A DNA stretch of 64,000 nucleotides from Polyangium mundeleinium. Its GTDB lineage: Bacteria > Myxococcota_A > Polyangia > Polyangiales > Polyangiaceae. Each line of letters opens with the position of its first letter. Positions within the stretch are counted from its first letter, which is position 1. Below, piece after piece: positions 1-64,000 of the stretch. The DNA is taken from positions 6,356,501-6,420,500 of the forward strand of contig NZ_JAQNDO010000001.1 of assembly GCF_028369105.1 (NCBI RefSeq). The letters are read 5' to 3'. The notes beneath the pieces were generated by a model. It ran no database searches. It saw only the letters and a list, made by a program, of their open reading frames with translations, and was not told the origin of the DNA. The position numbers and the translations under genes are program-made.

Positions 1-79
1 GCCCGATGTTTGTGGCAGAGCGTGCACAGTGGAGTGATCTCGGAGGGCGGCTGCATGAGCATTTACTCCTGGATAGGGA

Positions 80-823
80 TCAGTTCGGGAAATAGCCAGG
101 CGGTGGACACTTATACATGGGCCACTCCCCGCTATCCTTTAGACACTCGCGAAAACATGCATTACATTCCTTGCGGTCGCCGAACCTCCGCCTGTTCCAC
201 CACGGTTGCGATGTATTGTTGAGACATTCGTACAACCGCGGATAACACTTATCTTCCACCTCCTTCGGCCACTTTTCGATCGCTTCGACCGCCTCCTCCA
301 CCACATGCGCCGTGACAGCCACGACGATCGTTACCCCTGCTGCGACGAGCACGATCGGGATCAGGTTCACGGCGGCACCAGCCACCGCGGCCGCGGGGTG
401 CCCCAGGGGAGTCCGTCCCTCCGGAGAGACGCTGCCGCCGTAGACCGGCCCCGCGGCCCGCAGCGGCGTGACGACCCCAGGCAACGACATGCCACGGAGC
501 GCATCCTCCATGCACGACACGATCTCCCGATCGTCGATCATCGACTCCCGGACCTTGGCCTTGTCGACCCGACCATCCGCCCTCACGTCGACGTCGAACA
601 TGATGGCGTAGTGCGTGTCCGTCAGCCGAGCCGCGCCATGTTCCGCGCACGCGCTGAGCGCAGCGACCGTCGCCGCAGGGACCGACGGGCCGTCGCCCGA
701 ACCATGCGCGCGGGGCCGCGGGTTCCCCAGGGGGCCGCTGCCGCAGCCGAGCGGCAGGAAGACAAAGCCCAACCCGAGCGTGAGCCCCAAGGACGCCGTA
801 AGCCTCGTTGCTACCAAGCCCAT
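80..823 (-). CDS. AgmX-like lipoprotein with Cys-rich C-terminus
   Basis: Predicted lipoprotein of 247 residues. The start ATG is followed by a hydrophobic signal and a lipobox (LPLGC, Cys about 27). Residues about 65-120 (DTHYAIMFDVDVRADGRV, then SCMEDALRGMSLP) resemble the C-terminal domain of AgmX/TonB-type proteins, which follows conserved change across a cell-envelope motor or transducer protein. A hydrophobic stretch (about 150-175) follows. The last 55 residues carry six Cys (CYPRLYEC, CNACFREC, YKCPPPG). This tail resembles variable C-terminal domains of myxobacterial lipoproteins, possibly toxin-like, but that is inference. Two decayed relatives lie at 35128-35228 and 40590-40890. 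It ends downstream of the secretion operon and is separated from the TolC gene by about 100 bases. No function is proven. Confidence 0.7.
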   Translation of the reverse strand: MGLVATRLTASLGLTLGLGFVFLPLGCGSGPLGNPRPRAHGSGDGPSVPAATVAALSACAEHGAARLTDTHYAIMFDVDVRADGRVDKAKVRESMIDDREIVSCMEDALRGMSLPGVVTPLRAAGPVYGGSVSPEGRTPLGHPAAAVAGAAVNLIPIVLVAAGVTIVVAVTAHVVEEAVEAIEKWPKEVEDKCYPRLYECLNNTSQPWWNRRRFGDRKECNACFRECLKDSGEWPMYKCPPPGYFPN

Positions 824-921
824 GTTGGGCAGTGTACGGTCTCACCCCCGAGCGAAAAAATAGGGGGGACTTCGTCCTGTTCCTCAGGAGGCTCCTGGAC
901 GGTTCACGAGATGACGTCTCG

Positions 922-2418
922 TCACCGCACAGCACTCGCCGTGCCCGCCGTCGCGGCGCGGTAGGCCGCGACGCCCTTCTGCCAGTCGGCGACGGCGTCC
1001 ACCTGCCGGAGCGCGGCTTCGAGCGCGGCTTGCTCGCGCAGGTTCACGAGCAGGAGCGTGCCTTCGCCGAGCTCGAAGCGCCGGAGCTCCTGCTCGGCGA
1101 GCTTGCGCGCGACGTCGAGCTCGGTGCGCGCCACCGTCGCGCGCTGCTCGGCCGCTGCGAGCGCCGAGGCGGCGTCGCGCACGTCGGCCACGATGCGATC
1201 CCGCTGCAGCCGCGCCTGGGCCTCGATACGCGAGACCTGCGCCGCCGCCGCTTGCTCGCGTCCGCTGGCGACGCGGTTGAGCAGCGGGATGTCGACCACG
1301 ACGGCGGCTTCGAGCACGGGCTTCGCTTGCTTGGGATCCCCCGGGCCGAGGTCCTGCGAGCCCACGATCACGAGGTCGATCGCGGGGCGCTTCTGGTTCT
1401 CGGCCCAGCGACGCTCGACCTCGGCTTGCTCTTTCTGCGCGTCGAGGCGCTTGAGCTCCGGCCTGCGCTCGATCGCCTCCCGCTCGTCCGCGCGGACGCG
1501 CGCGAGGTCGAGCGGCGTGGGCTCGGGCAGGCTCCTCGGGAGCCGCGAGGGCTCGGGCAGGAGGGCCGAACCATCCTGGGCACGCAAAAAGAGCGAGAGC
1601 TCGATGGCCGCCTGTTCGAGCGCGCGCTGCGTGGAGACGATCTGCGCCCTGCGCTGGAGGATCACGCGCTGGTTTTCCTGCCGCTCGAACGCGGGGACGT
1701 CGCCCGCCTCCACGCGGCGCGCGAGCGCCTCGTCGCGGACGAGCGCGAGGTCGAGCCACGTGCGCGCGACGGCGAGCCGCTGGCCCGCGGCGACCCAGTC
1801 CCAGTAACGGAACGAGGCGACACGCGTGGCCTCGATGCGCTGCTGATCGGCGCCCTGGGTCGCCGCGTCGACGCCGAGCTCGGCGCGCTGGATGTTCGCG
1901 CGGCGCCGATCGATCGGGCCGTCGCGCCAGATGTTGACGCGCGCCCCGGCGCGCACCTCGCCGTACTCGTTCGTCGCGAGCTTGCCGTCGTAGACCGGGT
2001 AGTCGCCGCGGCCGATGCGGTAGCCGGCGAAGACGCTGGACCCCCACCACGGGAGCGGCTGCTCGACGAACGTGTCGAGCCGCTGGGAGGGATACCCCCC
2101 GATCGGGATCACGGCCGCGGTCGTTCGCCAGGAAGGATCAAACCCGCCCGATGCCGCCATCCGCTCGGCCTCGGCCGCGGCGCGCTCCTGCGCTGCCGCC
2201 AGGATGAGCGGGAAGCGCTGCTCGACCGAACGGATGAGCTCCTCCAGGCGGAGCTCTCCGGCGCTCGTCGAGGCCGTCGTCGCGGGGCCCTCGGGCGCCC
2301 GCGCGGACGTGGTCGCGTCCGTGGCCGCCGAGGGCGTCTGCCCCCTCGCGACGCCCGGCCACGTGAGCGCGAGCGCGAGCGCGAGGCCGTGGGCGAGGGT
2401 TCGTACGGGGTTCGTCAC
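922..2418 (-). CDS. TolC-family outer-membrane efflux protein
   Basis: Outer-membrane channel component of a tripartite exporter, about 498 residues. I place the start at a GTG that overlaps the adaptor stop codon (GTGA), because the next residues form a good signal peptide (ALALALTWPGVARGQ). The body shows the duplicated helical repeats of the family: an N-terminal ELRLEELIRSVEQRFP segment, a long Ala/Glu/Arg-rich coiled coil, and a second copy starting around RPELKRLDAQKEQAE. It is the last gene of the leftward operon regulator-ABC-HlyD-TolC, so the three proteins probably form one envelope-spanning secretion or efflux machine. The substrate is unknown. Confidence is high for family and moderate for the exact start. 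Confidence 0.86.
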   Translation of the reverse strand: MTNPVRTLAHGLALALALTWPGVARGQTPSAATDATTSARAPEGPATTASTSAGELRLEELIRSVEQRFPLILAAAQERAAAEAERMAASGGFDPSWRTTAAVIPIGGYPSQRLDTFVEQPLPWWGSSVFAGYRIGRGDYPVYDGKLATNEYGEVRAGARVNIWRDGPIDRRRANIQRAELGVDAATQGADQQRIEATRVASFRYWDWVAAGQRLAVARTWLDLALVRDEALARRVEAGDVPAFERQENQRVILQRRAQIVSTQRALEQAAIELSLFLRAQDGSALLPEPSRLPRSLPEPTPLDLARVRADEREAIERRPELKRLDAQKEQAEVERRWAENQKRPAIDLVIVGSQDLGPGDPKQAKPVLEAAVVVDIPLLNRVASGREQAAAAQVSRIEAQARLQRDRIVADVRDAASALAAAEQRATVARTELDVARKLAEQELRRFELGEGTLLLVNLREQAALEAALRQVDAVADWQKGVAAYRAATAGTASAVR

Positions 2419-3779
2419 TTGCCGCCTCCCTTCTTCGTGTCGTCCTTGGACCCGTCCGCGGGCGGCGCGGGCCACTGGGGGGGGAACCCGTTGAACTGGC
2501 GCCAGAGCTCGTAGCCGAGCGAGACGCGGTCGAGCAGGATCCAGCCGTTCGCGCGCGTGCCCTGCCGCAGGTATTGCTTGCCGGGCCAGGGCTCGTCGCC
2601 GCTGGACACGACGACCACGCGGAACTTGCCGGCGCCGTCGTCCGTGGCGTCGACGAACGCGACCTCGCCGCCGTAGGTCCCGACGGCGGCCGAGGGCCAG
2701 CCGGAGAACTGAATCGCGGGCCACCCCTCGAACTGCAGGCGCACCTTGCGCCCCGGCGTGACGAGGTTGACGTCGTTGCCGTCGACCCAGAGCTCGACGG
2801 CCGCGTCGTCGGTGTCGGGGACGAGCACCGCCAGGACCTCGCCCGACTTGATCATCTCCCCGCCTTGTTTGGCGACGACCCGCAGGACCGTGCCCGCGCG
2901 CGGCGCCTTCACGCTCTGGGTGAGCTGCCGGGCGAGCCGCACCTCCATGCGCGCGAGCTCCGCGGTCGCCACCGCGATCTCGGCCTCGGCGGTGGCGCGC
3001 GACGCCGCGGCGTCGTTGATGGACGCGCTCGCGTCGTTCTTGATCTTGGAGAGGTCCGCGGCGAGCGCAGCCTCCTCCGCGCGGGCCGCCGAGAGCGCGG
3101 CGTCGGCGCGATCCTTGTCGGTGCGCGCGCGCGCCTCCTCGAGCTCGGCGAGCTCGACCTGCCGCTTCGACGAGAGCCCCTCCTCGAAGAGCGAGCGCTG
3201 CCGGTTCAAGTTGAGCTCGGCCGTCTTGTGCGTGGCCTTCGCCGCGACGATCGCCTGCTCGGCGGCGCGCGTGCGGTCCTTGGCCATCTTCACGCGGGAC
3301 GAGGCCGCGGCGAGCGCGCTGTCGCGGGAGGACGCGAGCGACTCGATGCGGCTCTCGACGGCGCCGGTGCGCGCGCGGGCCGCCTCGATGCGCGCGTCGA
3401 CCGCGGCCTTCTCGCGTTCGAGGCGCGGGACGATCTCGGGATCGTTGTCGGAGATGTCGGCGATCGGCGCGCCCTCCTCGACGTGGTCGCCTTCGTTCAC
3501 GTACCAGCGGACGACGCGGCCCTCGACGGGCGCCTCGATCGTCTGCTGGCGGTCGAGCGGGGCGAAGGCGATCACCCGCCCGTGCGCGGGCGAGTTCTGC
3601 TGCCAGGGCACCCCCACGAGGGCGACGGCGACGAGCGCGAGGAGCGCGATCAGCATCCGCGCGATCGTGCGCGTCAGCCGCGGCGCCCGGACGAGGCGCA
3701 GCACGTCGCTCTCGCCTTCGAGGGCCATCGTCGGGTAGGGCTTCGAGCGTTCGGGCATGGGGATCTCGTTCTCTTGCAT
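2415..3779 (-). CDS. HlyD-family membrane fusion (adaptor) protein
   Basis: Periplasmic adaptor of 454 residues linking the inner-membrane ABC protein to TolC. A cytoplasmic N-terminus of about 40 residues precedes one transmembrane helix (MLIALLALVAVALVGVPW). A biotinyl-lipoyl half motif (APVEGRVVRWYVNEGDHVEEG), a long Ala/Arg/Glu coiled-coil hairpin of about 180 residues, and the second lipoyl half (KAPRAGTVLRVVAKQGGEM) follow, then a beta-barrel domain. The order is typical of HlyD proteins. The ATG lies 8 bases after the ABC gene stop; an internal Met seven codons later is an alternative start. The C-terminus ends in a Lys/Gly-rich tail whose stop overlaps the TolC GTG, so translation is probably coupled. 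Confidence 0.88.
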   Translation of the reverse strand: MQENEIPMPERSKPYPTMALEGESDVLRLVRAPRLTRTIARMLIALLALVAVALVGVPWQQNSPAHGRVIAFAPLDRQQTIEAPVEGRVVRWYVNEGDHVEEGAPIADISDNDPEIVPRLEREKAAVDARIEAARARTGAVESRIESLASSRDSALAAASSRVKMAKDRTRAAEQAIVAAKATHKTAELNLNRQRSLFEEGLSSKRQVELAELEEARARTDKDRADAALSAARAEEAALAADLSKIKNDASASINDAAASRATAEAEIAVATAELARMEVRLARQLTQSVKAPRAGTVLRVVAKQGGEMIKSGEVLAVLVPDTDDAAVELWVDGNDVNLVTPGRKVRLQFEGWPAIQFSGWPSAAVGTYGGEVAFVDATDDGAGKFRVVVVSSGDEPWPGKQYLRQGTRANGWILLDRVSLGYELWRQFNGFPPQWPAPPADGSKDDTKKGGGK

Positions 3780-3787
3780 GCGCCCGT

Positions 3788-6058
3788 TCAAGGGAGGTCT
3801 CCCGCGCGCAGGGGGCGCACCCTGCCCGCGTCGAGCATGAAGATCTCGTCGCAGCTCCGGAGGACGTCGCGGTCGTGCGTGACGACGAGCGCTGTCCAGG
3901 GCGCCTTGCGGTCGAGCAGCGCGGCCTGGATCACCTTGCGCGACGCGGGATCGAGCTCCGCGAGCGCCGTGTCGAGCACGACGAAGCGGGGCCGGCCGGC
4001 GATGACGCGGGCCACGCAGAGGCGCATGGCCTGCCCGCGCGAGAGGAGGGGCCCGCCCGTCGGCAGGTGCGTCTCCAGCCCCTCGGGCAGCGCCGCGACG
4101 TACGCCCAGAGCCCCACCGCTTCGAGCGCCGCGCGTACGTCCCGTGTCTGCACCCCGGGCCGGCCCACGCGCACGTTCTCCGCGATCGTGCCGTCGAAAA
4201 TCTCGACGTCGCGGATGGGCGCGATGAACTCCCGCAGCAAACCGAGATCGATGTCGCGCATATCCATGCCGTCGACGTCGATGCGCCCGCGCGTGGGCGC
4301 GCGCAGCCCGTACAAAATCTGGACGAGCGTGCTTTTCCCGGCGCCGCTCGGGCCCACGACGGCCACCCGCGCGCCGGGCTCCAGGCTGAGCGAGACGTTC
4401 TCGAGGAGCGGCTCCTTGCCAGGGTACGCGAACCCGACGTCGACGAGCTGCACGCGCGCGCCCTTCTCGCTCGGCGGGACCTGCGCGCCGCCGGGCACCT
4501 CCAGGGGCAAATCGACGAGCTGACCGAGTTTGTCCACGCCTGCGAGCAGGTCGTAAAAACTCTCCAGCGTTTTGCCGAACTTCGCGATGCCGGCCACGAC
4601 CGTGGTCACGATCAGCTCCGCCGCGACGAGCTGGCCGAGCGTCAGTTTGCCACCCATGACGAGCCAGCCGCCGACCCCGAGCAGCGCAGCGCTGGCGGTC
4701 GCCTGCACCACGAGGGATCCCGCGATCTGCCGAAACAGCACCTTCCAGTGCTTCTGGCGCGCGCCGAGCCACGTGTGGAGCAGGTCCTCGGCGCGGGCGC
4801 GCGCGAAGCCCGCGGCGCCCCCTGAGCGGAACGCGGCCGGGTGGCGTGCCATCTCCTCCAGCCACGCCGCGACCGCGTACTTCGCCTTCGACTCCTTCAC
4901 GGCGGTGTGCACCGCGCCGCGCCCGAGCCCGAACACGACGAACGACACGGCGAGCACGAGCGCGACGTCGAACGCGAGCAGGAGCGGGTGGTAAAACGCG
5001 AGCACGAGCATGCCCACGGCCGTCTGCAAGACGATGGAGACGCCGTCGACGAGGAGCGTCGCGGCGCCCTTCTGCACCGTGAGCACGTCGAAGAAGCGAT
5101 TCACGAGCTCCGGCCCGTACGTCCCCCCGAGCGCGTCCGATCGGACGCGCGGCAGCCGGTGGGCGAGGTCCACCGCGACACGCACGAAGATGCGCTGCTG
5201 GATACGCTCGACGACCCACGCCCAGAGCGCGCGCAGAATGCCGGCAAACGCGAGCGCGACGAAGACCAGCAAGGTCAGGACGACGAGGGGTTGGAGCATC
5301 CCGCCGAACGCGACCGTGTTTACCAGCGCCTGCACGCCAATGGGCGCGGCGAGCGACACGATGCCCACGCCGATCGCGTAGACGAGGGCGACGCCGATGT
5401 CGTCGCGCTCGAGGCGCAGCAAGGAGACGAGCCTTTTCCATGGCGAGGGCGCGCCGGGGCCGTGACCCCCGCCGCCGCCGAGCGTCCTCAAGGGTTCGAG
5501 GGGATCGGCGATGGCCCACGTCACGGCCTCGGCCTGGCTCGCCGCGCCCACGATCGCCGCGAGCCTCTCGGGCCCGGCCCACGTGGGCTTGTCCGCGCCG
5601 CCCGCGGGCACCACGAACACCGCGCCGGGGCGCTGCGCGACGATGCCCACGGCGTACACGGGTCCGTTCGCGCCGGCCGCCAGCGACACCGCCGGCACGA
5701 GCGCGCGCGCGCCGGCCACGGCGTCCACGCTCGATCGGCGGAGGGTGCGGATGCGCAGGCCGACCATGACGCCCGCGCGCGCGAGCTCGTCGAACCAGGC
5801 GTCCGGTCCCACGAACGCCTTCTCCTGCCGGGCCTCGTCGAGCGCTCGGCGCGCCGTGGAGCGGTCGACCTCGACGCTGGTGTTCGTGCCCAGGAACTCG
5901 AGCGCTTGGAGCAGGGGCTCCGTGAGGTCGGCGTCGCAGGCGGCCTTCACCGCGGCCGAGCGCTCGTCCGAGGACAGAGGCGGGGTCGCTTCCAGTGTCT
6001 CCGACGGCGGGGGCTGCGAGGGACGGGGAGGGGGCGGGACGATGTCCGGGTAGGTCAC
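3788..6058 (-). CDS. ABC exporter with C39-like N-domain and degenerate ATPase
   Basis: Fused permease-ATPase of about 756 residues, resembling type I secretion or peptidase-containing ABC exporters. The N-terminal 200 residues may be a C39-like domain without an obvious catalytic Cys. Several membrane helices follow (IGVGIVSLAAPIGVQALV, VVLTLLVFVALAFAGIL, AVGMLVLAFYHPLLLAFDVA). The nucleotide-binding domain has Walker A GPSGAGKST, a signature read as LSRGQ instead of LSGGQ, a Walker B that reads VVLDTA where LDEA is usual, and an H-loop THD. The catalytic Glu is therefore replaced by Thr, which predicts slow or absent ATP hydrolysis unless it pairs with another subunit. I chose a GTG start; an upstream in-frame TTG at 6136 is possible. 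A good GGAGG motif lies about 19 bases upstream of the GTG. Confidence 0.85.
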   Translation of the reverse strand: MTYPDIVPPPPRPSQPPPSETLEATPPLSSDERSAAVKAACDADLTEPLLQALEFLGTNTSVEVDRSTARRALDEARQEKAFVGPDAWFDELARAGVMVGLRIRTLRRSSVDAVAGARALVPAVSLAAGANGPVYAVGIVAQRPGAVFVVPAGGADKPTWAGPERLAAIVGAASQAEAVTWAIADPLEPLRTLGGGGGHGPGAPSPWKRLVSLLRLERDDIGVALVYAIGVGIVSLAAPIGVQALVNTVAFGGMLQPLVVLTLLVFVALAFAGILRALWAWVVERIQQRIFVRVAVDLAHRLPRVRSDALGGTYGPELVNRFFDVLTVQKGAATLLVDGVSIVLQTAVGMLVLAFYHPLLLAFDVALVLAVSFVVFGLGRGAVHTAVKESKAKYAVAAWLEEMARHPAAFRSGGAAGFARARAEDLLHTWLGARQKHWKVLFRQIAGSLVVQATASAALLGVGGWLVMGGKLTLGQLVAAELIVTTVVAGIAKFGKTLESFYDLLAGVDKLGQLVDLPLEVPGGAQVPPSEKGARVQLVDVGFAYPGKEPLLENVSLSLEPGARVAVVGPSGAGKSTLVQILYGLRAPTRGRIDVDGMDMRDIDLGLLREFIAPIRDVEIFDGTIAENVRVGRPGVQTRDVRAALEAVGLWAYVAALPEGLETHLPTGGPLLSRGQAMRLCVARVIAGRPRFVVLDTALAELDPASRKVIQAALLDRKAPWTALVVTHDRDVLRSCDEIFMLDAGRVRPLRAGDLP

Positions 6059-6160
6059 GGGTGCCCCGCCCTTTTCACCTCCCGTGCCAGCCGCGGACGA
6101 GCCTCCCGCCGGCCGTTCTGCGGCGCTTCGCCCCAAACACCGTGCGACGCCCGATCCCAG

Positions 6161-6179
6161 GTGCGACCTTGTGTCGCAC
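6161..6179. terminator. Hairpin between regulator and exporter genes
   Basis: A perfect 7-bp stem (GTGCGAC / GTCGCAC) with a 5-base loop lies 9 bases after the regulator stop and ahead of the exporter gene. There is no T-run, so it may be an attenuator, mRNA-stabilising hairpin or weak terminator. A third GTCGCAC-type half-site occurs about 20 bases further on. Seen directly; role inferred. Confidence 0.4.
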
Positions 6180-6187
6180 GGGGAAGG

Positions 6188-7552
<1,365 letters not shown>

Positions 7553-7689
7553 CCGGTCCTCGTGGCGTTCGAGTGTGGCACGACACCGCCGATTCACCCC
7601 CCGAGAACGGTTCTGGCACACCTGACCCGGCGCAACCCGCTGGATCCGCGTCCGGCTGGCGACGGCGCGGCGCCGTTGGCGCGGGTTGG

Positions 7690-7835
7690 TGCCACTTCAG
7701 ACCGCGTGGCCGCCCTTGGGGGCCCCCTCGCATCCGAGGGGGCTCGCGGGAACGTTTGTCCGGGGGTTTGTCTTGACACTGGGCCTGTGGTAGGGACGTT
7801 GGAACATCCCTCATGCGCGAGTAAGGGAGGAAGCT
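7690..7835 (+). promoter_or_regulatory. Upstream region of XRE regulator, conserved in second copy
   Basis: This 146-base leader is nearly the same as 16490-16622. It contains a hairpin (CCCTCG...CGAGGG), a TTGACA box at 7773-7778, and a strong GGGAGGA ribosome site seven bases before the GTG. The box is TTGACG in the other copy. A clear -10 box at normal spacing was not found, so the promoter call rests on conservation. Confidence 0.4.
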
Positions 7836-8177
7836 GTGCCCCGACGAACCGAAGCGAAGCCATTCTGCCGGAAGGTTGGCGCTCGTATCCACGAGCTACG
7901 AAAAGAGCGCGGCATGTCCTTGCAGGACCTCGCCGTCGCTTCCGCGACATCCAAAGGCCACCTGTCGAGCATCGAGCAGGGCCTCGCGGCGATCACCATC
8001 GAGACGGTCGAGCGCATGGCACGCGCGCTCGACGTCCCCCCCTTTTGCATCATGACCTTCCCGGCGGACGACGAGGTGAATCGTATCGCGGATCTCGCTC
8101 GCAAGGTGCCGAAGGGCGAGCGCCGGAAGCTTCGGAAGGAACTCGAAGCGCGCGCGACGCACGAGCCTGCGACGTAA
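7836..8177 (+). CDS. XRE-family helix-turn-helix regulator (copy 1)
   Basis: DNA-binding protein of 113 residues. The helix-turn-helix spans about residues 14-70 (GARIHELRKERGMSLQDLA, then SKGHLSSIEQGLAAITIETV), followed by a conserved DVPPFCIMTFP and a basic helix (KVPKGERRKLRKELEARAT). The GTG start is set by a GGGAGGA ribosome site and by conservation with the second copy at 16623-16964, about 90 percent identical in protein. It stands alone between the leftward secretion operon and the leftward sigma-factor operon, both of which read away from or toward it, so its targets cannot be named. It belongs to a block duplicated in the same order at 14.7-19.1 kb. Confidence 0.85.
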   Translation: MPRRTEAKPFCRKVGARIHELRKERGMSLQDLAVASATSKGHLSSIEQGLAAITIETVERMARALDVPPFCIMTFPADDEVNRIADLARKVPKGERRKLRKELEARATHEPAT

Positions 8178-8348
8178 GCGCGGCGCCACGCAGAGGGCGG
8201 ATCCACGAACGTGTCCCCGAGCGGCGAACAACCACCCACGGGAAGGACGAACGGTTCGCCCCTCGGACACAAACAAGGCTGGCGCTCGAAGCGGGGTAAC
8301 GCGCGCGGTGTCGATTTTCCGGCGGAGGGGTCGAGCCCGGTTCGTCCT

Positions 8349-9503
8349 CTACTTGATCTCGTAGAAGGGATGCAGGCAACAGAACGTGACCGCCCTCGTC
8401 ACGTCACGCACGGCGCTGCCCGTAGGCGTCCCGCCAGTCGCCGCGCAGCTCCCGGGCATGTAGGCGAGGTCCGTGATCGCCTTGCCGGCGAGGGCGTGGC
8501 CTATGGGGAAGATGGTCACGCACTGGTCGTGGGGAGACTGGAGGCCGACCTGCTCGGATTGCGAGGAGCATGCCGGCCCGTCGTAGAGACGCAGGGAGGC
8601 CGTGCATCCGCCTCCCGAGGGCTCGCCGCATTCGCACTTCGCGCAGCCACGATCATCGATGACCCCGTCCTCGGGAAACATCTCGTAACGCGCGTAATTG
8701 TAATTGTCTGGACAGGGAATATCCACGCCTTCACGAACGACGCACTGGAGCGCCCCTGGTCCGGGATCGCTCACACAATACTCCGTCCCCCCGTCCGAAT
8801 CGCACGCATCGTCATTCGTGTTGGACATGCATGCGAGGCCGGCGAGCTTCCACTCCGTTTTCTTCGTGAACGCGGGCGTCTCGCTCTTGGGGGTGCATGA
8901 CTCGCTTGTCGGCCCCGGGAGCGGGGACACCCACACGGATTGGGCGCACAGCTCGCCCCCGCACTGCGCACCGGCCGGAAGGGCGTTGTTGCTCGTACAC
9001 GAGCCATCCCAACCGGCCGGTTCATCAAAAGGGAGGGAGACGACTCCGCTTTCTCCGCACGCCCCGGCGCGGATCTCCATCTTCTCGGGCAACCCGGTAC
9101 ACGCGCCCGACGCCCCGCATTCGCACGGATCGCACGCCGCGGCTGGTGCGTCGAGGTCGGCGAAGAGGCGGAACTTCTCGCTCGAAGTGCCCGCGGGGCA
9201 CTCGGCCGGAAGCGCGCCGGGCGCCGCGACGAACAACGAGATCGCCATCTCCGTCCAGTAGCCCGCGTTGCCGCTCGGCACGGGAACGCAACGCCCCGTG
9301 CATGCAGATGGCCCCGCGTCGTCGGGTCCCGCCTCTGCATCCGTCCCGGCGTCTCCCGCGTCCGTGCCGGCGTCAACGCACCATGGATCGGGGAAGTACG
9401 AGTCGGGATCGCATTCACCCGGCGCAAAAGACGGGGCCGCCGTGCATGAGGCAACAGCGAACCCGAAGCTGAAAACGAGCGAAAAAACAAGAGCCGCGCG
9501 CAT
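8349..9503 (-). CDS. Cysteine-rich secreted lipoprotein
   Basis: Lipoprotein of 384 residues with a signal peptide and lipobox VASC (Cys about 18), then an Asp/Ala/Gly-rich linker (DAGTDAGDAGTDAEAG) typical of myxobacterial surface proteins. The rest contains many paired Cys (CDPCECGASGAC, CAKCECGEPSGGGC), suggesting small disulfide-stabilised repeats. It is the same family as the protein at 36910-38205, with which it shares the CECGEP-G-G-C pattern and the WDG(S/T)C motif. The ATG follows the upstream gene stop by 2 bases, so it is the third gene of the sigma-TPR-lipoprotein operon. A 40-base piece of its C-terminal part recurs at 17031-17073. Function unknown; probably an outer-surface structural or binding protein. 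Confidence 0.75.
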   Translation of the reverse strand: MRAALVFSLVFSFGFAVASCTAAPSFAPGECDPDSYFPDPWCVDAGTDAGDAGTDAEAGPDDAGPSACTGRCVPVPSGNAGYWTEMAISLFVAAPGALPAECPAGTSSEKFRLFADLDAPAAACDPCECGASGACTGLPEKMEIRAGACGESGVVSLPFDEPAGWDGSCTSNNALPAGAQCGGELCAQSVWVSPLPGPTSESCTPKSETPAFTKKTEWKLAGLACMSNTNDDACDSDGGTEYCVSDPGPGALQCVVREGVDIPCPDNYNYARYEMFPEDGVIDDRGCAKCECGEPSGGGCTASLRLYDGPACSSQSEQVGLQSPHDQCVTIFPIGHALAGKAITDLAYMPGSCAATGGTPTGSAVRDVTRAVTFCCLHPFYEIK

Positions 9504-9505
9504 AT

Positions 9506-10738
9506 TCAAAACTCCCATCCTCCGCCAACCTGCACGCCGAGCATCACTGGCGGTTGGTCGGAGAGAACCCTTGGACCGACAGCTACCTTCACGCCGCTCG
9601 ACAGGCCGAGGACATCGGCCGCGGCCTGGAGCGCGAAGGACTCCGTAACTCGAACCTTCACACCGGCCCGTCCACCGAAGCCGGGCTTGACAAACGTATA
9701 ACTTGCGGGCTTGTAGCCCTGCGATGTGAACTCGACGTTGATCACCCCGAGATGCCCGAGCGCACAGCCGAATAACCACTTGTAGTGGGCGCACACGCTT
9801 GCGATCCCGCCCGCCGTCATCGCGTTGATGTGGCCGCCCTCGATGCCCGACGTGAGCCATGCAGCGCGGCCTTCGAGCCCGATCGACACGGAGTCGTTCA
9901 ACCGCAAACTGCCGCCGAGCATCGCGCCCACCGCAGGCATCCACGACGCGACACCGAACACGACGATCGGCCCGCCGCTCACAGAGCCGCGCAAGCCTGC
10001 CTTTTTCTGCTCGCCCATGACGCCCCCGACGATCGGCTCCCGCGGCGGCGGCTCATCCTCCGGCGGCTCGTCGAGCGACGACAAGTCGGGCCTCCGCGGG
10101 CTCTCACGCCGCAGCTTCAACGGAGGGGGGAGCGGTTCCGGCAACGCGCGGAGCGTCAACGTGACGCGCATCTCCTGCCCCTTCCGCGCCGTGAACGTCT
10201 CCACCGCGTCCTCGTAACCATCGAGACGCGCCCGCAGCTCGTGCTCGCCGGGCGCCACGAACATGGACAAGGCCGAGAACCCGTCGCGGTTCCTCGGTTC
10301 CCCGTCGAGCGTGAGCTTGGTTCCCGCGTGCGAGATCGTGACGTCGACCCAGGTCATCTCCGCGCGGGCCGCGTCGTACGCCTTCAGGAAGCCCTGACGT
10401 TCCTCTGGCGTCGCGTTCGTCGCACGTTGGATCGCGTCGAGCAGCAGATCCGCGGCATCCACGGGCCTCCCGAGCTGCACGAGGATGACGCCGAGGCGGC
10501 CGGCGATCAGCGGATCGTGGCGCACGTCGAGCGCGGCGGCGTACGCCCTCGCGGCGGCCGTCGCTCGTCCCGCGGCGCGCGCACGATCGCCGTCGATTAC
10601 GTACGAGGTGAAGCGCGCCTTCTTCGCCGCGTCGTCAAGCGCATCCGGCGGGACGGGTGATGCCTCGCGAGGTTCGTCGGCGAGCGCGGGAGTCGTGAGG
10701 CCGAGAAGGACGACGAGCGCGACACCTAGGGATCGCAT
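9506..10738 (-). CDS. TPR-PEGA outer-membrane protein
   Basis: Envelope protein of 410 residues. Signal peptide (ALVVLLGLTTPALADE), helical TPR-like region about 30-110 (ARAYAAALDVRHDPLIAGRL), PEGA-type surface repeat about 130-190 (LTLDGEPRN, FVAPGEHELRARLDGYEDAVE), a Pro-rich linker, then a C-terminal domain of alternating strands ending in GGGWEF, as in outer-membrane barrels ending with an aromatic residue. It overlaps the sigma-factor stop by 13 bases and is followed within 2 bases by a lipoprotein gene, so the three are one transcription unit. The sigma factor may control this envelope pair. A decayed copy with an internal deletion is at 18515-18930. Confidence 0.75.
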   Translation of the reverse strand: MRSLGVALVVLLGLTTPALADEPREASPVPPDALDDAAKKARFTSYVIDGDRARAAGRATAAARAYAAALDVRHDPLIAGRLGVILVQLGRPVDAADLLLDAIQRATNATPEERQGFLKAYDAARAEMTWVDVTISHAGTKLTLDGEPRNRDGFSALSMFVAPGEHELRARLDGYEDAVETFTARKGQEMRVTLTLRALPEPLPPPLKLRRESPRRPDLSSLDEPPEDEPPPREPIVGGVMGEQKKAGLRGSVSGGPIVVFGVASWMPAVGAMLGGSLRLNDSVSIGLEGRAAWLTSGIEGGHINAMTAGGIASVCAHYKWLFGCALGHLGVINVEFTSQGYKPASYTFVKPGFGGRAGVKVRVTESFALQAAADVLGLSSGVKVAVGPRVLSDQPPVMLGVQVGGGWEF

Positions 10739-11610
10739 GCGGCGCACGATACAGCGGCGGCCGGTGGAAGGCGAGAGGGGTGTACGGGACGAACCTCACG
10801 ACCGCGGGCGGAGATCCAAGCCCTTTCTACGGGGGAGGACGAAGGGATCGGGGTTCGTCGCGGTGGATCCTCGCGGCGCCGTCGGCTGCACATGGCGGCT
10901 GTGTGGTGCTGGCGTGACGTGCGGCAGCGGAGGCTCGACGTGAGCGGCCGGGACGCTGTCCCCAGGCGACGAGTTCGGGGCGCGGCGCGAACGATATCCG
11001 CGGCCGATGCAGCGATAACGCGCGCCGGGCCTATGGCCACGGCGTGCAGCTCGGCCGGCGTGGGCGCCGGTTCGCGCGACATGAACGAGTCGAACACCAC
11101 GGCCATGAGCGCGGCCCACGCGTGCCCGAATGGATATACGTAATCGAACGGCCTTTGGAGGAGCGCCCGGCGTTCGAGCGCCGGGAGCGGCACGGGCGGG
11201 ACGATGACGAAGGGGTCGTTGCCCAGCCGCAAGCGCAGATACTTCCGCGCGCGGGACAGCGCCATCTTCGCGGCGTCCTCCGAGATGCCGAGCACCGCCC
11301 CGGCCTCCTCGTGGGACCGCTCCTCGACGCATACGAGGTAGAGCACCGCGATTTGCGAGCGCGGCATGTTTTGCAAGACTTCCGTCACCAGCTCGATGGC
11401 CTCTCGCAACTCCGCCGTGCGTTCCGGTGAAGGCCCCGGGGCCACCGCCGTCTCGGCGTGGCCTTCGTCCGGCTCGAACACCGCTTCGTAGCGCCGCGTG
11501 GCGCGGTGCGCTTCGCGGACGACGTTGCGTGTGATGACAGTGAGCCACGGCTTGGCGCCGTCTGGATGCGGCGTGTACCTCCCGAGGTTGCGCAGCGCGT
11601 TCACGAACAC
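10726..11610 (-). CDS. Sigma-70 family factor, 5'-truncated
   Basis: Contains the end of sigma region 2 (FVNALRNLGRYTP, PWLTVITRNVVREAHR) and a complete region 4 (ELVTEVLQNMPRSQIAVLYL, ERSHEEAGAVLGISEDAAKM, SRARKYLRLRL), followed by a long C-terminal extension of about 140 residues with a weak hydrophobic segment. ECF factors normally begin about 30 residues earlier (regions 2.1-2.2, which bind core polymerase). Here an in-frame TAG stands six codons upstream of the first possible GTG, so that part is missing. The break is close to a dispersed repeat at 11680-11790, suggesting a rearrangement cut the gene. It may be non-functional, or start from a non-obvious codon. The downstream envelope genes overlap it. 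Confidence 0.65.
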   Translation of the reverse strand: MFVNALRNLGRYTPHPDGAKPWLTVITRNVVREAHRATRRYEAVFEPDEGHAETAVAPGPSPERTAELREAIELVTEVLQNMPRSQIAVLYLVCVEERSHEEAGAVLGISEDAAKMALSRARKYLRLRLGNDPFVIVPPVPLPALERRALLQRPFDYVYPFGHAWAALMAVVFDSFMSREPAPTPAELHAVAIGPARVIAASAADIVRAAPRTRRLGTASRPLTSSLRCRTSRQHHTAAMCSRRRREDPPRRTPIPSSSPVERAWISARGREVRPVHPSRLPPAAAVSCAACDP

Positions 11611-11679
11611 GCGCTGCCCCCTGTCGTCTACGGGGTCCCGTGTGTACGCCTGACTATCGCCTGCGAGGCGCGTGACCTA

Positions 11680-11790
11680 TGGGCGGAGGTCAAGGATCTC
11701 GGCGACCAGTTCGGGCGGGTCGTCGGTCGGCTTCGAAGATCTTCCCATGACCTGAACAAGGCCGGATGCGCGAGAGGGTAACAGAAGAGG
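11680..11790. repeat. Dispersed repeat, copy 1
   Basis: About 110 bases closely matching 26203-26312 (same strand; shared core CGGAGGTCAAGGATCTCGGC and TCGGCTTCGAAGATCTTCCC). The complement strand reads a short peptide ending EILDLRP in both. Each copy borders a broken gene (sigma factor here, integrase there). Not recognised as a named element. Confidence 0.6.
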
Positions 11791-12300
11791 ATCCCGTTGA
11801 GTGCCGCGCGCGCATCCTTCCACGGCCTGCCGCGGCGATCGGCACGGCGCCAAACTGATCCTACAAAGTGGGGTATCGGAGCTGATACACATCGTGCTCA
11901 GGGCTGTAGAACTCATCTCATAAACCGATCAAGTCGGTTCAGCCACATTGGGAGGGCGGCGGAGGGCGCGGAGTTTCTTGTATGTCGCCGCCAGTTCCGC
12001 GCACGTATCTCCGTCGCACTGAGCGACCAACGCGGACCGAATCCCACCTATCAAGGCAACGGTCGAAGCCTTCGGTTTCTCACGCTCATCGAGCGAACCC
12101 TCGACAGCTGCTTCCTCGCGCAGCTCCCCAAGCGCCTCATCCCCGTCAGTGGTTGACGTATCGCAGAAAAATGAAAATCGAAGACTTGAAAATCATGGCG
12201 CGCTGCACCTGCGGCGGGTCGTTGACGGCGGACGGACGGGCTCTATGTCCGAAGTGGACGACTCGTCCAGCATCGGCATCGACGAAAGGTGTAGGGACCC
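11791..12300. other. Gene-poor stretch
   Basis: Five hundred bases without a supported gene. Short frames exist but show no domain or codon bias. The DNA is less GC-rich in places (11870-11950, 12130-12200). It probably holds debris between the repeat at 11680 and the ricin-type gene; a lone AGGGA four bases before 12301 serves the next gene. Confidence 0.4.
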
Positions 12301-12819
12301 ATGCAGCGAAAATGGCAGATTGGATGGACAGCGATGGCCTTCGCGTCCGTGGCCATGATTCCAGCGAGCGCGAGCGCGCAAGTGCGGCTCGGGACATACA
12401 ACATCATCCAACGGCAGAGCGACCTTTGCCTCGATATCTCTCCGCGGACCGATCGCCAGGGCGCCCAGGTCATTCAGGACGCGTGCGACGGCACCGAGTA
12501 TCAGCTCTTCAGGGTCGCGCGTGCACCTTCCGGCGGGTACAACCTCATCGCCCATTTCGCCGCGCAGTGCCTCCAGCCCGAGGGTGCCAGCGTCGAGCCT
12601 CGCGTGAACATCGTTCAGCAGCGTTGTCGATCGGGGGACGAGCAGGTCTTCACCCTGGAGAGCCAGGGCGCGAACTTGTACTCGATCGTGTCGAAGCAAT
12701 CCGGGCTTTGCCTCAACATTTCTGGGTACCATCCGGGGGCCCGCACACCGATCAACCAGTTCCCCTGCCATGGCGGTGATAGCCAGCTCTTCGAGCTCGT
12801 GCCAGCCCGCTCGCCGTGA
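12301..12819 (+). CDS. Secreted ricin B-type lectin domain protein
   Basis: Secreted protein of 172 residues with a signal peptide (WTAMAFASVAMIPASASAQ). The mature part is a single beta-trefoil lectin domain with three repeats, each showing a D/N-x-S/I core and a Q-x-F/W-like end (LCLDISPRTDRQGAQVI...YQLFRV; CLQPEGASVEPRVNIVQQ...EQVFTL; LCLNISGYHPGARTPINQ...SQLFEL). Such domains bind carbohydrates, often attached to glycosidases or toxins; here it stands alone. The Q-x-W residues are Q-L-F or Q-V-F. It sits among rearranged DNA upstream of transposase remnants and has no operon partner. Confidence 0.8.
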   Translation: MQRKWQIGWTAMAFASVAMIPASASAQVRLGTYNIIQRQSDLCLDISPRTDRQGAQVIQDACDGTEYQLFRVARAPSGGYNLIAHFAAQCLQPEGASVEPRVNIVQQRCRSGDEQVFTLESQGANLYSIVSKQSGLCLNISGYHPGARTPINQFPCHGGDSQLFELVPARSP

Positions 12820-12836
12820 CGTGGAATGGAAGTCAT

Positions 12837-12871
12837 GCTTGCAGCGTAGGCTATTACCCTGCGCTGCAAGC
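12837..12871 (+). terminator. Stem-loop after lectin gene
   Basis: A perfect 10-bp stem (GCTTGCAGCG / CGCTGCAAGC) with a 15-base loop, starting 17 bases after the lectin stop. There is no T-tract, so either a weak terminator or a leftover inverted repeat from the neighbouring IS debris. Confidence 0.45.
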
Positions 12872-13235
12872 GGGTCCCAAATCGGGGGAATCAACGAACC
12901 ACTGTATCGAGCTGCGGGTCGAGCACCGGCACGTCGGGCGCAACAGCGCCGCCGAGCAGGAGCCATTCGCGCGCGCAATGGTGAAATCGCCCCCGAGCTC
13001 CTGGTTTATTCGTTCCTAATTCTACTGCGGGATCTCAGGTTCAGGCGCGAGGGGCAGGCGCGTGTGGGTGTGGGATGGCGGCTCCCCGCTGGACGACGGG
13101 GGTACGATATGCCCGGTGCGATGACAGAATGGGCACCGGGGCAGCCACGCGATGAGCGTGCGAGCGATGGCGAGACGGATGGTGGCGAAGGAATCGGCGA
13201 AGTGGCGTGCCGGGCGCGAGGGGGTTCGCGTCGCT

Positions 13236-14186
13236 TTACGCTTGCCTTCGGGCCGAGGGGAAAAAATGCCGCATACGCTCGACGACGACGAAGGCGTAGC
13301 AGCACAGGACGACGGAGACGTGATGATTCCACCCCGGGAACGAGCGGCCCTCGAAATGGTCGAGGCCGAACTCCTCTGCGGAGACGACACGTTCGACCTC
13401 GTCGTTCATGCCGAGCAGCCAGAAACGCGTCGGCGACTTGATCGCAACCGCGTAATCGAGCCCATGCCCGCGCAGCGCCGCTCGGAAGGAAGAGGAGTCG
13501 CCATATCCCGCGTCTGCGAGCACGATATCCCCCGGGATGCCGTCGGCCTTCGCTCGTCCGATCATGTCGAGAGCGAGCTCGGGCTTCGTCTTGAACGCGC
13601 GTTCTTCAGGAATGCGCGCCGCTTTCCTCCGTTGCGGGTCGTCGGTCCAGTCGTCCGGCAGGTAGAGCTCGAAATCGATGGGCACCTGCTCCTTCCTGTT
13701 CGACACGCAAAGGCTCACCCCTATCTGGCAATTCGTGATCTTGCCGGCGGAGCCCGTATACTGTCGCTTGACACCGACGGAGTTTTTGCCCTGCTTGAGG
13801 AACCCCGTGTCGTCGATGATCCAGACGGTTACAGGTTCATGTTCCTGCATGGCGTCGACGACATAGCGCGCAGCGGCGCGCCTGACATCGCGATCGCTCC
13901 AGGGCGAATCCCGGATGAAGTAGAGGAGCCGGTCGTGGCAACGCTGCACGTCTTCGGGGTCGCTGAACGCACGAGCAGCAATGGGCTCGACGCTCTTCCG
14001 CTCGCCATCGCCGAGGATCCCGAACGCATAGGTCGCGAACGACTCGCGTTGCTCGGGCCGCCGCAGATGTTTGCCGACGATGCCCTGGAAAAACTCCTGG
14101 GCACGATGGTTCGTCGAGAAGTCAGCGCCGTACGACATGCGGAGCACATCATGCACTCCGCAGACAACCTTCAAGTACCTGGTCAA
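13236..14186 (-). pseudogene. IS701-type transposase, internally deleted and frameshifted
   Basis: Transposase remnant of 316 codons. It has the IS4/IS701-type start (HRAQEFFQGIVGKHLRRPEQR), first catalytic Asp (WIIDDTGFLKQGKNSVGV) and second Asp (VLADAGYGDSSSFRAAL). It then jumps from IKSPTRFWLLGMNDEVE straight to EEFGLDHFEGRSFPGWNHHV. About 70-80 residues usual at this point are absent, including the segment that carries the catalytic Glu. The frame also ends early at a run of six T (complement strand). The expected tail (RHFADSFATIRLAIARTLIA, then RCPFCHR) continues in another frame down to about 13022. Two lesions make it inactive. No clear terminal inverted repeats were found. Confidence 0.8.
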
Positions 14187-14258
14187 ACCGTGCGGACGAT
14201 TCGGAGGACAAAGTGAGAAACAAACGACACATGCCCACCTGGGCCCGCGCGCGCTCGT

Positions 14259-14567
14259 TCAGGTTGAAGGTTCCGCAGTAGAACTAAGAAAATATGTTGA
14301 ATCGTGAGCCTGTGCGCGTCGGCGTGAATATGCGTCCAGCACAAACCCGCGCGACGGAAACTCGGCGGTCCCTGCTGGCTGAAGGAAGGCGAAGGTCAGC
14401 ATCATCAGGAGCGCGTGATGGTACAGCGCGTGGCAGGAGCGGCATTCGGCGTGGTCGATCCCGAACTCCTCTTTCATCTGTTGATGCGCTCGCTCGCCAA
14501 CCCAACGCGCTTCGCGTCCTCGTGCGTCGCCTTGATATGCCGCTGCCTTGTGGACGCTCCTCGCCAA
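14259..14567 (-). pseudogene. 3' remnant of a second IS701-type transposase
   Basis: About 100 codons matching only the C-terminal part of IS701 transposases: RWVGERAHQQMKEEFGIDHA, then CRSCHALYHHALLMMLTFAFLQ. It has the conserved Glu-containing helix (KEEFGIDHAE) that the neighbouring transposase at 13236 has lost, but nothing of the Asp motifs. Its sequence differs enough from the neighbour that it is a separate element. It marks the left edge of the duplicated block that begins near 14766. Confidence 0.65.
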
Positions 14568-14703
14568 AGGGACCGCGAGCGCTGACCGCGGGGGAGGCGC
14601 GCGGCCGCGGATACTACTTCGGTGGTATTGACAGAGGGCCCGCTGCTGGTGGCAGGGGGCGCAGATTCACCGACGCCCGTGCCCCGTGATGCTGCGCACC
14701 GGA

Positions 14704-15189
14704 CTACGCCGCGCGCTTCCGCGCGAACACCTCCACCGTGATGTTGAACGCTGCGCGGTGCACTGCCTCGAGCGCCCCGCGCAGCGCCTCGACCTCACCC
14801 CGGAGCCGCCGGGCCTCCATGGCCCGATCGAGCGCGACGGCGAGCACCGCCGGCTCGACGGGCTTCGTGAGGAAATCGTAAGCCCCTTGGCGCACCGCGC
14901 GGACCGCGATCTCGATGCTCCCGAAGGCCGTGATCGCGAGGATCACGATGCGCGGATCGGCCTTGCGGGTCCACTCGATGAGGTCGATGCCGCTGCCGTC
15001 CGGCAGGCGCATGTCCGTCAGGAGGATTTCCACGTCGCCCGCCTCGATCCGCGCGCGGCCCTCGGCGATCGTGGCCGCCCGCGACGCGCGCAGGCCGCGC
15101 TTCTCGGCGATGCCGACGAGGAGCTCCGCGAGGGGCGCATCGTCCTCCACCACGAGCAGGTTCATCGGGGTGCGCTTCGGTGGTTCCAT
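14704..15189 (-). CDS. Stand-alone receiver domain (truncated regulator copy)
   Basis: A 161-residue copy of the receiver and linker of the regulator at 6188-7552. Apart from Ala-to-Pro (MEPPKRTP) and Phe-to-Leu changes the first 140 residues are identical, including the phospho-Asp (LLTDMRLPDG) and TKP Lys. After GEVEALRGALE the sequence switches to a foreign tail (AVHRAAFNITVEVFARKRAA) and stops, so the AAA+ and DNA-binding domains are gone. The ribosome site GAGGA before MEPPK is kept. If expressed it would be a single-domain receiver able to compete for the same kinase; more likely it is a by-product of the duplication. Start chosen as in the parent gene. Confidence 0.65.
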   Translation of the reverse strand: MEPPKRTPMNLLVVEDDAPLAELLVGIAEKRGLRASRAATIAEGRARIEAGDVEILLTDMRLPDGSGIDLIEWTRKADPRIVILAITAFGSIEIAVRAVRQGAYDFLTKPVEPAVLAVALDRAMEARRLRGEVEALRGALEAVHRAAFNITVEVFARKRAA

Positions 15190-15375
15190 CCGGTCCTCGT
15201 GCCGTCGGAGTCTGGCACGGCCCAAGTCATTCTTGCCCCAACATCGCACGTGACCGGTTCTCTGACGCAGACGGAGGGGGCGCGACGGCCGCGACGAGCT
15301 CCGCAGGCGCGTCGCCTGTCGGGGAGGGCCCGCGTGGCTGTTTCCTATATTTTGGACCCGCCGTACGCGGTCGCT

Positions 15376-15816
15376 TCAGGAGTGAAAATTGTTCCACGCG
15401 CTCACGAGGCGATTCTTCATGTTGTCGTCCGGGTTTCCATTGAACGTATTGGTCCATCCATAGTACCGATATGTCACGTTGTCGCGTCGGTACGTCATAT
15501 GGCTCCTATCACGCGTGTTCTCGTCCGCCGAGAAGTGCATGTCAGGGAATCCAGGATGAGCGTAGTATGTCCAGGATTCCGTCGGCGTCCATCTCGAACC
15601 GTCTATTCTCCAGTCCTGGCGTGCGGCTCCCGCGGTAAGCGGCGCCAAGAAGAGGAGGGAGATCAGAGGCAGTGCCAACAGAACCCTCTGTATCCGCCGC
15701 CTCGTCCCGCTCGCCGCGCGGCGTCGGTCGGCGGAGGCGTGGTCCTTCTCATGAGACGCGCGGCGCGCGTTTCGAGCGCTCCCAGCTTCTGCGCAATGCG
15801 CATGCACGCTGTTCAT
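15376..15816 (-). CDS. Small secreted Trp/Tyr-rich protein
   Basis: Predicted exported protein of 146 residues, unlike any family I recognise. A long basic N-terminus (about 40 residues) precedes a hydrophobic signal (VLLALPLISLLFLAPLTAGAA). The mature part of about 80 residues is rich in Trp, Tyr, Asn and His (SRWTPTESWTYYAHPGF, TYRYYGWTNTFNGNP), an unusual composition beside the Ala/Arg/Gly-rich neighbours. The ATG is supported by AGGAG eight bases upstream. The local GC content is visibly lower than in flanking genes. It diverges from another small secreted gene at 16080, and the pair interrupts the duplicated block, so it was probably inserted later. Confidence 0.55.
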   Translation of the reverse strand: MNSVHAHCAEAGSARNARRASHEKDHASADRRRAASGTRRRIQRVLLALPLISLLFLAPLTAGAARQDWRIDGSRWTPTESWTYYAHPGFPDMHFSADENTRDRSHMTYRRDNVTYRYYGWTNTFNGNPDDNMKNRLVSAWNNFHS

Positions 15817-16079
15817 CGGTATGTCTCCTCTTGGAACCTATCGCGCCATGCCTCGAGCGGCTTGCGCATAGGGTTCTCCGAAAACAGCCTGTGACCGCAG
15901 GTACGGATTGACAAGTGGCGGCGGGGCAACCGGGTCGTTGGCATGCCATTGTGTGCTCGGGTTTGCCAGAGTTTCGTGAATGCGCACGAAAACATTGAAA
16001 TTGCTGGGGATTGCCAACCGGTTCGTCGTGTCGAATGTTCGAGCGGAGCTGCGCGATGAATGCGCCCTGAGGAGGAAAT

Positions 16080-16358
16080 ATGTCTCGATGGATCCTCGTG
16101 CCTGTATTCGGTCTGATCTTCATGTTGTCGTCGCTTGCCCACGCTGCGCACTGGGGTGCGTTGAAGGACGACGGCTGCAAAGGCCCGGGCTATCGGCAGT
16201 TCTCGGCGATCCTGTGGGGGATTCCCCATGGCTCGAACTGGGAAGCGACCTGCGCTGTGACCCCTCACCTCGACTGGGGTCCTCCGACCCGCTGCAAGAA
16301 CGTCATGGGGATCAACATGTGGGGCGAGTGGAATCGCCCGGATCCGACGTGTAGGTAG
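16080..16358 (+). CDS. Small secreted protein with four Cys
   Basis: Exported protein of 92 residues. The ATG is preceded by a strong GAGGAGGAAAT ribosome site. Signal peptide WILVPVFGLIFMLSSLAHA, cleaved after AHA. The mature 70 residues contain four Cys (DDGCKG, EATCAV, TRCKN, DPTCR) and several Trp (HWGALKD, ILWGIPHGSNW, LDWGPPT, MWGEWNR), consistent with two disulfides in a small extracellular domain. No family recognised; it could be an extracellular peptide effector or inhibitor. It diverges from 15376-15816 across 263 bases. Confidence 0.6.
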   Translation: MSRWILVPVFGLIFMLSSLAHAAHWGALKDDGCKGPGYRQFSAILWGIPHGSNWEATCAVTPHLDWGPPTRCKNVMGINMWGEWNRPDPTCR

Positions 16359-16489
16359 AGAGCGAAGCGCGTTCGCGCGGCGCGTACTCCATGACCGGGC
16401 GTCGCCAGGGAGCACCGGAAGCGACGACATGGCCGCCGCGCGGGCGGCTCACACCGCCGTCGCCGAGTTTCTCCGGGCCATGAAGCGAC

Positions 16490-16622
16490 AGTGCGTCATC
16501 CAACCCGCGGGCTCCCTCGCTTCCGAGGGGGCTCGCGGGAACGTTTGTCCGAGGTTTGTCTTGACGCTGGGTCTGTGGTAGGGATGTCGGAACACCCCTC
16601 ATGCGCCCGTAGGGAGGAAACT
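16490..16622 (+). promoter_or_regulatory. Upstream region of XRE regulator copy 2
   Basis: Near copy of 7690-7835, including the CCTCGCTTCCGAGG hairpin, a TTGACG box and the AGGGAGGAAACT ribosome site. Its preservation alongside an intact gene suggests it is still in use. Confidence 0.4.
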
Positions 16623-16964
16623 GTGCCTCGACGAAGCGAAGCAAAACCATTCTGCCTGAAGGTTGGCGCTCGTATCCGCGAGCTACGAAAAGAGCGCGGC
16701 ATGTCCTTGCAGGATGTCGCCGATGCGAGCGCGATCTCGAAAGGCCACCTGTCGAGCATCGAGCAGGGCCTCGCGGCGATCACCATCGAGACGATCGAGC
16801 GCATCGCACGCGCGCTCGACGTACCCCCCTTTTGCGTCATGACCTTCCCGACGGACGACGAGGTGAATCGTATCGCGGATCTCGCTCGCAAGGTGCCGAA
16901 GGGCGAGCGCCGGAAGCTCCGGAAGGAACTCGAAGCGCGCGCGACGCACGCGCCTGCGACGTAA
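16623..16964 (+). CDS. XRE-family helix-turn-helix regulator (copy 2)
   Basis: 113 residues, about 90 percent identical to the protein at 7836-8177 with roughly a dozen substitutions. Changes in and next to the helix-turn-helix (QDLAVASAT to QDVADASAI, H19R) may alter DNA recognition; the basic C-terminal helix is unchanged. GTG start set by GGGAGGA. It is the only gene of the duplicated block that remains whole; its neighbours in the copy are fragments. That points to selection to keep it, or to recent duplication with chance survival. The identical downstream 40 bases end where the lipoprotein fragment begins. Confidence 0.85.
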   Translation: MPRRSEAKPFCLKVGARIRELRKERGMSLQDVADASAISKGHLSSIEQGLAAITIETIERIARALDVPPFCVMTFPTDDEVNRIADLARKVPKGERRKLRKELEARATHAPAT

Positions 16965-17030
16965 GCGCGGCTCCACGCAGAGGGCGGATCCACGAACGTG
17001 TCCCGCACCGGCTCGGGATGCACCGTGCTT

Positions 17031-17073
17031 GGGCGAGGTCCGTGATCGCCTTGCCGGCGATGGCGTGGCCTAC
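17031..17073 (-). pseudogene. Fragment of Cys-rich lipoprotein gene
   Basis: About 43 bases matching 8461-8503, the part encoding the conserved IGHALAGKAITDLAYMP region of the lipoprotein at 8349-9503. Nothing else of that gene remains here. It lies in the correct order and orientation for a decayed copy of the 7.1-10.9 kb block. Confidence 0.6.
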
Positions 17074-17166
17074 GTGTGCGGGCCTGCCACCGGAGGCCAG
17101 ACCTGGTGAATTTGATGAGAGTGAGGGTTGGCTACCGCCCGGCTTCGGGCGCGGACCGGCAAGGAC

Positions 17167-17913
17167 TCACATGTACAACGCACGAGTCAGGCGGACGGCG
17201 TATTCCGCGTCCGGGTTCGTTGTGGCGTCTCCGACCCGCTCCCTTATCACCGCGATCGACAGGTCGCGCCGCTTCGGCAATCGTGCCCGATCTGCCGCAG
17301 CAATCGCGGCGGGCATCTCCTCGCGGGTGAGGTCCGTGCAGTAGCACGGAGCGCCAGGCTGCTGCCGCCACGATTCCGCAAGCGTCCCTGCGTCGAATGC
17401 GTCGAACCCGGTGTCCTCGACGAGCGCCATTCCAATCTTGCGATCCGCTTCGCGATCGGCCGCAACGGGGATGGCGATGCGGTCCGGGCTCCCCGCAGGC
17501 TTTCCCTTCTTCGCGAAAGAGTCGGAACCGATCGCGTTCCACGCCTTGACGATAGGGCGGCCCAGCAGTTCGGCTACCCAGAGGCTTTCCACCTGACCGG
17601 CTTCGATGGCGTCGATCCTGCCGTCGCGCTGCGGATAGTAGTTCGACGTGTCGATGACGACCGCTTCGGCTGGTACGTTGGCGAGCAGCGGCGCAATCCC
17701 CGGAAGACGGTTCAGGGGAATCGAGATGATCACGACGTCAACGTCCGCCACGGCTTCCGCCGCCGAGACCGCGCGTCCGCCGAAGGCCAGCACATCGGCC
17801 TCGATCGTGTCCGGGCCGCGGGAGTTGGCCGCCTTCACGTCATGTCCGGCTGCACTCAGCTTTCGGACCAGGGTCTTTCCGATGTGGCCAGTACCCAAAA
17901 TGCCGATCTTCAT
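17167..17913 (-). CDS. NADPH-dependent F420 reductase-like oxidoreductase
   Basis: Rossmann-fold oxidoreductase of 248 residues. The N-terminus reads MKIGILGTGHIGKTLVRKLS (GxGxxG dinucleotide site), followed by AANSRGPD (the residues that usually select the NADP phosphate) and DVVIISIPLNRLP. It belongs to the NAD(P)-binding family that includes F420H2:NADP oxidoreductases and related pyrroline-5-carboxylate-reductase-like proteins. The true substrate is not evident. AAGGAG lies nine bases before the ATG. It follows a MarR regulator by 31 bases in the same direction; such pairs often respond to oxidants or small aromatics. The pair interrupts the duplicated block, so it is probably an insertion. 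Confidence 0.8.
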   Translation of the reverse strand: MKIGILGTGHIGKTLVRKLSAAGHDVKAANSRGPDTIEADVLAFGGRAVSAAEAVADVDVVIISIPLNRLPGIAPLLANVPAEAVVIDTSNYYPQRDGRIDAIEAGQVESLWVAELLGRPIVKAWNAIGSDSFAKKGKPAGSPDRIAIPVAADREADRKIGMALVEDTGFDAFDAGTLAESWRQQPGAPCYCTDLTREEMPAAIAAADRARLPKRRDLSIAVIRERVGDATTNPDAEYAVRLTRALYM

Positions 17914-17944
17914 GATTAGAATCTCCTTGTAGTTCTCGCGGGTT

Positions 17945-18376
17945 TCATTCGGCCGCCGGGTGCGCGAGCGCTTCGAGCGTGCGCCGAAGGTCGTCCAAGT
18001 CCCGGTCGGAAAGCTGGCATGCGGTCTTGATCTTGTCGGTGATGCCCCGGACCTCGGCTTCGAGGGCGCGGCCACGGGGTGTCAGGTCGACCAAGACGCG
18101 GCGTTCGTCGGCGGGGTCGCGTGTCCGCGTCACCATGCCGGCGACGTCAAGCCGCTTGAGCAGCGGAGTGATCGTGCCCGTGTCCATGTCGAGGCGGGCA
18201 CCGAGTGTGCCGACGGAAAGCGGCGCGCCATCCAGCAACTCCAGGATCACGAGATACTGGGGGAAGGTCAGGCCCAACGGCTCGAGAAACGGCTTGTGCA
18301 AACGCACCATCCGGTTTGCCGCCGCATAAAGCGCAAAGGAAAGCTGTGTGCCGACGCGTTGCCGTTCCGATGCCAT
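17945..18376 (-). CDS. MarR-family transcriptional regulator
   Basis: 143-residue winged-helix repressor. N-terminal dimer helix (TQLSFALYAAANRMVRLHKP), helix-turn-helix (LSVGTLGARLDMDTGTITPL), wing (RTRDPADERRVLVDLTPRG) with the typical D-x-R-x-x-x-V-x-L-T pattern, and a C-terminal dimerisation helix. It lacks the N-terminal redox Cys of OhrR proteins, so it is more likely a ligand-responsive repressor. Cotranscribed with the oxidoreductase at 17167. A perfect palindrome overlaps the -10 box of its promoter (18426-18441), which fits autorepression. Confidence 0.88.
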   Translation of the reverse strand: MASERQRVGTQLSFALYAAANRMVRLHKPFLEPLGLTFPQYLVILELLDGAPLSVGTLGARLDMDTGTITPLLKRLDVAGMVTRTRDPADERRVLVDLTPRGRALEAEVRGITDKIKTACQLSDRDLDDLRRTLEALAHPAAE

Positions 18377-18425
18377 CTTCTTCTAGCTCCCCAGTGTGTA
18401 GCTCGCAAGCATCTAGCTACCTATC

Positions 18426-18464
18426 ATCTAGTTCACTAGATAGTACCGCGTGGTGGCTTGTCAA
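18426..18464 (-). promoter_or_regulatory. Promoter with MarR operator
   Basis: On the minus strand TTGACA (18459-18464), a 16-base spacer and TATCTA (18437-18442) form a good sigma-70-type promoter for the MarR gene. A perfect inverted repeat ATCTAG-TTCA-CTAGAT (18426-18441) covers the -10 box. A further half-site CTAGATGC lies at 18409-18416. This is a classic arrangement for autorepression. Elements seen directly; binding inferred. Confidence 0.7.
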
Positions 18465-18514
18465 GCGCTGCTCACGGCGCGGCGTGATCGAGCCGAGGAG
18501 ACCGACTGCCAGCT

Positions 18515-18930
18515 CGCCGAGGTGCCCGAGCGCGCAGCCGTAGAACCACCTGTAGTGCCCGCACACACTCGCGATCCCGCCCGCGGTCATGGCGGTGATC
18601 TGATGACTCTCGACGCCGTTGGATCGCGTCGAGCAGCAGATCCGCGGCATCCACGGGCCTCCCGAGCTGCACGAGAATCACGCCGAGGCGGCCGGCGATC
18701 AGCGGATCGTGGCGGACGTCGAGCGCGGCAGCGTACGCCCTCGCGGCGGCCGTCGCTCGTCCCGCGGCGCGCGCACGATCGCCGTCGATCACGTACGAGG
18801 TGAAGCGCGCCTTTTTCGCCGCGTCTTCAAGCGCATCCGGCGGGACGGGTGACGCCTCGCGAGGTTCGTCGGCGAGCGCGGGAGTCGTGAGGCCGAGAAG
18901 GACGACGAGCGCGACACCTAAAGATCGCAT
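18515..18930 (-). pseudogene. Decayed copy of TPR-PEGA outer-membrane gene
   Basis: Codons 1-105 match the protein at 9506-10738 almost exactly (signal ALVVLLGLTTPALADE to LLLDAIQR). The sequence then jumps across about 570 bases to the segment matching TAGGIASVCAHYKWLFGCALGHLG, in a different frame, and ends in unrelated sequence. The PEGA domain and most of the barrel are gone. Start codon position conserved at 18930. Part of the colinear decayed duplication. Confidence 0.8.
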
Positions 18931-19130
18931 GTGCGGCGCACGATACCGCGGCGCCCGGTCGAAGGCGAGAGGAGTGTACGGGACGAACCTCACGACCGCG
19001 GGCGGAGATCCAAGCCCGTTCTACAGGGTAGGATGAAGGGATCGGCGTTCGTCGCGGTGAATCCTCGTGGCGCCGTCGGCTGCACGTGGCGGCAGTGTGG
19101 TGCTGGCGTGACGTGCGGCCGTGGAGAGGC
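18931..19130 (-). pseudogene. Fragment of sigma-factor 3' end
   Basis: About 200 bases closely matching 10739-10945, the part encoding the C-terminal extension of the sigma factor at 10726-11610. Region 4 and region 2 are absent. This is the right end of the recognisable duplicated block; the match ends about 230 bases before the group II intron. Confidence 0.65.
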
Positions 19131-19345
19131 GACGACGGGAGCGGCCGGGGCGCTGGTCGGTGAGAGGATCGGGTTGGTTCAACTTCTTCCCCACACGCGC
19201 TTCTTGCCCGCAGCCCGAGATCGGTAACCGGAAACAAGGTCCGATGCGCGCCTTGCTGCGTGCTTCTTGTCTTGACGGCCTGTATGTCGGTCGGACAACC
19301 TGCCGCGAATACAGGCTCTCCGACGCTTCGGGGCGCCTGTACGTA

Positions 19346-19360
19346 GGGATCAGGGCAATG
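19346..19360 (+). promoter_or_regulatory. 5' exon end: ribosome site, ATG and intron-binding sites
   Basis: The bases just ahead of the intron read GGGATC (19346-19351), AGG, GCAATG (19355-19360). AGGG lies four bases before the ATG and could serve as ribosome site. GGGATC is exactly complementary to GATCCC at 19439-19444, and GCAATG to CATTGC at 19591-19596, both inside the intron. They fit IBS2-EBS2 and IBS1-EBS1 pairings in order and spacing. The start codon thus forms part of IBS1. Confidence 0.7.
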
Positions 19361-19994
19361 GTGCGACCAGGCAAGTCTGGTCCGAAAGGAATGAGATGCG
19401 ATAAACTCATGAAATTCGGTTTGCCGTCCGGCGGGTGCGATCCCCGCCCGGCCAAGGGTGGCCCGCCCAGGCCGGTAGCGAGCCTTGCGACGGTCACGGT
19501 AACGCGGCCGGCGATGCGTAGGTGCGCGAGCGTGCGGGCCGTGGGGAATGCAGCCACGAAAATTATAATCATTCCGGGGGCCGAGGGCGTCATTGCACCC
19601 GAAGGCGACGGTGAACTTCCCAGAAGTGGGCAAGGGAAGGGCACTCCCGGCGGGGTGTACGACCACGGCACGTAGGAAGGGGACGGTCCAGAGACCTGGG
19701 AGACCCGCGTTCCTCTTCGGGAACAACCGGTGCCACGGAGACCCGGTGATCAATCTCCGACGCGCCGCGCGCTTGCGGATACGCGCGCGGCCGGCCGAAG
19801 CCATGCTCGTGGCTCTGCACAGAAGAAGTATTCGCACCGAGGTAGGCAGCAGGCAAGGGACAACCGGAGCCGATGCCGACGGGAACGCGGGAGTCGGAGG
19901 GCTGAATACGAGCGATGACGTCGGGGAACGGGGTAGCGCCCGGACCCGGCCGAGCAAAGGCAGCCCGTGTTGGTGTGAACTTCAGGAGGGAACC

Positions 19995-21314
19995 ATGCCC
20001 GACGCATTGATGTCGGAGAACATGTCACCGGGACTGTTGAAGGTAGCGGAAAGAGCGAGAAGGGAGCCCGAAGGACGGTTCCACGCGCTGGCCCATCTCA
20101 TCGACGGGCCAGCCCTGGCACGCGCGTATCGCCGCATGCGGAAGGATGCAGCGGTGGGGGTGGATGGAGTCACGAAGGAGCAGTATGGGCTGGACCTGGA
20201 GCGCAACCTCCAGGGCCTGCACGAACGGCTGAGGTCGAAGCGATATCGGCACCAGCCGATCCGGCGTGTCCACATCCCCAAGGACAAGGGCAAGACGAGG
20301 CCGATTGGGATATCGGCGTTCGAGGACAAACTGGTCCAGGACGCCGTGCGCGAGGTGCTCGAAGCGATCTACGAGCAGGACTTTCTGGACTGCTCGTACG
20401 GCTTCAGGCCCGGACGCAGTGCCCATGACGCCATCCGTGCCCTCGACCGGCTCGTGTACAAGGGCAAGGTGGGGTGGATTCTGGAGGCTGACATCGTGTC
20501 CTTCTTCGACAGCGTGGATCGCACCAAGCTGCTGGAGATGCTCCAGACTCGGGTGGCCGATGGGTCGCTCCTGCGGCTCATCGGCAAATGCTTGCACGTG
20601 GGTGTGCTCGACGGCGCGGAGTACTCCGAGCCGGAGATCGGCACGGCCCAGGGGTCGGTGCTCTCCCCGCTCCTGGGGAACATCTATCTGCATTACGTGC
20701 TCGACCTGTGGTTCGATCGCGAGGTCAAGCCGCGTACGCGGGGTGAGGCGCACCTCATCCGCTATGCGGATGATTTTGTGATGGTGTTCGAGCGCCAGGA
20801 CGACGCGGAGCGCGTGATGGAGGTGCTCCACAAGCGGATGGGGCGATTCGGACTGACCCTTCACCCGGACAAGACTCGCCTGTTACCCTTCCAGCGGCCA
20901 CCGGCCGCGCAGACGGGCGGCAAAGGTCTGGCGACGTTCGACTTCCTCGGGTTCACGCTGTACTGGCGGCGGACCTTGAGAGGTCAATGGCAAATGGCGT
21001 GCAAGACTCGGTCTGCTCGCCTTCGACGGGCAGTCCAGTCCGTCGCCGACTGGTGCCGCCGCTATCGGCACCTGCCGGTCAAGGTGCAGCATGCCGCGCT
21101 CAAGAGGCGCATCCAAGGGCACTTCAACTACTTCGGCGTCAACGGCAATGTTCGCAGTCTGCTGTTGCTCGTCGAAGAAGCCAAGAGGGCCTGGTACAAG
21201 TGGCTCTGCCGTCGGAGCAATCGGGTGCGCCTGAATTGGGAGGGGTTCGGCGAGATGCTGAAGAGCCTGCCTCTGCCCCGTCCCCGCGTGATAGTCCGAA
21301 TCTGGGGGACGTAG
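19995..21314 (+). CDS. ltrA: Group II intron reverse transcriptase/maturase
   Basis: Intron-encoded protein of 439 residues. RT blocks are in order: RMRKDAAVGVDGVTKEQY, RRVHIPKDKGKTRPIGI, QDAVREVLEAIYEQDFLDCS, YGFRPGRSAHDAI, the catalytic LEADIVSFFDSVD, GTAQGSVLSPLLGNIYLH and the active-site IRYADDFVMVF. A thumb/maturase (X) region follows (RRIQGHFNYFGVNGN, AKRAWYKWLCRRSNR). No HNH endonuclease domain is present, so retrohoming would use a primer such as a nascent strand. AGGAGGG lies four bases before the ATG. The reading frame is intact. It helps the surrounding intron fold and move. Confidence 0.93.
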   Translation: MPDALMSENMSPGLLKVAERARREPEGRFHALAHLIDGPALARAYRRMRKDAAVGVDGVTKEQYGLDLERNLQGLHERLRSKRYRHQPIRRVHIPKDKGKTRPIGISAFEDKLVQDAVREVLEAIYEQDFLDCSYGFRPGRSAHDAIRALDRLVYKGKVGWILEADIVSFFDSVDRTKLLEMLQTRVADGSLLRLIGKCLHVGVLDGAEYSEPEIGTAQGSVLSPLLGNIYLHYVLDLWFDREVKPRTRGEAHLIRYADDFVMVFERQDDAERVMEVLHKRMGRFGLTLHPDKTRLLPFQRPPAAQTGGKGLATFDFLGFTLYWRRTLRGQWQMACKTRSARLRRAVQSVADWCRRYRHLPVKVQHAALKRRIQGHFNYFGVNGNVRSLLLLVEEAKRAWYKWLCRRSNRVRLNWEGFGEMLKSLPLPRPRVIVRIWGT

Positions 21315-21335
21315 CCGCAAGCCACATCAACGGAA

Positions 21336-21407
21336 GAGCCGGATGGTGGAAATCTCCTTGTCCGGTTCCGGCGAGGGCCCCGGGGGAGTGATCCCCCGGG
21401 GCTACTC
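21336..21407 (+). ncRNA. Group II intron domains V and VI
   Basis: Domain V (21336-21368) has the conserved GAGCCG...CGGTTC lower stem and a GGAAA-containing loop. Domain VI (21373-21407) pairs GAG with CTC and GCCCCGGGGG with CCCCCGGGGC, leaving a TA bulge on the 3' side that holds the branch A. Both are needed for splicing and appear undamaged. Confidence 0.8.
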
Positions 21408-21410
21408 TAC

Positions 21411-22919
21411 AATATCCTCCTTTCGTTGTTGCGCAGGGCATTCTTTCTGCGTGGCGCGTGGTCGTCGTCGTGGCGTCCGTCCCGGGTCTGCCTGGTCCTG
21501 CTCCTCGCCTTCGGGCTCGTCTTGTCGGCGCCGCCCGTGCTCGCGCAAGAATGCAAGCGCAAGACGCCGATCCATTACATCGGCATGTGCATGCACCCGC
21601 ACGGGCCGGCGCACAACGAGTGGACCTACGATTTCTCGGGCAACCCTGTGTTCGGCCCCGCGGCCCGACAGCTCGTCGCCTGCCACGACGTCTTGCCGCT
21701 CTTCGTCTTCGATCCGCGCGCCGATCTGAAGAATCGTGGATTGATTCCCCTCCAGTTCCACGACAAGGCGGGGGCTTGCGAGCCGTCGCCTCCGCCCAAG
21801 CCGAAGCCCGTGCCTCCGCCCGCGCCCGCAAAGAAGGAGGATCCACCACCGAAGGAGAAGGCGCGCGGCGACGAGGGCGGCGGCGGCAAAGGCGGCAGTG
21901 CAAAGGGAGACGGGAGCGGCGGCGGCGGCGATTCCGACAGCATCGAGAAGCGCGTCGAGAAGCATCGCATCCGCCGCGAGGGCCCGCCGGACAAGGAATC
22001 GGCGCCCCAGGACCCGCGCTCGAAGGACATGGTTTTGCCGAAGGAGTCGGGGGCCCTGAGCAAGGAGAGGGTCCTGCCCTCACGCGACGAGGTGCATCCG
22101 CCGAAGTGCGTCGACGAATCCTGTACGCTGGTGGATCGGGGTGGGGCGCTGCCGGAGCACGCATTTCGGTCGGGGGCGCCGGTGATGAGCGCAGGGCGCT
22201 GTCAGGACACGAAGCAGGGGTGCGCCGGGAAGGGTGACGGGACGGGCAAAGGCAAGGCCCTGACGCCGCTCGAACGGATGGTCCGCGAGCTGGCGATAGC
22301 GTCGGCGATGCTGAACGGCGAGTTCAACCACGACCTCGCCCGCAAGGACGGCAAGCGGTTCGGTGTCATCGGGGGCGACGACGAGGACGGCGTCGATAAC
22401 GCCATCGTCCAGGCCGCGGCGGCGATCACGCAGGTCGCGTCGGCGGTGCTGGTCGGGCAGGCGGAAAAGTTCGCGAAGAAGCTGGAGGAGGCCTGCGCGA
22501 AGAAGGCGCCGATCCTCCTCCAGGGGGCCGAGGAGTTATCGAAGGAGACGGCCGAGATCCTGGCGAAGCAGTACGGGAGGGCAATCGCGGAGGCCCTGGA
22601 GCAAAACGGCGCAATCGGTCCCTACAAGACGATGCGCGAGTTCACGCGGGGCCTGGAGGGGGACTTCCAGGCGCATCACATCCTGGAAAAGGCGATAGGG
22701 CGGGACTTGCGTATCACGAAAGAGCTTGACAACATCCCGTCCGTGATCTTGACGAAGGAGCATCACAAGAAGATCACGGATGCGCTCGACGAGGCCAGGA
22801 AGCGCATGATCGCGGAGGGAATCGCGTTGCGTCCGCGTACGCTGTGGAAGATGTATGAGGAGGTGTACGCCCCTTACCCCCGCTGGCTCGATGCGATCAA
22901 GCCATACTTCTTCAAGTAG
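21411..22919 (+). CDS. Secreted polymorphic-toxin-like protein, start codon split off by intron
   Basis: Without splicing the only early start is a TTG at 21426 with no ribosome site. Spliced to the ATG at 19358-19360 the frame runs MNILLSLLRRAFF onward, 503 residues. A signal peptide (VCLVLLLAFGLVLSAPPVLAQ) leads to a Cys-containing N-domain (HYIGMCMHPHGPAHNEW), a long Pro/Lys/Gly linker, a helical region, and a C-terminal domain with DFQAHHILEKAIGRDL and VILTKEHHKKITDAL. That pattern resembles HNH/AHH-type nuclease toxins and the SitA-type lipoprotein toxins of Myxococcus, although I see no lipobox Cys. The next gene, 20 bases on, is a SitI-like candidate immunity gene. Toxin role is inference. 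Confidence 0.7.
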   Translation, partial: NILLSLLRRAFFLRGAWSSSWRPSRVCLVLLLAFGLVLSAPPVLAQECKRKTPIHYIGMCMHPHGPAHNEWTYDFSGNPVFGPAARQLVACHDVLPLFVFDPRADLKNRGLIPLQFHDKAGACEPSPPPKPKPVPPPAPAKKEDPPPKEKARGDEGGGGKGGSAKGDGSGGGGDSDSIEKRVEKHRIRREGPPDKESAPQDPRSKDMVLPKESGALSKERVLPSRDEVHPPKCVDESCTLVDRGGALPEHAFRSGAPVMSAGRCQDTKQGCAGKGDGTGKGKALTPLERMVRELAIASAMLNGEFNHDLARKDGKRFGVIGGDDEDGVDNAIVQAAAAITQVASAVLVGQAEKFAKKLEEACAKKAPILLQGAEELSKETAEILAKQYGRAIAEALEQNGAIGPYKTMREFTRGLEGDFQAHHILEKAIGRDLRITKELDNIPSVILTKEHHKKITDALDEARKRMIAEGIALRPRTLWKMYEEVYAPYPRWLDAIKPYFFK

Positions 22920-22939
22920 CCAAGCGATTGAGGCGTAAG

Positions 22940-23821
22940 ATGAGAACAGAGGTTCGAATCCTGGTCAGAAGCGACCGCATCCCGGAGGGGCCGCATGCGC
23001 TGCTCGGCTCCCTGGGATGCGGTCCCGACGTGGTAGAGATCAACGATGACGCGATCTTCACCATCGTCACCCTGAACGAAGGGGACGAACGGTTGCGGCG
23101 CCTCCTGCTCATTTTGAACGAACGTGGCGTTTCCTGGTTGGAACGGCGCTATGACTGCTTCACCGATGAGGAGCTCGAAGCGGCGCCGCTGCTCATCATG
23201 TCGTACGACGTCAATGCCCGAGTCTTCGGCGGGCCGCGGATGGGCACGACGTACGACATGTCCGACGCATGCAAGCGCTGCGGTGCCGGGGCCCGGCAGA
23301 CGTCCGCGATGATCATCGACGTCGAAGACCTCCACAAACTCGAAGGCCGGCGCGCGGCCACGACCCCCTACGACGACGTACTCGTCGACGAGAACCTGGC
23401 TGCCGTGCTCGCGGAGAGCGGCGCGACGGGGCTCTCGTTCCGGGGCGTGTTCACGGCGTTCGAGAAGCGGGGGCACATTCAGCTTCCGTGGCGTCAGCTC
23501 TGCGCCACGCACACGATGCCGCCGATGTCTCCACGTTCAACCGGGATCGTACCCGACGACCTCTGCTGTTGCAGCAGGAGCGGCTTCGACACGCCCACGG
23601 AGATCCCCACCCGCCTCGTCTACCGCGCCGCGGATTTCGCAGAGATCCGCGATATCAACGTGACCTGGGAATGGTTCGGCGATACTCACTACGAAGGCGA
23701 CGTGGGCGATGCCCTGTTCGCATATCCCAGGTTCCTCGTCACACCCAAGGTCCGCCGCATCTTCCGGGACGCAGGCGTCACCGGCTTCGACTGGCTCCCG
23801 ATCCGCGTCGTCGACGAATAG
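22940..23821 (+). CDS. Double-CXXCG-type candidate immunity protein
   Basis: 293-residue cytoplasmic protein. The N-terminal half contains SYDVNARVFGGPRMGTTYDM and CKRCGAGARQ (a clear CXXCG). The second motif reads LCCCSRSG, a degenerate CXXCG. The layout agrees with the Myxococcus double-CXXCG paralogous family, which includes SitI-type immunity proteins. It starts at an ATG with GAGG six bases upstream, 20 bases after the toxin-like gene and on the same strand, as expected for a toxin-immunity pair. The second motif may have lost zinc binding. Family assignment fairly sure, immunity role inferred from position. Confidence 0.72.
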   Translation: MRTEVRILVRSDRIPEGPHALLGSLGCGPDVVEINDDAIFTIVTLNEGDERLRRLLLILNERGVSWLERRYDCFTDEELEAAPLLIMSYDVNARVFGGPRMGTTYDMSDACKRCGAGARQTSAMIIDVEDLHKLEGRRAATTPYDDVLVDENLAAVLAESGATGLSFRGVFTAFEKRGHIQLPWRQLCATHTMPPMSPRSTGIVPDDLCCCSRSGFDTPTEIPTRLVYRAADFAEIRDINVTWEWFGDTHYEGDVGDALFAYPRFLVTPKVRRIFRDAGVTGFDWLPIRVVDE

Positions 23822-24032
23822 GCCCGGGGCGCTGCGGGCCCGTCCCGCCCGCACCCTTACGACCCACCTGCCTCAATCGATCTGCAAATGCCAGTGCGGG
23901 GGCGGCGACTCTTCGAGCAGCGCTATGCCCGGCGAAGCGCGCGCGCCGTCCGCGCTGGGGCGCTTCGGCTTGGAGCTGCGCGCGGCCGCGAAAATCGGTT
24001 GGGCCAGCTGGCTGGTTCCTCCAAAAACCTGC

Positions 24033-24935
24033 TCAGCCCTTGGTTCGCCCCGCCCGCAGCGCCTCTTCGTAGCCGCCTTGCACGTAGAGCGGCAGCTCGC
24101 CCTTTTCGAGCGTCTCTGCCTGATAGGCGAGCATGCGTCGCTGGCCTTCCTCCGCGACATCGAGGCCGAGGAACTCCTTGGCTTCGAGCTTGATGCCGTC
24201 GGGGAGGGGGAGGGAGCCGCCGAAGTACACCGAACGCTTGATCGCGCCGATGCTCGGCTTGTGGCGCTTGCCGAGCTCGTCGGCGAGCGCGGTTGCCTTG
24301 GCGACCACGCTGTCCTTGGGCACCACCGCGTCGACCGCGCCGATCTCGAGCGCCTGCGCCGGCGTGAAGGGTTTGCCGTCGAGGATGGCAACCAGCGAAC
24401 GGTGCACGCCCACCAGACGGGTCAGTCGCTGGCTGCCGCCGCCACCCGGCATGATCCCGAGCAAGACTTCGGGTTGACCGATGAACGCATCACGGTCGGA
24501 CATGACACGCAGATCGCACGCCCAGGCGAGCTCGGCGCCCAGGCCGAGCGCGGCGCCTTCCAGCGCGGCCACGAACACCGCCGCGGCACCGTTCATGCGA
24601 AGAAACAGGCCATGCAATCGGTCGAGTCCGACGTATTCTGGCGGTGGCGGCGGAGCATCGGCGTCGGCGTTCGATCGCAACCTTGCCACGTACTGCGCAC
24701 CCCCTTCCTGAAGCCACTTCACGTCCGCGTGGCTGATGAAACGCGTGGGGTGCGTGCTGGTGAGGACCACGGCGCGCACGTCGGGATCGGTGTCCGCGCG
24801 CTCCACCAGGGCCTCCAGCTGCCGCGCCAGATTGGCACCGAACACCTGGAGCGGCCCCGCGTCGATGCGGGCCACCAAGGTGGCGCCGTGGGCTTCTACT
24901 TCTACCTTCACTTCGGGCTCTCGTTCTCGTGTCAT
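24033..24935 (-). CDS. Enoyl-CoA hydratase/isomerase family protein
   Basis: Crotonase-fold enzyme of 300 residues. Oxyanion-hole segments FISHADVKWLQEGGA and EGAALGLGAELAWACDLRV, then IGQPEVLLGIMPGGGGSQRL and an AxE-type LEIGAVDAVVPKD are all in place. The Glu of GQPEVLLGIMPGGGG fits a catalytic position. The probable substrates are acyl-CoA intermediates of fatty-acid or amino-acid breakdown; no neighbouring pathway genes tell which. ATG with GAGGA four bases upstream. It diverges from a GlxA-type regulator across 140 bases, which may control it. Confidence 0.85.
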   Translation of the reverse strand: MTREREPEVKVEVEAHGATLVARIDAGPLQVFGANLARQLEALVERADTDPDVRAVVLTSTHPTRFISHADVKWLQEGGAQYVARLRSNADADAPPPPPEYVGLDRLHGLFLRMNGAAAVFVAALEGAALGLGAELAWACDLRVMSDRDAFIGQPEVLLGIMPGGGGSQRLTRLVGVHRSLVAILDGKPFTPAQALEIGAVDAVVPKDSVVAKATALADELGKRHKPSIGAIKRSVYFGGSLPLPDGIKLEAKEFLGLDVAEEGQRRMLAYQAETLEKGELPLYVQGGYEEALRAGRTKG

Positions 24936-25075
24936 GGGGTCCTCACTGCTTAATTTCCGATCCGGTCCAACGGAGGGTGCGCGCTCAGCGGTCCGCGCGG
25001 CGCAGCACCACCATCGCAATCGCGGGCGCTCTGCGCCAGTGGCGCGATTGACAACGTTCGGTCCAGAATAGCCAC

Positions 25076-26062
25076 ATGTTCGTCCACCTCCTCCTCGACG
25101 GCTTCTCCGATGGATCGCTCGGCGTCGCGCTCGACATCCTCGGTACCGCTGCACATTTCAGTCGGTCAGGTCGTGTGTCGGTGCGGCTCGGCAAGCGGGA
25201 TCTCGTGCAGCGGGTGGTGTCGATCGACGGCGCGCCGGTTCGTTCTTCGGTGGGGCGCACGGCTCCCGTGGATGGCGCCCTCCATCTTCGCGCGCTACGC
25301 CCGCAGGACGTGGTCCTGGTCCCGGGCATGTTCTCGGCGAGCGGACGTACCCTGGACGATCTGCTCGGTCGCGAGGAGCTCCGGCGCGCCGCCGTGCTGC
25401 TGGCAAAGGCCAGCGCAAAGGGGGTGGTGGTGGCAGCTTCGTGCTCGGCCGTGTTCGTGCTTGCGGCGTCGGGACTGCTCGACGGGAGGTCCGCGACCAC
25501 GTCATGGTGGCTCGCCTCCGAGCTCGCGCGGCGCTTCCCCGAGGTCTCGGTTTCGGCCGACCGCATGGTGGTCGACGAAGGGGATGTGATCACGGCCGGC
25601 GCCGCGCTCGCGCACGCCGATCTCACCCTCGCGATCGTCGCGCGGACGGTCGGGCCGTCGTTGCCGCATCTGGTCAGCCGCTACCTGGTCCTGGACGAGC
25701 GGCCCACCCAAGCTCGCTACATGCTCCTCGACCATCTGCGCGCGAACGATCCTGCGGTTCTTGCGCTCGAGGCGTTCGTCGTGCGGAACCTGAGTCGTCA
25801 GATCTCGCTCGAGGAGCTGGCCAGGGCGGCGGGCGTCTCCTCGCGGACGCTCGCGCGGCGCGTCCGGGCGAGTGTGGGCTCGAGCCCGCAGGCCTTCGTG
25901 CAGCGGGTGCGCATACGCAGCGCGGTGCACCTCTTGGAGACGACCCGCGACTCGGTCGACGACATCGCGGAGCGTGTGGGGTACGCCGACGCGGCGGCGT
26001 TTCGCCGCGTATTCCGTCGCTACGCAGGCGAGTCGCCTCGACAGCTCCGCGAGCGAGCGTGA
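25076..26062 (+). CDS. GlxA-family AraC-type regulator (DJ-1/PfpI + HTH)
   Basis: 328-residue transcription factor. Residues about 1-190 form a DJ-1/PfpI-like domain with the nucleophile-elbow type motif VVVAASCSAVFVLAASGLL (Cys present), followed by SWWLASELARRFP. Residues about 220-328 are an AraC DNA-binding domain with two helix-turn-helices (ISLEELARAAGVSSRTLARRV and SVDDIAERVGYADAAAFRRV, then FRRYAGESPRQLRE). Members sense small metabolites and control nearby catabolic genes. It diverges from the enoyl-CoA hydratase. A TTGACA lies 28 bases upstream of the ATG, but no good -10 box follows. Confidence 0.88.
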   Translation: MFVHLLLDGFSDGSLGVALDILGTAAHFSRSGRVSVRLGKRDLVQRVVSIDGAPVRSSVGRTAPVDGALHLRALRPQDVVLVPGMFSASGRTLDDLLGREELRRAAVLLAKASAKGVVVAASCSAVFVLAASGLLDGRSATTSWWLASELARRFPEVSVSADRMVVDEGDVITAGAALAHADLTLAIVARTVGPSLPHLVSRYLVLDERPTQARYMLLDHLRANDPAVLALEAFVVRNLSRQISLEELARAAGVSSRTLARRVRASVGSSPQAFVQRVRIRSAVHLLETTRDSVDDIAERVGYADAAAFRRVFRRYAGESPRQLRERA

Positions 26063-26202
26063 GAGCGGACGGGTTCCGTGTTCGACTCCATCCTGACGTT
26101 GGCTCCTCGCGAACACCGTCGGCCTCGTGGCCTTCGTTGCCCGCGGGGTGGGGAGGCAAGGAGGAGCGCTGCGACGATGCCAAGGAATCCCAGGAGCGTG
26201 AC

Positions 26203-26312
26203 CTCAGGACGGAGGTCAAGGATCTCGGCGACCACTCGGGCGGGCAGTCCGTCGGCTTCGAAGATCTTCCCATGACCAGAACAAGGCCGGATGCGCGGGA
26301 GGGGAACAGAAG
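26203..26312. repeat. Dispersed repeat, copy 2
   Basis: Matches 11680-11790 over about 110 bases with scattered differences and small length changes. It lies between the regulator gene and a broken integrase, and the stretch 26063-26465 holds no other feature. Confidence 0.6.
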
Positions 26313-26465
26313 ATCGTCTCCGCATCCGAGGGGCTCCTGGTAAACTGCGATCTAAAAGCACATTCAAAGCGGTTCGCGCATCCTGCCTTGGTTCGCGCCG
26401 GACAATGGCCGCGCCAATACCGATGCCGCGGCTGCCGCGCCATCATCACGGTCGTACCTCTTGGC

Positions 26466-26971
26466 TGCGCATCTTGGCGTAGCGAGGCGGCGGCGCTCAC
26501 GTCAGATTTCGATCTTGAGCGGGGGGTCGTGGTGCTCGACGAGAACAAGACGGACGAGCCGCGGGCATGGGGCGCTGTCGCCCGGGGTGGCGGAAGCGCT
26601 GCGGGCGGGGCGGGAGCTGCGGGCGCGAGAGGGGGCGGACGTCGGGGAGGATGCGCGGGTGTTCGTGGCCGGGAAGGCGATCGGGGGGCGGGTAGCAGAG
26701 CGGTATCGGGAGCACCTGCGGGCGGCAGGGATCACGCGGGCGGTGCTGTTCGAGAGGCGCAAGGAGAGGCAGCAGATCAGGTTGCACGATACGAGGGCGG
26801 CGTTCGTGACGGTGGCGCTGGCGACGGGGAAGAGCCAGGGCGTGGGTGCAGGATCGGACGGGGCACAAGTCGAGTGTGATGATCGCGAGGTACAAGCGGG
26901 CGGCGAGGATGGCGCGGGAGGTGGGGATCGGTGAGTTCGTGGAGGATGGAGTGCGGGGTGAGGGCTCTTGA
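26466..26971 (+). pseudogene. Tyrosine recombinase catalytic domain, frameshifted
   Basis: Three overlapping frames together spell the C-terminal half of a phage-type integrase: SEAAALTSDFDLERGVVVLD, then SPGVAEALRAGRELRA...IRLHDTRAAFVTVALATGKS, then WVQDRTGHKSSVMIARYKRA. The HxxR (HDTR), GH and final Tyr (ARYKR) are recognisable, while the first Arg region and the N-terminal half are missing. At least two frameshifts, so not active. It ends 46 bases before the EAD1 membrane gene and probably marks the scar of an element that brought or disrupted it. Confidence 0.75.
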
Positions 26972-27016
26972 CAGACATCCGCCCGCCCCGCAGCATGGCC
27001 TAGCGCGGCGGCAAAG

Positions 27017-28135
27017 ATGGTGGAGAGCGGCGCGAACTGCACGTTCGAGGGGGAGGTGGGGAAGATCCACGTCTTCGGCGTGGGACGCGCGGTGGTTCTC
27101 GATCCGGCGGTCTTTCGGGATGGGCACACGGACAGGGTCAATCTCACCGGCGCGCTGGACGATGCCTGGATCGGGGACTCTCGTTCCATCGCGGGGTTGG
27201 ACCCGATCCAGCCCAACCCAAAGTGCAAGCAGTTCGATGTCACGTACAAAGCTACGGCAGGTGCGGGCGCGATCGTAACCGTTGCACAGGGGGGGGAGCC
27301 GGGCTGGTTTATAGGGAAAACCTTATACTTCCGTGCGCGTGATTGCAGCGCCCGGTGCCGCGTCGAGCGGAAGGGTGAGATGTCGCTCGAGATCAGTCGA
27401 CGAAGCAATCAGGCTGTGCAGCTTGCGGGGCCGATTCCGATCGGCCGCGAGGCAGAACCATGCACGGCGCAGGCCGGAGAAGCGCCTTTGCAGGTGGGGG
27501 TCGAGCGGCTCGTGCTCTCCACGGTGAGCGGGTCGCTGCGCTGTGGAGATGAGGAAATCCCGCTGGAGGGCGACTGGGTGTTTTCCTCGGGGCCTGCGCG
27601 GAGCCTGCTGCTTGAATGGGTAAAGGTCCGCGGGCCGTGGCTCGTCGCGCGGGTGACGAATGAGGTGGCGCCTTCGCCTGTCTTGCAGGTGCGTTTTCCC
27701 ACGCGCAAGCTATCCTTCCTTTCTCTGCCTCGCGCGGAGCCTGTGCCGTGGACGCATGTCTCCGCGATCGGCGGGGCTGTACTCTTGCTCGTAGTGCTCG
27801 CGGCACTCGCACGGCGGAAAAGGTCTGTGAACAAGGGAAAACCGATCGAGCTGCGCCATCTTCGACTGTCGGGGAGCCGGCGCAAGGAGTTGCATGCGGC
27901 GCTGCTCGATGCTTTTCGTGGGTATGATCAGCTAGCGATTATGGTCCGGCATGAGCTTGACAAGAACCTCGAGGAGGTAGCAAGCAGCGAAAAGGCGCTT
28001 GACGTCGTTGTTCACAAGTTGCTTGACTACGCGGAAGCACAGGGCCGCATGGGAGAACTCATACACGCTGCCCGAGCAGAGAAACCGGGTAACGAGCGCC
28101 TCGCCGAGGTTGCGAAAAAGCTCGGCGTAAAGTAA
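27017..28135 (+). CDS. EAD1-domain single-pass membrane protein
   Basis: 372 residues. Residues 1-245 are a beta-rich region with six Cys (8, 69, 109, 113, 149, 176), probably outside the cytoplasm. One transmembrane helix at about 248-265 (SAIGGAVLLLVVLAALARRKR) is followed by basic residues and a C-terminal effector-associated domain 1 (about 285-372: RRKELHAALLDAFRGYDQLA, MVRHELDKNLEEVA, VVVHKLLDYAEAQGRMGELI). EAD1 domains bind each other and link sensors with effectors in conflict systems of multicellular bacteria. No signal peptide or ribosome site is visible at the ATG, and an integrase scar ends just upstream, so the true 5' end may be lost. It converges with an EAD1 phosphoesterase. 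Confidence 0.75.
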   Translation: MVESGANCTFEGEVGKIHVFGVGRAVVLDPAVFRDGHTDRVNLTGALDDAWIGDSRSIAGLDPIQPNPKCKQFDVTYKATAGAGAIVTVAQGGEPGWFIGKTLYFRARDCSARCRVERKGEMSLEISRRSNQAVQLAGPIPIGREAEPCTAQAGEAPLQVGVERLVLSTVSGSLRCGDEEIPLEGDWVFSSGPARSLLLEWVKVRGPWLVARVTNEVAPSPVLQVRFPTRKLSFLSLPRAEPVPWTHVSAIGGAVLLLVVLAALARRKRSVNKGKPIELRHLRLSGSRRKELHAALLDAFRGYDQLAIMVRHELDKNLEEVASSEKALDVVVHKLLDYAEAQGRMGELIHAARAEKPGNERLAEVAKKLGVK

Positions 28136-28240
28136 CTCTGGCGCAGATACTTAACTCGAATTTGTGGCTCGACGCCTAGCTCCAATGCGACGGGGGAGGC
28201 TGGAGCAGGGGCGGGGCCGCTACACGGTCACGCGCCGATA

Positions 28241-29611
28241 CTAACATAAGATGCGCGTTGCCACCGCCCCAAGCTCTTCATTATCCTGGTTCGCCTCCCA
28301 TGCAGCTTGCACTAACTCTCGCGTGAACCCTCCCGCCTCCGCCGCCTCCACCAGATCGAACACGATCAAACGCAGCGGTCGCCCCATCCCTACCATCTCC
28401 GCTAGGTTCTTGCCGAGCCCGTGCCGTACCATCATCGCAAGTTCGTCCTCGCGCCGGAATCCACTCAACAACGCCTCCTCCAGCGCCCGCCGCAACGGCA
28501 TCGTGAGCCCTGGGCGGAGCCGCGGCGCCCTCGGCAAACCCATTTGCGGCGTCTCTCCTACCCTCGCTGCCTTCGCGCCAGAGATGCCCACCGCGATCCC
28601 GTGCTCCGCATACCCCCGCGCCTCGTCCACGTGGTCCACGTGCATCCGGAAATCCTTGTTCGCGTCCGACCACCGCCTCGGCCAAATTCGAAGCCGCGTC
28701 GCTCCATCCGCGCCCACCACCACGGACGCCACATTGTACCCGTGCCCCGCGGGCACTCCCTGGGGCATTCGCTCCCCGTGCGCGGGCCCCGCCACCACGT
28801 GCAGCAATCCCACCCCCGAGCCCGCCCAGACCGCTCTCGACTCCGCCTCATGGACATGCCCGCAGAGATGTACGTGCGCCCTCCGCCGCACCCAGCCCAG
28901 TACCTCCGCTTCGTCCTTCAACCAGCCCTGATCCAACGGGTGATGCGTCAAGACGAGGACCAGCTCGCCCGCCTCCGGCGCGCGCGGCAGAGCCCCGACG
29001 ATAGCTCCTTGACCCAGCCGCAGATTCCCTTGGTCGCGGTCGTCCGCCGAGAGCAGCGCGGTGTGGAAACCCACCAATCGAACTCGGAGCCCCTCGCGCC
29101 CTTCGAGCCGCGCTGTCCAGAAAGACGCGGAAGGCCCGACCTCCACCTTCCCGAGCCCCGACGCGAAGTCGAGGTACGCTCGCGTCCGCCATTCGAGCCG
29201 CGCTTGAGCCTCCGGAGTCGCCAGCGCAGTGTCTAGCTCCTTGGTGCCATCTCGCAAGGCCTCCACGAGCTGCCCGGTGGCGCTGTCCTTGTCCGCCGCA
29301 CGATCAACGTCGTGATTGCCCGGCACCGCGAACACCCGATCCAGCCCGAGCCCCACAGCGGCCGCGACTTCCTGAAGCCATGCTCGCGCGTCTGCGTACT
29401 GCGTGGCGGCACCTGAGAAGGCCACGTCGCCTGTCAAGAGGATCGCATCCGGCCGCGGTACACTGAGGTCGCCGAGCTTCGAGGCATCCGCGCGAAGCTC
29501 CTCGAGCACAAGCCGCTGGTTCGAGCGGTGCGTCGGCCCCCCGTGACCGATGTGCAGATCCGAGAGGTGTAGCCAGGTGAAAAGCGGCCGAGAGGAAGCC
29601 TTGATGGGCAT
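28241..29611 (-). CDS. Calcineurin-like metallophosphoesterase with C-terminal EAD1
   Basis: 456 residues. The phosphoesterase domain (about 8-300) has every metal motif: SDLHIGH (D18, H20), GDVAFSG (D62), GNHDVD (N99, H100), LTHHPLD and GHVHE (H252, H254). After a linker, an EAD1 domain (about 371-455: PLRRALEEALLSGFRREDEL, MMVRHGLGKNLAEM, FDLVEAAEAGGFTRELVQAA) closely resembles that of the convergent membrane protein. EAD1-EAD1 contact could recruit or activate the enzyme at the membrane. Possible substrates are nucleotides, cyclic nucleotides or nucleic acid; none can be chosen from sequence. ATG preceded closely by GGGAG. Family certain, system role inferred. Confidence 0.85.
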   Translation of the reverse strand: MPIKASSRPLFTWLHLSDLHIGHGGPTHRSNQRLVLEELRADASKLGDLSVPRPDAILLTGDVAFSGAATQYADARAWLQEVAAAVGLGLDRVFAVPGNHDVDRAADKDSATGQLVEALRDGTKELDTALATPEAQARLEWRTRAYLDFASGLGKVEVGPSASFWTARLEGREGLRVRLVGFHTALLSADDRDQGNLRLGQGAIVGALPRAPEAGELVLVLTHHPLDQGWLKDEAEVLGWVRRRAHVHLCGHVHEAESRAVWAGSGVGLLHVVAGPAHGERMPQGVPAGHGYNVASVVVGADGATRLRIWPRRWSDANKDFRMHVDHVDEARGYAEHGIAVGISGAKAARVGETPQMGLPRAPRLRPGLTMPLRRALEEALLSGFRREDELAMMVRHGLGKNLAEMVGMGRPLRLIVFDLVEAAEAGGFTRELVQAAWEANQDNEELGAVATRILC

Positions 29612-30343
29612 GCTCCCAGGATACCTTCCCCGGGCTCCGGTCGCGCAGAGTTCCTCACCGTGTGCCTTGCCCGCCCCCAAATCCTCCTTGACCCCCTCGC
29701 CATCCCCCACGCCTCCCTCAGCCTCAGCCCCCCGCTCGTCCGCGCCTCGCCGACCCACAGCTCGGGCGTGAGGGGGAGAATGCCTACACACGTTTCGTTG
29801 TGCATTTGGCTCTCTCTCGCCTGCGTCCTGACAGGGACGGTCGAATCGCAACGGCCCGGCTACGCGAGAAGCTGCCCCATCTTCCCTATGAGGGCACCAT
29901 TCGCCCGGCGCTGGTTCGCCCGCGGCATCGCCTCCGGGCTTGAGGTGCGAGGGCGCGCGATCGGGGGGGACCAACCGGGCCGAATGCTACTCAAGCCCCA
30001 TGTTTCTCAAGTGCTTGCTTTAGCTGTGTGTTGTATTTCTGCCCGAGCCTCGGGCTTGAGGAGTGCCGTCCGCTCCATGAGATGATCCCCGAGCTGGCCC
30101 CCCGGATGAGCCCACGTCCGATCGACGTGACGAGCACCGAGCGGGCCCCCCACAAGGAAAGGGCAGCGGAAAGGGCACCACGCTCGCGGCGCGGGACCCC
30201 TCTGCCTATAGAATTCAGCCAAGATCCACGGGGTTGGCGATCCCGGGTCAGGAGATCCGAACTGTCCCCGAGGCAATCTCGCTTCGCGATCTCAGAGCGC
30301 CGATCCGGTTCGGCGCTCGAGGCGTGCCATAACGAACTCTGCC
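29612..30343. other. Gene-poor stretch
   Basis: About 730 bases between the phosphoesterase and the histidine kinase. Short open frames exist on both strands without domains or convincing starts. I see no RNA gene or repeat. It presumably carries the two divergent promoters. Confidence 0.4.
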
Positions 30344-31819
30344 ATGAACCTCGCGCGCAAGCGGCTCACCCGCAAGCTCCTCGCCGTCTTCGCCACGCCC
30401 GTCATCCTCGGGTTCGTGGTGACGGGGGTCGTGTCCATCCGGACGACCCGCGCCTCGCTCGTCGAGAGCAGCGAGCGTGCGCTCGCGGACAACATCGCGA
30501 CGCTGCGAACGGCCTCGCTGCCCATCGCAGCGACGGGGCGAACGGAGGAGGCCGTGGCGCTCGTCGAGCGCGTCGCCGCCGAGGAGACCGTGCACGGCGT
30601 CGCCTTCTACGACGAACGGGGCGCGCCCTTCGTGCGCTCGTCCGCGCTCCAAAGCGCGCCCTTTGCCCTCGACGTCATGGCGGCGCGCGCCGTTGCGACC
30701 GGCGACGCGAGCCAGGGAACGTTGCAGATCGGCGACGAGGAGGTGCTCGTCCGGGTCGAGCCCGTGCGCGACTCGCCCGGCCTGGGCGCGGTCGTCATGA
30801 CCCGCGAACTCGGGCCGATCGATCGCATGATCGACCTGACCCTGGTCCGGCTCGCGCTCACGGGCGGCGCGGCGGCGCTCTGCGTTTCGCTCGTCGCGAT
30901 CTGGATCTCGCGTGTGCTCGGGCGCGCGTGGGGCAACCTCGTGCACGCCGTCGATCGCGTGGCCGCGGGGGACCTCGACGTGCGCGTCGAGGCCTCCCCG
31001 CATCTCGAGCTCGATCGTGTCGCGCGCGCCGTGAACGACATGACCCGCTCGCTCGCCGAGGCGCGCGAAAAACTGCTCGCGGCCGAGGCGGAGCGGACCG
31101 AGCTCGCGACGCGCATGCGACACGCGCAGGCCCTCGCGGTCGTGGGGCAGGTGGCCGGCTCGTTCGCGCACGAGATCGGCTCGCCGCTCAACACCATCCT
31201 CGGCTGGTCCCGCCTCTCGGCCGCCGACGACGACCTGCCCGAGCCCGTGCGCCGGCAGTCCGAGACCATCGCCGGCCAGTGCGAGCGCATCACGCGGATC
31301 GTGCAGCGCATGCTCGATGTGAGCCGTCCCCCCACGGATCACGTCGTCCCCGTGCAGCTCGCCGACGTCGTGCGTGACGTGAGCGCGTTCCTCGCGCCGG
31401 ACCTGCGCGTGCGTCGTATCGAGCTGCGTCTCCTCGTCGCCGATCGGTTGCCGCCAATCGCCGCCGTGCGCGATCGCCTGCTCCAGGTCGTGATGAACCT
31501 CTGCATCAACGCGATTCAGGCGCAGCCGCGCGGTGGGACGCTCCGGATCTCGCTCGCGCTCGAGGACGCGGGGCCCGAGCGCGAGCCGCTCCTCCGGCTC
31601 GAGGTCGCCGACGCGGGGCCCGGGATCCCCGAGGAAAAGCGGTCGCAGGTCTTCGAGCTCTTCTACTCGACGAAGGTCGAGAGCGGAGGCACGGGGCTCG
31701 GGCTCCCCATCGTGGCCGACGTCGTTCGGGACCTCGGCGGTCGCGTCGAGATTGGCGACGCGCCCGAGGGCGGCGCCCTGTTCCGCGTGCTGCTGCCCGC
31801 TGGATCCTCGTCGCGTTAG
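30344..31819 (+). CDS. Sensor histidine kinase
   Basis: Membrane sensor kinase of 491 residues. First transmembrane helix at about 13-33 (AVFATPVILGFVVTGVV), a periplasmic or extracytoplasmic sensing domain to about 165, second helix (LALTGGAAALCVSLVAIWI), HAMP-like linker (VDRVAAGDLDVRVEASP), a coiled segment, and a dimerisation box with the phospho-His (SFAHEIGSPLNTILGW). ATPase boxes: N (VMNLCINAIQA), G1 (VADAGPGIPEEKRSQVFELF) and G2 (GGTGLGLPIVADVV). No response regulator is adjacent, so it is an orphan kinase. It could pair with the regulator at 6188 or elsewhere. Confidence 0.9.
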   Translation: MNLARKRLTRKLLAVFATPVILGFVVTGVVSIRTTRASLVESSERALADNIATLRTASLPIAATGRTEEAVALVERVAAEETVHGVAFYDERGAPFVRSSALQSAPFALDVMAARAVATGDASQGTLQIGDEEVLVRVEPVRDSPGLGAVVMTRELGPIDRMIDLTLVRLALTGGAAALCVSLVAIWISRVLGRAWGNLVHAVDRVAAGDLDVRVEASPHLELDRVARAVNDMTRSLAEAREKLLAAEAERTELATRMRHAQALAVVGQVAGSFAHEIGSPLNTILGWSRLSAADDDLPEPVRRQSETIAGQCERITRIVQRMLDVSRPPTDHVVPVQLADVVRDVSAFLAPDLRVRRIELRLLVADRLPPIAAVRDRLLQVVMNLCINAIQAQPRGGTLRISLALEDAGPEREPLLRLEVADAGPGIPEEKRSQVFELFYSTKVESGGTGLGLPIVADVVRDLGGRVEIGDAPEGGALFRVLLPAGSSSR

Positions 31820-31986
31820 CCTCTCGCGACACGAGCGCAGCTCGGATCTGCGCGGGGGGCGGCCCGAGTCGGTGGTGACATCGATGAAGGGCCGTCCCTA
31901 CCGCAACCAGTCAATCCGCTCTCAGGTTTCCTACCCGCGGAGACGACGGTGATCGGCGACGGGCTCGTGGAGGGGAGCTGATGGAA

Positions 31987-34242
<2,256 letters not shown>

Positions 34243-34356
34243 TCACGGGCTCCGTAGCAGTTGCCATCACGTCCCGTCAACACCCGCCCCCGCGCCGCCC
34301 GTCTTCGGGTGAGCGCCCGTCGGCGGAGAGAGCGCCGAAGCCTCCCGGCGCTCGAT

Positions 34357-35082
34357 TCACGGTTCGTCCCTGTCGGCTCCGCCGCCCTGTTTTGCTTTCC
34401 ACTCCCTCTCCCTCTTCGACGGCATCCCTTGGGTCATCTCCGCGAGCGCGCGCATGCTCTCTCCGAGGGAGTCCCGGACGGGCAGCTCGACGGCAAAGTC
34501 CTCCGCCCCCGCCTCCGCGACGCGCCGCCACTTCTCGTCGACCGGCTGTCCTACGTTGTCCGAAAGCTCGACCAGCGTGGGCAAGTAATACGGAATGGCC
34601 GATGCGTATCTCGGATCCTGATGGCTGAACGCCTCCTCGTACACCGCCAGGGCTTCCCGGTGCCTTCCGAGCGCTTGCAAGTTGAGCGCCTTTGAGCTGC
34701 CGTTGGACCATCGATCCGTGACGTTCTCGAAGCCGAGTTGCGCCACGGCTTCGCAGGCTTGCAGCGCTTCCTCGTACCTGCCCGCTTCGTAGAGGATGAA
34801 CTCGCGCTGACGGGCGACGCTTCGAGCCAGCCATCCATCATGATCGCGATGGCGATTGGCGTCTTCGAACGCATCCCAGCGCGCAAGCGCTTCGTCGTAT
34901 TGGTCGCGACTCACCAGCTTGTCGATGGCGAGGCCCTTGTATTCGAATGCCTCTTGTACCTCCAGCCGGTCGAGGCAGGTCGCGCACACCATGACGGTGC
35001 GTCCCGCATGTGTGTACGTACCCGTCGCCTCCCGCTTCCGGCAGGACCAGCAAGGTTGAGGTTTTTCACTGGGAGCCTGCAT
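34357..35082 (-). CDS. TPR protein with N-terminal zinc ribbon
   Basis: 241 residues. N-terminal zinc-ribbon-like pairs PCWSC and VCATC are about 20 residues apart. Helical repeats from about 65 onwards read ARQREFILYEAGRYEEALQA, SKALNLQALGRHREALAVYE and similar TPR units. A charged C-terminal tail follows. Cytoplasmic, probably a protein-interaction scaffold. It lies about 120 bases from the geosmin synthase start and on the same strand, so it is upstream of it, but a shared transcript is not certain. Function unknown. Confidence 0.7.
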   Translation of the reverse strand: MQAPSEKPQPCWSCRKREATGTYTHAGRTVMVCATCLDRLEVQEAFEYKGLAIDKLVSRDQYDEALARWDAFEDANRHRDHDGWLARSVARQREFILYEAGRYEEALQACEAVAQLGFENVTDRWSNGSSKALNLQALGRHREALAVYEEAFSHQDPRYASAIPYYLPTLVELSDNVGQPVDEKWRRVAEAGAEDFAVELPVRDSLGESMRALAEMTQGMPSKREREWKAKQGGGADRDEP

Positions 35083-35127
35083 GGCGATTCACTCCTGAAT
35101 GGGGCTCAGTTCGGGCGGGGACACCTC

Positions 35128-35228
35128 TCCTCGGGCCAAGCTGCACCGCGCGCCGCCGACCGGCCGCCTCGACCGCCTCGACCACCTCCTCCGCGACATG
35201 CGCCGTGACGGCCACGAGATGACCCTCA
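35128..35228 (-). pseudogene. Remnant of AgmX-like lipoprotein gene
   Basis: About 100 bases encode HLVAVTAHVAEEVVEAVEA, matching VVAVTAHVVEEAVEAIE of the lipoprotein at 80-823. The rest is absent. It is adjacent to, and may have altered, the 3' end of the gene at 35226. Confidence 0.55.
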
Positions 35229-35774
35229 GACCGATACGCGCCTTCCTCGCCCACGGGCTCCAGCAACAATGGGAGCCTTCTGCCCGTGATCGCCAAGGCT
35301 TCCGATGAAACGAGCAGGGGTGCGGTGGAGAGACACGACCAACCGTGTCCAGAACGAGCCCACCTGCGCGCGCGCCTCGCGGGCGACCAGGCCAAACAGG
35401 GCCAGCGGAATGGCACCGATCCGGCGCCGACGGCGACGTTTCGCCCGCGCCGCAGGCTCGTTCACCACAATGCGCGCCCGATGGGTGACGTTATCCATTC
35501 GCTCCCGCATCGTCGCCCACGCGCGGTTCGTCAGGGCCGCGTATTTCGCGACCGCGTTCAGCCATGCGCCGAACGCTTCTTCGTCGTATGGATCGGGTCG
35601 CTCTGCTTTGGGCTTGCGACAGGCGAGCAGGAATGCATGATGGTCGATATCCATCCCATGCGCCGAATCGACTCCGACCGAACGAACCACCGCGGCCATA
35701 ACATCCAGATACCGGAGCGTGGCCTCTCTGGAGATACCGAGTTCGTTCGAGCAGTCGTCGAGGACGCGTGTCAT
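35226..35774 (-). CDS. Hypothetical protein with Arg-rich stretch
   Basis: 182 residues without a recognised domain. The first 110 residues look folded and helical (NELGISREATLRYLDVMAAV, DPYDEEAFGAWLNAVAKYAA); a run of Arg (AKRRRRRRIG) is followed by a hydrophobic segment (AIPLALFGLVAREA) and a basic tail. The tail may be non-native because it runs into a lipoprotein remnant. It diverges from the outer-membrane gene at 35891 across about 115 bases. Codon use is like the chromosome, so I think it is a real gene, but function is unknown. Confidence 0.5.
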   Translation of the reverse strand: MTRVLDDCSNELGISREATLRYLDVMAAVVRSVGVDSAHGMDIDHHAFLLACRKPKAERPDPYDEEAFGAWLNAVAKYAALTNRAWATMRERMDNVTHRARIVVNEPAARAKRRRRRRIGAIPLALFGLVAREARAQVGSFWTRLVVSLHRTPARFIGSLGDHGQKAPIVAGARGRGRRVSV

Positions 35775-35890
35775 GCCCCAGACCCTCTGCTCGCGTTCAC
35801 GAGTCCCATGGATACAAAGGGCAGAGGTCGCCCTCCATCACGGGAAAAATCGACCGACCCCTCCACATTTTTCGTCGAGGGGGCCACGGA

Positions 35891-36913
35891 GTGAGGTCGC
35901 GCGCAGATTTCTGGCGCTTCTGGAGTGCGGTTGGCGCGGCGGCCTTGGGCGTGGCCTGGTCGTCGTCGGCCCTCGCGGCGGACGAGCTGCCGCACCATCG
36001 CGTCGAGCTCACGACAGATCGGACGCTCCCCGGTTGCTCGGATGCGTTCGAGTTCACGGCGATCCTGACGAACTGGGTGCCCGTGAGCACGATCGATCCG
36101 ACGGGGGCGCGCGCGCTTATCGTGCGGATCCGGCGACTCCCCGATGGAGGCAAGTCGGTCGATACGACGATCACGGACGAGAACGGCGTCGCCGTATCCA
36201 CCGATCACCGCGACTACTCACCCCGGACCGACTGTTTCAAGGTGCTTTATTGGACGGCATTTGATGCGGCGACGCGGATCCGCGCTGCGGCGCCGAAGAA
36301 GGAGGAGCAGGCTCCAACGCCTCCGGTGGAGCCTCCGCCATCTCCCAAGGCGGCCCCGTGCCCGAGCCCGAAGTGCCCGGCGTGTCCACCGTCCTCGAAG
36401 CCGCCCACGGCAGCCCCGGCTCCGAAGAAGCGAGGTTTCGTGGCGGTCGGAGGGGTCGTGTCTTCTGGTCTCATGCCGGATTGGGCACCCGGGCTCCGGG
36501 TTGCAGGGGGCGTGCAGCTCCCGCAGCTCTCGCTCGAGCTCGACGCGCGGTGGATGCCGCTCTGGAATACGCGTCCTGCGAGCTCAACCAAGGTCGAGGC
36601 GCACACGTTCACAATGACGGGTGCGGGATGCCTGAAGCGCGCGCCGTTCGTCGGTTGCTTGTTCGTCATGGGCGGGACCGTTGGGGCCACGGCCTTGAAC
36701 AGGAGGTATGTCGGTCACGGCGTGCGAGGCATGTTCGGCATCGGGGCGCGCAGCGGGGTCGAGCTCCCGTTCACGCAACGGTTCGCGGTGCGCCTGGACG
36801 TCGAGGTCGCGATCCCGCTGTTCGCTACGGGTCTCGACACGATCGCTCCTTCCCTATGGGAGACGCTGCGCTCCTTCACGACTGGCGGTGGATCGCTCGT
36901 GTACGCGTTCTAA
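35891..36913 (+). CDS. Outer-membrane beta-barrel-type protein with Pro-rich linker
   Basis: 340 residues. The GTG start is followed by a signal peptide (WSAVGAAALGVAWSSSALAAD), a beta-sandwich-like N-domain (HHRVELTTDRTLPGCSDAFE), a Pro/Lys/Cys linker with CPSPKCPACPPSSK, and a C-terminal domain of alternating strands (FVAVGGVVSSGLMPDWAPGL to GGGSLVYAF) ending in Phe as barrel proteins do. Its barrel-like domain resembles that of the TPR-PEGA protein at 9506. It overlaps the stop codon of the convergent Cys-rich lipoprotein by 3-4 bases; the lipoprotein family also accompanies the 9506 gene. So a conserved envelope pair, here in convergent order. Confidence 0.7.
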   Translation: MRSRADFWRFWSAVGAAALGVAWSSSALAADELPHHRVELTTDRTLPGCSDAFEFTAILTNWVPVSTIDPTGARALIVRIRRLPDGGKSVDTTITDENGVAVSTDHRDYSPRTDCFKVLYWTAFDAATRIRAAAPKKEEQAPTPPVEPPPSPKAAPCPSPKCPACPPSSKPPTAAPAPKKRGFVAVGGVVSSGLMPDWAPGLRVAGGVQLPQLSLELDARWMPLWNTRPASSTKVEAHTFTMTGAGCLKRAPFVGCLFVMGGTVGATALNRRYVGHGVRGMFGIGARSGVELPFTQRFAVRLDVEVAIPLFATGLDTIAPSLWETLRSFTTGGGSLVYAF

Positions 36914-38205
36914 GTCACGGGAGCGGAGCAGCAAACCGTGACGGGCTCGAGCAGCACGAGCTCTCCTTCCGCGTTTCCGCCGCTCGGCGTGCACGTGCCC
37001 TTCGTGTACTCCAGGATTGCGGCCGATTTGCTGGAGAGCTGCGTGCCCGGCATGAGGTCCTTGCAGGGAGCGGTCATGCCGGTGGAGATGTTGGAGTCCT
37101 CCTCGACGACCGTGCACGCGGCGTCGCTGAACAGACGAAATTTCACGCTGCAAGTGCCGCCGCCCGGCTCGCCGCACTCGCATTCGGCGCAGGTACGTTT
37201 GTCATCCACGTACCCGTAGAGGAGCGTCTTCTCGCCCCAACCCTCCGGACACGCGTGGTCCCCCTCGCGGTACAAACAAGCGGAGAAGCTGGGTGGCTTC
37301 GGGACACAGACCTTCCCCTCGGCCTCGATGCAGTTTGGCAGGGCGCTTTCGCTCGTGCAGACTCGTCCGAGCGTGATCTCCGGTCCGCCATTCCGGGCCT
37401 TTGGAACCTTGGGCTCCGGATCTCCGATGTGGTGCGCTTGGCACGGCAGTTCCTCGATCACCGGGGGCGAGATCGTGATCGAGCGGACGCACGGAACACC
37501 GCCGCAGAGTTTGTCACCGAGGATCGACTTGTCGCCGTTGCAGGTCCCATCCCAGTTTGTCGGCGGGTCGAAGTTTGTCTTGACACCACCACCCGGGCAT
37601 GCTTGCGAGTCCACGGTCCACGTCTCTGGGAGCTTGCACGTCCCCTCGGGCGCATCGCACTTGCACGTGCCACACGAGGGCGGTGGCGGTGCGGTCCACC
37701 CCTCGAACGCGAGGATCGGCGTGTCCTCCGGGCACGAGGGGGCCTCGATGTCCCATCCCTGCCAGAAGCTCATCGGCCCTTTCCAGCTCGCGGGTCCCGG
37801 GGTCACGCACGTTCCGCCCGTGCAGAGGGAGGACATCGAGCCGTCGCTGCCCGCGTCCGTTCCGCCATCGAACTGGTCGCAGTAGTCCGGGAAGTCCCAC
37901 TGATCCGGGGGCACGCCGCGGGAACACCATACGGGGCTCGGGCACGGGCAGCACTCATAGGGGATGCCTTCGGGACAATCAGGTCGGCAGTAGTCGGGGA
38001 CGGTCACATCCTTCGGAAACCCGGCCGGGCACGCTTCGGGGGACGGGCAAATGCAACACTCCCGCGGGATGAGGAGGTTTCCGTCGTCGTCGATGGGGCA
38101 GTCGGCACCGACCGTTATACTGGAGACGACGCAGGCCGGGACGGCGAGCGCGGCAAGGCCAGCGCTGACTGCGAGCACGAACGCTGCACGTGCGAGACGA
38201 ACCAT
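36910..38205 (-). CDS. Cysteine-rich secreted lipoprotein, paralogue
   Basis: 431 residues. Signal peptide and lipobox (AGLAALAVPAC), then many Cys-rich segments (PRECCICPSPEACPAGFP, YECCPCPSPVWCSRG, CGTCKCDAPEGTC, CAECECGEPGGGTC). Same family as 8349-9503, with an extra Cys-rich N-terminal part of about 80 residues. The ATG at 38205 is the third in-frame Met and gives the best signal. It ends by overlapping the stop of the convergent outer-membrane gene. Probably surface-exposed and disulfide-rich. Function unknown. Confidence 0.72.
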   Translation of the reverse strand: MVRLARAAFVLAVSAGLAALAVPACVVSSITVGADCPIDDDGNLLIPRECCICPSPEACPAGFPKDVTVPDYCRPDCPEGIPYECCPCPSPVWCSRGVPPDQWDFPDYCDQFDGGTDAGSDGSMSSLCTGGTCVTPGPASWKGPMSFWQGWDIEAPSCPEDTPILAFEGWTAPPPPSCGTCKCDAPEGTCKLPETWTVDSQACPGGGVKTNFDPPTNWDGTCNGDKSILGDKLCGGVPCVRSITISPPVIEELPCQAHHIGDPEPKVPKARNGGPEITLGRVCTSESALPNCIEAEGKVCVPKPPSFSACLYREGDHACPEGWGEKTLLYGYVDDKRTCAECECGEPGGGTCSVKFRLFSDAACTVVEEDSNISTGMTAPCKDLMPGTQLSSKSAAILEYTKGTCTPSGGNAEGELVLLEPVTVCCSAPVT

Positions 38206-38348
38206 GGCGCAAGGGTACGCCATCCGAGCGTGGCGCGGCAAGGTCTACGGCGCGGATTCCGTGTCGTTGACGATGCGCGGGCAAACCCCGCGGGGGAAGG
38301 GACAAACCTTCAGGGCTACGGCAAGGGCAGCGCGGGTACATCGCGCGG

Positions 38349-38969
38349 GTGCCGGAGGGGTTGCCGCGGCTCAAGCCGATCGGGCAGTGCATTCTGGAGA
38401 TTCCGACCGACGAGGAGGTCGACCGGATCCTCGCGGCGGCGAGCGCGTCGCAGGGGTTGGCGTTCGGGTTGATGGCGTATGCCGGGCTGCGGCCGAATGA
38501 GGTGCGGGGGCTACGGCGGCGGGATGTGCGGCTCCGGTGGGAGGGAGGGGCGGTCGGCGGCGGGTTCGTGAGCGTGCGGGAGGGGCGGTCGTTCGGGGAG
38601 ACGCATACGCCAAAGACGGGGCAGCGGGAGGTGCCGGTGACGCCGGAGCTCGGGAGGTTGCTCGCGCCGGTGGAGGCGGGGGCGCGGGAGGAGCTCGTGG
38701 CGATGACGGCGCGTGGGAAGCCGTGGGGGCAGTCGGGGCTGGTGCAGGCGTTCGAGAGGGTGAGGGGCCGGGTGGGGCTGGAGGGGTGGTCGGTGTATTG
38801 CCTCCGGCATTATGCGATTACGTCGTGGCTGAGGGCTGGGGTGCCGATGCATGTGGTGCAGAGGATGGCGGGGCATAAGAATTTGGCGACGACGCAGCGG
38901 TATGTGCATCATCTGAAGGAGGACTTGGAGGAGGCGGGGAGGAGGATGGCGAGGGGAAGGGCCGGCTAG
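38349..38969 (+). pseudogene. Tyrosine recombinase fragment, no N-terminal domain
   Basis: 206 codons spanning the catalytic half of a phage/Xer-type integrase. First Arg in YAGLRPNEVRGLRRRDV; the HxxR motif reads YCLRHYAIT (first His replaced by Tyr); MAGHKNLATTQRYVHH carries the second His and the catalytic Tyr. The N-terminal core-binding domain is missing and no start or ribosome site is convincing (GTG or TTG only). It is unrelated in sequence to the integrase remnant at 26466. It likely marks an integration scar at the left end of the 38.3-41.9 kb accessory patch. Confidence 0.7.
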
Positions 38970-39060
38970 CAGCGCTTCAGCGTTCCCTTGAGAGAAACCT
39001 CCTGCGCGGCAGCTCGGGTAGGGTCTACCCTTCTTGTGTGCGTTCCGGTATGGTGGAGCC

Positions 39061-40050
39061 ATGCCGACCCCCCCTCCCGTCGCAGAAAACAGTCCTGCTC
39101 CTTTAACCGATTCACCCGTGCCGACCGGTGATGCCAACGGCCAGCGACACGTGGAGGTTACACCGAGTGCACCCACAGTCCCTTCGACTTCTGAAAAGCG
39201 CGAAGTCATCCCAGAGGCTCCGTCGCCGGTGCCGCCCTCGGGCCCCAAACAGACATCACACGAGGTCTCGATGGGATCCATAGAAAGTCTGCACCTGACT
39301 GCGGTCCTTCGGGATGTCACAAGACGAGTTGCCGCCATTGAAGATGCGCTCACCAAAAAGGTCGCTCCAGACACTAAGTCTGGCGCTTCGCTACTATTGG
39401 AATATCTCAAGGTGGTCTTCGGCGGGTGGCCAGCTCTCGGTTTCCTATTTCTTCTGCTGTTTTATACTCCTCTGCAAGCCGCATTGACGTCCATTCCCGA
39501 AAAGGTCCGAACCGCCGACGAAATTCATCTTGCTGGCGTCTCGCTGAAGTCTACAATCAAAAGTGTCGCGATAACGCAGGGAGTTGGCCCGCTGGCCGAC
39601 AAGCTCCCCCAGTTGTCTGGTGATGCAATAGAATTCCTCCTGCGAGCGCCCCGGGCTGAGCGAAGTCTGGTATCATTCACGCTGTCGCCAGACTCATCAA
39701 AATGGGCGGAGGTCCACTTCCCATCAGAGCGTTTTCTCAAAGCGCTGGCTCAATTGGAGGCTCTGGGGCTCGTGGAGCTTTTCGGCGGCTTTGGAAAGCG
39801 TGAGCGGCTTGATGGCGCGAAGCTGACTCAGCTCTCGGCAGACTTCAAGACCAAGCTGCCCGGTGTCGAGCAGTCAGTGCCAGGAAGCGACACTATCACG
39901 TGGAAGCTAGCCATGCCGATTCCGTACGCCGACGAAGCTGTGCCGGGGCTCACTTGGACACTTACCTCGTCCGGTGCGCAGACTGTGGACCTCATACTCA
40001 AGGCCGTATCGGCTGAGCTTGCCCGAGAATCGAACGTTGGTAAGAAGTAA
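39061..40050 (+). CDS. Single-pass membrane protein of unknown family
   Basis: 329 residues. Pro/Ser/Thr-rich cytoplasmic-type N-terminus (about 1-80), a short helix (LRDVTRRVAAIEDALTKKV), one transmembrane segment (WPALGFLFLLLFYTPLQAAL) and a 190-residue C-terminal domain with QGVGPLADKLPQLSGDAIEF and SERFLKALAQLEALGLVELF, the latter helix-turn-like. Base composition and codon use (frequent A/T third positions) differ sharply from neighbours, suggesting recent acquisition. I do not recognise the family. It lies after an integrase fragment, an arrangement usual for accessory or defence cargo. Confidence 0.65.
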   Translation: MPTPPPVAENSPAPLTDSPVPTGDANGQRHVEVTPSAPTVPSTSEKREVIPEAPSPVPPSGPKQTSHEVSMGSIESLHLTAVLRDVTRRVAAIEDALTKKVAPDTKSGASLLLEYLKVVFGGWPALGFLFLLLFYTPLQAALTSIPEKVRTADEIHLAGVSLKSTIKSVAITQGVGPLADKLPQLSGDAIEFLLRAPRAERSLVSFTLSPDSSKWAEVHFPSERFLKALAQLEALGLVELFGGFGKRERLDGAKLTQLSADFKTKLPGVEQSVPGSDTITWKLAMPIPYADEAVPGLTWTLTSSGAQTVDLILKAVSAELARESNVGKK

Positions 40051-40139
40051 GTGACGCGGAAGGCCTCGGCCTGACGGTGGTCGGTTGCGGGAAGGGGCCA
40101 TCCCAAGGGGGATAGCGACCACTTATCCCTATAAGCCGG

Positions 40140-40592
40140 CTACGCCCTGCCGCCACCTGTCCCGCGAAGGCCGGCTTCCAGCAAGTTCGGCAGCACCTTG
40201 AACACCCCCGGCTGATCCGGATCGTCCACGCGCGCCGTACGGGTCTCCAGCAGGAGATGCAGGTAGCCCTCGGCTCCGCCGGGCGGGCTGACCTCGAACC
40301 CGAGCGGCGTCCAGTGGTCGATGTCGCGCTGGGAGGCATACGGGAGGATGGCGACGGTGCAGCCTTGCGCCAGCGTGTCGCAGAGCCGGCCCACGAGGGC
40401 GAGGTCGATGTTGCGGCCCTCGTACGCGGGGTCGATGACGAGCTCGCTGATGTAGAGGGCGTCGTTGCCGCCGCCCTCCAGGTATTCGTCCTTGGGCCAG
40501 TCGTTCTCGAAGAAGATGTCGTGGAGCGCCTCGAGCTCGCCGCTGTCGGCGTCGAGCACGTCGAGGAGGGGTACGTTGAGGTGGGGCGACGC
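40140..40592 (-). pseudogene. GNAT-like protein, 5'-truncated
   Basis: About 150 codons (LLDVLDADSGELEALHDIFF, ALYISELVIDPAYEGRNIDL, ALVGRLCDTLAQGCTVAIL, DIDHWTPLGFEV) look like an N-acetyltransferase-type fold (beta strand ELVIDPAYEGRNID in the usual acetyl-CoA region), lacking its start. At 40592 the match changes abruptly to the lipoprotein remnant on the same strand, in another frame. A fusion scar, not a working gene. Confidence 0.55.
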
Positions 40593-40890
40593 TGCTGCCG
40601 TAAACCGTCCCCGAGGTTCGCAGCGGCGTGACGACCCCAGGCAACGACATGCCGCGGAGCGCATCCTCCATGCACGAAACGATCTCCCGCTCGCCGATCA
40701 TCGACTCCCGGACCCTGGCCTTGTCGACCCGACCATCCGCCCTCAGGTCGACGTCGAACATGATGGCGTAGTGCGTGTCCGTCCGCCCTCGAACCGCGCC
40801 GCCTCCCTTCGGAAGCGACGGGCTCGGGGCCTTGACCACCTCGGGCGCGGTCGTCTTGGGCTTGGGTGCAAAGCTTTCTGCTCCATGGCG
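40590..40890 (-). pseudogene. Remnant of AgmX-like lipoprotein gene
   Basis: About 300 bases closely matching the middle of the lipoprotein gene at 80-823: DTHYAIMFDVDLRADGRVDK, ESMIGEREIVSCMEDALRGM, SLPGVVTPLR. The signal peptide side is replaced by unrelated sequence and then the 43-bp repeat; the Cys-rich side is replaced by the GNAT fragment. Both ends are therefore rearranged. Confidence 0.65.
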
Positions 40891-40915
40891 TGCCCTCACT
40901 TGTCGCCGTTCCTCT

Positions 40916-41281
40916 GGACTCCGATCACGGGCTCGCCGACCCCGATGTCGAAGAGGGGGGACTCCGATCACAGACTCGCCGACCCCGATGTCGAAGAGGG
41001 GGGACTCCGATCACAGACTCGCCGACCCCGATGTCGAAGAGGGAGCACTCCGATCACAGACTCGCCGACCCCGATGTCGAAGAGGGGGGACTCCGATCAC
41101 AGACTCGCCGACCCCGATATCAAAGAGGGGGGACTCCGATCACAGACTCGCCGACCCCGATGTCAAAGAGGGGGGACTCCGATCACGGACTCGCCGACCC
41201 CGATGTCAAAGAGGGGGGACTCCGATCACGGACTCGCCGACCCCGATGTCAAAGAGGGGGGATTCCGATCACGGACTCGCC
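40916..41281. repeat. 43-bp tandem repeat, 8.5 units
   Basis: Eight full units and a half unit start at 40916, 40959, 41002, 41045, 41088, 41131, 41174, 41217 and 41260, exactly 43 bases apart with few substitutions. Core text GGACTCCGATCACAGACTCG, CCGACCCCGATGTCGAAGAG. There are no spacers. As 43 is not a multiple of three, all three forward frames stay open across it and read the same peptides in rotation. A minisatellite, not coding as far as can be judged. Confidence 0.9.
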
Positions 41282-41362
41282 GGTGCCGCCGGTGTCGTGA
41301 CGCGACCGGTTGTGAGAGGATCGACGCACGATGAGCCGAATCTGTACGGAGGAGAACTCCAG

Positions 41363-41701
41363 ATGCGCAGCGTGACCTACTCGATGGCCGTGTCGCTGGA
41401 CGGCTACGTCGTCGGGCCGGACGGGTCCTTCAACTGGATGGCACCGGACGAGGAGGTCTTTCACCTGGCCACCGACGAGGTACGCAAGGTCGGAGTCCAT
41501 CTGCTTGGACGACGGCTGTACGAAGCCATGCGGTACTGGGAGACCGTCGACCAGAGCCCGTCGCTCGACGACTCGACGCTCGAATTCGCCACGATCTGGA
41601 GGGCGCTCCCGAAGGTCGTGTTCTCCACCACGCGCCTCCTGTCTGGTCACAACAGGCCCACGGCTCGAAGCTCCTGGCCTTCGGCTTGCTGGATGGGCTG
41701 A
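41363..41701 (+). pseudogene. Dihydrofolate reductase-like (RibD C-terminal) protein, 3'-truncated
   Basis: 112 codons. The first about 92 match the RibD C-terminal/DHFR-like family (SMAVSLDGYVVGPDGSFNW, HLLGRRLYEAMRYWE, IWRALPKVVFSTTRL); members are normally about 180 residues, so half the fold is missing. The last 20 residues are out of register. GGAGGAG nine bases before the ATG is a good ribosome site. Probably broken when the downstream remnant was joined at about 41650. Confidence 0.65.
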
Positions 41702-41850
41702 TCGTGAGCCTCGCACGCACGGCGCGGGAAGCCGCAGACGTGGCGGCGCGGGAGCTCGGGGAGCCGGCGATTGCGACCGCGTTCGAGCTGTCGGGGCTTT
41801 ACAAGCGGCGGGCGAAGAAGAAGGTCGAGGCGCCGGCGCAGGACGGCTGA
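41658..41850 (+). pseudogene. C-terminal remnant of unidentified gene
   Basis: An open frame of 64 codons without a start reads HGSKLLAFGLLDGLIVSLA, REAADVAARELGEPAIATAF, ELSGLYKRRAKKKVEAPAQ and a stop. It overlaps the end of the DHFR-like frame in another register. Helical and basic at the end; family unknown. Confidence 0.3.
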
Positions 41851-41873
41851 GCGGCGAGGGTAGGGCGGCGCGA

Positions 41874-44729
41874 TTACCGCGCCGCCACGATCCGAAAGAT
41901 CCCACCGGGACCCACCACCCATCCAGGCTTCGCCCCCGGCGCGATTACCGCCGCGAGCGCCGCCTCTGACCCGACAGCGCCCGTGTCCACGCGGCGCAGC
42001 GCCTTGCCGTCCCAGTGCAGGAGCGTCGAGCCGTCGCCCACGATCCAAACGTCGTTCGGCCCGGTCGCCGCCACGCCGCGCAGGAGCACCGGGTGCCGCG
42101 CGCCGCCCTCATGCCCGAGGTGGAACGCCTCCACCGTGCTCGCTTTTGCATGCAGCACCGAGCCGCCGAGGCCCACCGCCCACGCCTCGCCAGGCCCGAC
42201 GGCCGCCACGGAGAGCAGCGCCCCGTCGGGCCCGCGGTGGCGCGTGAAGGCGCGGCCGTCGAACCGGACGAGCGTGCCCTCACCCTCGGGCGACACGCGG
42301 CCCGCGACCATGACGGTCGTGAGGCCGCCGGCGAACCATACGTCGTCGGCGGCGCGGGCCGCCACGTCGGCGTAGGCCGCCGGCGGGAGGCCCGTCACGA
42401 GGCGGACGCCGCGCGGGCCCCAGGTCATCGCGTGCGGGAGGTCGCCGTCGGCCGCGGAGACGGTCCAGATCGCGCCGGACGGCGCGGCGGCGACGGCGAG
42501 CAGGTCCGGCAGGGGCATGGGCTCGGGAGCCGCGCGGCCGCCCTGGAGCCGCAGAAAGCCCTCCGCCGCGAGCGCCGCGCCCTCGCCCGCGGCGACCGGC
42601 GCGAGGCAGTGCTGGCAGCCGAACGTCTTCGGCGTGCGCTCGGTGCATTGCGCGCAGAGGTTGCAGTCCGGCTCGGGCGCGTACCAGCAGTAGAAGGGCT
42701 CGGGTTTGGGCGCCTGGTAGAGCAGGCGCGCGCGGGCGCCGTCGTATTCGACGATCCGCGCGCCTTCGTGCAGCCAGACGACCCCGCCCGGGCCCTCGAC
42801 GACGCCGATGGCCGTGCGGAGCGGCCGCTGGCCGTCGAGGTCCAGCACCACGCGCTCCAGGCGGTACGATGGATCGACGCCCGCGACGGGGAGCACGACG
42901 CTCGGCGCGGCGGCCGGCGGAGGGGGCGCGGCCGTGCCTTCGAGATCGGCCGCGGCCCCCGGCTCGGGCGTGACGTGCCAGAGGCCGGCCTCGCCGAACA
43001 CCCACACGTCGCCGCGGCCGCTCCCGGTGACGGTGAGCTTCTCCGTCGGGTCGATCCCGAGGATACGCCACCAGCGCGCGCCGTCGAAGTGCGCGACGCC
43101 GCCGAGGAAACCCGTCGTCCAGACGTCGTCGCGGCCGCTGGCCCACGTGGACAAGGCCGGGAGGGGGCTCTCGGGCGGCTCGACGTCGGCGCCTTCACCG
43201 TGCGCGAGCGCGGAGGCCTCGAGGAGCGCGTCCTCCGGGACGACCCTGGGCGTGACGCCGCGGCCGAACTCGACGCAGACCTCGGGTTCGCTGGTGCAGA
43301 GGACCTCGCGACCGCCCGCGCCGGCCCCATGAAACAACTTCGTCCCGTATTCGATCTCGATCCCCGCGAACGTCGCGCGGAGCTCGCGTCGCTCGCGGTA
43401 GCCCGCGCCATCACGCTCGAGCACGCACGGGCGCACCGCGCCGCCCACGCGCACGCCGAGCACGAGCAGCGCGCCCGCCGGGCTGCGCGAGAGGCCGAGG
43501 GCGATGAACTTGCTCGGGCGCGCCGGCGCGCCTTCGGCGAAGACTTCCTTGGGGAACGACATCGACGGCACGCCGAGGTCGGACCAGGCCTTGCCGTCAT
43601 AGTGAAAGAGCCGGCCGTCCTCGCTGGCCGGGCCCTTCTCGGCACGGCCGAGCAGCCATACGTCCCGGGGCCCTCTCACGACGAGGGATTGTACGTGGTG
43701 AAAAGGTTCGGTGGCGTCGAGGCCCTCGCGCGCCGCTCGATGGGCCAACGTTGGCTTCCAGGGCAGCGGCGCGCTCGGGTCTGCGTCACCGGCCCCTTTG
43801 CCTTTCCGTTTTTCGAGGACCCGCACGCCCGGGGGAGGCTCCGCTTTCACGCCCTCCCGCACGACGCCGCGGTCCACGGCCACGGCCCCTTCGCTCGTGC
43901 GCACGAGGAAACCACCGCCCGCTTGCGCGTCGATGCGGTCGACGGCGCCGCGCACGCCGAGCTGGTAGAGGGGTTTGCCCTCGGCGGAGAGCGCGACGAG
44001 TGAGCCGTCGGAGGCGCCGGTGAGCACCGTGCCGTCGATCGCGACCGCGACCTTGCGGTACGCGTCCGACGACGGCGAAAGCGAAGGGAAGCGGCGAACG
44101 CGCACGCTCCACGCGGGCTCGCCTTCCGCTCCGATCCGGGCCACGTGGTCCTCGCCCACGACAGCCACGACGCCGCCGCGCGCGTCGGCCCCGGAGAGGT
44201 CGGGCAGCGGGCGCTCGTTCAGGGGGGTTCCATCGGCCGGATCGAGCTCGCGCAGGCGCTGTTTTCCCTTGGCCTGCGAGAGGTCGAACACGAACAGGCG
44301 AGGGGCGCCCTTCCCGGACGCCGTGGGTTTCGTCCCCGCGGGGTCGTGGAGGAAGAGGCGCCAGGTGAAGCTGCTGCTTTCGAGCGGCGTCCTCCAGGCC
44401 TCGTGGCCTTGCGCGTCGATGCGGACGGCGACGGCCTTGGCGGAGAAATTCGGCCCGGGCACCCTCACGACGGCGAAGGCACCGCCGTCCGGCGCGCCCA
44501 GCACCGCGGTGACCTCGTCGAGCGGCACCTCGTACAGCTTGCCGCCGTCGGGGCCGTACCCGAGGAGCACCGTTTTTCGATCGGTGCCCGTGAGCTCGAT
44601 CCACGGCAAGCGTGGGGCGGCCACGGGGGCGGCCACGGGCGCGGGCACCGGCGCGGGCGCAGGCGGGGGAGGCGGCGGCGCGGCGCTGCACGCGCTCGCG
44701 AGGAGAAGGGGGACGAGCACGCGTCTCAC
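41874..44729 (-). CDS. Large beta-propeller lipoprotein
   Basis: 951 residues. GTG start overlapping the upstream stop (GTGA), GGGAGGG eight bases before it, signal and lipobox (VPLLLASACS), then a Pro/Ala linker. The body is made of repeated propeller-blade motifs: RDVWLLGRAEKG, DDVWTTGFLGG, GDVWVFGEAGLWH, DDVWFAGGLTT, NDVWIVGDGSTLLHWDGKAL, each followed by a DG-x-W/A-like strand. A CxxC-rich insert (YAPEPDCNLCAQCTERTPKT) is present. Likely an outer-surface ligand-binding or scaffold protein. Second gene of a two-gene leftward operon with a related lipoprotein at 44726. Confidence 0.75.
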   Translation of the reverse strand: MRRVLVPLLLASACSAAPPPPPPAPAPVPAPVAAPVAAPRLPWIELTGTDRKTVLLGYGPDGGKLYEVPLDEVTAVLGAPDGGAFAVVRVPGPNFSAKAVAVRIDAQGHEAWRTPLESSSFTWRLFLHDPAGTKPTASGKGAPRLFVFDLSQAKGKQRLRELDPADGTPLNERPLPDLSGADARGGVVAVVGEDHVARIGAEGEPAWSVRVRRFPSLSPSSDAYRKVAVAIDGTVLTGASDGSLVALSAEGKPLYQLGVRGAVDRIDAQAGGGFLVRTSEGAVAVDRGVVREGVKAEPPPGVRVLEKRKGKGAGDADPSAPLPWKPTLAHRAAREGLDATEPFHHVQSLVVRGPRDVWLLGRAEKGPASEDGRLFHYDGKAWSDLGVPSMSFPKEVFAEGAPARPSKFIALGLSRSPAGALLVLGVRVGGAVRPCVLERDGAGYRERRELRATFAGIEIEYGTKLFHGAGAGGREVLCTSEPEVCVEFGRGVTPRVVPEDALLEASALAHGEGADVEPPESPLPALSTWASGRDDVWTTGFLGGVAHFDGARWWRILGIDPTEKLTVTGSGRGDVWVFGEAGLWHVTPEPGAAADLEGTAAPPPPAAAPSVVLPVAGVDPSYRLERVVLDLDGQRPLRTAIGVVEGPGGVVWLHEGARIVEYDGARARLLYQAPKPEPFYCWYAPEPDCNLCAQCTERTPKTFGCQHCLAPVAAGEGAALAAEGFLRLQGGRAAPEPMPLPDLLAVAAAPSGAIWTVSAADGDLPHAMTWGPRGVRLVTGLPPAAYADVAARAADDVWFAGGLTTVMVAGRVSPEGEGTLVRFDGRAFTRHRGPDGALLSVAAVGPGEAWAVGLGGSVLHAKASTVEAFHLGHEGGARHPVLLRGVAATGPNDVWIVGDGSTLLHWDGKALRRVDTGAVGSEAALAAVIAPGAKPGWVVGPGGIFRIVAAR

Positions 44730-46042
44730 AGGTTTTTCCCTCCCGACACGCGGAACACGGCGCCCGCGTACACGTCCTCTTCGTCGCTGTCCTTGGCTTT
44801 TTTCAGCACGACCGATTGGTCGGAGCCCACGGCCCAGAGCTCGCCCGAGGGGCCACGCCACACGTTCTGGATGGCGAGCGGCGGCGCGGCGCGGCGGAGC
44901 GCGGCGCCATCCCAGTGGTAGAGCGCCTTCGGGCCCCATAACCAAAAATCGCGTCCGTCGCCCCGCACGGACGTGGCGCCGGGCGTCTCGAAGCGCTGCC
45001 CGCCGCCCTTGCCGAGGTCCCAGCGGAGGAGCTCCTCGTGGTTCTCTTCGACCGCGCCGAGGGCCCACACCGCGTCGTTCGGGTCGAGCCAGAGCTCGTT
45101 CATGGACGTGAGCCCCGAGGGCCACGGCGCCCAGGCAAGGCCATTGCCCCGCCACACGATGCCGTCGTACGTCCAGAGCCAGAGATCCCCGGGCGAACGC
45201 GCCGCGATCTCCGCGCCGGCCGAATACCCTTGGTGCACGTCCTCGGGCAGGGGCAAGCGGCGGCCGTCGACGAGGAGCAGGGTCCCGCCGTACCGATTGA
45301 CGAGCACGGCGGGGCCTTCGAGGCGAAGCGAGGCGCCGTCGACGGTGAGCTCGCGGGCGCCCGGGCCGTCGCCTCGCCCGGCCGAGCCGGGGTACACGAG
45401 GTCCTCGGACCCTTGCTCGCACGACCAGCGCCCGTTCTTGCCGAGCCGCGACTCCACCATGCTCGCGCGCATGCCGCCGGTCTCGATGAGGGCGCGGACG
45501 ATCACGTCGGCAGGCGTGACCCGGATCGAGGACCACGTGACCGGGAGCGCGCAGCTCGGGCCGAAGGGCTGGCAGCGCTCGACCGCCTGCTTGGTGCACA
45601 TCGCGGGTTGCTTCGCGCAGTCGACGAGCGTGCCGCAGCAGCTATCGGTGAAACATCGGGGCGCGCCCCGATCGGCGAGGCGCGCGCCGTCCCATCGAAA
45701 GACGCGGCCGTCGCCCGCGAGCATCCACACGTCGCGCTCGTCACGCCCGGCCGCGTCGACGATCGTGGGGGTTTTGGGCGGCAGCGCCACGGGCTCGAAT
45801 CGGCCCGCGAACGCGGAGATCACGCCCGCGGACAGGTCGCGGGGGAGGGCAGGGAGCTCGTCGTCGTCGAGGAGGCTCGCGCCTTTGGGCGCGGCGTTTG
45901 GCGCTTCGGCTTTGGGTTCGGGCTTGGGCGCGGCACGCTCCACCGGGGCAGGGAGGGGCGGGCCGCTGCACGCGAAGAGCGAGACCAGGAGGGAAGGGGC
46001 GAGGGCGCGCGCCGGGGGCGTCGGACCAAAGGGATTGGCCAT
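44726..46042 (-). CDS. Propeller-repeat lipoprotein
   Basis: 438 residues, paralogous to the following gene. Signal and lipobox (LLVSLFACSG), Pro/Lys/Ala linker, then blade-like repeats (RDVWMLAGDGRVFRWDGARL, GDLWLWTYDGIVWRG, NDAVWALGAVEENHEELL, GRDFWLWGPKALYHWDGAAL, GELWAVGSDQSVVLK). A CFTDSCCGTLVDC segment with several Cys lies at about 125-165. The ATG at 46042 lacks a visible ribosome site. It diverges from the GH3 gene over about 155 bases and precedes the larger propeller gene with a GTGA overlap. Surface location inferred. Confidence 0.72.
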   Translation of the reverse strand: MANPFGPTPPARALAPSLLVSLFACSGPPLPAPVERAAPKPEPKAEAPNAAPKGASLLDDDELPALPRDLSAGVISAFAGRFEPVALPPKTPTIVDAAGRDERDVWMLAGDGRVFRWDGARLADRGAPRCFTDSCCGTLVDCAKQPAMCTKQAVERCQPFGPSCALPVTWSSIRVTPADVIVRALIETGGMRASMVESRLGKNGRWSCEQGSEDLVYPGSAGRGDGPGARELTVDGASLRLEGPAVLVNRYGGTLLLVDGRRLPLPEDVHQGYSAGAEIAARSPGDLWLWTYDGIVWRGNGLAWAPWPSGLTSMNELWLDPNDAVWALGAVEENHEELLRWDLGKGGGQRFETPGATSVRGDGRDFWLWGPKALYHWDGAALRRAAPPLAIQNVWRGPSGELWAVGSDQSVVLKKAKDSDEEDVYAGAVFRVSGGKNL

Positions 46043-46197
46043 GGGCAAAGAAGGAAGGTCGACGATCCACGAAGTTTCGTCAATGCGCTCGTGAGGCCCC
46101 TCCGGCGCGAGGCATTTACGTCCGACCGGGCGCGAGCCATGACCATGCGTGGTGGAGTATCGAGGCCCGGCGCCGGAGAACGGGCAAGGGGGGCGAC

Positions 46198-48456
46198 ATG
46201 CAGCGGCGGAAGTTCGGGGGAATCGGGCTCGTGCTCCTCGCCTCCCTGCTCGGGTGCGGCGACGGCGCGCAGAACGGGGTGTTCCCGTCGGGCTCCGTCG
46301 AGGAGCGGAAAACACGCGCGCTGCTCGATCGCATGACGCTCGAAGAAAAGATCGGCCAGATGAACCAGTACATCGCGCCGATCTACGCGCAGAGCCTCGA
46401 TTCCCCCGATCTCGCCGGAAAGGTCGACACGCTGCTCGCGCAGGGGCTCGTGGGCTCGTTCCTGTTCGTCACGGATGCCGGCGAGGCGAACGCGCTCCAG
46501 GAGAAGGCGGCACGCGCGCGGCTCGGGATTCCGCTGATTTTCGGCATCGACGCGGTGCATGGACTTGCCCCCGTGCGCGGCGCGACGATTTTCCCGACGC
46601 CGATCGGCATGGCCGCGACGTTCGACGTCGACCTCGTGGAGCGTAGCGGCGAGGTCACGGCGCACGAGATGCGGGTGACGGGCATGCATTGGGCGTTTTC
46701 CCCGGTCCTCGACCTGGCGCGGGATCCGCGGTGGGGCCGGACGGCGGAGACGTTCGGCGAGGATCCGTTCGTCGTCGCGTCGCTGGGCAGCGCCCTCGTC
46801 CGCGGCTTGCAAGGCCCGGATCAGGCGCATCTCCGGGTCCTCGCTTGCCTCAAGCATTTCCTCGGGCCCGGCTTGCCCCTCGGCGGCCGGAACATGGGGC
46901 CCATCGACGTCTCGGAGCGCGCCTTGCGCACGACGTTTCTCCCGCCCTTCCAGGCCGGCGTGGACGCGGGGGCGCTCTCCGTGATGGCCGCGTACAACGA
47001 CGTCAATGGGGTGCCGAGCCATGTCTCCGAGGAGCTGCTCACGAACGTCCTCCGGCGCGAATGGGGGTTTCGGGGGTTCGTCGTGAGCGACTGGGAGGGC
47101 ATCGAGATGCTCCACACCACGCACCACGTGGCGGAGTCGCAGAAGGACGCGATCCGGCAGGCGGTGCTCGCAGGCGTGGACATGCACATGCACGGCGAGG
47201 GATTTTCGAAGCCGCTCGTCGAGCTCGTGCGCGAGGGCGCGGTCGGCGCCTGGAGGATCGACGAGGCCGCGGGGCGGATTCTGCGCGTCAAGCGCGCGCT
47301 CGGCTTGTTCGAGCATCGGTACGTCGACGCGGCGCGCGCCGCCTCCGTCCTCGCGTCGCCGGGGCATCGAAAGGTGGCCCTGGAAGCGGCGCGGAAATCG
47401 ATCGTGCTCCTGCGGAACGAGCAGGATCTCCTGCCCTTGCGCAAGAACCTGAAGAAGATCCTCGTGACGGGGCCCAATGCCGACAACACGGCCTTGCTCG
47501 GCGACTGGACCGCGCCTCAGCCCGCGGAGAACGTGATCACCGTGCTGGAAGGCATTCGCGCGGCGGTCTCCCCGGCGACGGTGGTGCACTTCGTGGATCC
47601 GGGCCGGGTGTTCGAGGAGACGAACGAAACGATCCAGCGCACGGCGGAAGAGGCCCGCGACGCCGACGTGGCCATCGTGGTGCTGGGGGAGAACGAGACA
47701 CGGTACGACGACCGCGGCGCCTTGGATCGGCGGCGGCGCGAGCGCACCGGCGGCGAGGGCGCCGATCGCGCGGATCTCACGCTCGTGGGGCGGCAGATGG
47801 ATCTCGTCCGCGCGATCGTCGAGACGGGCACGCCGACGGTCGTGGTGCTCGTCAACGGGCGACCCCTGGCGATCCCCTGGATTGCCGCGAACGTCCCCGC
47901 CGTGCTCGAAGCCTTCGAGCCGGGCCTCGTCGGAGGCCAGGCCGTCGCGGAGGTGCTCTTCGGCGACGTGAGCCCGAGCGGACGGCTGCCGATCTCGATT
48001 CCGCGGAGCGTGGGGCAGCTGCCCGTCCATTACGATCACCCGCGCTCGGCCGAGAGCCCTTACGTGGACGAGAGCTTCGAGCCGCTGTACGGATTCGGCC
48101 ACGGGCTGAGCTTCACCCGGTTCGTGTATGCGGACCTCCGGGTGCCCGAGCGAACGAGGCGAGGGGAGGACGTCCTGATCTCCGTCGTCGTGCGCAACGC
48201 GGGCGCGCGCGCGGCCGACGAGGTGGTGCTGCTGTTCGTGCGCGACGTCGTCGCCAGCGTGACCCGGCCGGTGCGCGCGCTGCGCGGCTTTCAGCGGGTG
48301 CACCTCGCCCCGGGGGAGCGCCGGGTCGTGCAGTTTCGGATCCCGTTCGCGTCGCTCGCGGTGCTCGATCGACAGAGAGAGCGGGTCGTGGAGCCGGGCA
48401 CGTTCGAGGTGTCGATCGGCGGGCTGCGCGGGTCGTGGATCGCCTTGCGAAAGTGA
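46198..48456 (+). CDS. GH3 family beta-glucosidase (lipoprotein)
   Basis: 752 residues. Lipoprotein signal (GLVLLASLLGCGDG). N-terminal GH3 barrel with MTLEEKIGQMNQYIAPIY, IFGIDAVHGLAPV, ARDPRWGRTAETFGEDP, CLKHFLGPG and the catalytic nucleophile Asp298 in GFVVSDWEGIE; C-terminal GH3 sandwich (SIVLLRNEQDLLPL, ILVTGPNADN, VLGENE) and a fibronectin-III-like end (VFVRDVVASVTRPVRALRGF). It cleaves terminal beta-glucose or related sugars from oligosaccharides at the cell surface or periplasm. Length is usual for BglX-type enzymes. Divergent from the propeller lipoproteins. Confidence 0.93.
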   Translation: MQRRKFGGIGLVLLASLLGCGDGAQNGVFPSGSVEERKTRALLDRMTLEEKIGQMNQYIAPIYAQSLDSPDLAGKVDTLLAQGLVGSFLFVTDAGEANALQEKAARARLGIPLIFGIDAVHGLAPVRGATIFPTPIGMAATFDVDLVERSGEVTAHEMRVTGMHWAFSPVLDLARDPRWGRTAETFGEDPFVVASLGSALVRGLQGPDQAHLRVLACLKHFLGPGLPLGGRNMGPIDVSERALRTTFLPPFQAGVDAGALSVMAAYNDVNGVPSHVSEELLTNVLRREWGFRGFVVSDWEGIEMLHTTHHVAESQKDAIRQAVLAGVDMHMHGEGFSKPLVELVREGAVGAWRIDEAAGRILRVKRALGLFEHRYVDAARAASVLASPGHRKVALEAARKSIVLLRNEQDLLPLRKNLKKILVTGPNADNTALLGDWTAPQPAENVITVLEGIRAAVSPATVVHFVDPGRVFEETNETIQRTAEEARDADVAIVVLGENETRYDDRGALDRRRRERTGGEGADRADLTLVGRQMDLVRAIVETGTPTVVVLVNGRPLAIPWIAANVPAVLEAFEPGLVGGQAVAEVLFGDVSPSGRLPISIPRSVGQLPVHYDHPRSAESPYVDESFEPLYGFGHGLSFTRFVYADLRVPERTRRGEDVLISVVVRNAGARAADEVVLLFVRDVVASVTRPVRALRGFQRVHLAPGERRVVQFRIPFASLAVLDRQRERVVEPGTFEVSIGGLRGSWIALRK

Positions 48457-48502
48457 CCTCGATCCACGCCCCACGGGCTTGCCGCTCGTGTAGCCTGGCA
48501 TC

Positions 48503-49588
<1,086 letters not shown>

Positions 49589-49597
49589 GTTCGTCCG

Positions 49598-52249
49598 ATG
49601 AAACGTGCTCCGTTCTGGTTTTTCGCGCTCGTCGCGGCGTGCGGCGGCGCGCCGGCCTCGCTTTCGGCTCCTTCCGGCGGATCCGCATCCGCCTTCCCGC
49701 AGGCCACGCCCGGGGATCTGCCGGCGCCTTCGCTCCTGCCGCGGCCGACGTTCGACCTCCCGCCCGCCGCGGGCCCGTCCGCTTCGCTCGCGAACGTCCT
49801 CCGGGCGAGCCACAGCATCGTCGTCGGCACGATCTCCGACATCCACGCGTTCACGCGCCCCTGCGCGGTCGACCTCGTCCTCGACGTGCGCCCGGAAATG
49901 CGGCTCCTCGGCGACAGGTTCCAGGGAAACGAGCAACGTCCGCTCCTCGTTTCGTTCCCCCGCGCCGCGGACGAGAAGGGGTGCGAGCGCAACCCGCTCG
50001 GGTATCGCGGCGCCCCCGCGCTGTCGCGCTTCGTCGTCGGGCAACGCCTCGTCTTTTTCGTGGGCTTTCGCCGCGTGGTGGAGCGTGCTCCTGCGCCCCC
50101 CGCGTCGCGCTGGGATGCGCAAGGCCTCCATGATCCTTCCCTCTACGGCGACGACCTCCTCGGCGTCGCGGACGTGGACGAGATCCCCGCGATCGTGCGC
50201 CAGCGCGGTCCCCTCGTCACCGACGCGCAGCTCGCGCCCCTCGCGGGAAAACCGTCCTTTCGGGTCCAGGGCGACGTCGCGACCGACGCCGCGACGGGCC
50301 TCGCGTGGCAGCGGGACGTCGCGAAAACCGAGCTCAAGATCGTCGCCGCGACGCGCCATTGCGAGAACCTCGTGCTCGGGGGCCACGACGATTGGCGCTT
50401 GCCTCGTTACTTCGAGCTCGTCTCCATCGTCGACCACGGCCGCGGCAGCCCAGCGCTCGATCCCTCGGTGTTCCGGGGCCCGCCCGAAGGCTTGCTCTGG
50501 GCCGGCACCGAGGACGCGGGCGCTCCCTGGGTCCTCGACGTCGCGGATGGCAATCTTCAGTCGACCCATTACGACGAGCCGAGCCCGTACGGAAAATACA
50601 ACGTCCGCTGCGTGCGCTCCGAGGAAGGCCCCTCGCTGCGCGCCGCGCTCCCCTTCGCGCGGTACCGGCGCGCGGGGGGGCTCGTCGAGGACGCGCTCCA
50701 GCGGCTCGGCTTTTCGGCGGCGATCGCGGCGCCCATGCGCTGGGCGGAGGCGAACACGTTCTGCGCTGCGAAGGTCGAGGCCGGCCACGACGATTTCCGG
50801 CTGCCCACGGTGCGCGAGCTCGTCAGCTTGTCCGAAGCGAACGATTGCGAGGTGCTCTGGAAGGACGAACCAGAGGGGGAGGATGGCCTCTGGACATCGA
50901 CGCTCAACCCCGCGGACAAGAGCCACGCGTTCCAGGTGCGAAACCTCTGCTCGCCGCAGTACTGGTCCGAGCCGACGGTCGGGCCACCCGTGCTCGCGAG
51001 CGAGGGCGAGGAGCACGCGCGCTTCCGGGCCCTGTGCGTGCGTGACCTGCCGCCGATCCCCAAGGCCGGGGCCCAGGTGCAGAGCCGCTACCCGAGCGGC
51101 CACATCTTCGCCGAGGGCGCGCTGCGGAAGGGGAAACGGCACGGGACGTGGACGTACCACCACGATCAGGGTCCGCCGTGGATACGCCTCGAATACCGGG
51201 ACGGCGTCCTCGACGGGGCATTTTCGGTGTTTTACGACAGCGGCGAGCGCCTCGCCGAGGGTGCGTTCGCCGGCGGCGCGCCGGCCGGTACGTGGACGCA
51301 TTTCGACACGCTGGGCCGGCGCGCGTCCGTCGTCGCGCACGAACGGGGCGAGCGCTCCGGGCGCTCCACGACGTACACGCCCGAGGGGGCGAAGATCGCG
51401 CGGGAAGAGACCTGGGCCCGGGGCCTCCGGCAAGGGACCGTCGTCGACCATGACGAGGAGACGGGGACGAAGACGCGCGTGGCGCACTACAAAGCCGGCC
51501 TCCGCGAAGGCGCCGTCGAGACGTTCCACCCGAACGGCGCGCGCGCCATGGTCGGCCAGTATCGAGGGGACAAACCGGACGGCACGTTCACGCGGTTCCA
51601 CCCGAACGGCGCGCGCGCGGCCGTCTTCTCGTTCCGCGGCGGCGAGCTCGACGGCCCCTACGAATCCTGGCACCCGGACGGCAAGCCCCACGAAAAAGGC
51701 ACGTACCAGAAGGGCCTGCGCGACGGCGCTTGGACCGCGCTGTATCCCTCGGGCAAGCGCGCTGCGGAGGGCCAATTCCAGCGAGGCACGGGGACGCTGC
51801 GGGAATTCTACGAGAACGGCAAACCGCGGTACGAGCAGCCGCTCGTGGAGGGGCTCCGCGAGGGGACGACCGTGTTTTTCCGGGAAGACGGCTCCAAGGA
51901 CCACGAGGTCGGCTTCTCCCGCGACACCCTCGACGGCATCTGGCGCGAATACGACCCGAGCGGGCGCTTGACGTTCGACCGGCACTTCGAAAAAGGCCGG
52001 GAGCACGGCCCCTTCGTGCGGTTTCATGCGAACGGCCAGAAGAACGAGGAGGGCACGTATGCGCACGGGCTGCAAGTCGGCCCCTACCGGCGCTGGGACG
52101 AGGAGGGCAGGCTCTCCGTGGAGGGCGTGTTCCAGGACGGCCTGCACCAGGGGACGTGGACCGATTACGTCGGCGGCAAGCCCTACATGCGGAGCTTTTA
52201 CGAGCGCGGGGTCGAGGTGCGGGATCCCGAGCGGGTCGAGTCCCGCTGA
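49598..52249 (+). CDS. Lipoprotein with DUF1566 and MORN/YwqK-type repeats
   Basis: 883 residues. Lipobox LVAACGG. The N-terminal region (about 60-200) is a globular domain with RASHSIVVGTISDIHAFT. Two DUF1566-like segments follow (DAATGLAWQR, HDDWRLPRYFELVSI; then AEANTFCAAKVEAGHDDFRL, PTVRELVSL). From about 490 to the end come about 15 MORN-like repeats of the YwqK type (EGALRKGKRHGTWTYHH, EGAVETFHPNGARAMVGQY, KGLRDGAWTALYPSGKRAAE). Such repeats form a long beta solenoid; the outer-surface role is unknown. ATG 9 bases after the GIDE gene. Confidence 0.8.
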   Translation: MKRAPFWFFALVAACGGAPASLSAPSGGSASAFPQATPGDLPAPSLLPRPTFDLPPAAGPSASLANVLRASHSIVVGTISDIHAFTRPCAVDLVLDVRPEMRLLGDRFQGNEQRPLLVSFPRAADEKGCERNPLGYRGAPALSRFVVGQRLVFFVGFRRVVERAPAPPASRWDAQGLHDPSLYGDDLLGVADVDEIPAIVRQRGPLVTDAQLAPLAGKPSFRVQGDVATDAATGLAWQRDVAKTELKIVAATRHCENLVLGGHDDWRLPRYFELVSIVDHGRGSPALDPSVFRGPPEGLLWAGTEDAGAPWVLDVADGNLQSTHYDEPSPYGKYNVRCVRSEEGPSLRAALPFARYRRAGGLVEDALQRLGFSAAIAAPMRWAEANTFCAAKVEAGHDDFRLPTVRELVSLSEANDCEVLWKDEPEGEDGLWTSTLNPADKSHAFQVRNLCSPQYWSEPTVGPPVLASEGEEHARFRALCVRDLPPIPKAGAQVQSRYPSGHIFAEGALRKGKRHGTWTYHHDQGPPWIRLEYRDGVLDGAFSVFYDSGERLAEGAFAGGAPAGTWTHFDTLGRRASVVAHERGERSGRSTTYTPEGAKIAREETWARGLRQGTVVDHDEETGTKTRVAHYKAGLREGAVETFHPNGARAMVGQYRGDKPDGTFTRFHPNGARAAVFSFRGGELDGPYESWHPDGKPHEKGTYQKGLRDGAWTALYPSGKRAAEGQFQRGTGTLREFYENGKPRYEQPLVEGLREGTTVFFREDGSKDHEVGFSRDTLDGIWREYDPSGRLTFDRHFEKGREHGPFVRFHANGQKNEEGTYAHGLQVGPYRRWDEEGRLSVEGVFQDGLHQGTWTDYVGGKPYMRSFYERGVEVRDPERVESR

Positions 52250-52281
52250 TCGCCATCGCGGGCCCCACGGTTCAGGTCGCT

Positions 52282-52296
52282 TGACTTTATAAGTCA
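52282..52296. promoter_or_regulatory. Palindromic operator upstream of TetR gene
   Basis: Perfect inverted repeat TGACTT-TAT-AAGTCA, 50 bases before the TetR start, overlapping a TTGACT -35-like box at 52281-52286. It is the obvious candidate binding site for autoregulation by the TetR protein. Sequence seen, function inferred. Confidence 0.65.
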
Positions 52297-52345
52297 GTTG
52301 CCTTGAATCTCCTCGCGGAAGTTCTGGTACGTTGGGGATCGGATC

Positions 52346-52993
52346 ATGGCCAGCCCGAGGAAGCAGACGCACGGAAACGAGACCCGCGAGGTCATCCTCG
52401 CCGCCGCCGAGCGGCTCTTCGCCGAGCACGGGGTGGCGGCGGTCTCGAACCGGCAGGTGAGCGAAGCGGCAGGGCAGGCGAACAACTTCGCCGTCGGGTA
52501 CCACTTCGGCACCAAGACCGACCTCGTGCTGGCCATCGTGCGCCGGCATGCGCCCTCGATCGAGCAGCGGCGCGTGGGGATGATCGCGGCGATCAAGGGT
52601 TCATCGGAGCTGCGCGACTGGGTCTCCTGCCTCGTGCGGCCCACCACCGAGCACCTCGCCGCGCTCGGCAGCCCCACCTGGTATGCCCGTTTCATCGCCC
52701 AGGTGACGACCGATCCCACCCTGCGGCAGCTCGTGATCGACGAGGCGATCGCCTCGGCGTCGATGCAGGAGATCATCCAGGGGCTGAACCGGATCATGCC
52801 GGTCCTGCCCGCGGAGGTGCGTGAGGAGCGCGCCGACATGGGGCGGCAGCTGATCGTGCACATGTGCGCCGAGCGCGAGCGCGCCCTGCAAGCGGGCACG
52901 GCCACGCCGCGCCCGACGTGGGAAGCCGCCGCGGTGGGGCTCGTGGACGCCCTGGTCGGGCTGTGGCAGGCCCCGTTCACCCCGACGAAATGA
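52346..52993 (+). CDS. TetR-family regulator
   Basis: 215 residues. N-terminal helix-turn-helix (EVILAAAERLFAEHGVAAVS, NRQVSEAAGQANNFAVGYHF, GTKTDLVLAIVRRH), then a helical ligand-binding domain with a variable sequence. First of three same-strand genes (regulator, ferredoxin, reductase; 43 bases to the ferredoxin). It probably represses that redox pair in response to a small hydrophobic ligand. A perfect palindrome lies upstream. ATG start; ribosome site weak. Confidence 0.88.
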   Translation: MASPRKQTHGNETREVILAAAERLFAEHGVAAVSNRQVSEAAGQANNFAVGYHFGTKTDLVLAIVRRHAPSIEQRRVGMIAAIKGSSELRDWVSCLVRPTTEHLAALGSPTWYARFIAQVTTDPTLRQLVIDEAIASASMQEIIQGLNRIMPVLPAEVREERADMGRQLIVHMCAERERALQAGTATPRPTWEAAAVGLVDALVGLWQAPFTPTK

Positions 52994-53036
52994 TCGTACG
53001 ACCTGGCACGACAAAAGAAGGAAGGAAGAATCGACC

Positions 53037-53234
53037 ATGCGCGTGATCGTGGACGAGGAAAAGTGCTGCGGGGCAGGGCAGTGTGTGCTGCTCGCGCCGA
53101 AGGTGTTCGACCAGCGGGACGACGGCATCGTGATCCTGCTCGACGAATCGCCCGCGAAGGAGCTGCACACGGTCGTGCGCGAAGCGGTGACCGTATGCCC
53201 CGCGGCCGCGATAAGGCTGGAAGAGCACGAATGA
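53037..53234 (+). CDS. Small 3Fe-4S type ferredoxin
   Basis: 65 residues. Cys pattern C10-x5-C16 (KCCGAGQC) and C54 in VCPAAAI, with the usual VFDQRDDGIV, fits the 3Fe-4S (or 4Fe-4S) ferredoxins that serve cytochrome P450 and related oxygenases in actinobacteria and myxobacteria. An extra Cys11 is present. AAGGAAGGAAG upstream is a ribosome site. Its stop overlaps the reductase start (ATGA), so the two are translationally coupled. No P450 is present in the window. Confidence 0.88.
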   Translation: MRVIVDEEKCCGAGQCVLLAPKVFDQRDDGIVILLDESPAKELHTVVREAVTVCPAAAIRLEEHE

Positions 53235-54439
53235 CGACGCCGACGAGCGTGCTCGTCGTGGGCGCCTCCGCAGGCGGCTTGTCCGTCGCGGAGGCGCTGC
53301 GGCGCGAGGGGTTCACGGGCAGCCTGACGCTCCTCGGCGCGGAGCGGCACCTGCCCTACGACCGGCCGCCGCTCTCGAAAAAGGTGCTGGGCGGCGCCTG
53401 GAAACCCGAGCAGACGCAGCTCCGGCCCGAGAGCGCGCTCGCGAAGCTCGAAGTAGAATTCGTCCTCGGCGACCCCGCCGTTCGCCTCGACGTGGGCGCG
53501 CGTGAGGTGACGACCGCGTCGGGGCGTTGCCTGCGGGCGGACGTGATCGTGCTGGCCACGGGTCTCGAGCCGCGCCGGCTGCCGGGGCAGGAGGCCTGGG
53601 CCGGCGTGCACGTGCTGCGCACGGTGGACGAGACGCTCGCCTTGCGGGCCGATCTGCTCGCGGGGCCACGGGTGGTCGTCGCGGGCGACGGCGTGCTCGG
53701 CACGGAGATCGCCGCGACCGCGCGCGGCATGGGGCTCGCGGTGACGATGGTCGGCCCGCAATCGGCGCCGCTCGCGAGTCAGTTCGGATCGCAGGTCGGC
53801 GGGTATCTGGCGAAGCTGCACGTGGATCAGGGGGTCGAGCTGCGGCTCGGGGTCGGCGTGACGGAGCTCTGCGGCGCGGAGGGACGGGTCTCCGGGGTGC
53901 GCCTGGCGAACGGCGAGGTGCTGCCCGCGGACGTGGTGGTGGTGGCGATTGGCTCGCGCCCGGCGACGGGATGGCTCGCGGGGAGCGGGCTCGCGCTGGC
54001 GGATGGAATCGTGTGTGATTCACGGTGCCAGGCGGCGGCCGGCATTTACGCCGTCGGCGACGTGGCGTTCTGGCATCACGAGGGGTTCGGCGTGGGGATG
54101 CGGCTGGAGAACCGGACGAATGCCGTCGAGCAGGCGATGGTGGTGGCGGCCAACATCCTCGGCAAGGACCGGCCGTACACGCCGGTGCCGTATTTCTGGA
54201 CCGATCAATTCGACGCCAAGATCCAGGTGCACGGCTTCGTGTCTGCCGACGCCGAGGTGGCGATCGTGGAAGGGGATCCCGCGCTCCGGCAGTTCGTCGC
54301 GCTGTACGGGAGCCGCGGAAAGGTCACCGGGGTGCTCGGGTGGAACATGGTGAAGCAGACCCGGCAGCACCGGCAGCACGTGGTCGATGGGACGGCGTGG
54401 AGCGAGGTGGTCGCCGCGGCGCGGGTGGCCTCGACCTGA
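53231..54439 (+). CDS. FAD-dependent ferredoxin reductase
   Basis: 402 residues. N-terminal FAD motif VLVVGASAGGLSVAEALR, YDRPPLSK, second Rossmann motif RVVVAGDGVLGTEIAATARG (NAD(P)H binding), third FAD motif GIYAVGDVAFWHH, and the C-terminal ferredoxin-reductase region (VPYFWTDQFDAKIQVHG). It is of the rhodocoxin/putidaredoxin-reductase class that passes electrons from NAD(P)H to a ferredoxin. It forms a two-gene electron-transfer unit with 53037, under the TetR gene. The terminal oxygenase is elsewhere. Confidence 0.92.
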   Translation: MTTPTSVLVVGASAGGLSVAEALRREGFTGSLTLLGAERHLPYDRPPLSKKVLGGAWKPEQTQLRPESALAKLEVEFVLGDPAVRLDVGAREVTTASGRCLRADVIVLATGLEPRRLPGQEAWAGVHVLRTVDETLALRADLLAGPRVVVAGDGVLGTEIAATARGMGLAVTMVGPQSAPLASQFGSQVGGYLAKLHVDQGVELRLGVGVTELCGAEGRVSGVRLANGEVLPADVVVVAIGSRPATGWLAGSGLALADGIVCDSRCQAAAGIYAVGDVAFWHHEGFGVGMRLENRTNAVEQAMVVAANILGKDRPYTPVPYFWTDQFDAKIQVHGFVSADAEVAIVEGDPALRQFVALYGSRGKVTGVLGWNMVKQTRQHRQHVVDGTAWSEVVAAARVAST

Positions 54440-54445
54440 AATACG

Positions 54446-54931
54446 TCAGAGCGCCTCGATGAGGCTCACTTGCCAGAGCGAGCAGGTCTCGCGTTTGCCC
54501 CCGGCCGGCGAGCGTCCGCCGGTGATGCGGACCTTCGCGCCCACGCCCACGACCTTGCCGTCGCTCGTGTGGAGCTTGAGGTCCTTGTCCGAGAAGCTCT
54601 TCGGCAGGCGCTCCATCTGATTCTTGCCGTCGCCGACCGGCACGTCGGCGTTGACGCGTTTGCCCTTGCCGTCAGGCTCGGCGAAGAGGTTGAAGTCGCA
54701 CGTGTCACTGCAGACTTTCACCGAGCTTCGCAGCGGTCCGACGTAGCCCTCGATCGCCACGCGCTTCGTGACGTTCAGGCCCTTCTCCATGGTGGGGTCG
54801 AACTCGGCGCTGCAGACGTTTTCGAACGTGACGGGCGTACCGGGCTTGGGCTTCTCGCAGCCGAGGCCGAGGGTGGCGAGCAGGGCCGCGGCGGCGAGAC
54901 CAACGGGGAGGCGGGTCGCTGGAAGACGCAT
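54446..54931 (-). CDS. Small lipoprotein of unknown function
   Basis: 161 residues. Signal and lipobox (LAAAALLATLGLGCEKP). The mature domain has a beta-rich look with VTKRVAIEGYVGPL, a Cys pair (VCSDTCDF) and VGVGAKVRITGG, which together resemble an OB-fold-like lipoprotein domain. A final Cys (ETCSLW). It converges with the reductase (6 bases apart) and diverges from the LysM gene. Function unknown. Confidence 0.68.
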   Translation of the reverse strand: MRLPATRLPVGLAAAALLATLGLGCEKPKPGTPVTFENVCSAEFDPTMEKGLNVTKRVAIEGYVGPLRSSVKVCSDTCDFNLFAEPDGKGKRVNADVPVGDGKNQMERLPKSFSDKDLKLHTSDGKVVGVGAKVRITGGRSPAGGKRETCSLWQVSLIEAL

Positions 54932-55013
54932 CGTACCGCGGACGTTATCCGAAATTGGTCAGTCGTTCACATCTTTGTGCACCTCTCTCCCATCGTGGTA
55001 CGGACGACATCTC

Positions 55014-56111
55014 ATGCGACGGTTTCTCGGCTCGATGCTCGCCCTCGCGCTCGCTCCTCTGGCCTCGGCCCACGCCGCGCCGAAAGAGCCTCGCGCGGGG
55101 CTCGCGTATTACGCGAATCCGCGCACGCTCTCCCACGTGGCCGCGAAATTCGGTCTTTCGGTCGACGAGATCGCGCGGCTGAACGGCATCAAGAACAAGC
55201 ACAACTTCAATCGGTATGGGCTCGTCTTGCCCGACGTACCCTCGACCCGAAAGCTCCCGCGTTATGTACCTTGGACGCCGGCACGACAACGCGCGGCGTG
55301 CCCGGTCACGCCGTGGAAGTTCGTCGCGACCGCCGAGGAGAAGGGCTGCATGGACGCCTATTGCGGGACCGGCCCCGGCGGCGCGCGAGCGTGCCTGTGC
55401 CGCGACGATCAGGCCGATACGTCGATGGTCCTCACCACGAACGGCAAGACCCTGCGCCTGCCCGTGGAGGTCTCCGCCTTCAATCCGTGGGGATCGAGCT
55501 TCGTGGACGTGGCGTCCGCCGATCTCGACGGCGACGGCGCGCCCGAGGTGATGCTCTCGGTGCTGCAAACGGTCTCGAATGGGCTCGGCCAGGAGTATCG
55601 CCCGCTCATCGTCGTTCGCGACGGCCGGGAAATGCTGCGCTATGACAGCGGCATGTTCACCGCGAAAACGGCGCTCGTTCGCGTGGGCAAGGAGTGCCAC
55701 CTGGCCACGGCCCACTGGGAAGAAGTGACCCATCCCCTCAAAGGGCCGGCCCTTCACCTCGTGGAGCGCACGTTCGACCCGACGAACCTTCGCGTCGACC
55801 GCGAGCTCACAGGGATTCGCGCCGGCGAAGGCCAGATCTACGAGCTTCCTTTCGACCCGCTCGCCCCGCGCACCCTGCCCACGCAGTCGGGCACGCTGGT
55901 CGGGATCTTCCGCGAAGACGTCGGCACGACCATCAAGCTTCGCACGGCCTCGGGGACGAAATCCCTGCCCAATGCCCGCTTCGGCGACGCGAGCACCGGG
56001 CGCGTGTTCCCCTTGGGCTTTGTTCCGAGCAAGGTCCCGAAGGGAGAAGCGGTCTTCGGTCGCTCGCACGACACCGATATCGTGTGGCTGCCCGGCCCGA
56101 GCAAACGATAG
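55014..56111 (+). CDS. Secreted LysM-domain protein
   Basis: 365 residues. Signal peptide (SMLALALAPLASAHAAP), then a LysM-like motif (TLSHVAAKFGLSVDEIARLN...KHNFNRYGLVLPD) that binds peptidoglycan. The rest contains a Cys-rich stretch (GCMDAYCGTG, ACLCRDD) and an FG-GAP/VCBS-like segment (VASADLDGDGAPEVMLSVL), and a beta-rich end. Probably periplasmic or cell-surface. ATG chosen for the signal peptide; a frame extends upstream but overlaps a divergent gene. It converges with the aldo/keto reductase (3 bases apart). Confidence 0.72.
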   Translation: MRRFLGSMLALALAPLASAHAAPKEPRAGLAYYANPRTLSHVAAKFGLSVDEIARLNGIKNKHNFNRYGLVLPDVPSTRKLPRYVPWTPARQRAACPVTPWKFVATAEEKGCMDAYCGTGPGGARACLCRDDQADTSMVLTTNGKTLRLPVEVSAFNPWGSSFVDVASADLDGDGAPEVMLSVLQTVSNGLGQEYRPLIVVRDGREMLRYDSGMFTAKTALVRVGKECHLATAHWEEVTHPLKGPALHLVERTFDPTNLRVDRELTGIRAGEGQIYELPFDPLAPRTLPTQSGTLVGIFREDVGTTIKLRTASGTKSLPNARFGDASTGRVFPLGFVPSKVPKGEAVFGRSHDTDIVWLPGPSKR

Positions 56112-56114
56112 CCG

Positions 56115-57161
56115 TCAGCGCGGGTGGCGTTGCGCGGCGAATTGCGTCGCGCGGTCCCTGCTCCAGATGTCCATCATCCAGCCCGGGTATTCGGCGCGCA
56201 GCTTGCTCACCTCGTCGAGCTGCAAAAGCTCCTCGGCGTCCAGGGTCACGTCGACGGAGGCGAGTGTATCGCTGAGCTGGTCTGTACGTTTGGCGCCGAG
56301 GATGACGCTCGTGACGGACTTCTGGTGCAAGAGCCACGCAATGGCGAGCTGCGCCACGGTGACGCCTTTGCGCGCCGCCATGGCGGCGAGCACGTCGACG
56401 ATGTCGTAGCCGCGCTCGGGATCCACGGGCGGAAACGCAAACGCCGTGCGGCGGCTGCCCTCGATCTCCCGCTGCGCGCGGGTGTATTTGCCGCTCAGGA
56501 AACCACCGGCGAGCGGGCTCCAGACGAGCAAGCCGAGGCCTTCGCTTTGCAGCATCGGCACGATCTCGCGCTCCAGCTCACGACCCGCGATCGTGTAATA
56601 CGCCTGCACCGAGGCGATCTTCGCGACGCCATGCAGCGCCGAGAGGCCGAGCGCCTTGGCCATTTGCCAGGCCGCCCAGTTCGATACGCCGATGTAACGG
56701 ACGAGCCCTTGCCGCACGAGATCCGAGAGGGCCTCGAGCGACTCCTCGATGGGCGTGGCCGGATCGAAGCCGTGGAGCTGATACAGATCGATGTGATCGA
56801 GCTGAAGCCGTTCGAGGCTCGCGCGGACGGCGTCCATGATATGACCCCGCGAGGAGCCGTGGCTGTTCGGGCCCCGACCCGCCGGGCCGAAGACCTTCGT
56901 GGCGACGACGATCTCGCTGCGCCGGATGCCGAGGTTCTTGAGCGCCTGGCCCGTGATGCGTTCGGAATGACCTTCCGAATAGGTGTCTGCCGTGTCGAGG
57001 AAGTTGACGCCGGCCTCGATCGCCTTTGCCACGAGCGCATCCGCCTCCGCTTGCTGGACCTGGCCGAGGAAACCAAAGGGCCCCTGTCCGCCGAACGTCA
57101 TGGTGCCGAAGCAAAGCTCCGAAACGTAAAGACCGGTGCTCCCAAGCTTGTTGTAGCGCAT
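56115..57161 (-). CDS. Aldo/keto reductase
   Basis: 348 residues, NADPH-dependent TIM-barrel enzyme. Catalytic tetrad seen as Asp and Tyr in FLDTADTYSEGHSE, Lys in VVATKVFG, His in DLYQLHGFD; cofactor site VSNWAAWQ and VILGAKRTDQLSDTL. Substrate likely a small aldehyde or ketone; not determined. ATG at 57161. Divergent from a LysR gene with 90 bases between, where a near-palindrome lies (57201-57230); this is the usual LysR target layout. Confidence 0.93.
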   Translation of the reverse strand: MRYNKLGSTGLYVSELCFGTMTFGGQGPFGFLGQVQQAEADALVAKAIEAGVNFLDTADTYSEGHSERITGQALKNLGIRRSEIVVATKVFGPAGRGPNSHGSSRGHIMDAVRASLERLQLDHIDLYQLHGFDPATPIEESLEALSDLVRQGLVRYIGVSNWAAWQMAKALGLSALHGVAKIASVQAYYTIAGRELEREIVPMLQSEGLGLLVWSPLAGGFLSGKYTRAQREIEGSRRTAFAFPPVDPERGYDIVDVLAAMAARKGVTVAQLAIAWLLHQKSVTSVILGAKRTDQLSDTLASVDVTLDAEELLQLDEVSKLRAEYPGWMMDIWSRDRATQFAAQRHPR

Positions 57162-57200
57162 GAATCGCGACCTCCGAGGCAGGGTATAGCCCTCGGCCTA

Positions 57201-57230
57201 CCTTTCGAGTAGACTCCACGATCGAAAAGG
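57201..57230. promoter_or_regulatory. Probable LysR binding site
   Basis: Inverted repeat CCTTTCGA (57201-57208) and TCGAAAAGG (57222-57230), one T different in length, separated by 13 bases, in the middle of the divergent interval between the reductase and the LysR gene. A fitting LysR-type operator; inference from place and symmetry. Confidence 0.55.
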
Positions 57231-57251
57231 GCTCTTGAGCCAGGTTCAACG

Positions 57252-58172
57252 ATGAGACGAGAAGACTGGCCCGATCTCGTGGCCTTCGCGGCCATCGCCG
57301 AAGAGCAGAGTTTTACGCGGGCCGCGGCGCGCCTCGGCGTCTCCACGTCGGCGTTGAGCCACGCCATGCGCGCCCTCGAAGAGCGCCTCGGCGTGCTCCT
57401 CTTGACCCGCACCACCCGCAGCGTCGCCCCGACGGACGCGGGCGAGCGGCTGCTCGCGACGTTGAAGCCGGCCATGGACGACGTCGCGTCGGCGGTGGAG
57501 TCGCTCGGGACGCTGCGTGATAAGCCAGCGGGGCACGTGCGCCTGACGGTGCATTCGCTGGCCATGCGGTCGATCACGCCGCGCTTGCCCGCGTTTGCCC
57601 GCGCCTTTCCCGACGTCGTCGTGGACATCACGGTCGACAACGAGAGGACCGATATCGTCGCGAACCGCTTCGACGCCGGCGTTCGTTACGGAGAGCTCGT
57701 CGACAAGGACATGATCTCCGTGCGCATCGGCCCGGACGAGCGCGGCCTCGTGGTCGCTTCGCCGGCTTATTTCGAGCGGTTTCCTCCGCCGAAGAAGCCC
57801 CAGGACATCGCCAAGCATCGTTGCCTCTGCGCGCGGCTTTCGCCCGGGGGGCCCCTCTATCGGTGGGAGCTCGAAAAACGGGGGCGATCCGTGCGCGTCG
57901 CGGCGCCGCCGGTCTTCATCACGAACGACAGCGATTCGCTGCTCGCGGCGGCGCTCGCAGGGATGGGCCTCGCCTATGTGATGGAGTCGGTCGTGCTCCC
58001 GCACCTGCGTTCGGGCGCGCTGGTCCGGGCGCTCGAGGATTGGTGTCCACCATTCCCAGGGAGCTTCCTTTATTATCCGAGCCGCCGTCAGCTCACGCCG
58101 GCCCTGCGGGCGTTGATCGAGGCGCTCCGGTACCCCGCGCCGGCCGCCGCCCCTCGCGAGGCTGCGCGGTAG
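57252..58172 (+). CDS. LysR-family regulator
   Basis: 306 residues. N-terminal winged helix (DLVAFAAIAEEQSFTRAAAR, LGVSTSALSHAMRALEERLG, LLTRTTRSVAPTDAGERLL) and a periplasmic-binding-protein-like effector domain (GHVRLTVHSLAMRSI, FDAGVRYGELVDKDMISVRI, GPDERGLVVASPAYFERF, GMGLAYVMESVV). It probably regulates the divergent aldo/keto reductase. ATG at 57252. Confidence 0.92.
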   Translation: MRREDWPDLVAFAAIAEEQSFTRAAARLGVSTSALSHAMRALEERLGVLLLTRTTRSVAPTDAGERLLATLKPAMDDVASAVESLGTLRDKPAGHVRLTVHSLAMRSITPRLPAFARAFPDVVVDITVDNERTDIVANRFDAGVRYGELVDKDMISVRIGPDERGLVVASPAYFERFPPPKKPQDIAKHRCLCARLSPGGPLYRWELEKRGRSVRVAAPPVFITNDSDSLLAAALAGMGLAYVMESVVLPHLRSGALVRALEDWCPPFPGSFLYYPSRRQLTPALRALIEALRYPAPAAAPREAAR

Positions 58173-58178
58173 GGAGGG

Positions 58179-58964
58179 CTAAGAAACGAGCGCGAACGTG
58201 ACCGTCAATGGCAAATGGTCCGACGGCTCGCTCGCGGACGGCATCACGGTGTCGCGGCTGAGACGCGGGAGGACGCCGGGACGTGGGTCGAGCCGGCCCT
58301 CGGAAGAGAGCAGGTAATCGATTTTGCGCGGGCGGCCGTTGATCGCGGTCGTGTCCCACGGTCGCTGCGCGCGGCAGCTCTCGGCGAGGCCGCGCTCGTA
58401 GGCCGCGGCGAGCACCACGCTCTGCGAGGTCGCGTTGAAATCGCCCGCGACGAGCCAGGTGACGTCGGCGGGAGCGGCGTCGCGGGAGGCGAGGAGCTCG
58501 AGCATCTGGCGGTGTCCGAGGTGCTCGTCGGTCGGCGTGCTGTCGGGCTGCCACGTCAGGTGGGTCGTCGCGACGTGGAGGGGTCGGGTATCGACGGTGA
58601 GGCGCGCGATCAGCGCGAGGTCGTCGTCGCCGGGCCGGTGTGCCGCGAAATGCAGCACGTCGTGGCCGTGCCACGTGAAGAGCGCGCGACGCGCAAACAG
58701 GGCCGAGCCCTCGCGGCGGCCCGTCCGCTGCGCGTAGGCGCTCGCGTGGGTCGCGTCGAGGCGGGCGCAGAGCGCCTCGTACAGGTCGGGCTCGACCTCC
58801 TGCAGGCACAGAAGGTCGGATCCGAGGGCATCGATGCGCGCGAGCAGGCGGGCGCGGCGGGTCGCGGGATCGAGGGCATCCGCCGGCGAGCCCCGGTAGC
58901 GATCGGGCCGCACGTAGCACTGGGCGAGCACGTTGTAGGTCGTGGCCGAAAAGGTCGTCGTCAT
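58179..58964 (-). CDS. Endonuclease/exonuclease/phosphatase family protein
   Basis: 261 residues. Family motifs are present: TYNVLAQCYV, LCLQEVEPDLYEAL (metal-binding Glu), THLTWQPDS, VAGDFNATSQS (Asp/Asn) and EPSDHLPLTV (catalytic His). The NVLAQ...R-RYRG start is like CCR4-type deadenylases and related Mg-dependent phosphodiesterases, so RNA or nucleotide substrates are possible. No signal peptide, hence cytoplasmic. ATG at 58964 chosen; upstream codons are unsupported. Converges with LysR (6 bases). Confidence 0.82.
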   Translation of the reverse strand: MTTTFSATTYNVLAQCYVRPDRYRGSPADALDPATRRARLLARIDALGSDLLCLQEVEPDLYEALCARLDATHASAYAQRTGRREGSALFARRALFTWHGHDVLHFAAHRPGDDDLALIARLTVDTRPLHVATTHLTWQPDSTPTDEHLGHRQMLELLASRDAAPADVTWLVAGDFNATSQSVVLAAAYERGLAESCRAQRPWDTTAINGRPRKIDYLLSSEGRLDPRPGVLPRLSRDTVMPSASEPSDHLPLTVTFALVS

Positions 58965-59143
58965 CGAGGGCAACCGTAGAGACCTTCGGCCGCAGCGACC
59001 AGGACACGATTCCGGACAAGGCCTCGGTCAGCCGAGCGCCCGCCCCAGGAAACGCGCCCCCGGGAAGGGGTTGTGGCTCGGCCCTCACGTGTTCGACCTG
59101 CCGCTCGACCTGTGCCACCCTCCGGCCCTCGGGTGTGACCACG

Positions 59144-59545
59144 ATGAAGCGCCTCGCATGGTTTCTCCTGGCAATGGCTCCCCTCGTCGCGGTCCCCGCG
59201 GCGTTCACCGCGGTCCTCGCCACGGGATCGCCCGTTCTCCGCACCACGATTCCAATCGAGGCCCGCGCGCGAGGTCACTGCACGTGGCATTGCCACAACC
59301 ACGGCTGTTCCCACACGCCGCATCTCCCGCGCGCGCTCGCGGGCGACGAGGGTCTGTACGGCGCGACGATCGCAGGCCTGAAGGCCGCGGGGAGGGCCGT
59401 CGTGCCCGATAAGCCCCACGTGGGCTACGGCGTGGTGAACCTCGCGGTATTCTGTGTGGCGTGGCCGGGGATCATGTACGCGCTCTACCTCGTGGCCCTC
59501 TCGCAAAGGCGCAAGATCCGCGCGCTCCGGCGAGGTGCGTCGTGA
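59144..59545 (+). CDS. Membrane protein with CX3CH motif
   Basis: 133 residues. N-terminal helix (WFLLAMAPLVAVPAAFTAVL), an extracytoplasmic loop with HCTWHCHNHGCSHTPHLP, and a second helix (VVNLAVFCVAWPGIMYALYLV) followed by a basic end. The loop has a CX3CH (CTWHCH) plus another Cys and four more His, which suggests a metal or heme ligand. No family recognised. The next small membrane gene overlaps it by 4 bases (GTGA), so they are one operon and probably one complex. Confidence 0.65.
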   Translation: MKRLAWFLLAMAPLVAVPAAFTAVLATGSPVLRTTIPIEARARGHCTWHCHNHGCSHTPHLPRALAGDEGLYGATIAGLKAAGRAVVPDKPHVGYGVVNLAVFCVAWPGIMYALYLVALSQRRKIRALRRGAS

Positions 59546-59736
59546 CGCAGTTCGGGTTCACCCTTTACGCCGCGTGCGTGGACTTCATGGTTCGCGTGGC
59601 CGCGCTCGCGGGGGCGACGTACCGCGATGCGAATGCGTTCCTGTTCTTCGTGCTCTGGCCCGTGGTGACGGTCGCGCTGCTCGCGATCGTGGCGTGGCAA
59701 GCCGTCGTGCTGCGGCGGCTCGAGCGTCGCCGATGA
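59542..59736 (+). CDS. Small membrane protein
   Basis: 64 residues from a GTG overlapping the previous stop. Two hydrophobic stretches (TLYAACVDFMVRVAALAG, AFLFFVLWPVVTVALLAIVAW) and a basic end (LRRLERRR). Likely partner of 59144. Converges with the radical SAM gene (4 bases). No family recognised. Confidence 0.6.
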   Translation: MTQFGFTLYAACVDFMVRVAALAGATYRDANAFLFFVLWPVVTVALLAIVAWQAVVLRRLERRR

Positions 59737-59740
59737 AACG

Positions 59741-60613
59741 TCAAAGCCCTCGCGTGTGCTCGGGCCGGAGCCGGATCCGGCCGGAGAGCGCGGCGTCGAT
59801 GACGTCGAGGATCCGCGCGCGATCGTGCGGGAGACGTCCCCCGATGGGCAGGTAATTCGACGCGTGGTTCGTCCGAAAAAGCGCCTCCGTGGGCGTGGCC
59901 TCGGCGACGAAGACACGCAGCTCGCGGAGCAGGCCGTGGACGTCGGGCAAAACGAAGCGGCCGCGTCGCTCCAGCGTGGCGAGGGGGGTGTCGGGGACGA
60001 CGGTCAACGTGAGCGCCGCGAGGTAATCGGGATCCATCGCAGTCGCGAGGCGAGCCGAGGCGCGCGCATGTTCGTCCGTGCGCTCGGTGCCGCCCGCGCC
60101 GAGGAGGAAAATCGCCGAGGTCTTCAGGCCCGCGTCCCGGGCGCGGCGCGCGGCCTCGACGTGATCGTCGAACGAGGAGCCCTTGGCAATCCGCTTGAGC
60201 ACGAGGTCGTCGCCGGATTCGGGGCCGATGTAAAGAAGCGCGAGGCCACGCTCGCGCAAGGTGCGGAGCTCGTCGCTGGTTTTCTCCAGCAAATTGGTCG
60301 CCATCGCGTAACAGCTCACCTGCCGGAGGTTCGGGAAGGCGCGGCGGCAGGCGTCGAGGAGGGCGAGCCAATGATCGAGGGGCAAAACGAGGGCATCCCC
60401 GTCGGCGACGAAGACCTTTTCCACGTGGTCGCCGAAGGCCGCGCCCGCGGACGTGATGTCTTGCAGGGTCTCGGCGAGGTCGCGGATGCGAAAGGTTTTG
60501 TCCCGGTACATGTCGCAGTACGTGCACTTGTTCCAGGAGCAGCCGATCGTGGCCTGCAGGATGTACGAGTGCGCCTCGCTGGGCGGACGGTAGAGCTTGC
60601 CTTCGTAGCGCAT
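59741..60613 (-). CDS. Radical SAM protein
   Basis: 290 residues. Cluster-binding CSWNKCTYCDMY near residue 25 (CX4CX2C spacing as in one branch of the family), the SAM-binding region EKVFVADGDALVLPLD, YAMATNLLEKT and LLYIGPESGDDLVLKRI. C-terminal part helical (ALFRTNHASNYLPIGGRLP). Probably uses a 4Fe-4S cluster and SAM for a radical reaction; substrate unknown. Close to a group often called biotin synthase-like or YgiQ-like only in name. ATG at 60613, divergent from EamA gene. Confidence 0.88.
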   Translation of the reverse strand: MRYEGKLYRPPSEAHSYILQATIGCSWNKCTYCDMYRDKTFRIRDLAETLQDITSAGAAFGDHVEKVFVADGDALVLPLDHWLALLDACRRAFPNLRQVSCYAMATNLLEKTSDELRTLRERGLALLYIGPESGDDLVLKRIAKGSSFDDHVEAARRARDAGLKTSAIFLLGAGGTERTDEHARASARLATAMDPDYLAALTLTVVPDTPLATLERRGRFVLPDVHGLLRELRVFVAEATPTEALFRTNHASNYLPIGGRLPHDRARILDVIDAALSGRIRLRPEHTRGL

Positions 60614-60771
60614 CGCCGCGAGGAGCCTACCCGAGCCGCGTGGAAGAGGCCAGCGGGCGGCCTGCCGACCCGCCGCGCGCGTGGTACCGTGCCGGCGCTG
60701 ATGCCTCCCGCCCCGCGACGCCGATCCTTTGCAGCACCAACCATCTGCGCCGCGGGCCGCGACCTGTGACG

Positions 60772-61656
60772 ATGTCCCCCCGCACCTCCACCGCGACCGG
60801 CTTCTCGGCCATCCTCCTCTGGTCCCTGCTCGCTCTCTTCACCACGGCGTCGGGCAAAGTCCCGCCGTTCCAGCTCGCCGCCATGACGTTTCTCGTGGGC
60901 GGCCTCGCGGGCGTCGCCACCTGGATCCCGCGGCCACACGCCATTCGATCGCTGAGGCAACGGCCCATCGTCTGGGCCCTCGGCACGGGCGGTCTCTTCG
61001 GGTATCACGCCCTCTATTTCGCGGCTTTGCGCTGGGCGCCGCCCGCCGAGTCCGGCCTCGTCAATTACCTCTGGCCCCTGCTCATCGTGCTCTTCTCGTC
61101 GTTTTTGCCCGGCGAGCGATTGCGCGCGGCCCATGTCGGCGGGGCGCTCCTCGGCTTCGGGGGGATCCTCGTGCTTTTCCTCGGCCGCGGCGCCCTGGAC
61201 GCCCGCGCCGAGCACCTGCCGGGGTATGCCTGCGCGTTCGCGGCAGCCTTCGTATGGGCGGGGTATTCCGTTCTCTCGCGGCGCTTCGGCGAGGTCCCGA
61301 CCGATGCCGTGGCCGGCTTCTGCCTGGCGACCTCCGCCCTGAGCTTCCTCGGGCATCTCGTATTCGAAACGACCGTTTGGCCTGAAAACACGACCCAATG
61401 GCTCGCGCTCCTCGCGCTCGGCGTCGGCCCGGTCGGGATCGCGTTTTATGTGTGGGACATCGGCGTGAAGCGCGGGGACATCCGGCTGCTCGGCGTGGCG
61501 TCGTATGCCGCGCCGGTGTTATCGACCTCGATCCTCGTCCTCGCCGGCCATGCGGAGCCGAGCTTCACGCTCGCCGTCTCCTGCGGGCTGATCGTCGCGG
61601 GCGCGCTGGTCGCGACGCTCGGGACGAAGCGCCCCGATCCACTGGTCTCATCGTGA
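60772..61656 (+). CDS. EamA-family (DMT) transporter
   Basis: 294 residues, about ten membrane helices in two repeats (AILLWSLLALFTTASG, LAAMTFLVGGLAGVATW, VNYLWPLLIVLFSSFL, VGGALLGFGGILVLFLG; then YACAFAAAFVWAGYSVL, LALLALGVGPVGIAFYVWD, VASYAAPVLSTSILVLAG, FTLAVSCGLIVAGALVATL). Typical DMT length and layout; exports amino acids or other small metabolites. ATG at 60772 chosen over an upstream extension. Divergent from the radical SAM gene. Confidence 0.9.
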   Translation: MSPRTSTATGFSAILLWSLLALFTTASGKVPPFQLAAMTFLVGGLAGVATWIPRPHAIRSLRQRPIVWALGTGGLFGYHALYFAALRWAPPAESGLVNYLWPLLIVLFSSFLPGERLRAAHVGGALLGFGGILVLFLGRGALDARAEHLPGYACAFAAAFVWAGYSVLSRRFGEVPTDAVAGFCLATSALSFLGHLVFETTVWPENTTQWLALLALGVGPVGIAFYVWDIGVKRGDIRLLGVASYAAPVLSTSILVLAGHAEPSFTLAVSCGLIVAGALVATLGTKRPDPLVSS

Positions 61657-61669
61657 AGCCGCAGAGCTG

Positions 61670-61772
61670 GGGCGTTGCCCCAGGCCCCAGGAGGGGGCTG
61701 TCCGCCCCCTCCACCCCGGACCAGCCAGGGGCTGGACCCAGGGTCGATGAACTGCGCGATGCGCAGTTCATC
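61670..61772. repeat. Composite hairpin element, copy A
   Basis: GGGGGCTGTCCGCCCCCT, CCACCCCGGACCAGCCAGG and GGCTGGACCCAGGG are followed by a perfect 12-bp stem (GATGAACTGCGC-GAT-GCGCAGTTCATC, 61746-61772). The first part recurs inverted at 62562-62640. No coding. Reminiscent of REP-type intergenic elements; it begins 14 bases after the EamA stop and could also end transcription. Confidence 0.75.
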
Positions 61773-61877
61773 GAACAGGCCCGGGTCAAGACCGGTAGCG
61801 GCGTTGCCAACCGAGACAGGCACGCGGCCTTCCAGCGGGTCGGTGGTAAGACCATGGGGGGTCGCTGGCGTCGGTTC

Positions 61878-61904
61878 GAGGAGCTGCGCGATGCGCAGTT
61901 CCTC
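61878..61904. repeat. Hairpin element, copy B (core only)
   Basis: GAGGAGCTGCGC-GAT-GCGCAGTTCCTC, nearly perfect 12-bp stem with the same CTGCGC/GCGCAG core as copies A and C. Flanking GC-rich parts absent. Confidence 0.7.
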
Positions 61905-61996
61905 GATGAGGCCGTGTCGTCAAGCTTGGGGGCCGAGCCAAAAGGCGACGGGGACGTGTGTGCGAGAGATGGGGGGGCATGGTCTGAAGAGACGAC

Positions 61997-62230
61997 GTCG
62001 AGCCTCCGGAGGTACGAGGCCGTGCCTTGGAGGGACGGGAACGTGTCTCTGGGGCGTGCGGTCGAGCCTCCGGAGGTACGAGGCCGTGCCTTGGAGGGAC
62101 GGGGTCGTGCCTTGGAGGGACGGGAACGTGTCTCTGGGGCGTGCGGTCGAGCCTCCGGAGGTACGAGGCCGTGCCTTGGAGGTACGAGGCCGTGCCTTGG
62201 AGGGACGAGGCCGTGCCTTGGAGGAACGGG
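61997..62230. repeat. 21-bp degenerate tandem repeat region
   Basis: Repeats of GAGGTACGAGGCCGTGCCTT-like 21-base units, arranged in higher-order blocks with a GGGAACGTGTCTCTGGGGCG spacer. The unit is a multiple of three, so both strands show long open frames with repeating heptapeptides (complement strand PPRHGLV), but no start, signal or domain supports a gene. Minisatellite. Confidence 0.7.
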
Positions 62231-62529
62231 GGCGATGGTAGGCGCGGCGGGCCCGTGGCGTCGAGAGATGGGCACGATGTAGGGAGACCATGGGCTCATC
62301 GCCGAAGACCTACGGCCCCATTGCGTGGAGGGACGGAGCCGTGCCGTTTGGAACGTGAGGCCACCGCGTCACGCCATGACGTCATGCGACGAGACGTTGG
62401 CCGCCGACCTGTCAGCGCTGCGGCCTTTGGTAGGCAGGCTCATCCCTGGTCTTGACCGGCGGAGGCGTTCCCCACCAACACAGCCGCGCTGCGGCTTCTG
62501 CTGGCCCCCCGGCTCCTTCGTCGGCCCGT

Positions 62530-62640
62530 TTGAAAAACTGCGCGGAGCGCAGTTTTTCAACCCTGGGTCCAGCCCCTGGCTGGTCCGGGGTCGAGGGGGC
62601 GGACAGCCCCCCGCGGGGACCGGGGCGGCGCCCCGGCGCG
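62530..62640. repeat. Composite hairpin element, copy C (inverted)
   Basis: A perfect 14-bp stem (TTGAAAAACTGCGC-GGA, GCGCAGTTTTTCAA; 62530-62560) followed by the reverse complement of the GC-rich part of copy A (CCCTGGGTCCAGCCCCTGG, CTGGTCCGGGG, GGGGGCGGACAGCCCCC). It lies between two gene-free stretches. Confidence 0.75.
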
Positions 62641-62681
62641 GCGCTTCCCAGAGGAGACCCATGCTCAGCCCGTAGAGCAGC

Positions 62682-63947
62682 CTATTTGCTCGACGGCGTC
62701 CCCGATCGTTTCTCGGAAAAGCCGTGTTCTTCGAGCTTCGCGTAGAGCTGCGGGCGCGGAATGCCGAGGAGCTTGGCCGCCAGGGTGCGGTTGCCGTCGG
62801 CGCGCTGGAGCGCGGACGCGAGCAGATCCCGCTCCAGCCGGGCCACGGCCTCGCGCAGTGGAAGGCCGAGGTAGCGGTTCGTGGGCTCGGTCGGGGACGC
62901 GGGGGTCGCGAGCTCGGGCGGGAGCGCGTCGGCGTCGATGACCTCGCCGTGGCACATTTCGGCCGCGCGGCGGACCACGAGGAACAGCTCGCGGACGTTG
63001 CCCGGCCAGTCGTGGCGCACGAGCGCGGCCATCGCCTCCTCGGAGATCGCGCGCGCGCGTGTTCCCACGATCGCCCGCGAGACGAGCAGCGCCACGTCGC
63101 TCCGGCGCTCGCGCAGCGGTGGAACGGCGATTTCGAGGACCGCGAGCTGATAATAAAGCTCCGCGATCAGAGGGACCTCCAGTGAGCCGGGCGCGAGCCG
63201 CGCCAGCGTGACGACGCGGACCGGCGGTGATTCGGAGAGCCAAGCGGCGAACGCGCCTTGCGCCGCCGGCGTCAGATCCCCCGCGCCGTCGACGAGGAGG
63301 GTTCCGCCCGCGCGCGCGCCTGCGAGCATCCCCCGAAGCTCGGCGGCGTCCGTCGACGGATCGACGCGCACGACGACGAGCGGCTCGCTGGCGCGGCTCG
63401 AATACTCGTGGATCGCGCGGGCCACGAGCTCCTTGCCGGCGCCGGCCTCGCCCTTGACGAGCACGGGGGCCTGCGATCCGGCGGCGCGGCCGATGAGCTT
63501 CCAGACTGCGTGCATGGCCGCGCTCCGCCCTACGAGCGGCGTGCTCTCCGCGAGTGCCTCCACGGCCGCCGGAGGCGCGCGCCGCTGCTTGACCGCGCGC
63601 GCGACGGTGGCGACGAGGCGCTGCAAATCGAAGGGTTTTGTCAGATAATCGAAGGCCCCGTCGCGCATCGCCTCGATGGTGCGCTCGCCGTCGTCGTACG
63701 CGGTGGCCACGATCACGGGCAGATCGCGGTGTTGGCCCGTCCGGAGCTCGCGCAAGAGCTCGAGGCCGCTGCCGTCCTTGAGACGGATGTCGACCAGGGC
63801 GCAGTCGAACGTGTTCGGCTCGGCGAGCCGCGTCCGCGCCTCGGCCAGGCTCGCGGCGGCCACGGTCGTGTGCCCCACGCGCGCCAGGGCTGTCGCGAGC
63901 CCGAGCCGGATGCCTTTTTCGTCGTCCACGATGAGCACCGTGCTCAT
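62682..63947 (-). CDS. NtrC-like response regulator lacking GAFTGA
   Basis: 421 residues. Receiver at 1-120 (LIVDDEKGIRLGLATALA, phospho-Asp in CALVDIRLKDGSG, TKP). The AAA+ domain keeps Walker A (KGEAGAGKELVARAIHE) and WPGNVREL, but the stretch that normally holds the sigma-54 contact loop is deleted (VRVDPSTDAAELRG-MLAGARAGG) and Walker B reads LLVDGAGDL without DE. So it cannot contact or remodel sigma-54. C-terminal Fis-type helix-turn-helix (GNRTLAAKLLGIPRPQLYAKL). It is probably a sigma-54-independent regulator or repressor. Its start overlaps the stop of a kinase gene (ATGA). Confidence 0.85.
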   Translation of the reverse strand: MSTVLIVDDEKGIRLGLATALARVGHTTVAAASLAEARTRLAEPNTFDCALVDIRLKDGSGLELLRELRTGQHRDLPVIVATAYDDGERTIEAMRDGAFDYLTKPFDLQRLVATVARAVKQRRAPPAAVEALAESTPLVGRSAAMHAVWKLIGRAAGSQAPVLVKGEAGAGKELVARAIHEYSSRASEPLVVVRVDPSTDAAELRGMLAGARAGGTLLVDGAGDLTPAAQGAFAAWLSESPPVRVVTLARLAPGSLEVPLIAELYYQLAVLEIAVPPLRERRSDVALLVSRAIVGTRARAISEEAMAALVRHDWPGNVRELFLVVRRAAEMCHGEVIDADALPPELATPASPTEPTNRYLGLPLREAVARLERDLLASALQRADGNRTLAAKLLGIPRPQLYAKLEEHGFSEKRSGTPSSK

Positions 63948-64000
63948 GCCGCGCCTCCTTCGGCCGGAACGGAGAGCTCGAACCGCGTGACGCCGCCCTC
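63944..64000 (-). CDS. Histidine kinase C-terminus (partial)
   Basis: Last 18 codons, EGGVTRFELSVPAEGGAA, cut by the window edge. The pattern G-x-T-x-F-x-L-x-x-P is the usual end of a histidine-kinase ATPase domain, and it overlaps the response-regulator start, so it is the cognate kinase. Full gene lies outside. Confidence 0.6.
   Translation of the reverse strand, partial: EGGVTRFELSVPAEGGAA

Follow-up and report, generated by a model that had tools for sequence, protein, structure and literature searches.

Near the right-hand end of the window, the whole 64,000-nt stretch of DNA that was analysed, a gene for an EamA-type membrane protein and a gene for a sigma54-type response regulator run toward each other, and a hairpin-rich repeat element lies between them (Table 1). 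For the EamA-type gene, our own gene caller places the start at 60766. The element is present as a long-form copy that spans about 61640 to 62668, wider than the 61670 to 62640 first given in a preliminary description of this DNA. That description reported three hairpins of the form CTGCGC-NNN-GCGCAG, all of which are real. The exact core occurs three times in the window; when up to one mismatch is allowed, there are six occurrences, whereas 100 shuffles averaged 1.5 and never reached six. A further claim, that two of the hairpins carry an identical 50-base part in opposite orientation, stands as to the inverted stretch, which is 52 nt long, but not as to identity, because the two versions differ by one mismatch. 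The 52-nt stretch sits within inverted arms of 103 nt, whose complementarity is 84% in this copy.

The window copy is a rare, approximately 1-kb long form of the element, with one tip truncated, and is partly decayed. What is left of its left tip now encodes the final residues of the EamA-type gene, which ends with a TGA stop codon at 61654-61656. The sequences that flank the copy (locus L016) agree at one of nine bases, and the copy, whose left tip is damaged, shows no target duplication. Two features distinguish the long form: the class A variant hairpin, which is an additional hairpin, and a 607-nt insert holding a 21-nt tandem repeat (62008-62228). Among the stretches compared, inserts like this one were found at six loci in the same genome, the window included, with the other five at 70-85% identity. 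A similar insert occurs at one Polyangium fumosum locus (L189), where its neighbour is the ortholog of the sigma54-type regulator gene. On inspection, the 607-nt insert has no evident coding role.

Table 1. Features of the element copy in the window and of its immediate surroundings (positions are those of the window)
Feature	Position	Strand	Basis or remark
Flanking gene, EamA-type membrane protein	60640..61656	+	name by sequence impression, not family search
Left tip, truncated (CACTGGTCTCATC of CTGAGCACTGGTCTCATC-type tip)	61640..61652	+	sequence, congener comparison
Left arm hairpin a (CTGGGGCGTTGCCCCAG)	61667..61683	.	sequence
Left arm hairpin b (GGAGGGGGCTGTCCGCCCCCTCC)	61690..61712	.	sequence
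Left arm hairpin c (CCAGCCAGGGGCTGG)	61721..61735	.	sequence
Class A loop-3 hairpin (TCGATGAACTGCGC GAT GCGCAGTTCATCGA)	61744..61774	.	sequence
Class A variant hairpin (TCGAGGAGCTGCGC GAT GCGCAGTTCCTCGA, one G-T pair)	61876..61906	.	sequence
607-nt insert of long form	61914..62520	.	sequence comparison
Class B loop-3 hairpin (TTGAAAAACTGCGC GGA GCGCAGTTTTTCAA)	62530..62560	.	sequence
Right arm hairpin c (CCAGCCCCTGGCTGG)	62569..62583	.	sequence
Right arm hairpin b (GGGGGCGGACAGCCCCC)	62595..62611	.	sequence
Right arm hairpin a (CCGGGGCGGCGCCCCGG)	62620..62636	.	sequence
Right tip, near-intact terminal inverted repeat (CTGAGCATGGGTCTCCTC on minus strand)	62651..62668	-	one mismatch to consensus
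Host DNA, right junction (CCCGTAGAGCAGC)	62669..62681	.	letters identical in unoccupied site of G105
Flanking gene, sigma54-type response regulator	62682..63947	-	name by sequence impression, not family search

A genus-restricted family of nested hairpins

The preliminary description had called for a genome-wide count of the core and would have been contradicted by a lack of further copies. In the window's own genome (about 13.24-13.25 Mb), the longer pattern AACTGCGCNNNGCGCAGTT is found 217 times and the reversed-pattern control not once. Among 144 genomes sampled from the order, the core is present in all six Polyangium genomes, 54 to 488 times each (230 times in congener G105 and 434 times in G116), and in none of the 138 genomes outside the genus. 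A scan of named genomes for arm plus core, which may omit records very near the window's genome, returned 19 stretches, all of them from Polyangium fumosum DSM 14668 or Polyangium sp. 15x6. Within this sample, the element family is restricted to the genus Polyangium.

Eleven well-preserved copies of the element were aligned. An intact element contains two loop-3 hairpins; these are followed on each outer side by a GC-rich arm, built of three small hairpins, and, in well-preserved copies, by an 18-bp tip (CTGAGCAYKGGTCTCATC). Among the 14 best-preserved copies, 12 are 350-392 bp long and the other two are about 1 kb. The distance between neighbouring hairpins was measured in 100 stretches of 20 kb, of which 82 were picked around element sites and 18 elsewhere; it is mostly 121-122 nt, as in 29 pairs, or 150-152 nt, as in 48. 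There are three main hairpin classes, designated A (TCGATGAACTGCGC), B (TTGAAAAACTGCGC), and C (TGGAAGAACTGCGC). Hairpins with GCATCGAC(T/C)GC stems, some of them arranged as short repeated sub-units, were also observed at L200, L201, L215, L223, and L226 in G107 and G116, and these look like additional classes of the same family.

Pairing within the loop-3 stems is pervasive. Each of ten outer stem positions is paired in about 90-97% of 397 distinct hairpin contexts, which were located by a short core plus a flanking arm motif, and the most variable stem positions pair far above the level given by independent columns (e.g., 96.7% versus 37.1%). Seventeen different 8-nt arms are perfectly paired, and some orthologous hairpins (e.g., at locus 6931809) have both halves of the stem altered from one species to the next. 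The covariation of stem ends noted in the preliminary description is indeed seen among the three window hairpins, but genome-wide the variation comes mostly from a few recurring hairpin classes that behave as blocks, and a large number of independent compensatory changes is therefore not claimed. The stem is kept across hairpin variants. The predicted fold of one intact copy is a long stem bearing hairpins in a junction. Its folding energy has z = -14 versus shuffles, which mainly reflects how the element is built from inverted repeats.

The hairpins may form a structured RNA, as had also been proposed. A known RNA family was considered for them and set aside, as Rfam returned four matches in 60600-63500, all far below the gathering score and none above threshold. 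Terminator-like sites, consisting of a stem and a T run, number zero in 61600-62720, a region that covers the window copy only, and 0.5 were expected from shuffles. Among the three main classes, a T run is found only in class B, where TTTTT lies inside the paired stem and is not counted as a tail by the scanner.

Tips, target duplications, and a probable partner insertion sequence

Evidence for transposition comes from the outer ends of the element. An exact search with a 14-base tip pattern yields 23 matches in the genome. Facing tips form 25 pairs with at most four mismatches per tip, 14 of which have at most one mismatch in total; these numbers depend on a widened hairpin rule, since a stricter one gave only two pairs. 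Nine-base-pair target duplications flank 10 of the 14 best pairs (seven exact and three at eight of nine bases), and across all 25 pairs, duplications of at least eight of nine bases number 11. By random re-pairing, a match of eight of nine or better arises in 0.5% of cases, and a match of nine of nine arose in none of 100,000. The loci used here are a nonrandom set: many (30 loci and 20 stretches, for 96 listed tip places) were chosen for exact tips, and none for their duplications. Four of the 14 best pairs are without a clear duplication: the L243 pair is composite and includes a remnant of an insertion sequence, L311 agrees only at a one-base offset, and the flanks of L058 and L299 show no 9-bp duplication match. 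Most copies, the window copy included, do not have both tips intact.

The same genome carries four near-identical, full-length copies of a 1504-bp insertion sequence of the IS4 family, IS50/Tn5 group (L244:4742-6245, L248, L106, and L138; near 5.33, 5.45, 6.28, and 8.04 Mb). The 3' end of its transposase gene is adjacent to a tip at 5332742 and 5450884, a further copy of the gene is found at 6280186, and a diverged remnant is found at 5312019. The ends of the insertion sequence (CTGAGCATTGGTTCCATC and CTGAGCACTGGTCTCATC) and the element tips (CTGAGCAYKGGTCTCATC) share terminal inverted repeats. Only these outermost ~18 bp are common to the two; by eye, their interiors look unrelated. Two of the four insertion-sequence copies are flanked by exact 9-bp duplications (GGCACGGCC and GGCCGTGCC), one by a duplication at eight of nine bases, and one by none.

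The transposase has 475 residues and matches the NCBIfam IS4-family equivalog NF033590 with 254.6 bits, compared with a cut-off of 160. Its Pfam domains are those for Tn5 DNA binding, DDE, and dimerisation; Tn5 transposases are its best solved relatives, and a YREK motif (YSQRWRIEDFFRTWK) is located at residue 331. The portion of PMC2266710 that tabulates the IS50 subgroup lists lengths of 1350-1550 bp, CW ends, 8-9 bp repeats, and the presence of YREK. With 1504 bp, CT ends, 9-bp repeats, and YREK, the partner insertion sequence belongs with this subgroup. No match to the transposase was found in G105 despite the 230 cores of that genome, which indicates that copies can persist without the transposase. 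In G115 (P. fumosum), many partial insertion-sequence matches lie at contig ends, and several copies are suggested.

Insertion sequence and element are also linked by location. Of the four full-length insertion sequences, three are located within an element arm; two of these sit in hairpin c and are flanked by exact duplications. By area alone, the chance of such a distribution is about 1e-7. Elements may therefore steer where new insertions fall.

Position among genes and at orthologous junctions

Gene context was assigned with a small, purpose-made, nonstandard gene caller, which classified 107 of 108 loci (one lies at the edge of its stretch). Element loci comprise 58 convergent, 45 tandem, and 4 divergent gaps, compared with 97 convergent, 530 tandem, and 267 divergent among 894 element-free gaps of at least 30 nt. 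Gene 3' ends that face an element lie within 130 nt of a hairpin, slightly above one arm length, in 124 of 161 cases; for gene 5' ends, the corresponding figure is 6 of 53. A called gene overlaps the element at 2 of the 107 loci and sits between hairpins. Thirteen young copies, hand-picked as 11 pairs with duplications of at least eight of nine bases plus L311 and L325 (one-base-offset flank matches), are distributed as six convergent, six tandem, and one divergent. With 6 of 13 already convergent, the positional bias is present early.

The gene ends of 11 of these loci were sought in five congeners, and 40 orthologous junctions were compared; in all but three of the remaining cells of this 11 by 5 table, the flanks were on different contigs, far apart, or unmatched. 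At least two family hairpins are present at 21 junctions, one is present at 5, 11 junctions are empty, and 3 have other content. These counts were corrected by eye, with an unrelated pair at 3478034 in G105 removed and an imperfect family hairpin at 5021060 in G088 added, and the longest gaps were compared in part only. Empty junctions have gaps of at most 66 nt, and in 10 of the 11 the gap does not exceed 51 nt; an unrelated inverted repeat is present in one of the 11, at 3120847 in G088. At the empty junctions of 8150938 (G116 and G088), 3759105 (G105), and 6952292 (G088 and G105), the stop codons abut or are at most 2 nt apart in the alignment. Beyond the 40, gaps of 382, 445, and 117 nt were obtained from coordinates alone for 6952292 in G115, G116, and G107. 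Junctions that hold an element in the window's genome measure 0-21 nt in several congeners. The empty sites are unpolarised, and loss rather than insertion is possible at single loci.

At the window locus, the element is absent in G105 and G107; in G116, the gap is longer and holds no family hairpin. From the point of the left tip onward, the EamA-type gene has a different C-terminal end in G105 and G107, and the right junction (CCCGTAGAGCAGC) is unchanged in G105. To judge from this alignment, an insertion that was accompanied by the loss of some target DNA most likely remade the end of the EamA-type gene and gave it an element-derived terminus and stop codon. Extra coding-like sequence was observed in the same convergent junction at L223 (G116, locus 8802496) and L231 (G107, locus 5610659), each in a single congener and in one case with an element arm on one side and a full element on the other, which suggests that such junctions gather other DNA as well.

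Along the 13.24-Mb chromosome, 100 loci are concentrated around 6.43 Mb (Rayleigh test, p about 1e-21). This test used only loop types GAH and GGA, for which the listings are complete (149 of 217 sites). The GAH and GGA sites all fall in the interval from 1.31 to 10.19 Mb and are mostly found at 5-8 Mb; one other element is at 13.2 Mb. The best DnaA match places dnaA at 11.65 Mb and not at the contig start. With dnaA in that position, the cluster is only roughly opposite the origin: its centre lies 5.2 Mb from dnaA, compared with about 5.03 Mb expected for a cluster opposite dnaA, and the GC skew is weak.

Origin of the element and its relation to known systems

We propose, with a probability of roughly 85%, that the feature in the window is one long and partly decayed example of an IS50-group miniature inverted-repeat transposable element (MITE) that is restricted to the genus and likely moved by an IS4-family transposase. 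The MITE is nonautonomous, with nested hairpins, ends of the CTGAGCAYKGGTCTCATC type, and a size of about 350-390 bp, or about 1 kb in the long form. The part of the preliminary description that saw a dispersed, palindromic, mobile-type intergenic repeat is borne out. In the mechanism we envisage, the transposase encoded by the 1504-bp insertion sequence would bind the element tips, which nearly match its own ends, and the bound element would be cut out and pasted elsewhere, making the 9-bp duplication. Shared ends and an equal duplication length suggest that the mover is this transposase or a close relative acting in trans. Weighing against the proposal are the restriction of the shared sequence to the tips, the scarcity of copies with both tips intact, the four best tip pairs that have no clear duplication, and the lack of a transposase match in G105.

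The preliminary description favoured a REP/IS200-type element, that is, a REP or REPIN repeat spread by a Y1 tyrosine transposase (a RAYT, related to IS200/IS605). Extragenic palindromes, inverted hairpin pairs, high copy number, and complementary variation are what such a repeat would display, but we consider this origin scarcely credible. A search for the REP-associated transposase with PF01797 gave no match in the window's own genome, G105, or G116; the domain was matched at four loci in three congeners (G088, G107, and G115), none of which has the core or an exact tip within roughly 3.2 kb. Moreover, single-strand transposition does not fit 9-bp duplications and IS50-type ends, and the GT(A/G)G head expected at the hairpin foot is present in only 3 of 300 class A and 0 of 103 class B hairpins but in 65 of 180 of class C. 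Shared ends, 9-bp duplications, and the partner insertion sequence point to a DDE transposase of the IS4 family, and with no Y1 transposase found in the genome they argue for an IS50-group MITE. The residence of insertion sequences in element arms, above all in hairpin c, and the insertion-sequence remnant in the L243 pair might instead mean that old host terminator arrays are favoured by the insertion sequence and that the tips are merely its scars. This is very unlikely: well-preserved copies have a tip on either outer side, about equally far out, the whole element is missing at orthologous sites, and we reject the reading because the duplications flank the whole element. Mobile elements commonly gather far from the replication origin. 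Clustering in one half of the chromosome, with the best DnaA match at 11.65 Mb, could be taken for a chromosome-organising or DNA-uptake signal, a notion that the inexact opposition to dnaA and the weak GC skew make barely tenable; target duplications and patchy presence suit a mobile element.

Host function is a more serious contender than these, though we would bet against it. According to this explanation, mobility accounts for the origin of the element and selection for its place, the element being retained mainly for what it does between genes arranged tail to tail, either as a mobile terminator that works in both directions or as a protector of mRNA 3' ends. The excess of convergent and the scarcity of divergent gaps are consistent with it, as are the closeness of hairpins to gene 3' ends rather than 5' ends, the very short spacing that element-bearing junctions of the window's genome have in several congeners, the near-constant stem pairing, and the fold of the intact copy, which largely reflects inverted-repeat design. 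However, the window copy has no terminator-like site, and a T run is confined to class B. Avoidance of promoters and genes would by itself yield part of the bias, and the same bias in the thirteen young copies could equally reflect targeting. Within the MITE interpretation, the 3'-end bias may arise from targeting plus purifying selection, and hairpin arrays may be tolerated, and perhaps kept, through action at transcript 3' ends; a role at transcript ends, to which the location points, is plausible. More tentatively, and with the odds against us, we posit that the element could serve the genus as a mobile bidirectional gene-end module. Such a module would home to tail-to-tail junctions with almost no space between stop codons. 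It would offer hairpins in either direction and, in some cases, a new stop codon, and selection to keep the stem would accompany the exchange or re-pairing of hairpin classes at orthologous sites.

This family offers a clear case of a short noncoding element that has spread to more than 100 gene ends in one genome. With a likely transposase, target duplications, and orthologous empty sites in hand, the gain of gene-end signals by transposition is directly testable, as is whether the tail-to-tail bias reflects insertion targeting or selection.

No description of this element family was found in searches of the open-licence literature. MIC231, a mobile cassette paired with IS231 of the IS4 family, combines terminal inverted repeats, target duplication, many copies, and secondary structure. 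The sections of PMC2229807 that bear on the subject attribute the same traits to RUP (with IS630-Spn1) and to Correia/NEMIS, and they describe RUP tips as resembling those of a full insertion sequence. The Polyangium element has terminal inverted repeats, target duplication, copy number, and secondary structure in common with MITEs of the RUP, Correia, and MIC231 type. Unlike them, it is GC-rich, has IS50-group ends and a 9-bp duplication, contains about nine nested hairpins of interchangeable classes, and lies close behind stop codons. The IS50 subgroup, to which the relatives of Tn5 belong, resembles the partner insertion sequence, whereas the hairpin element itself is without a transposase and has the tips alone in common with it. 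REP, BIME, and REPIN repeats with RAYTs are likewise extragenic palindromes in inverted pairs and mosaic units, present in hundreds of copies; the Polyangium element differs from them in its 9-bp duplication, in the near absence of the GT(A/G)G head from classes A and B, and in that no Y1 partner was found for it. Finally, repeated palindromes that are terminator-like or lie within terminators are described, in the passages concerned, for SPRITE and for the uptake-sequence terminators of Neisseria and Pasteurellaceae (PMC10969869 and PMC1852404). In contrast to these, the Polyangium element is a 350-bp transposable unit whose class A and C hairpins are without a T tail.
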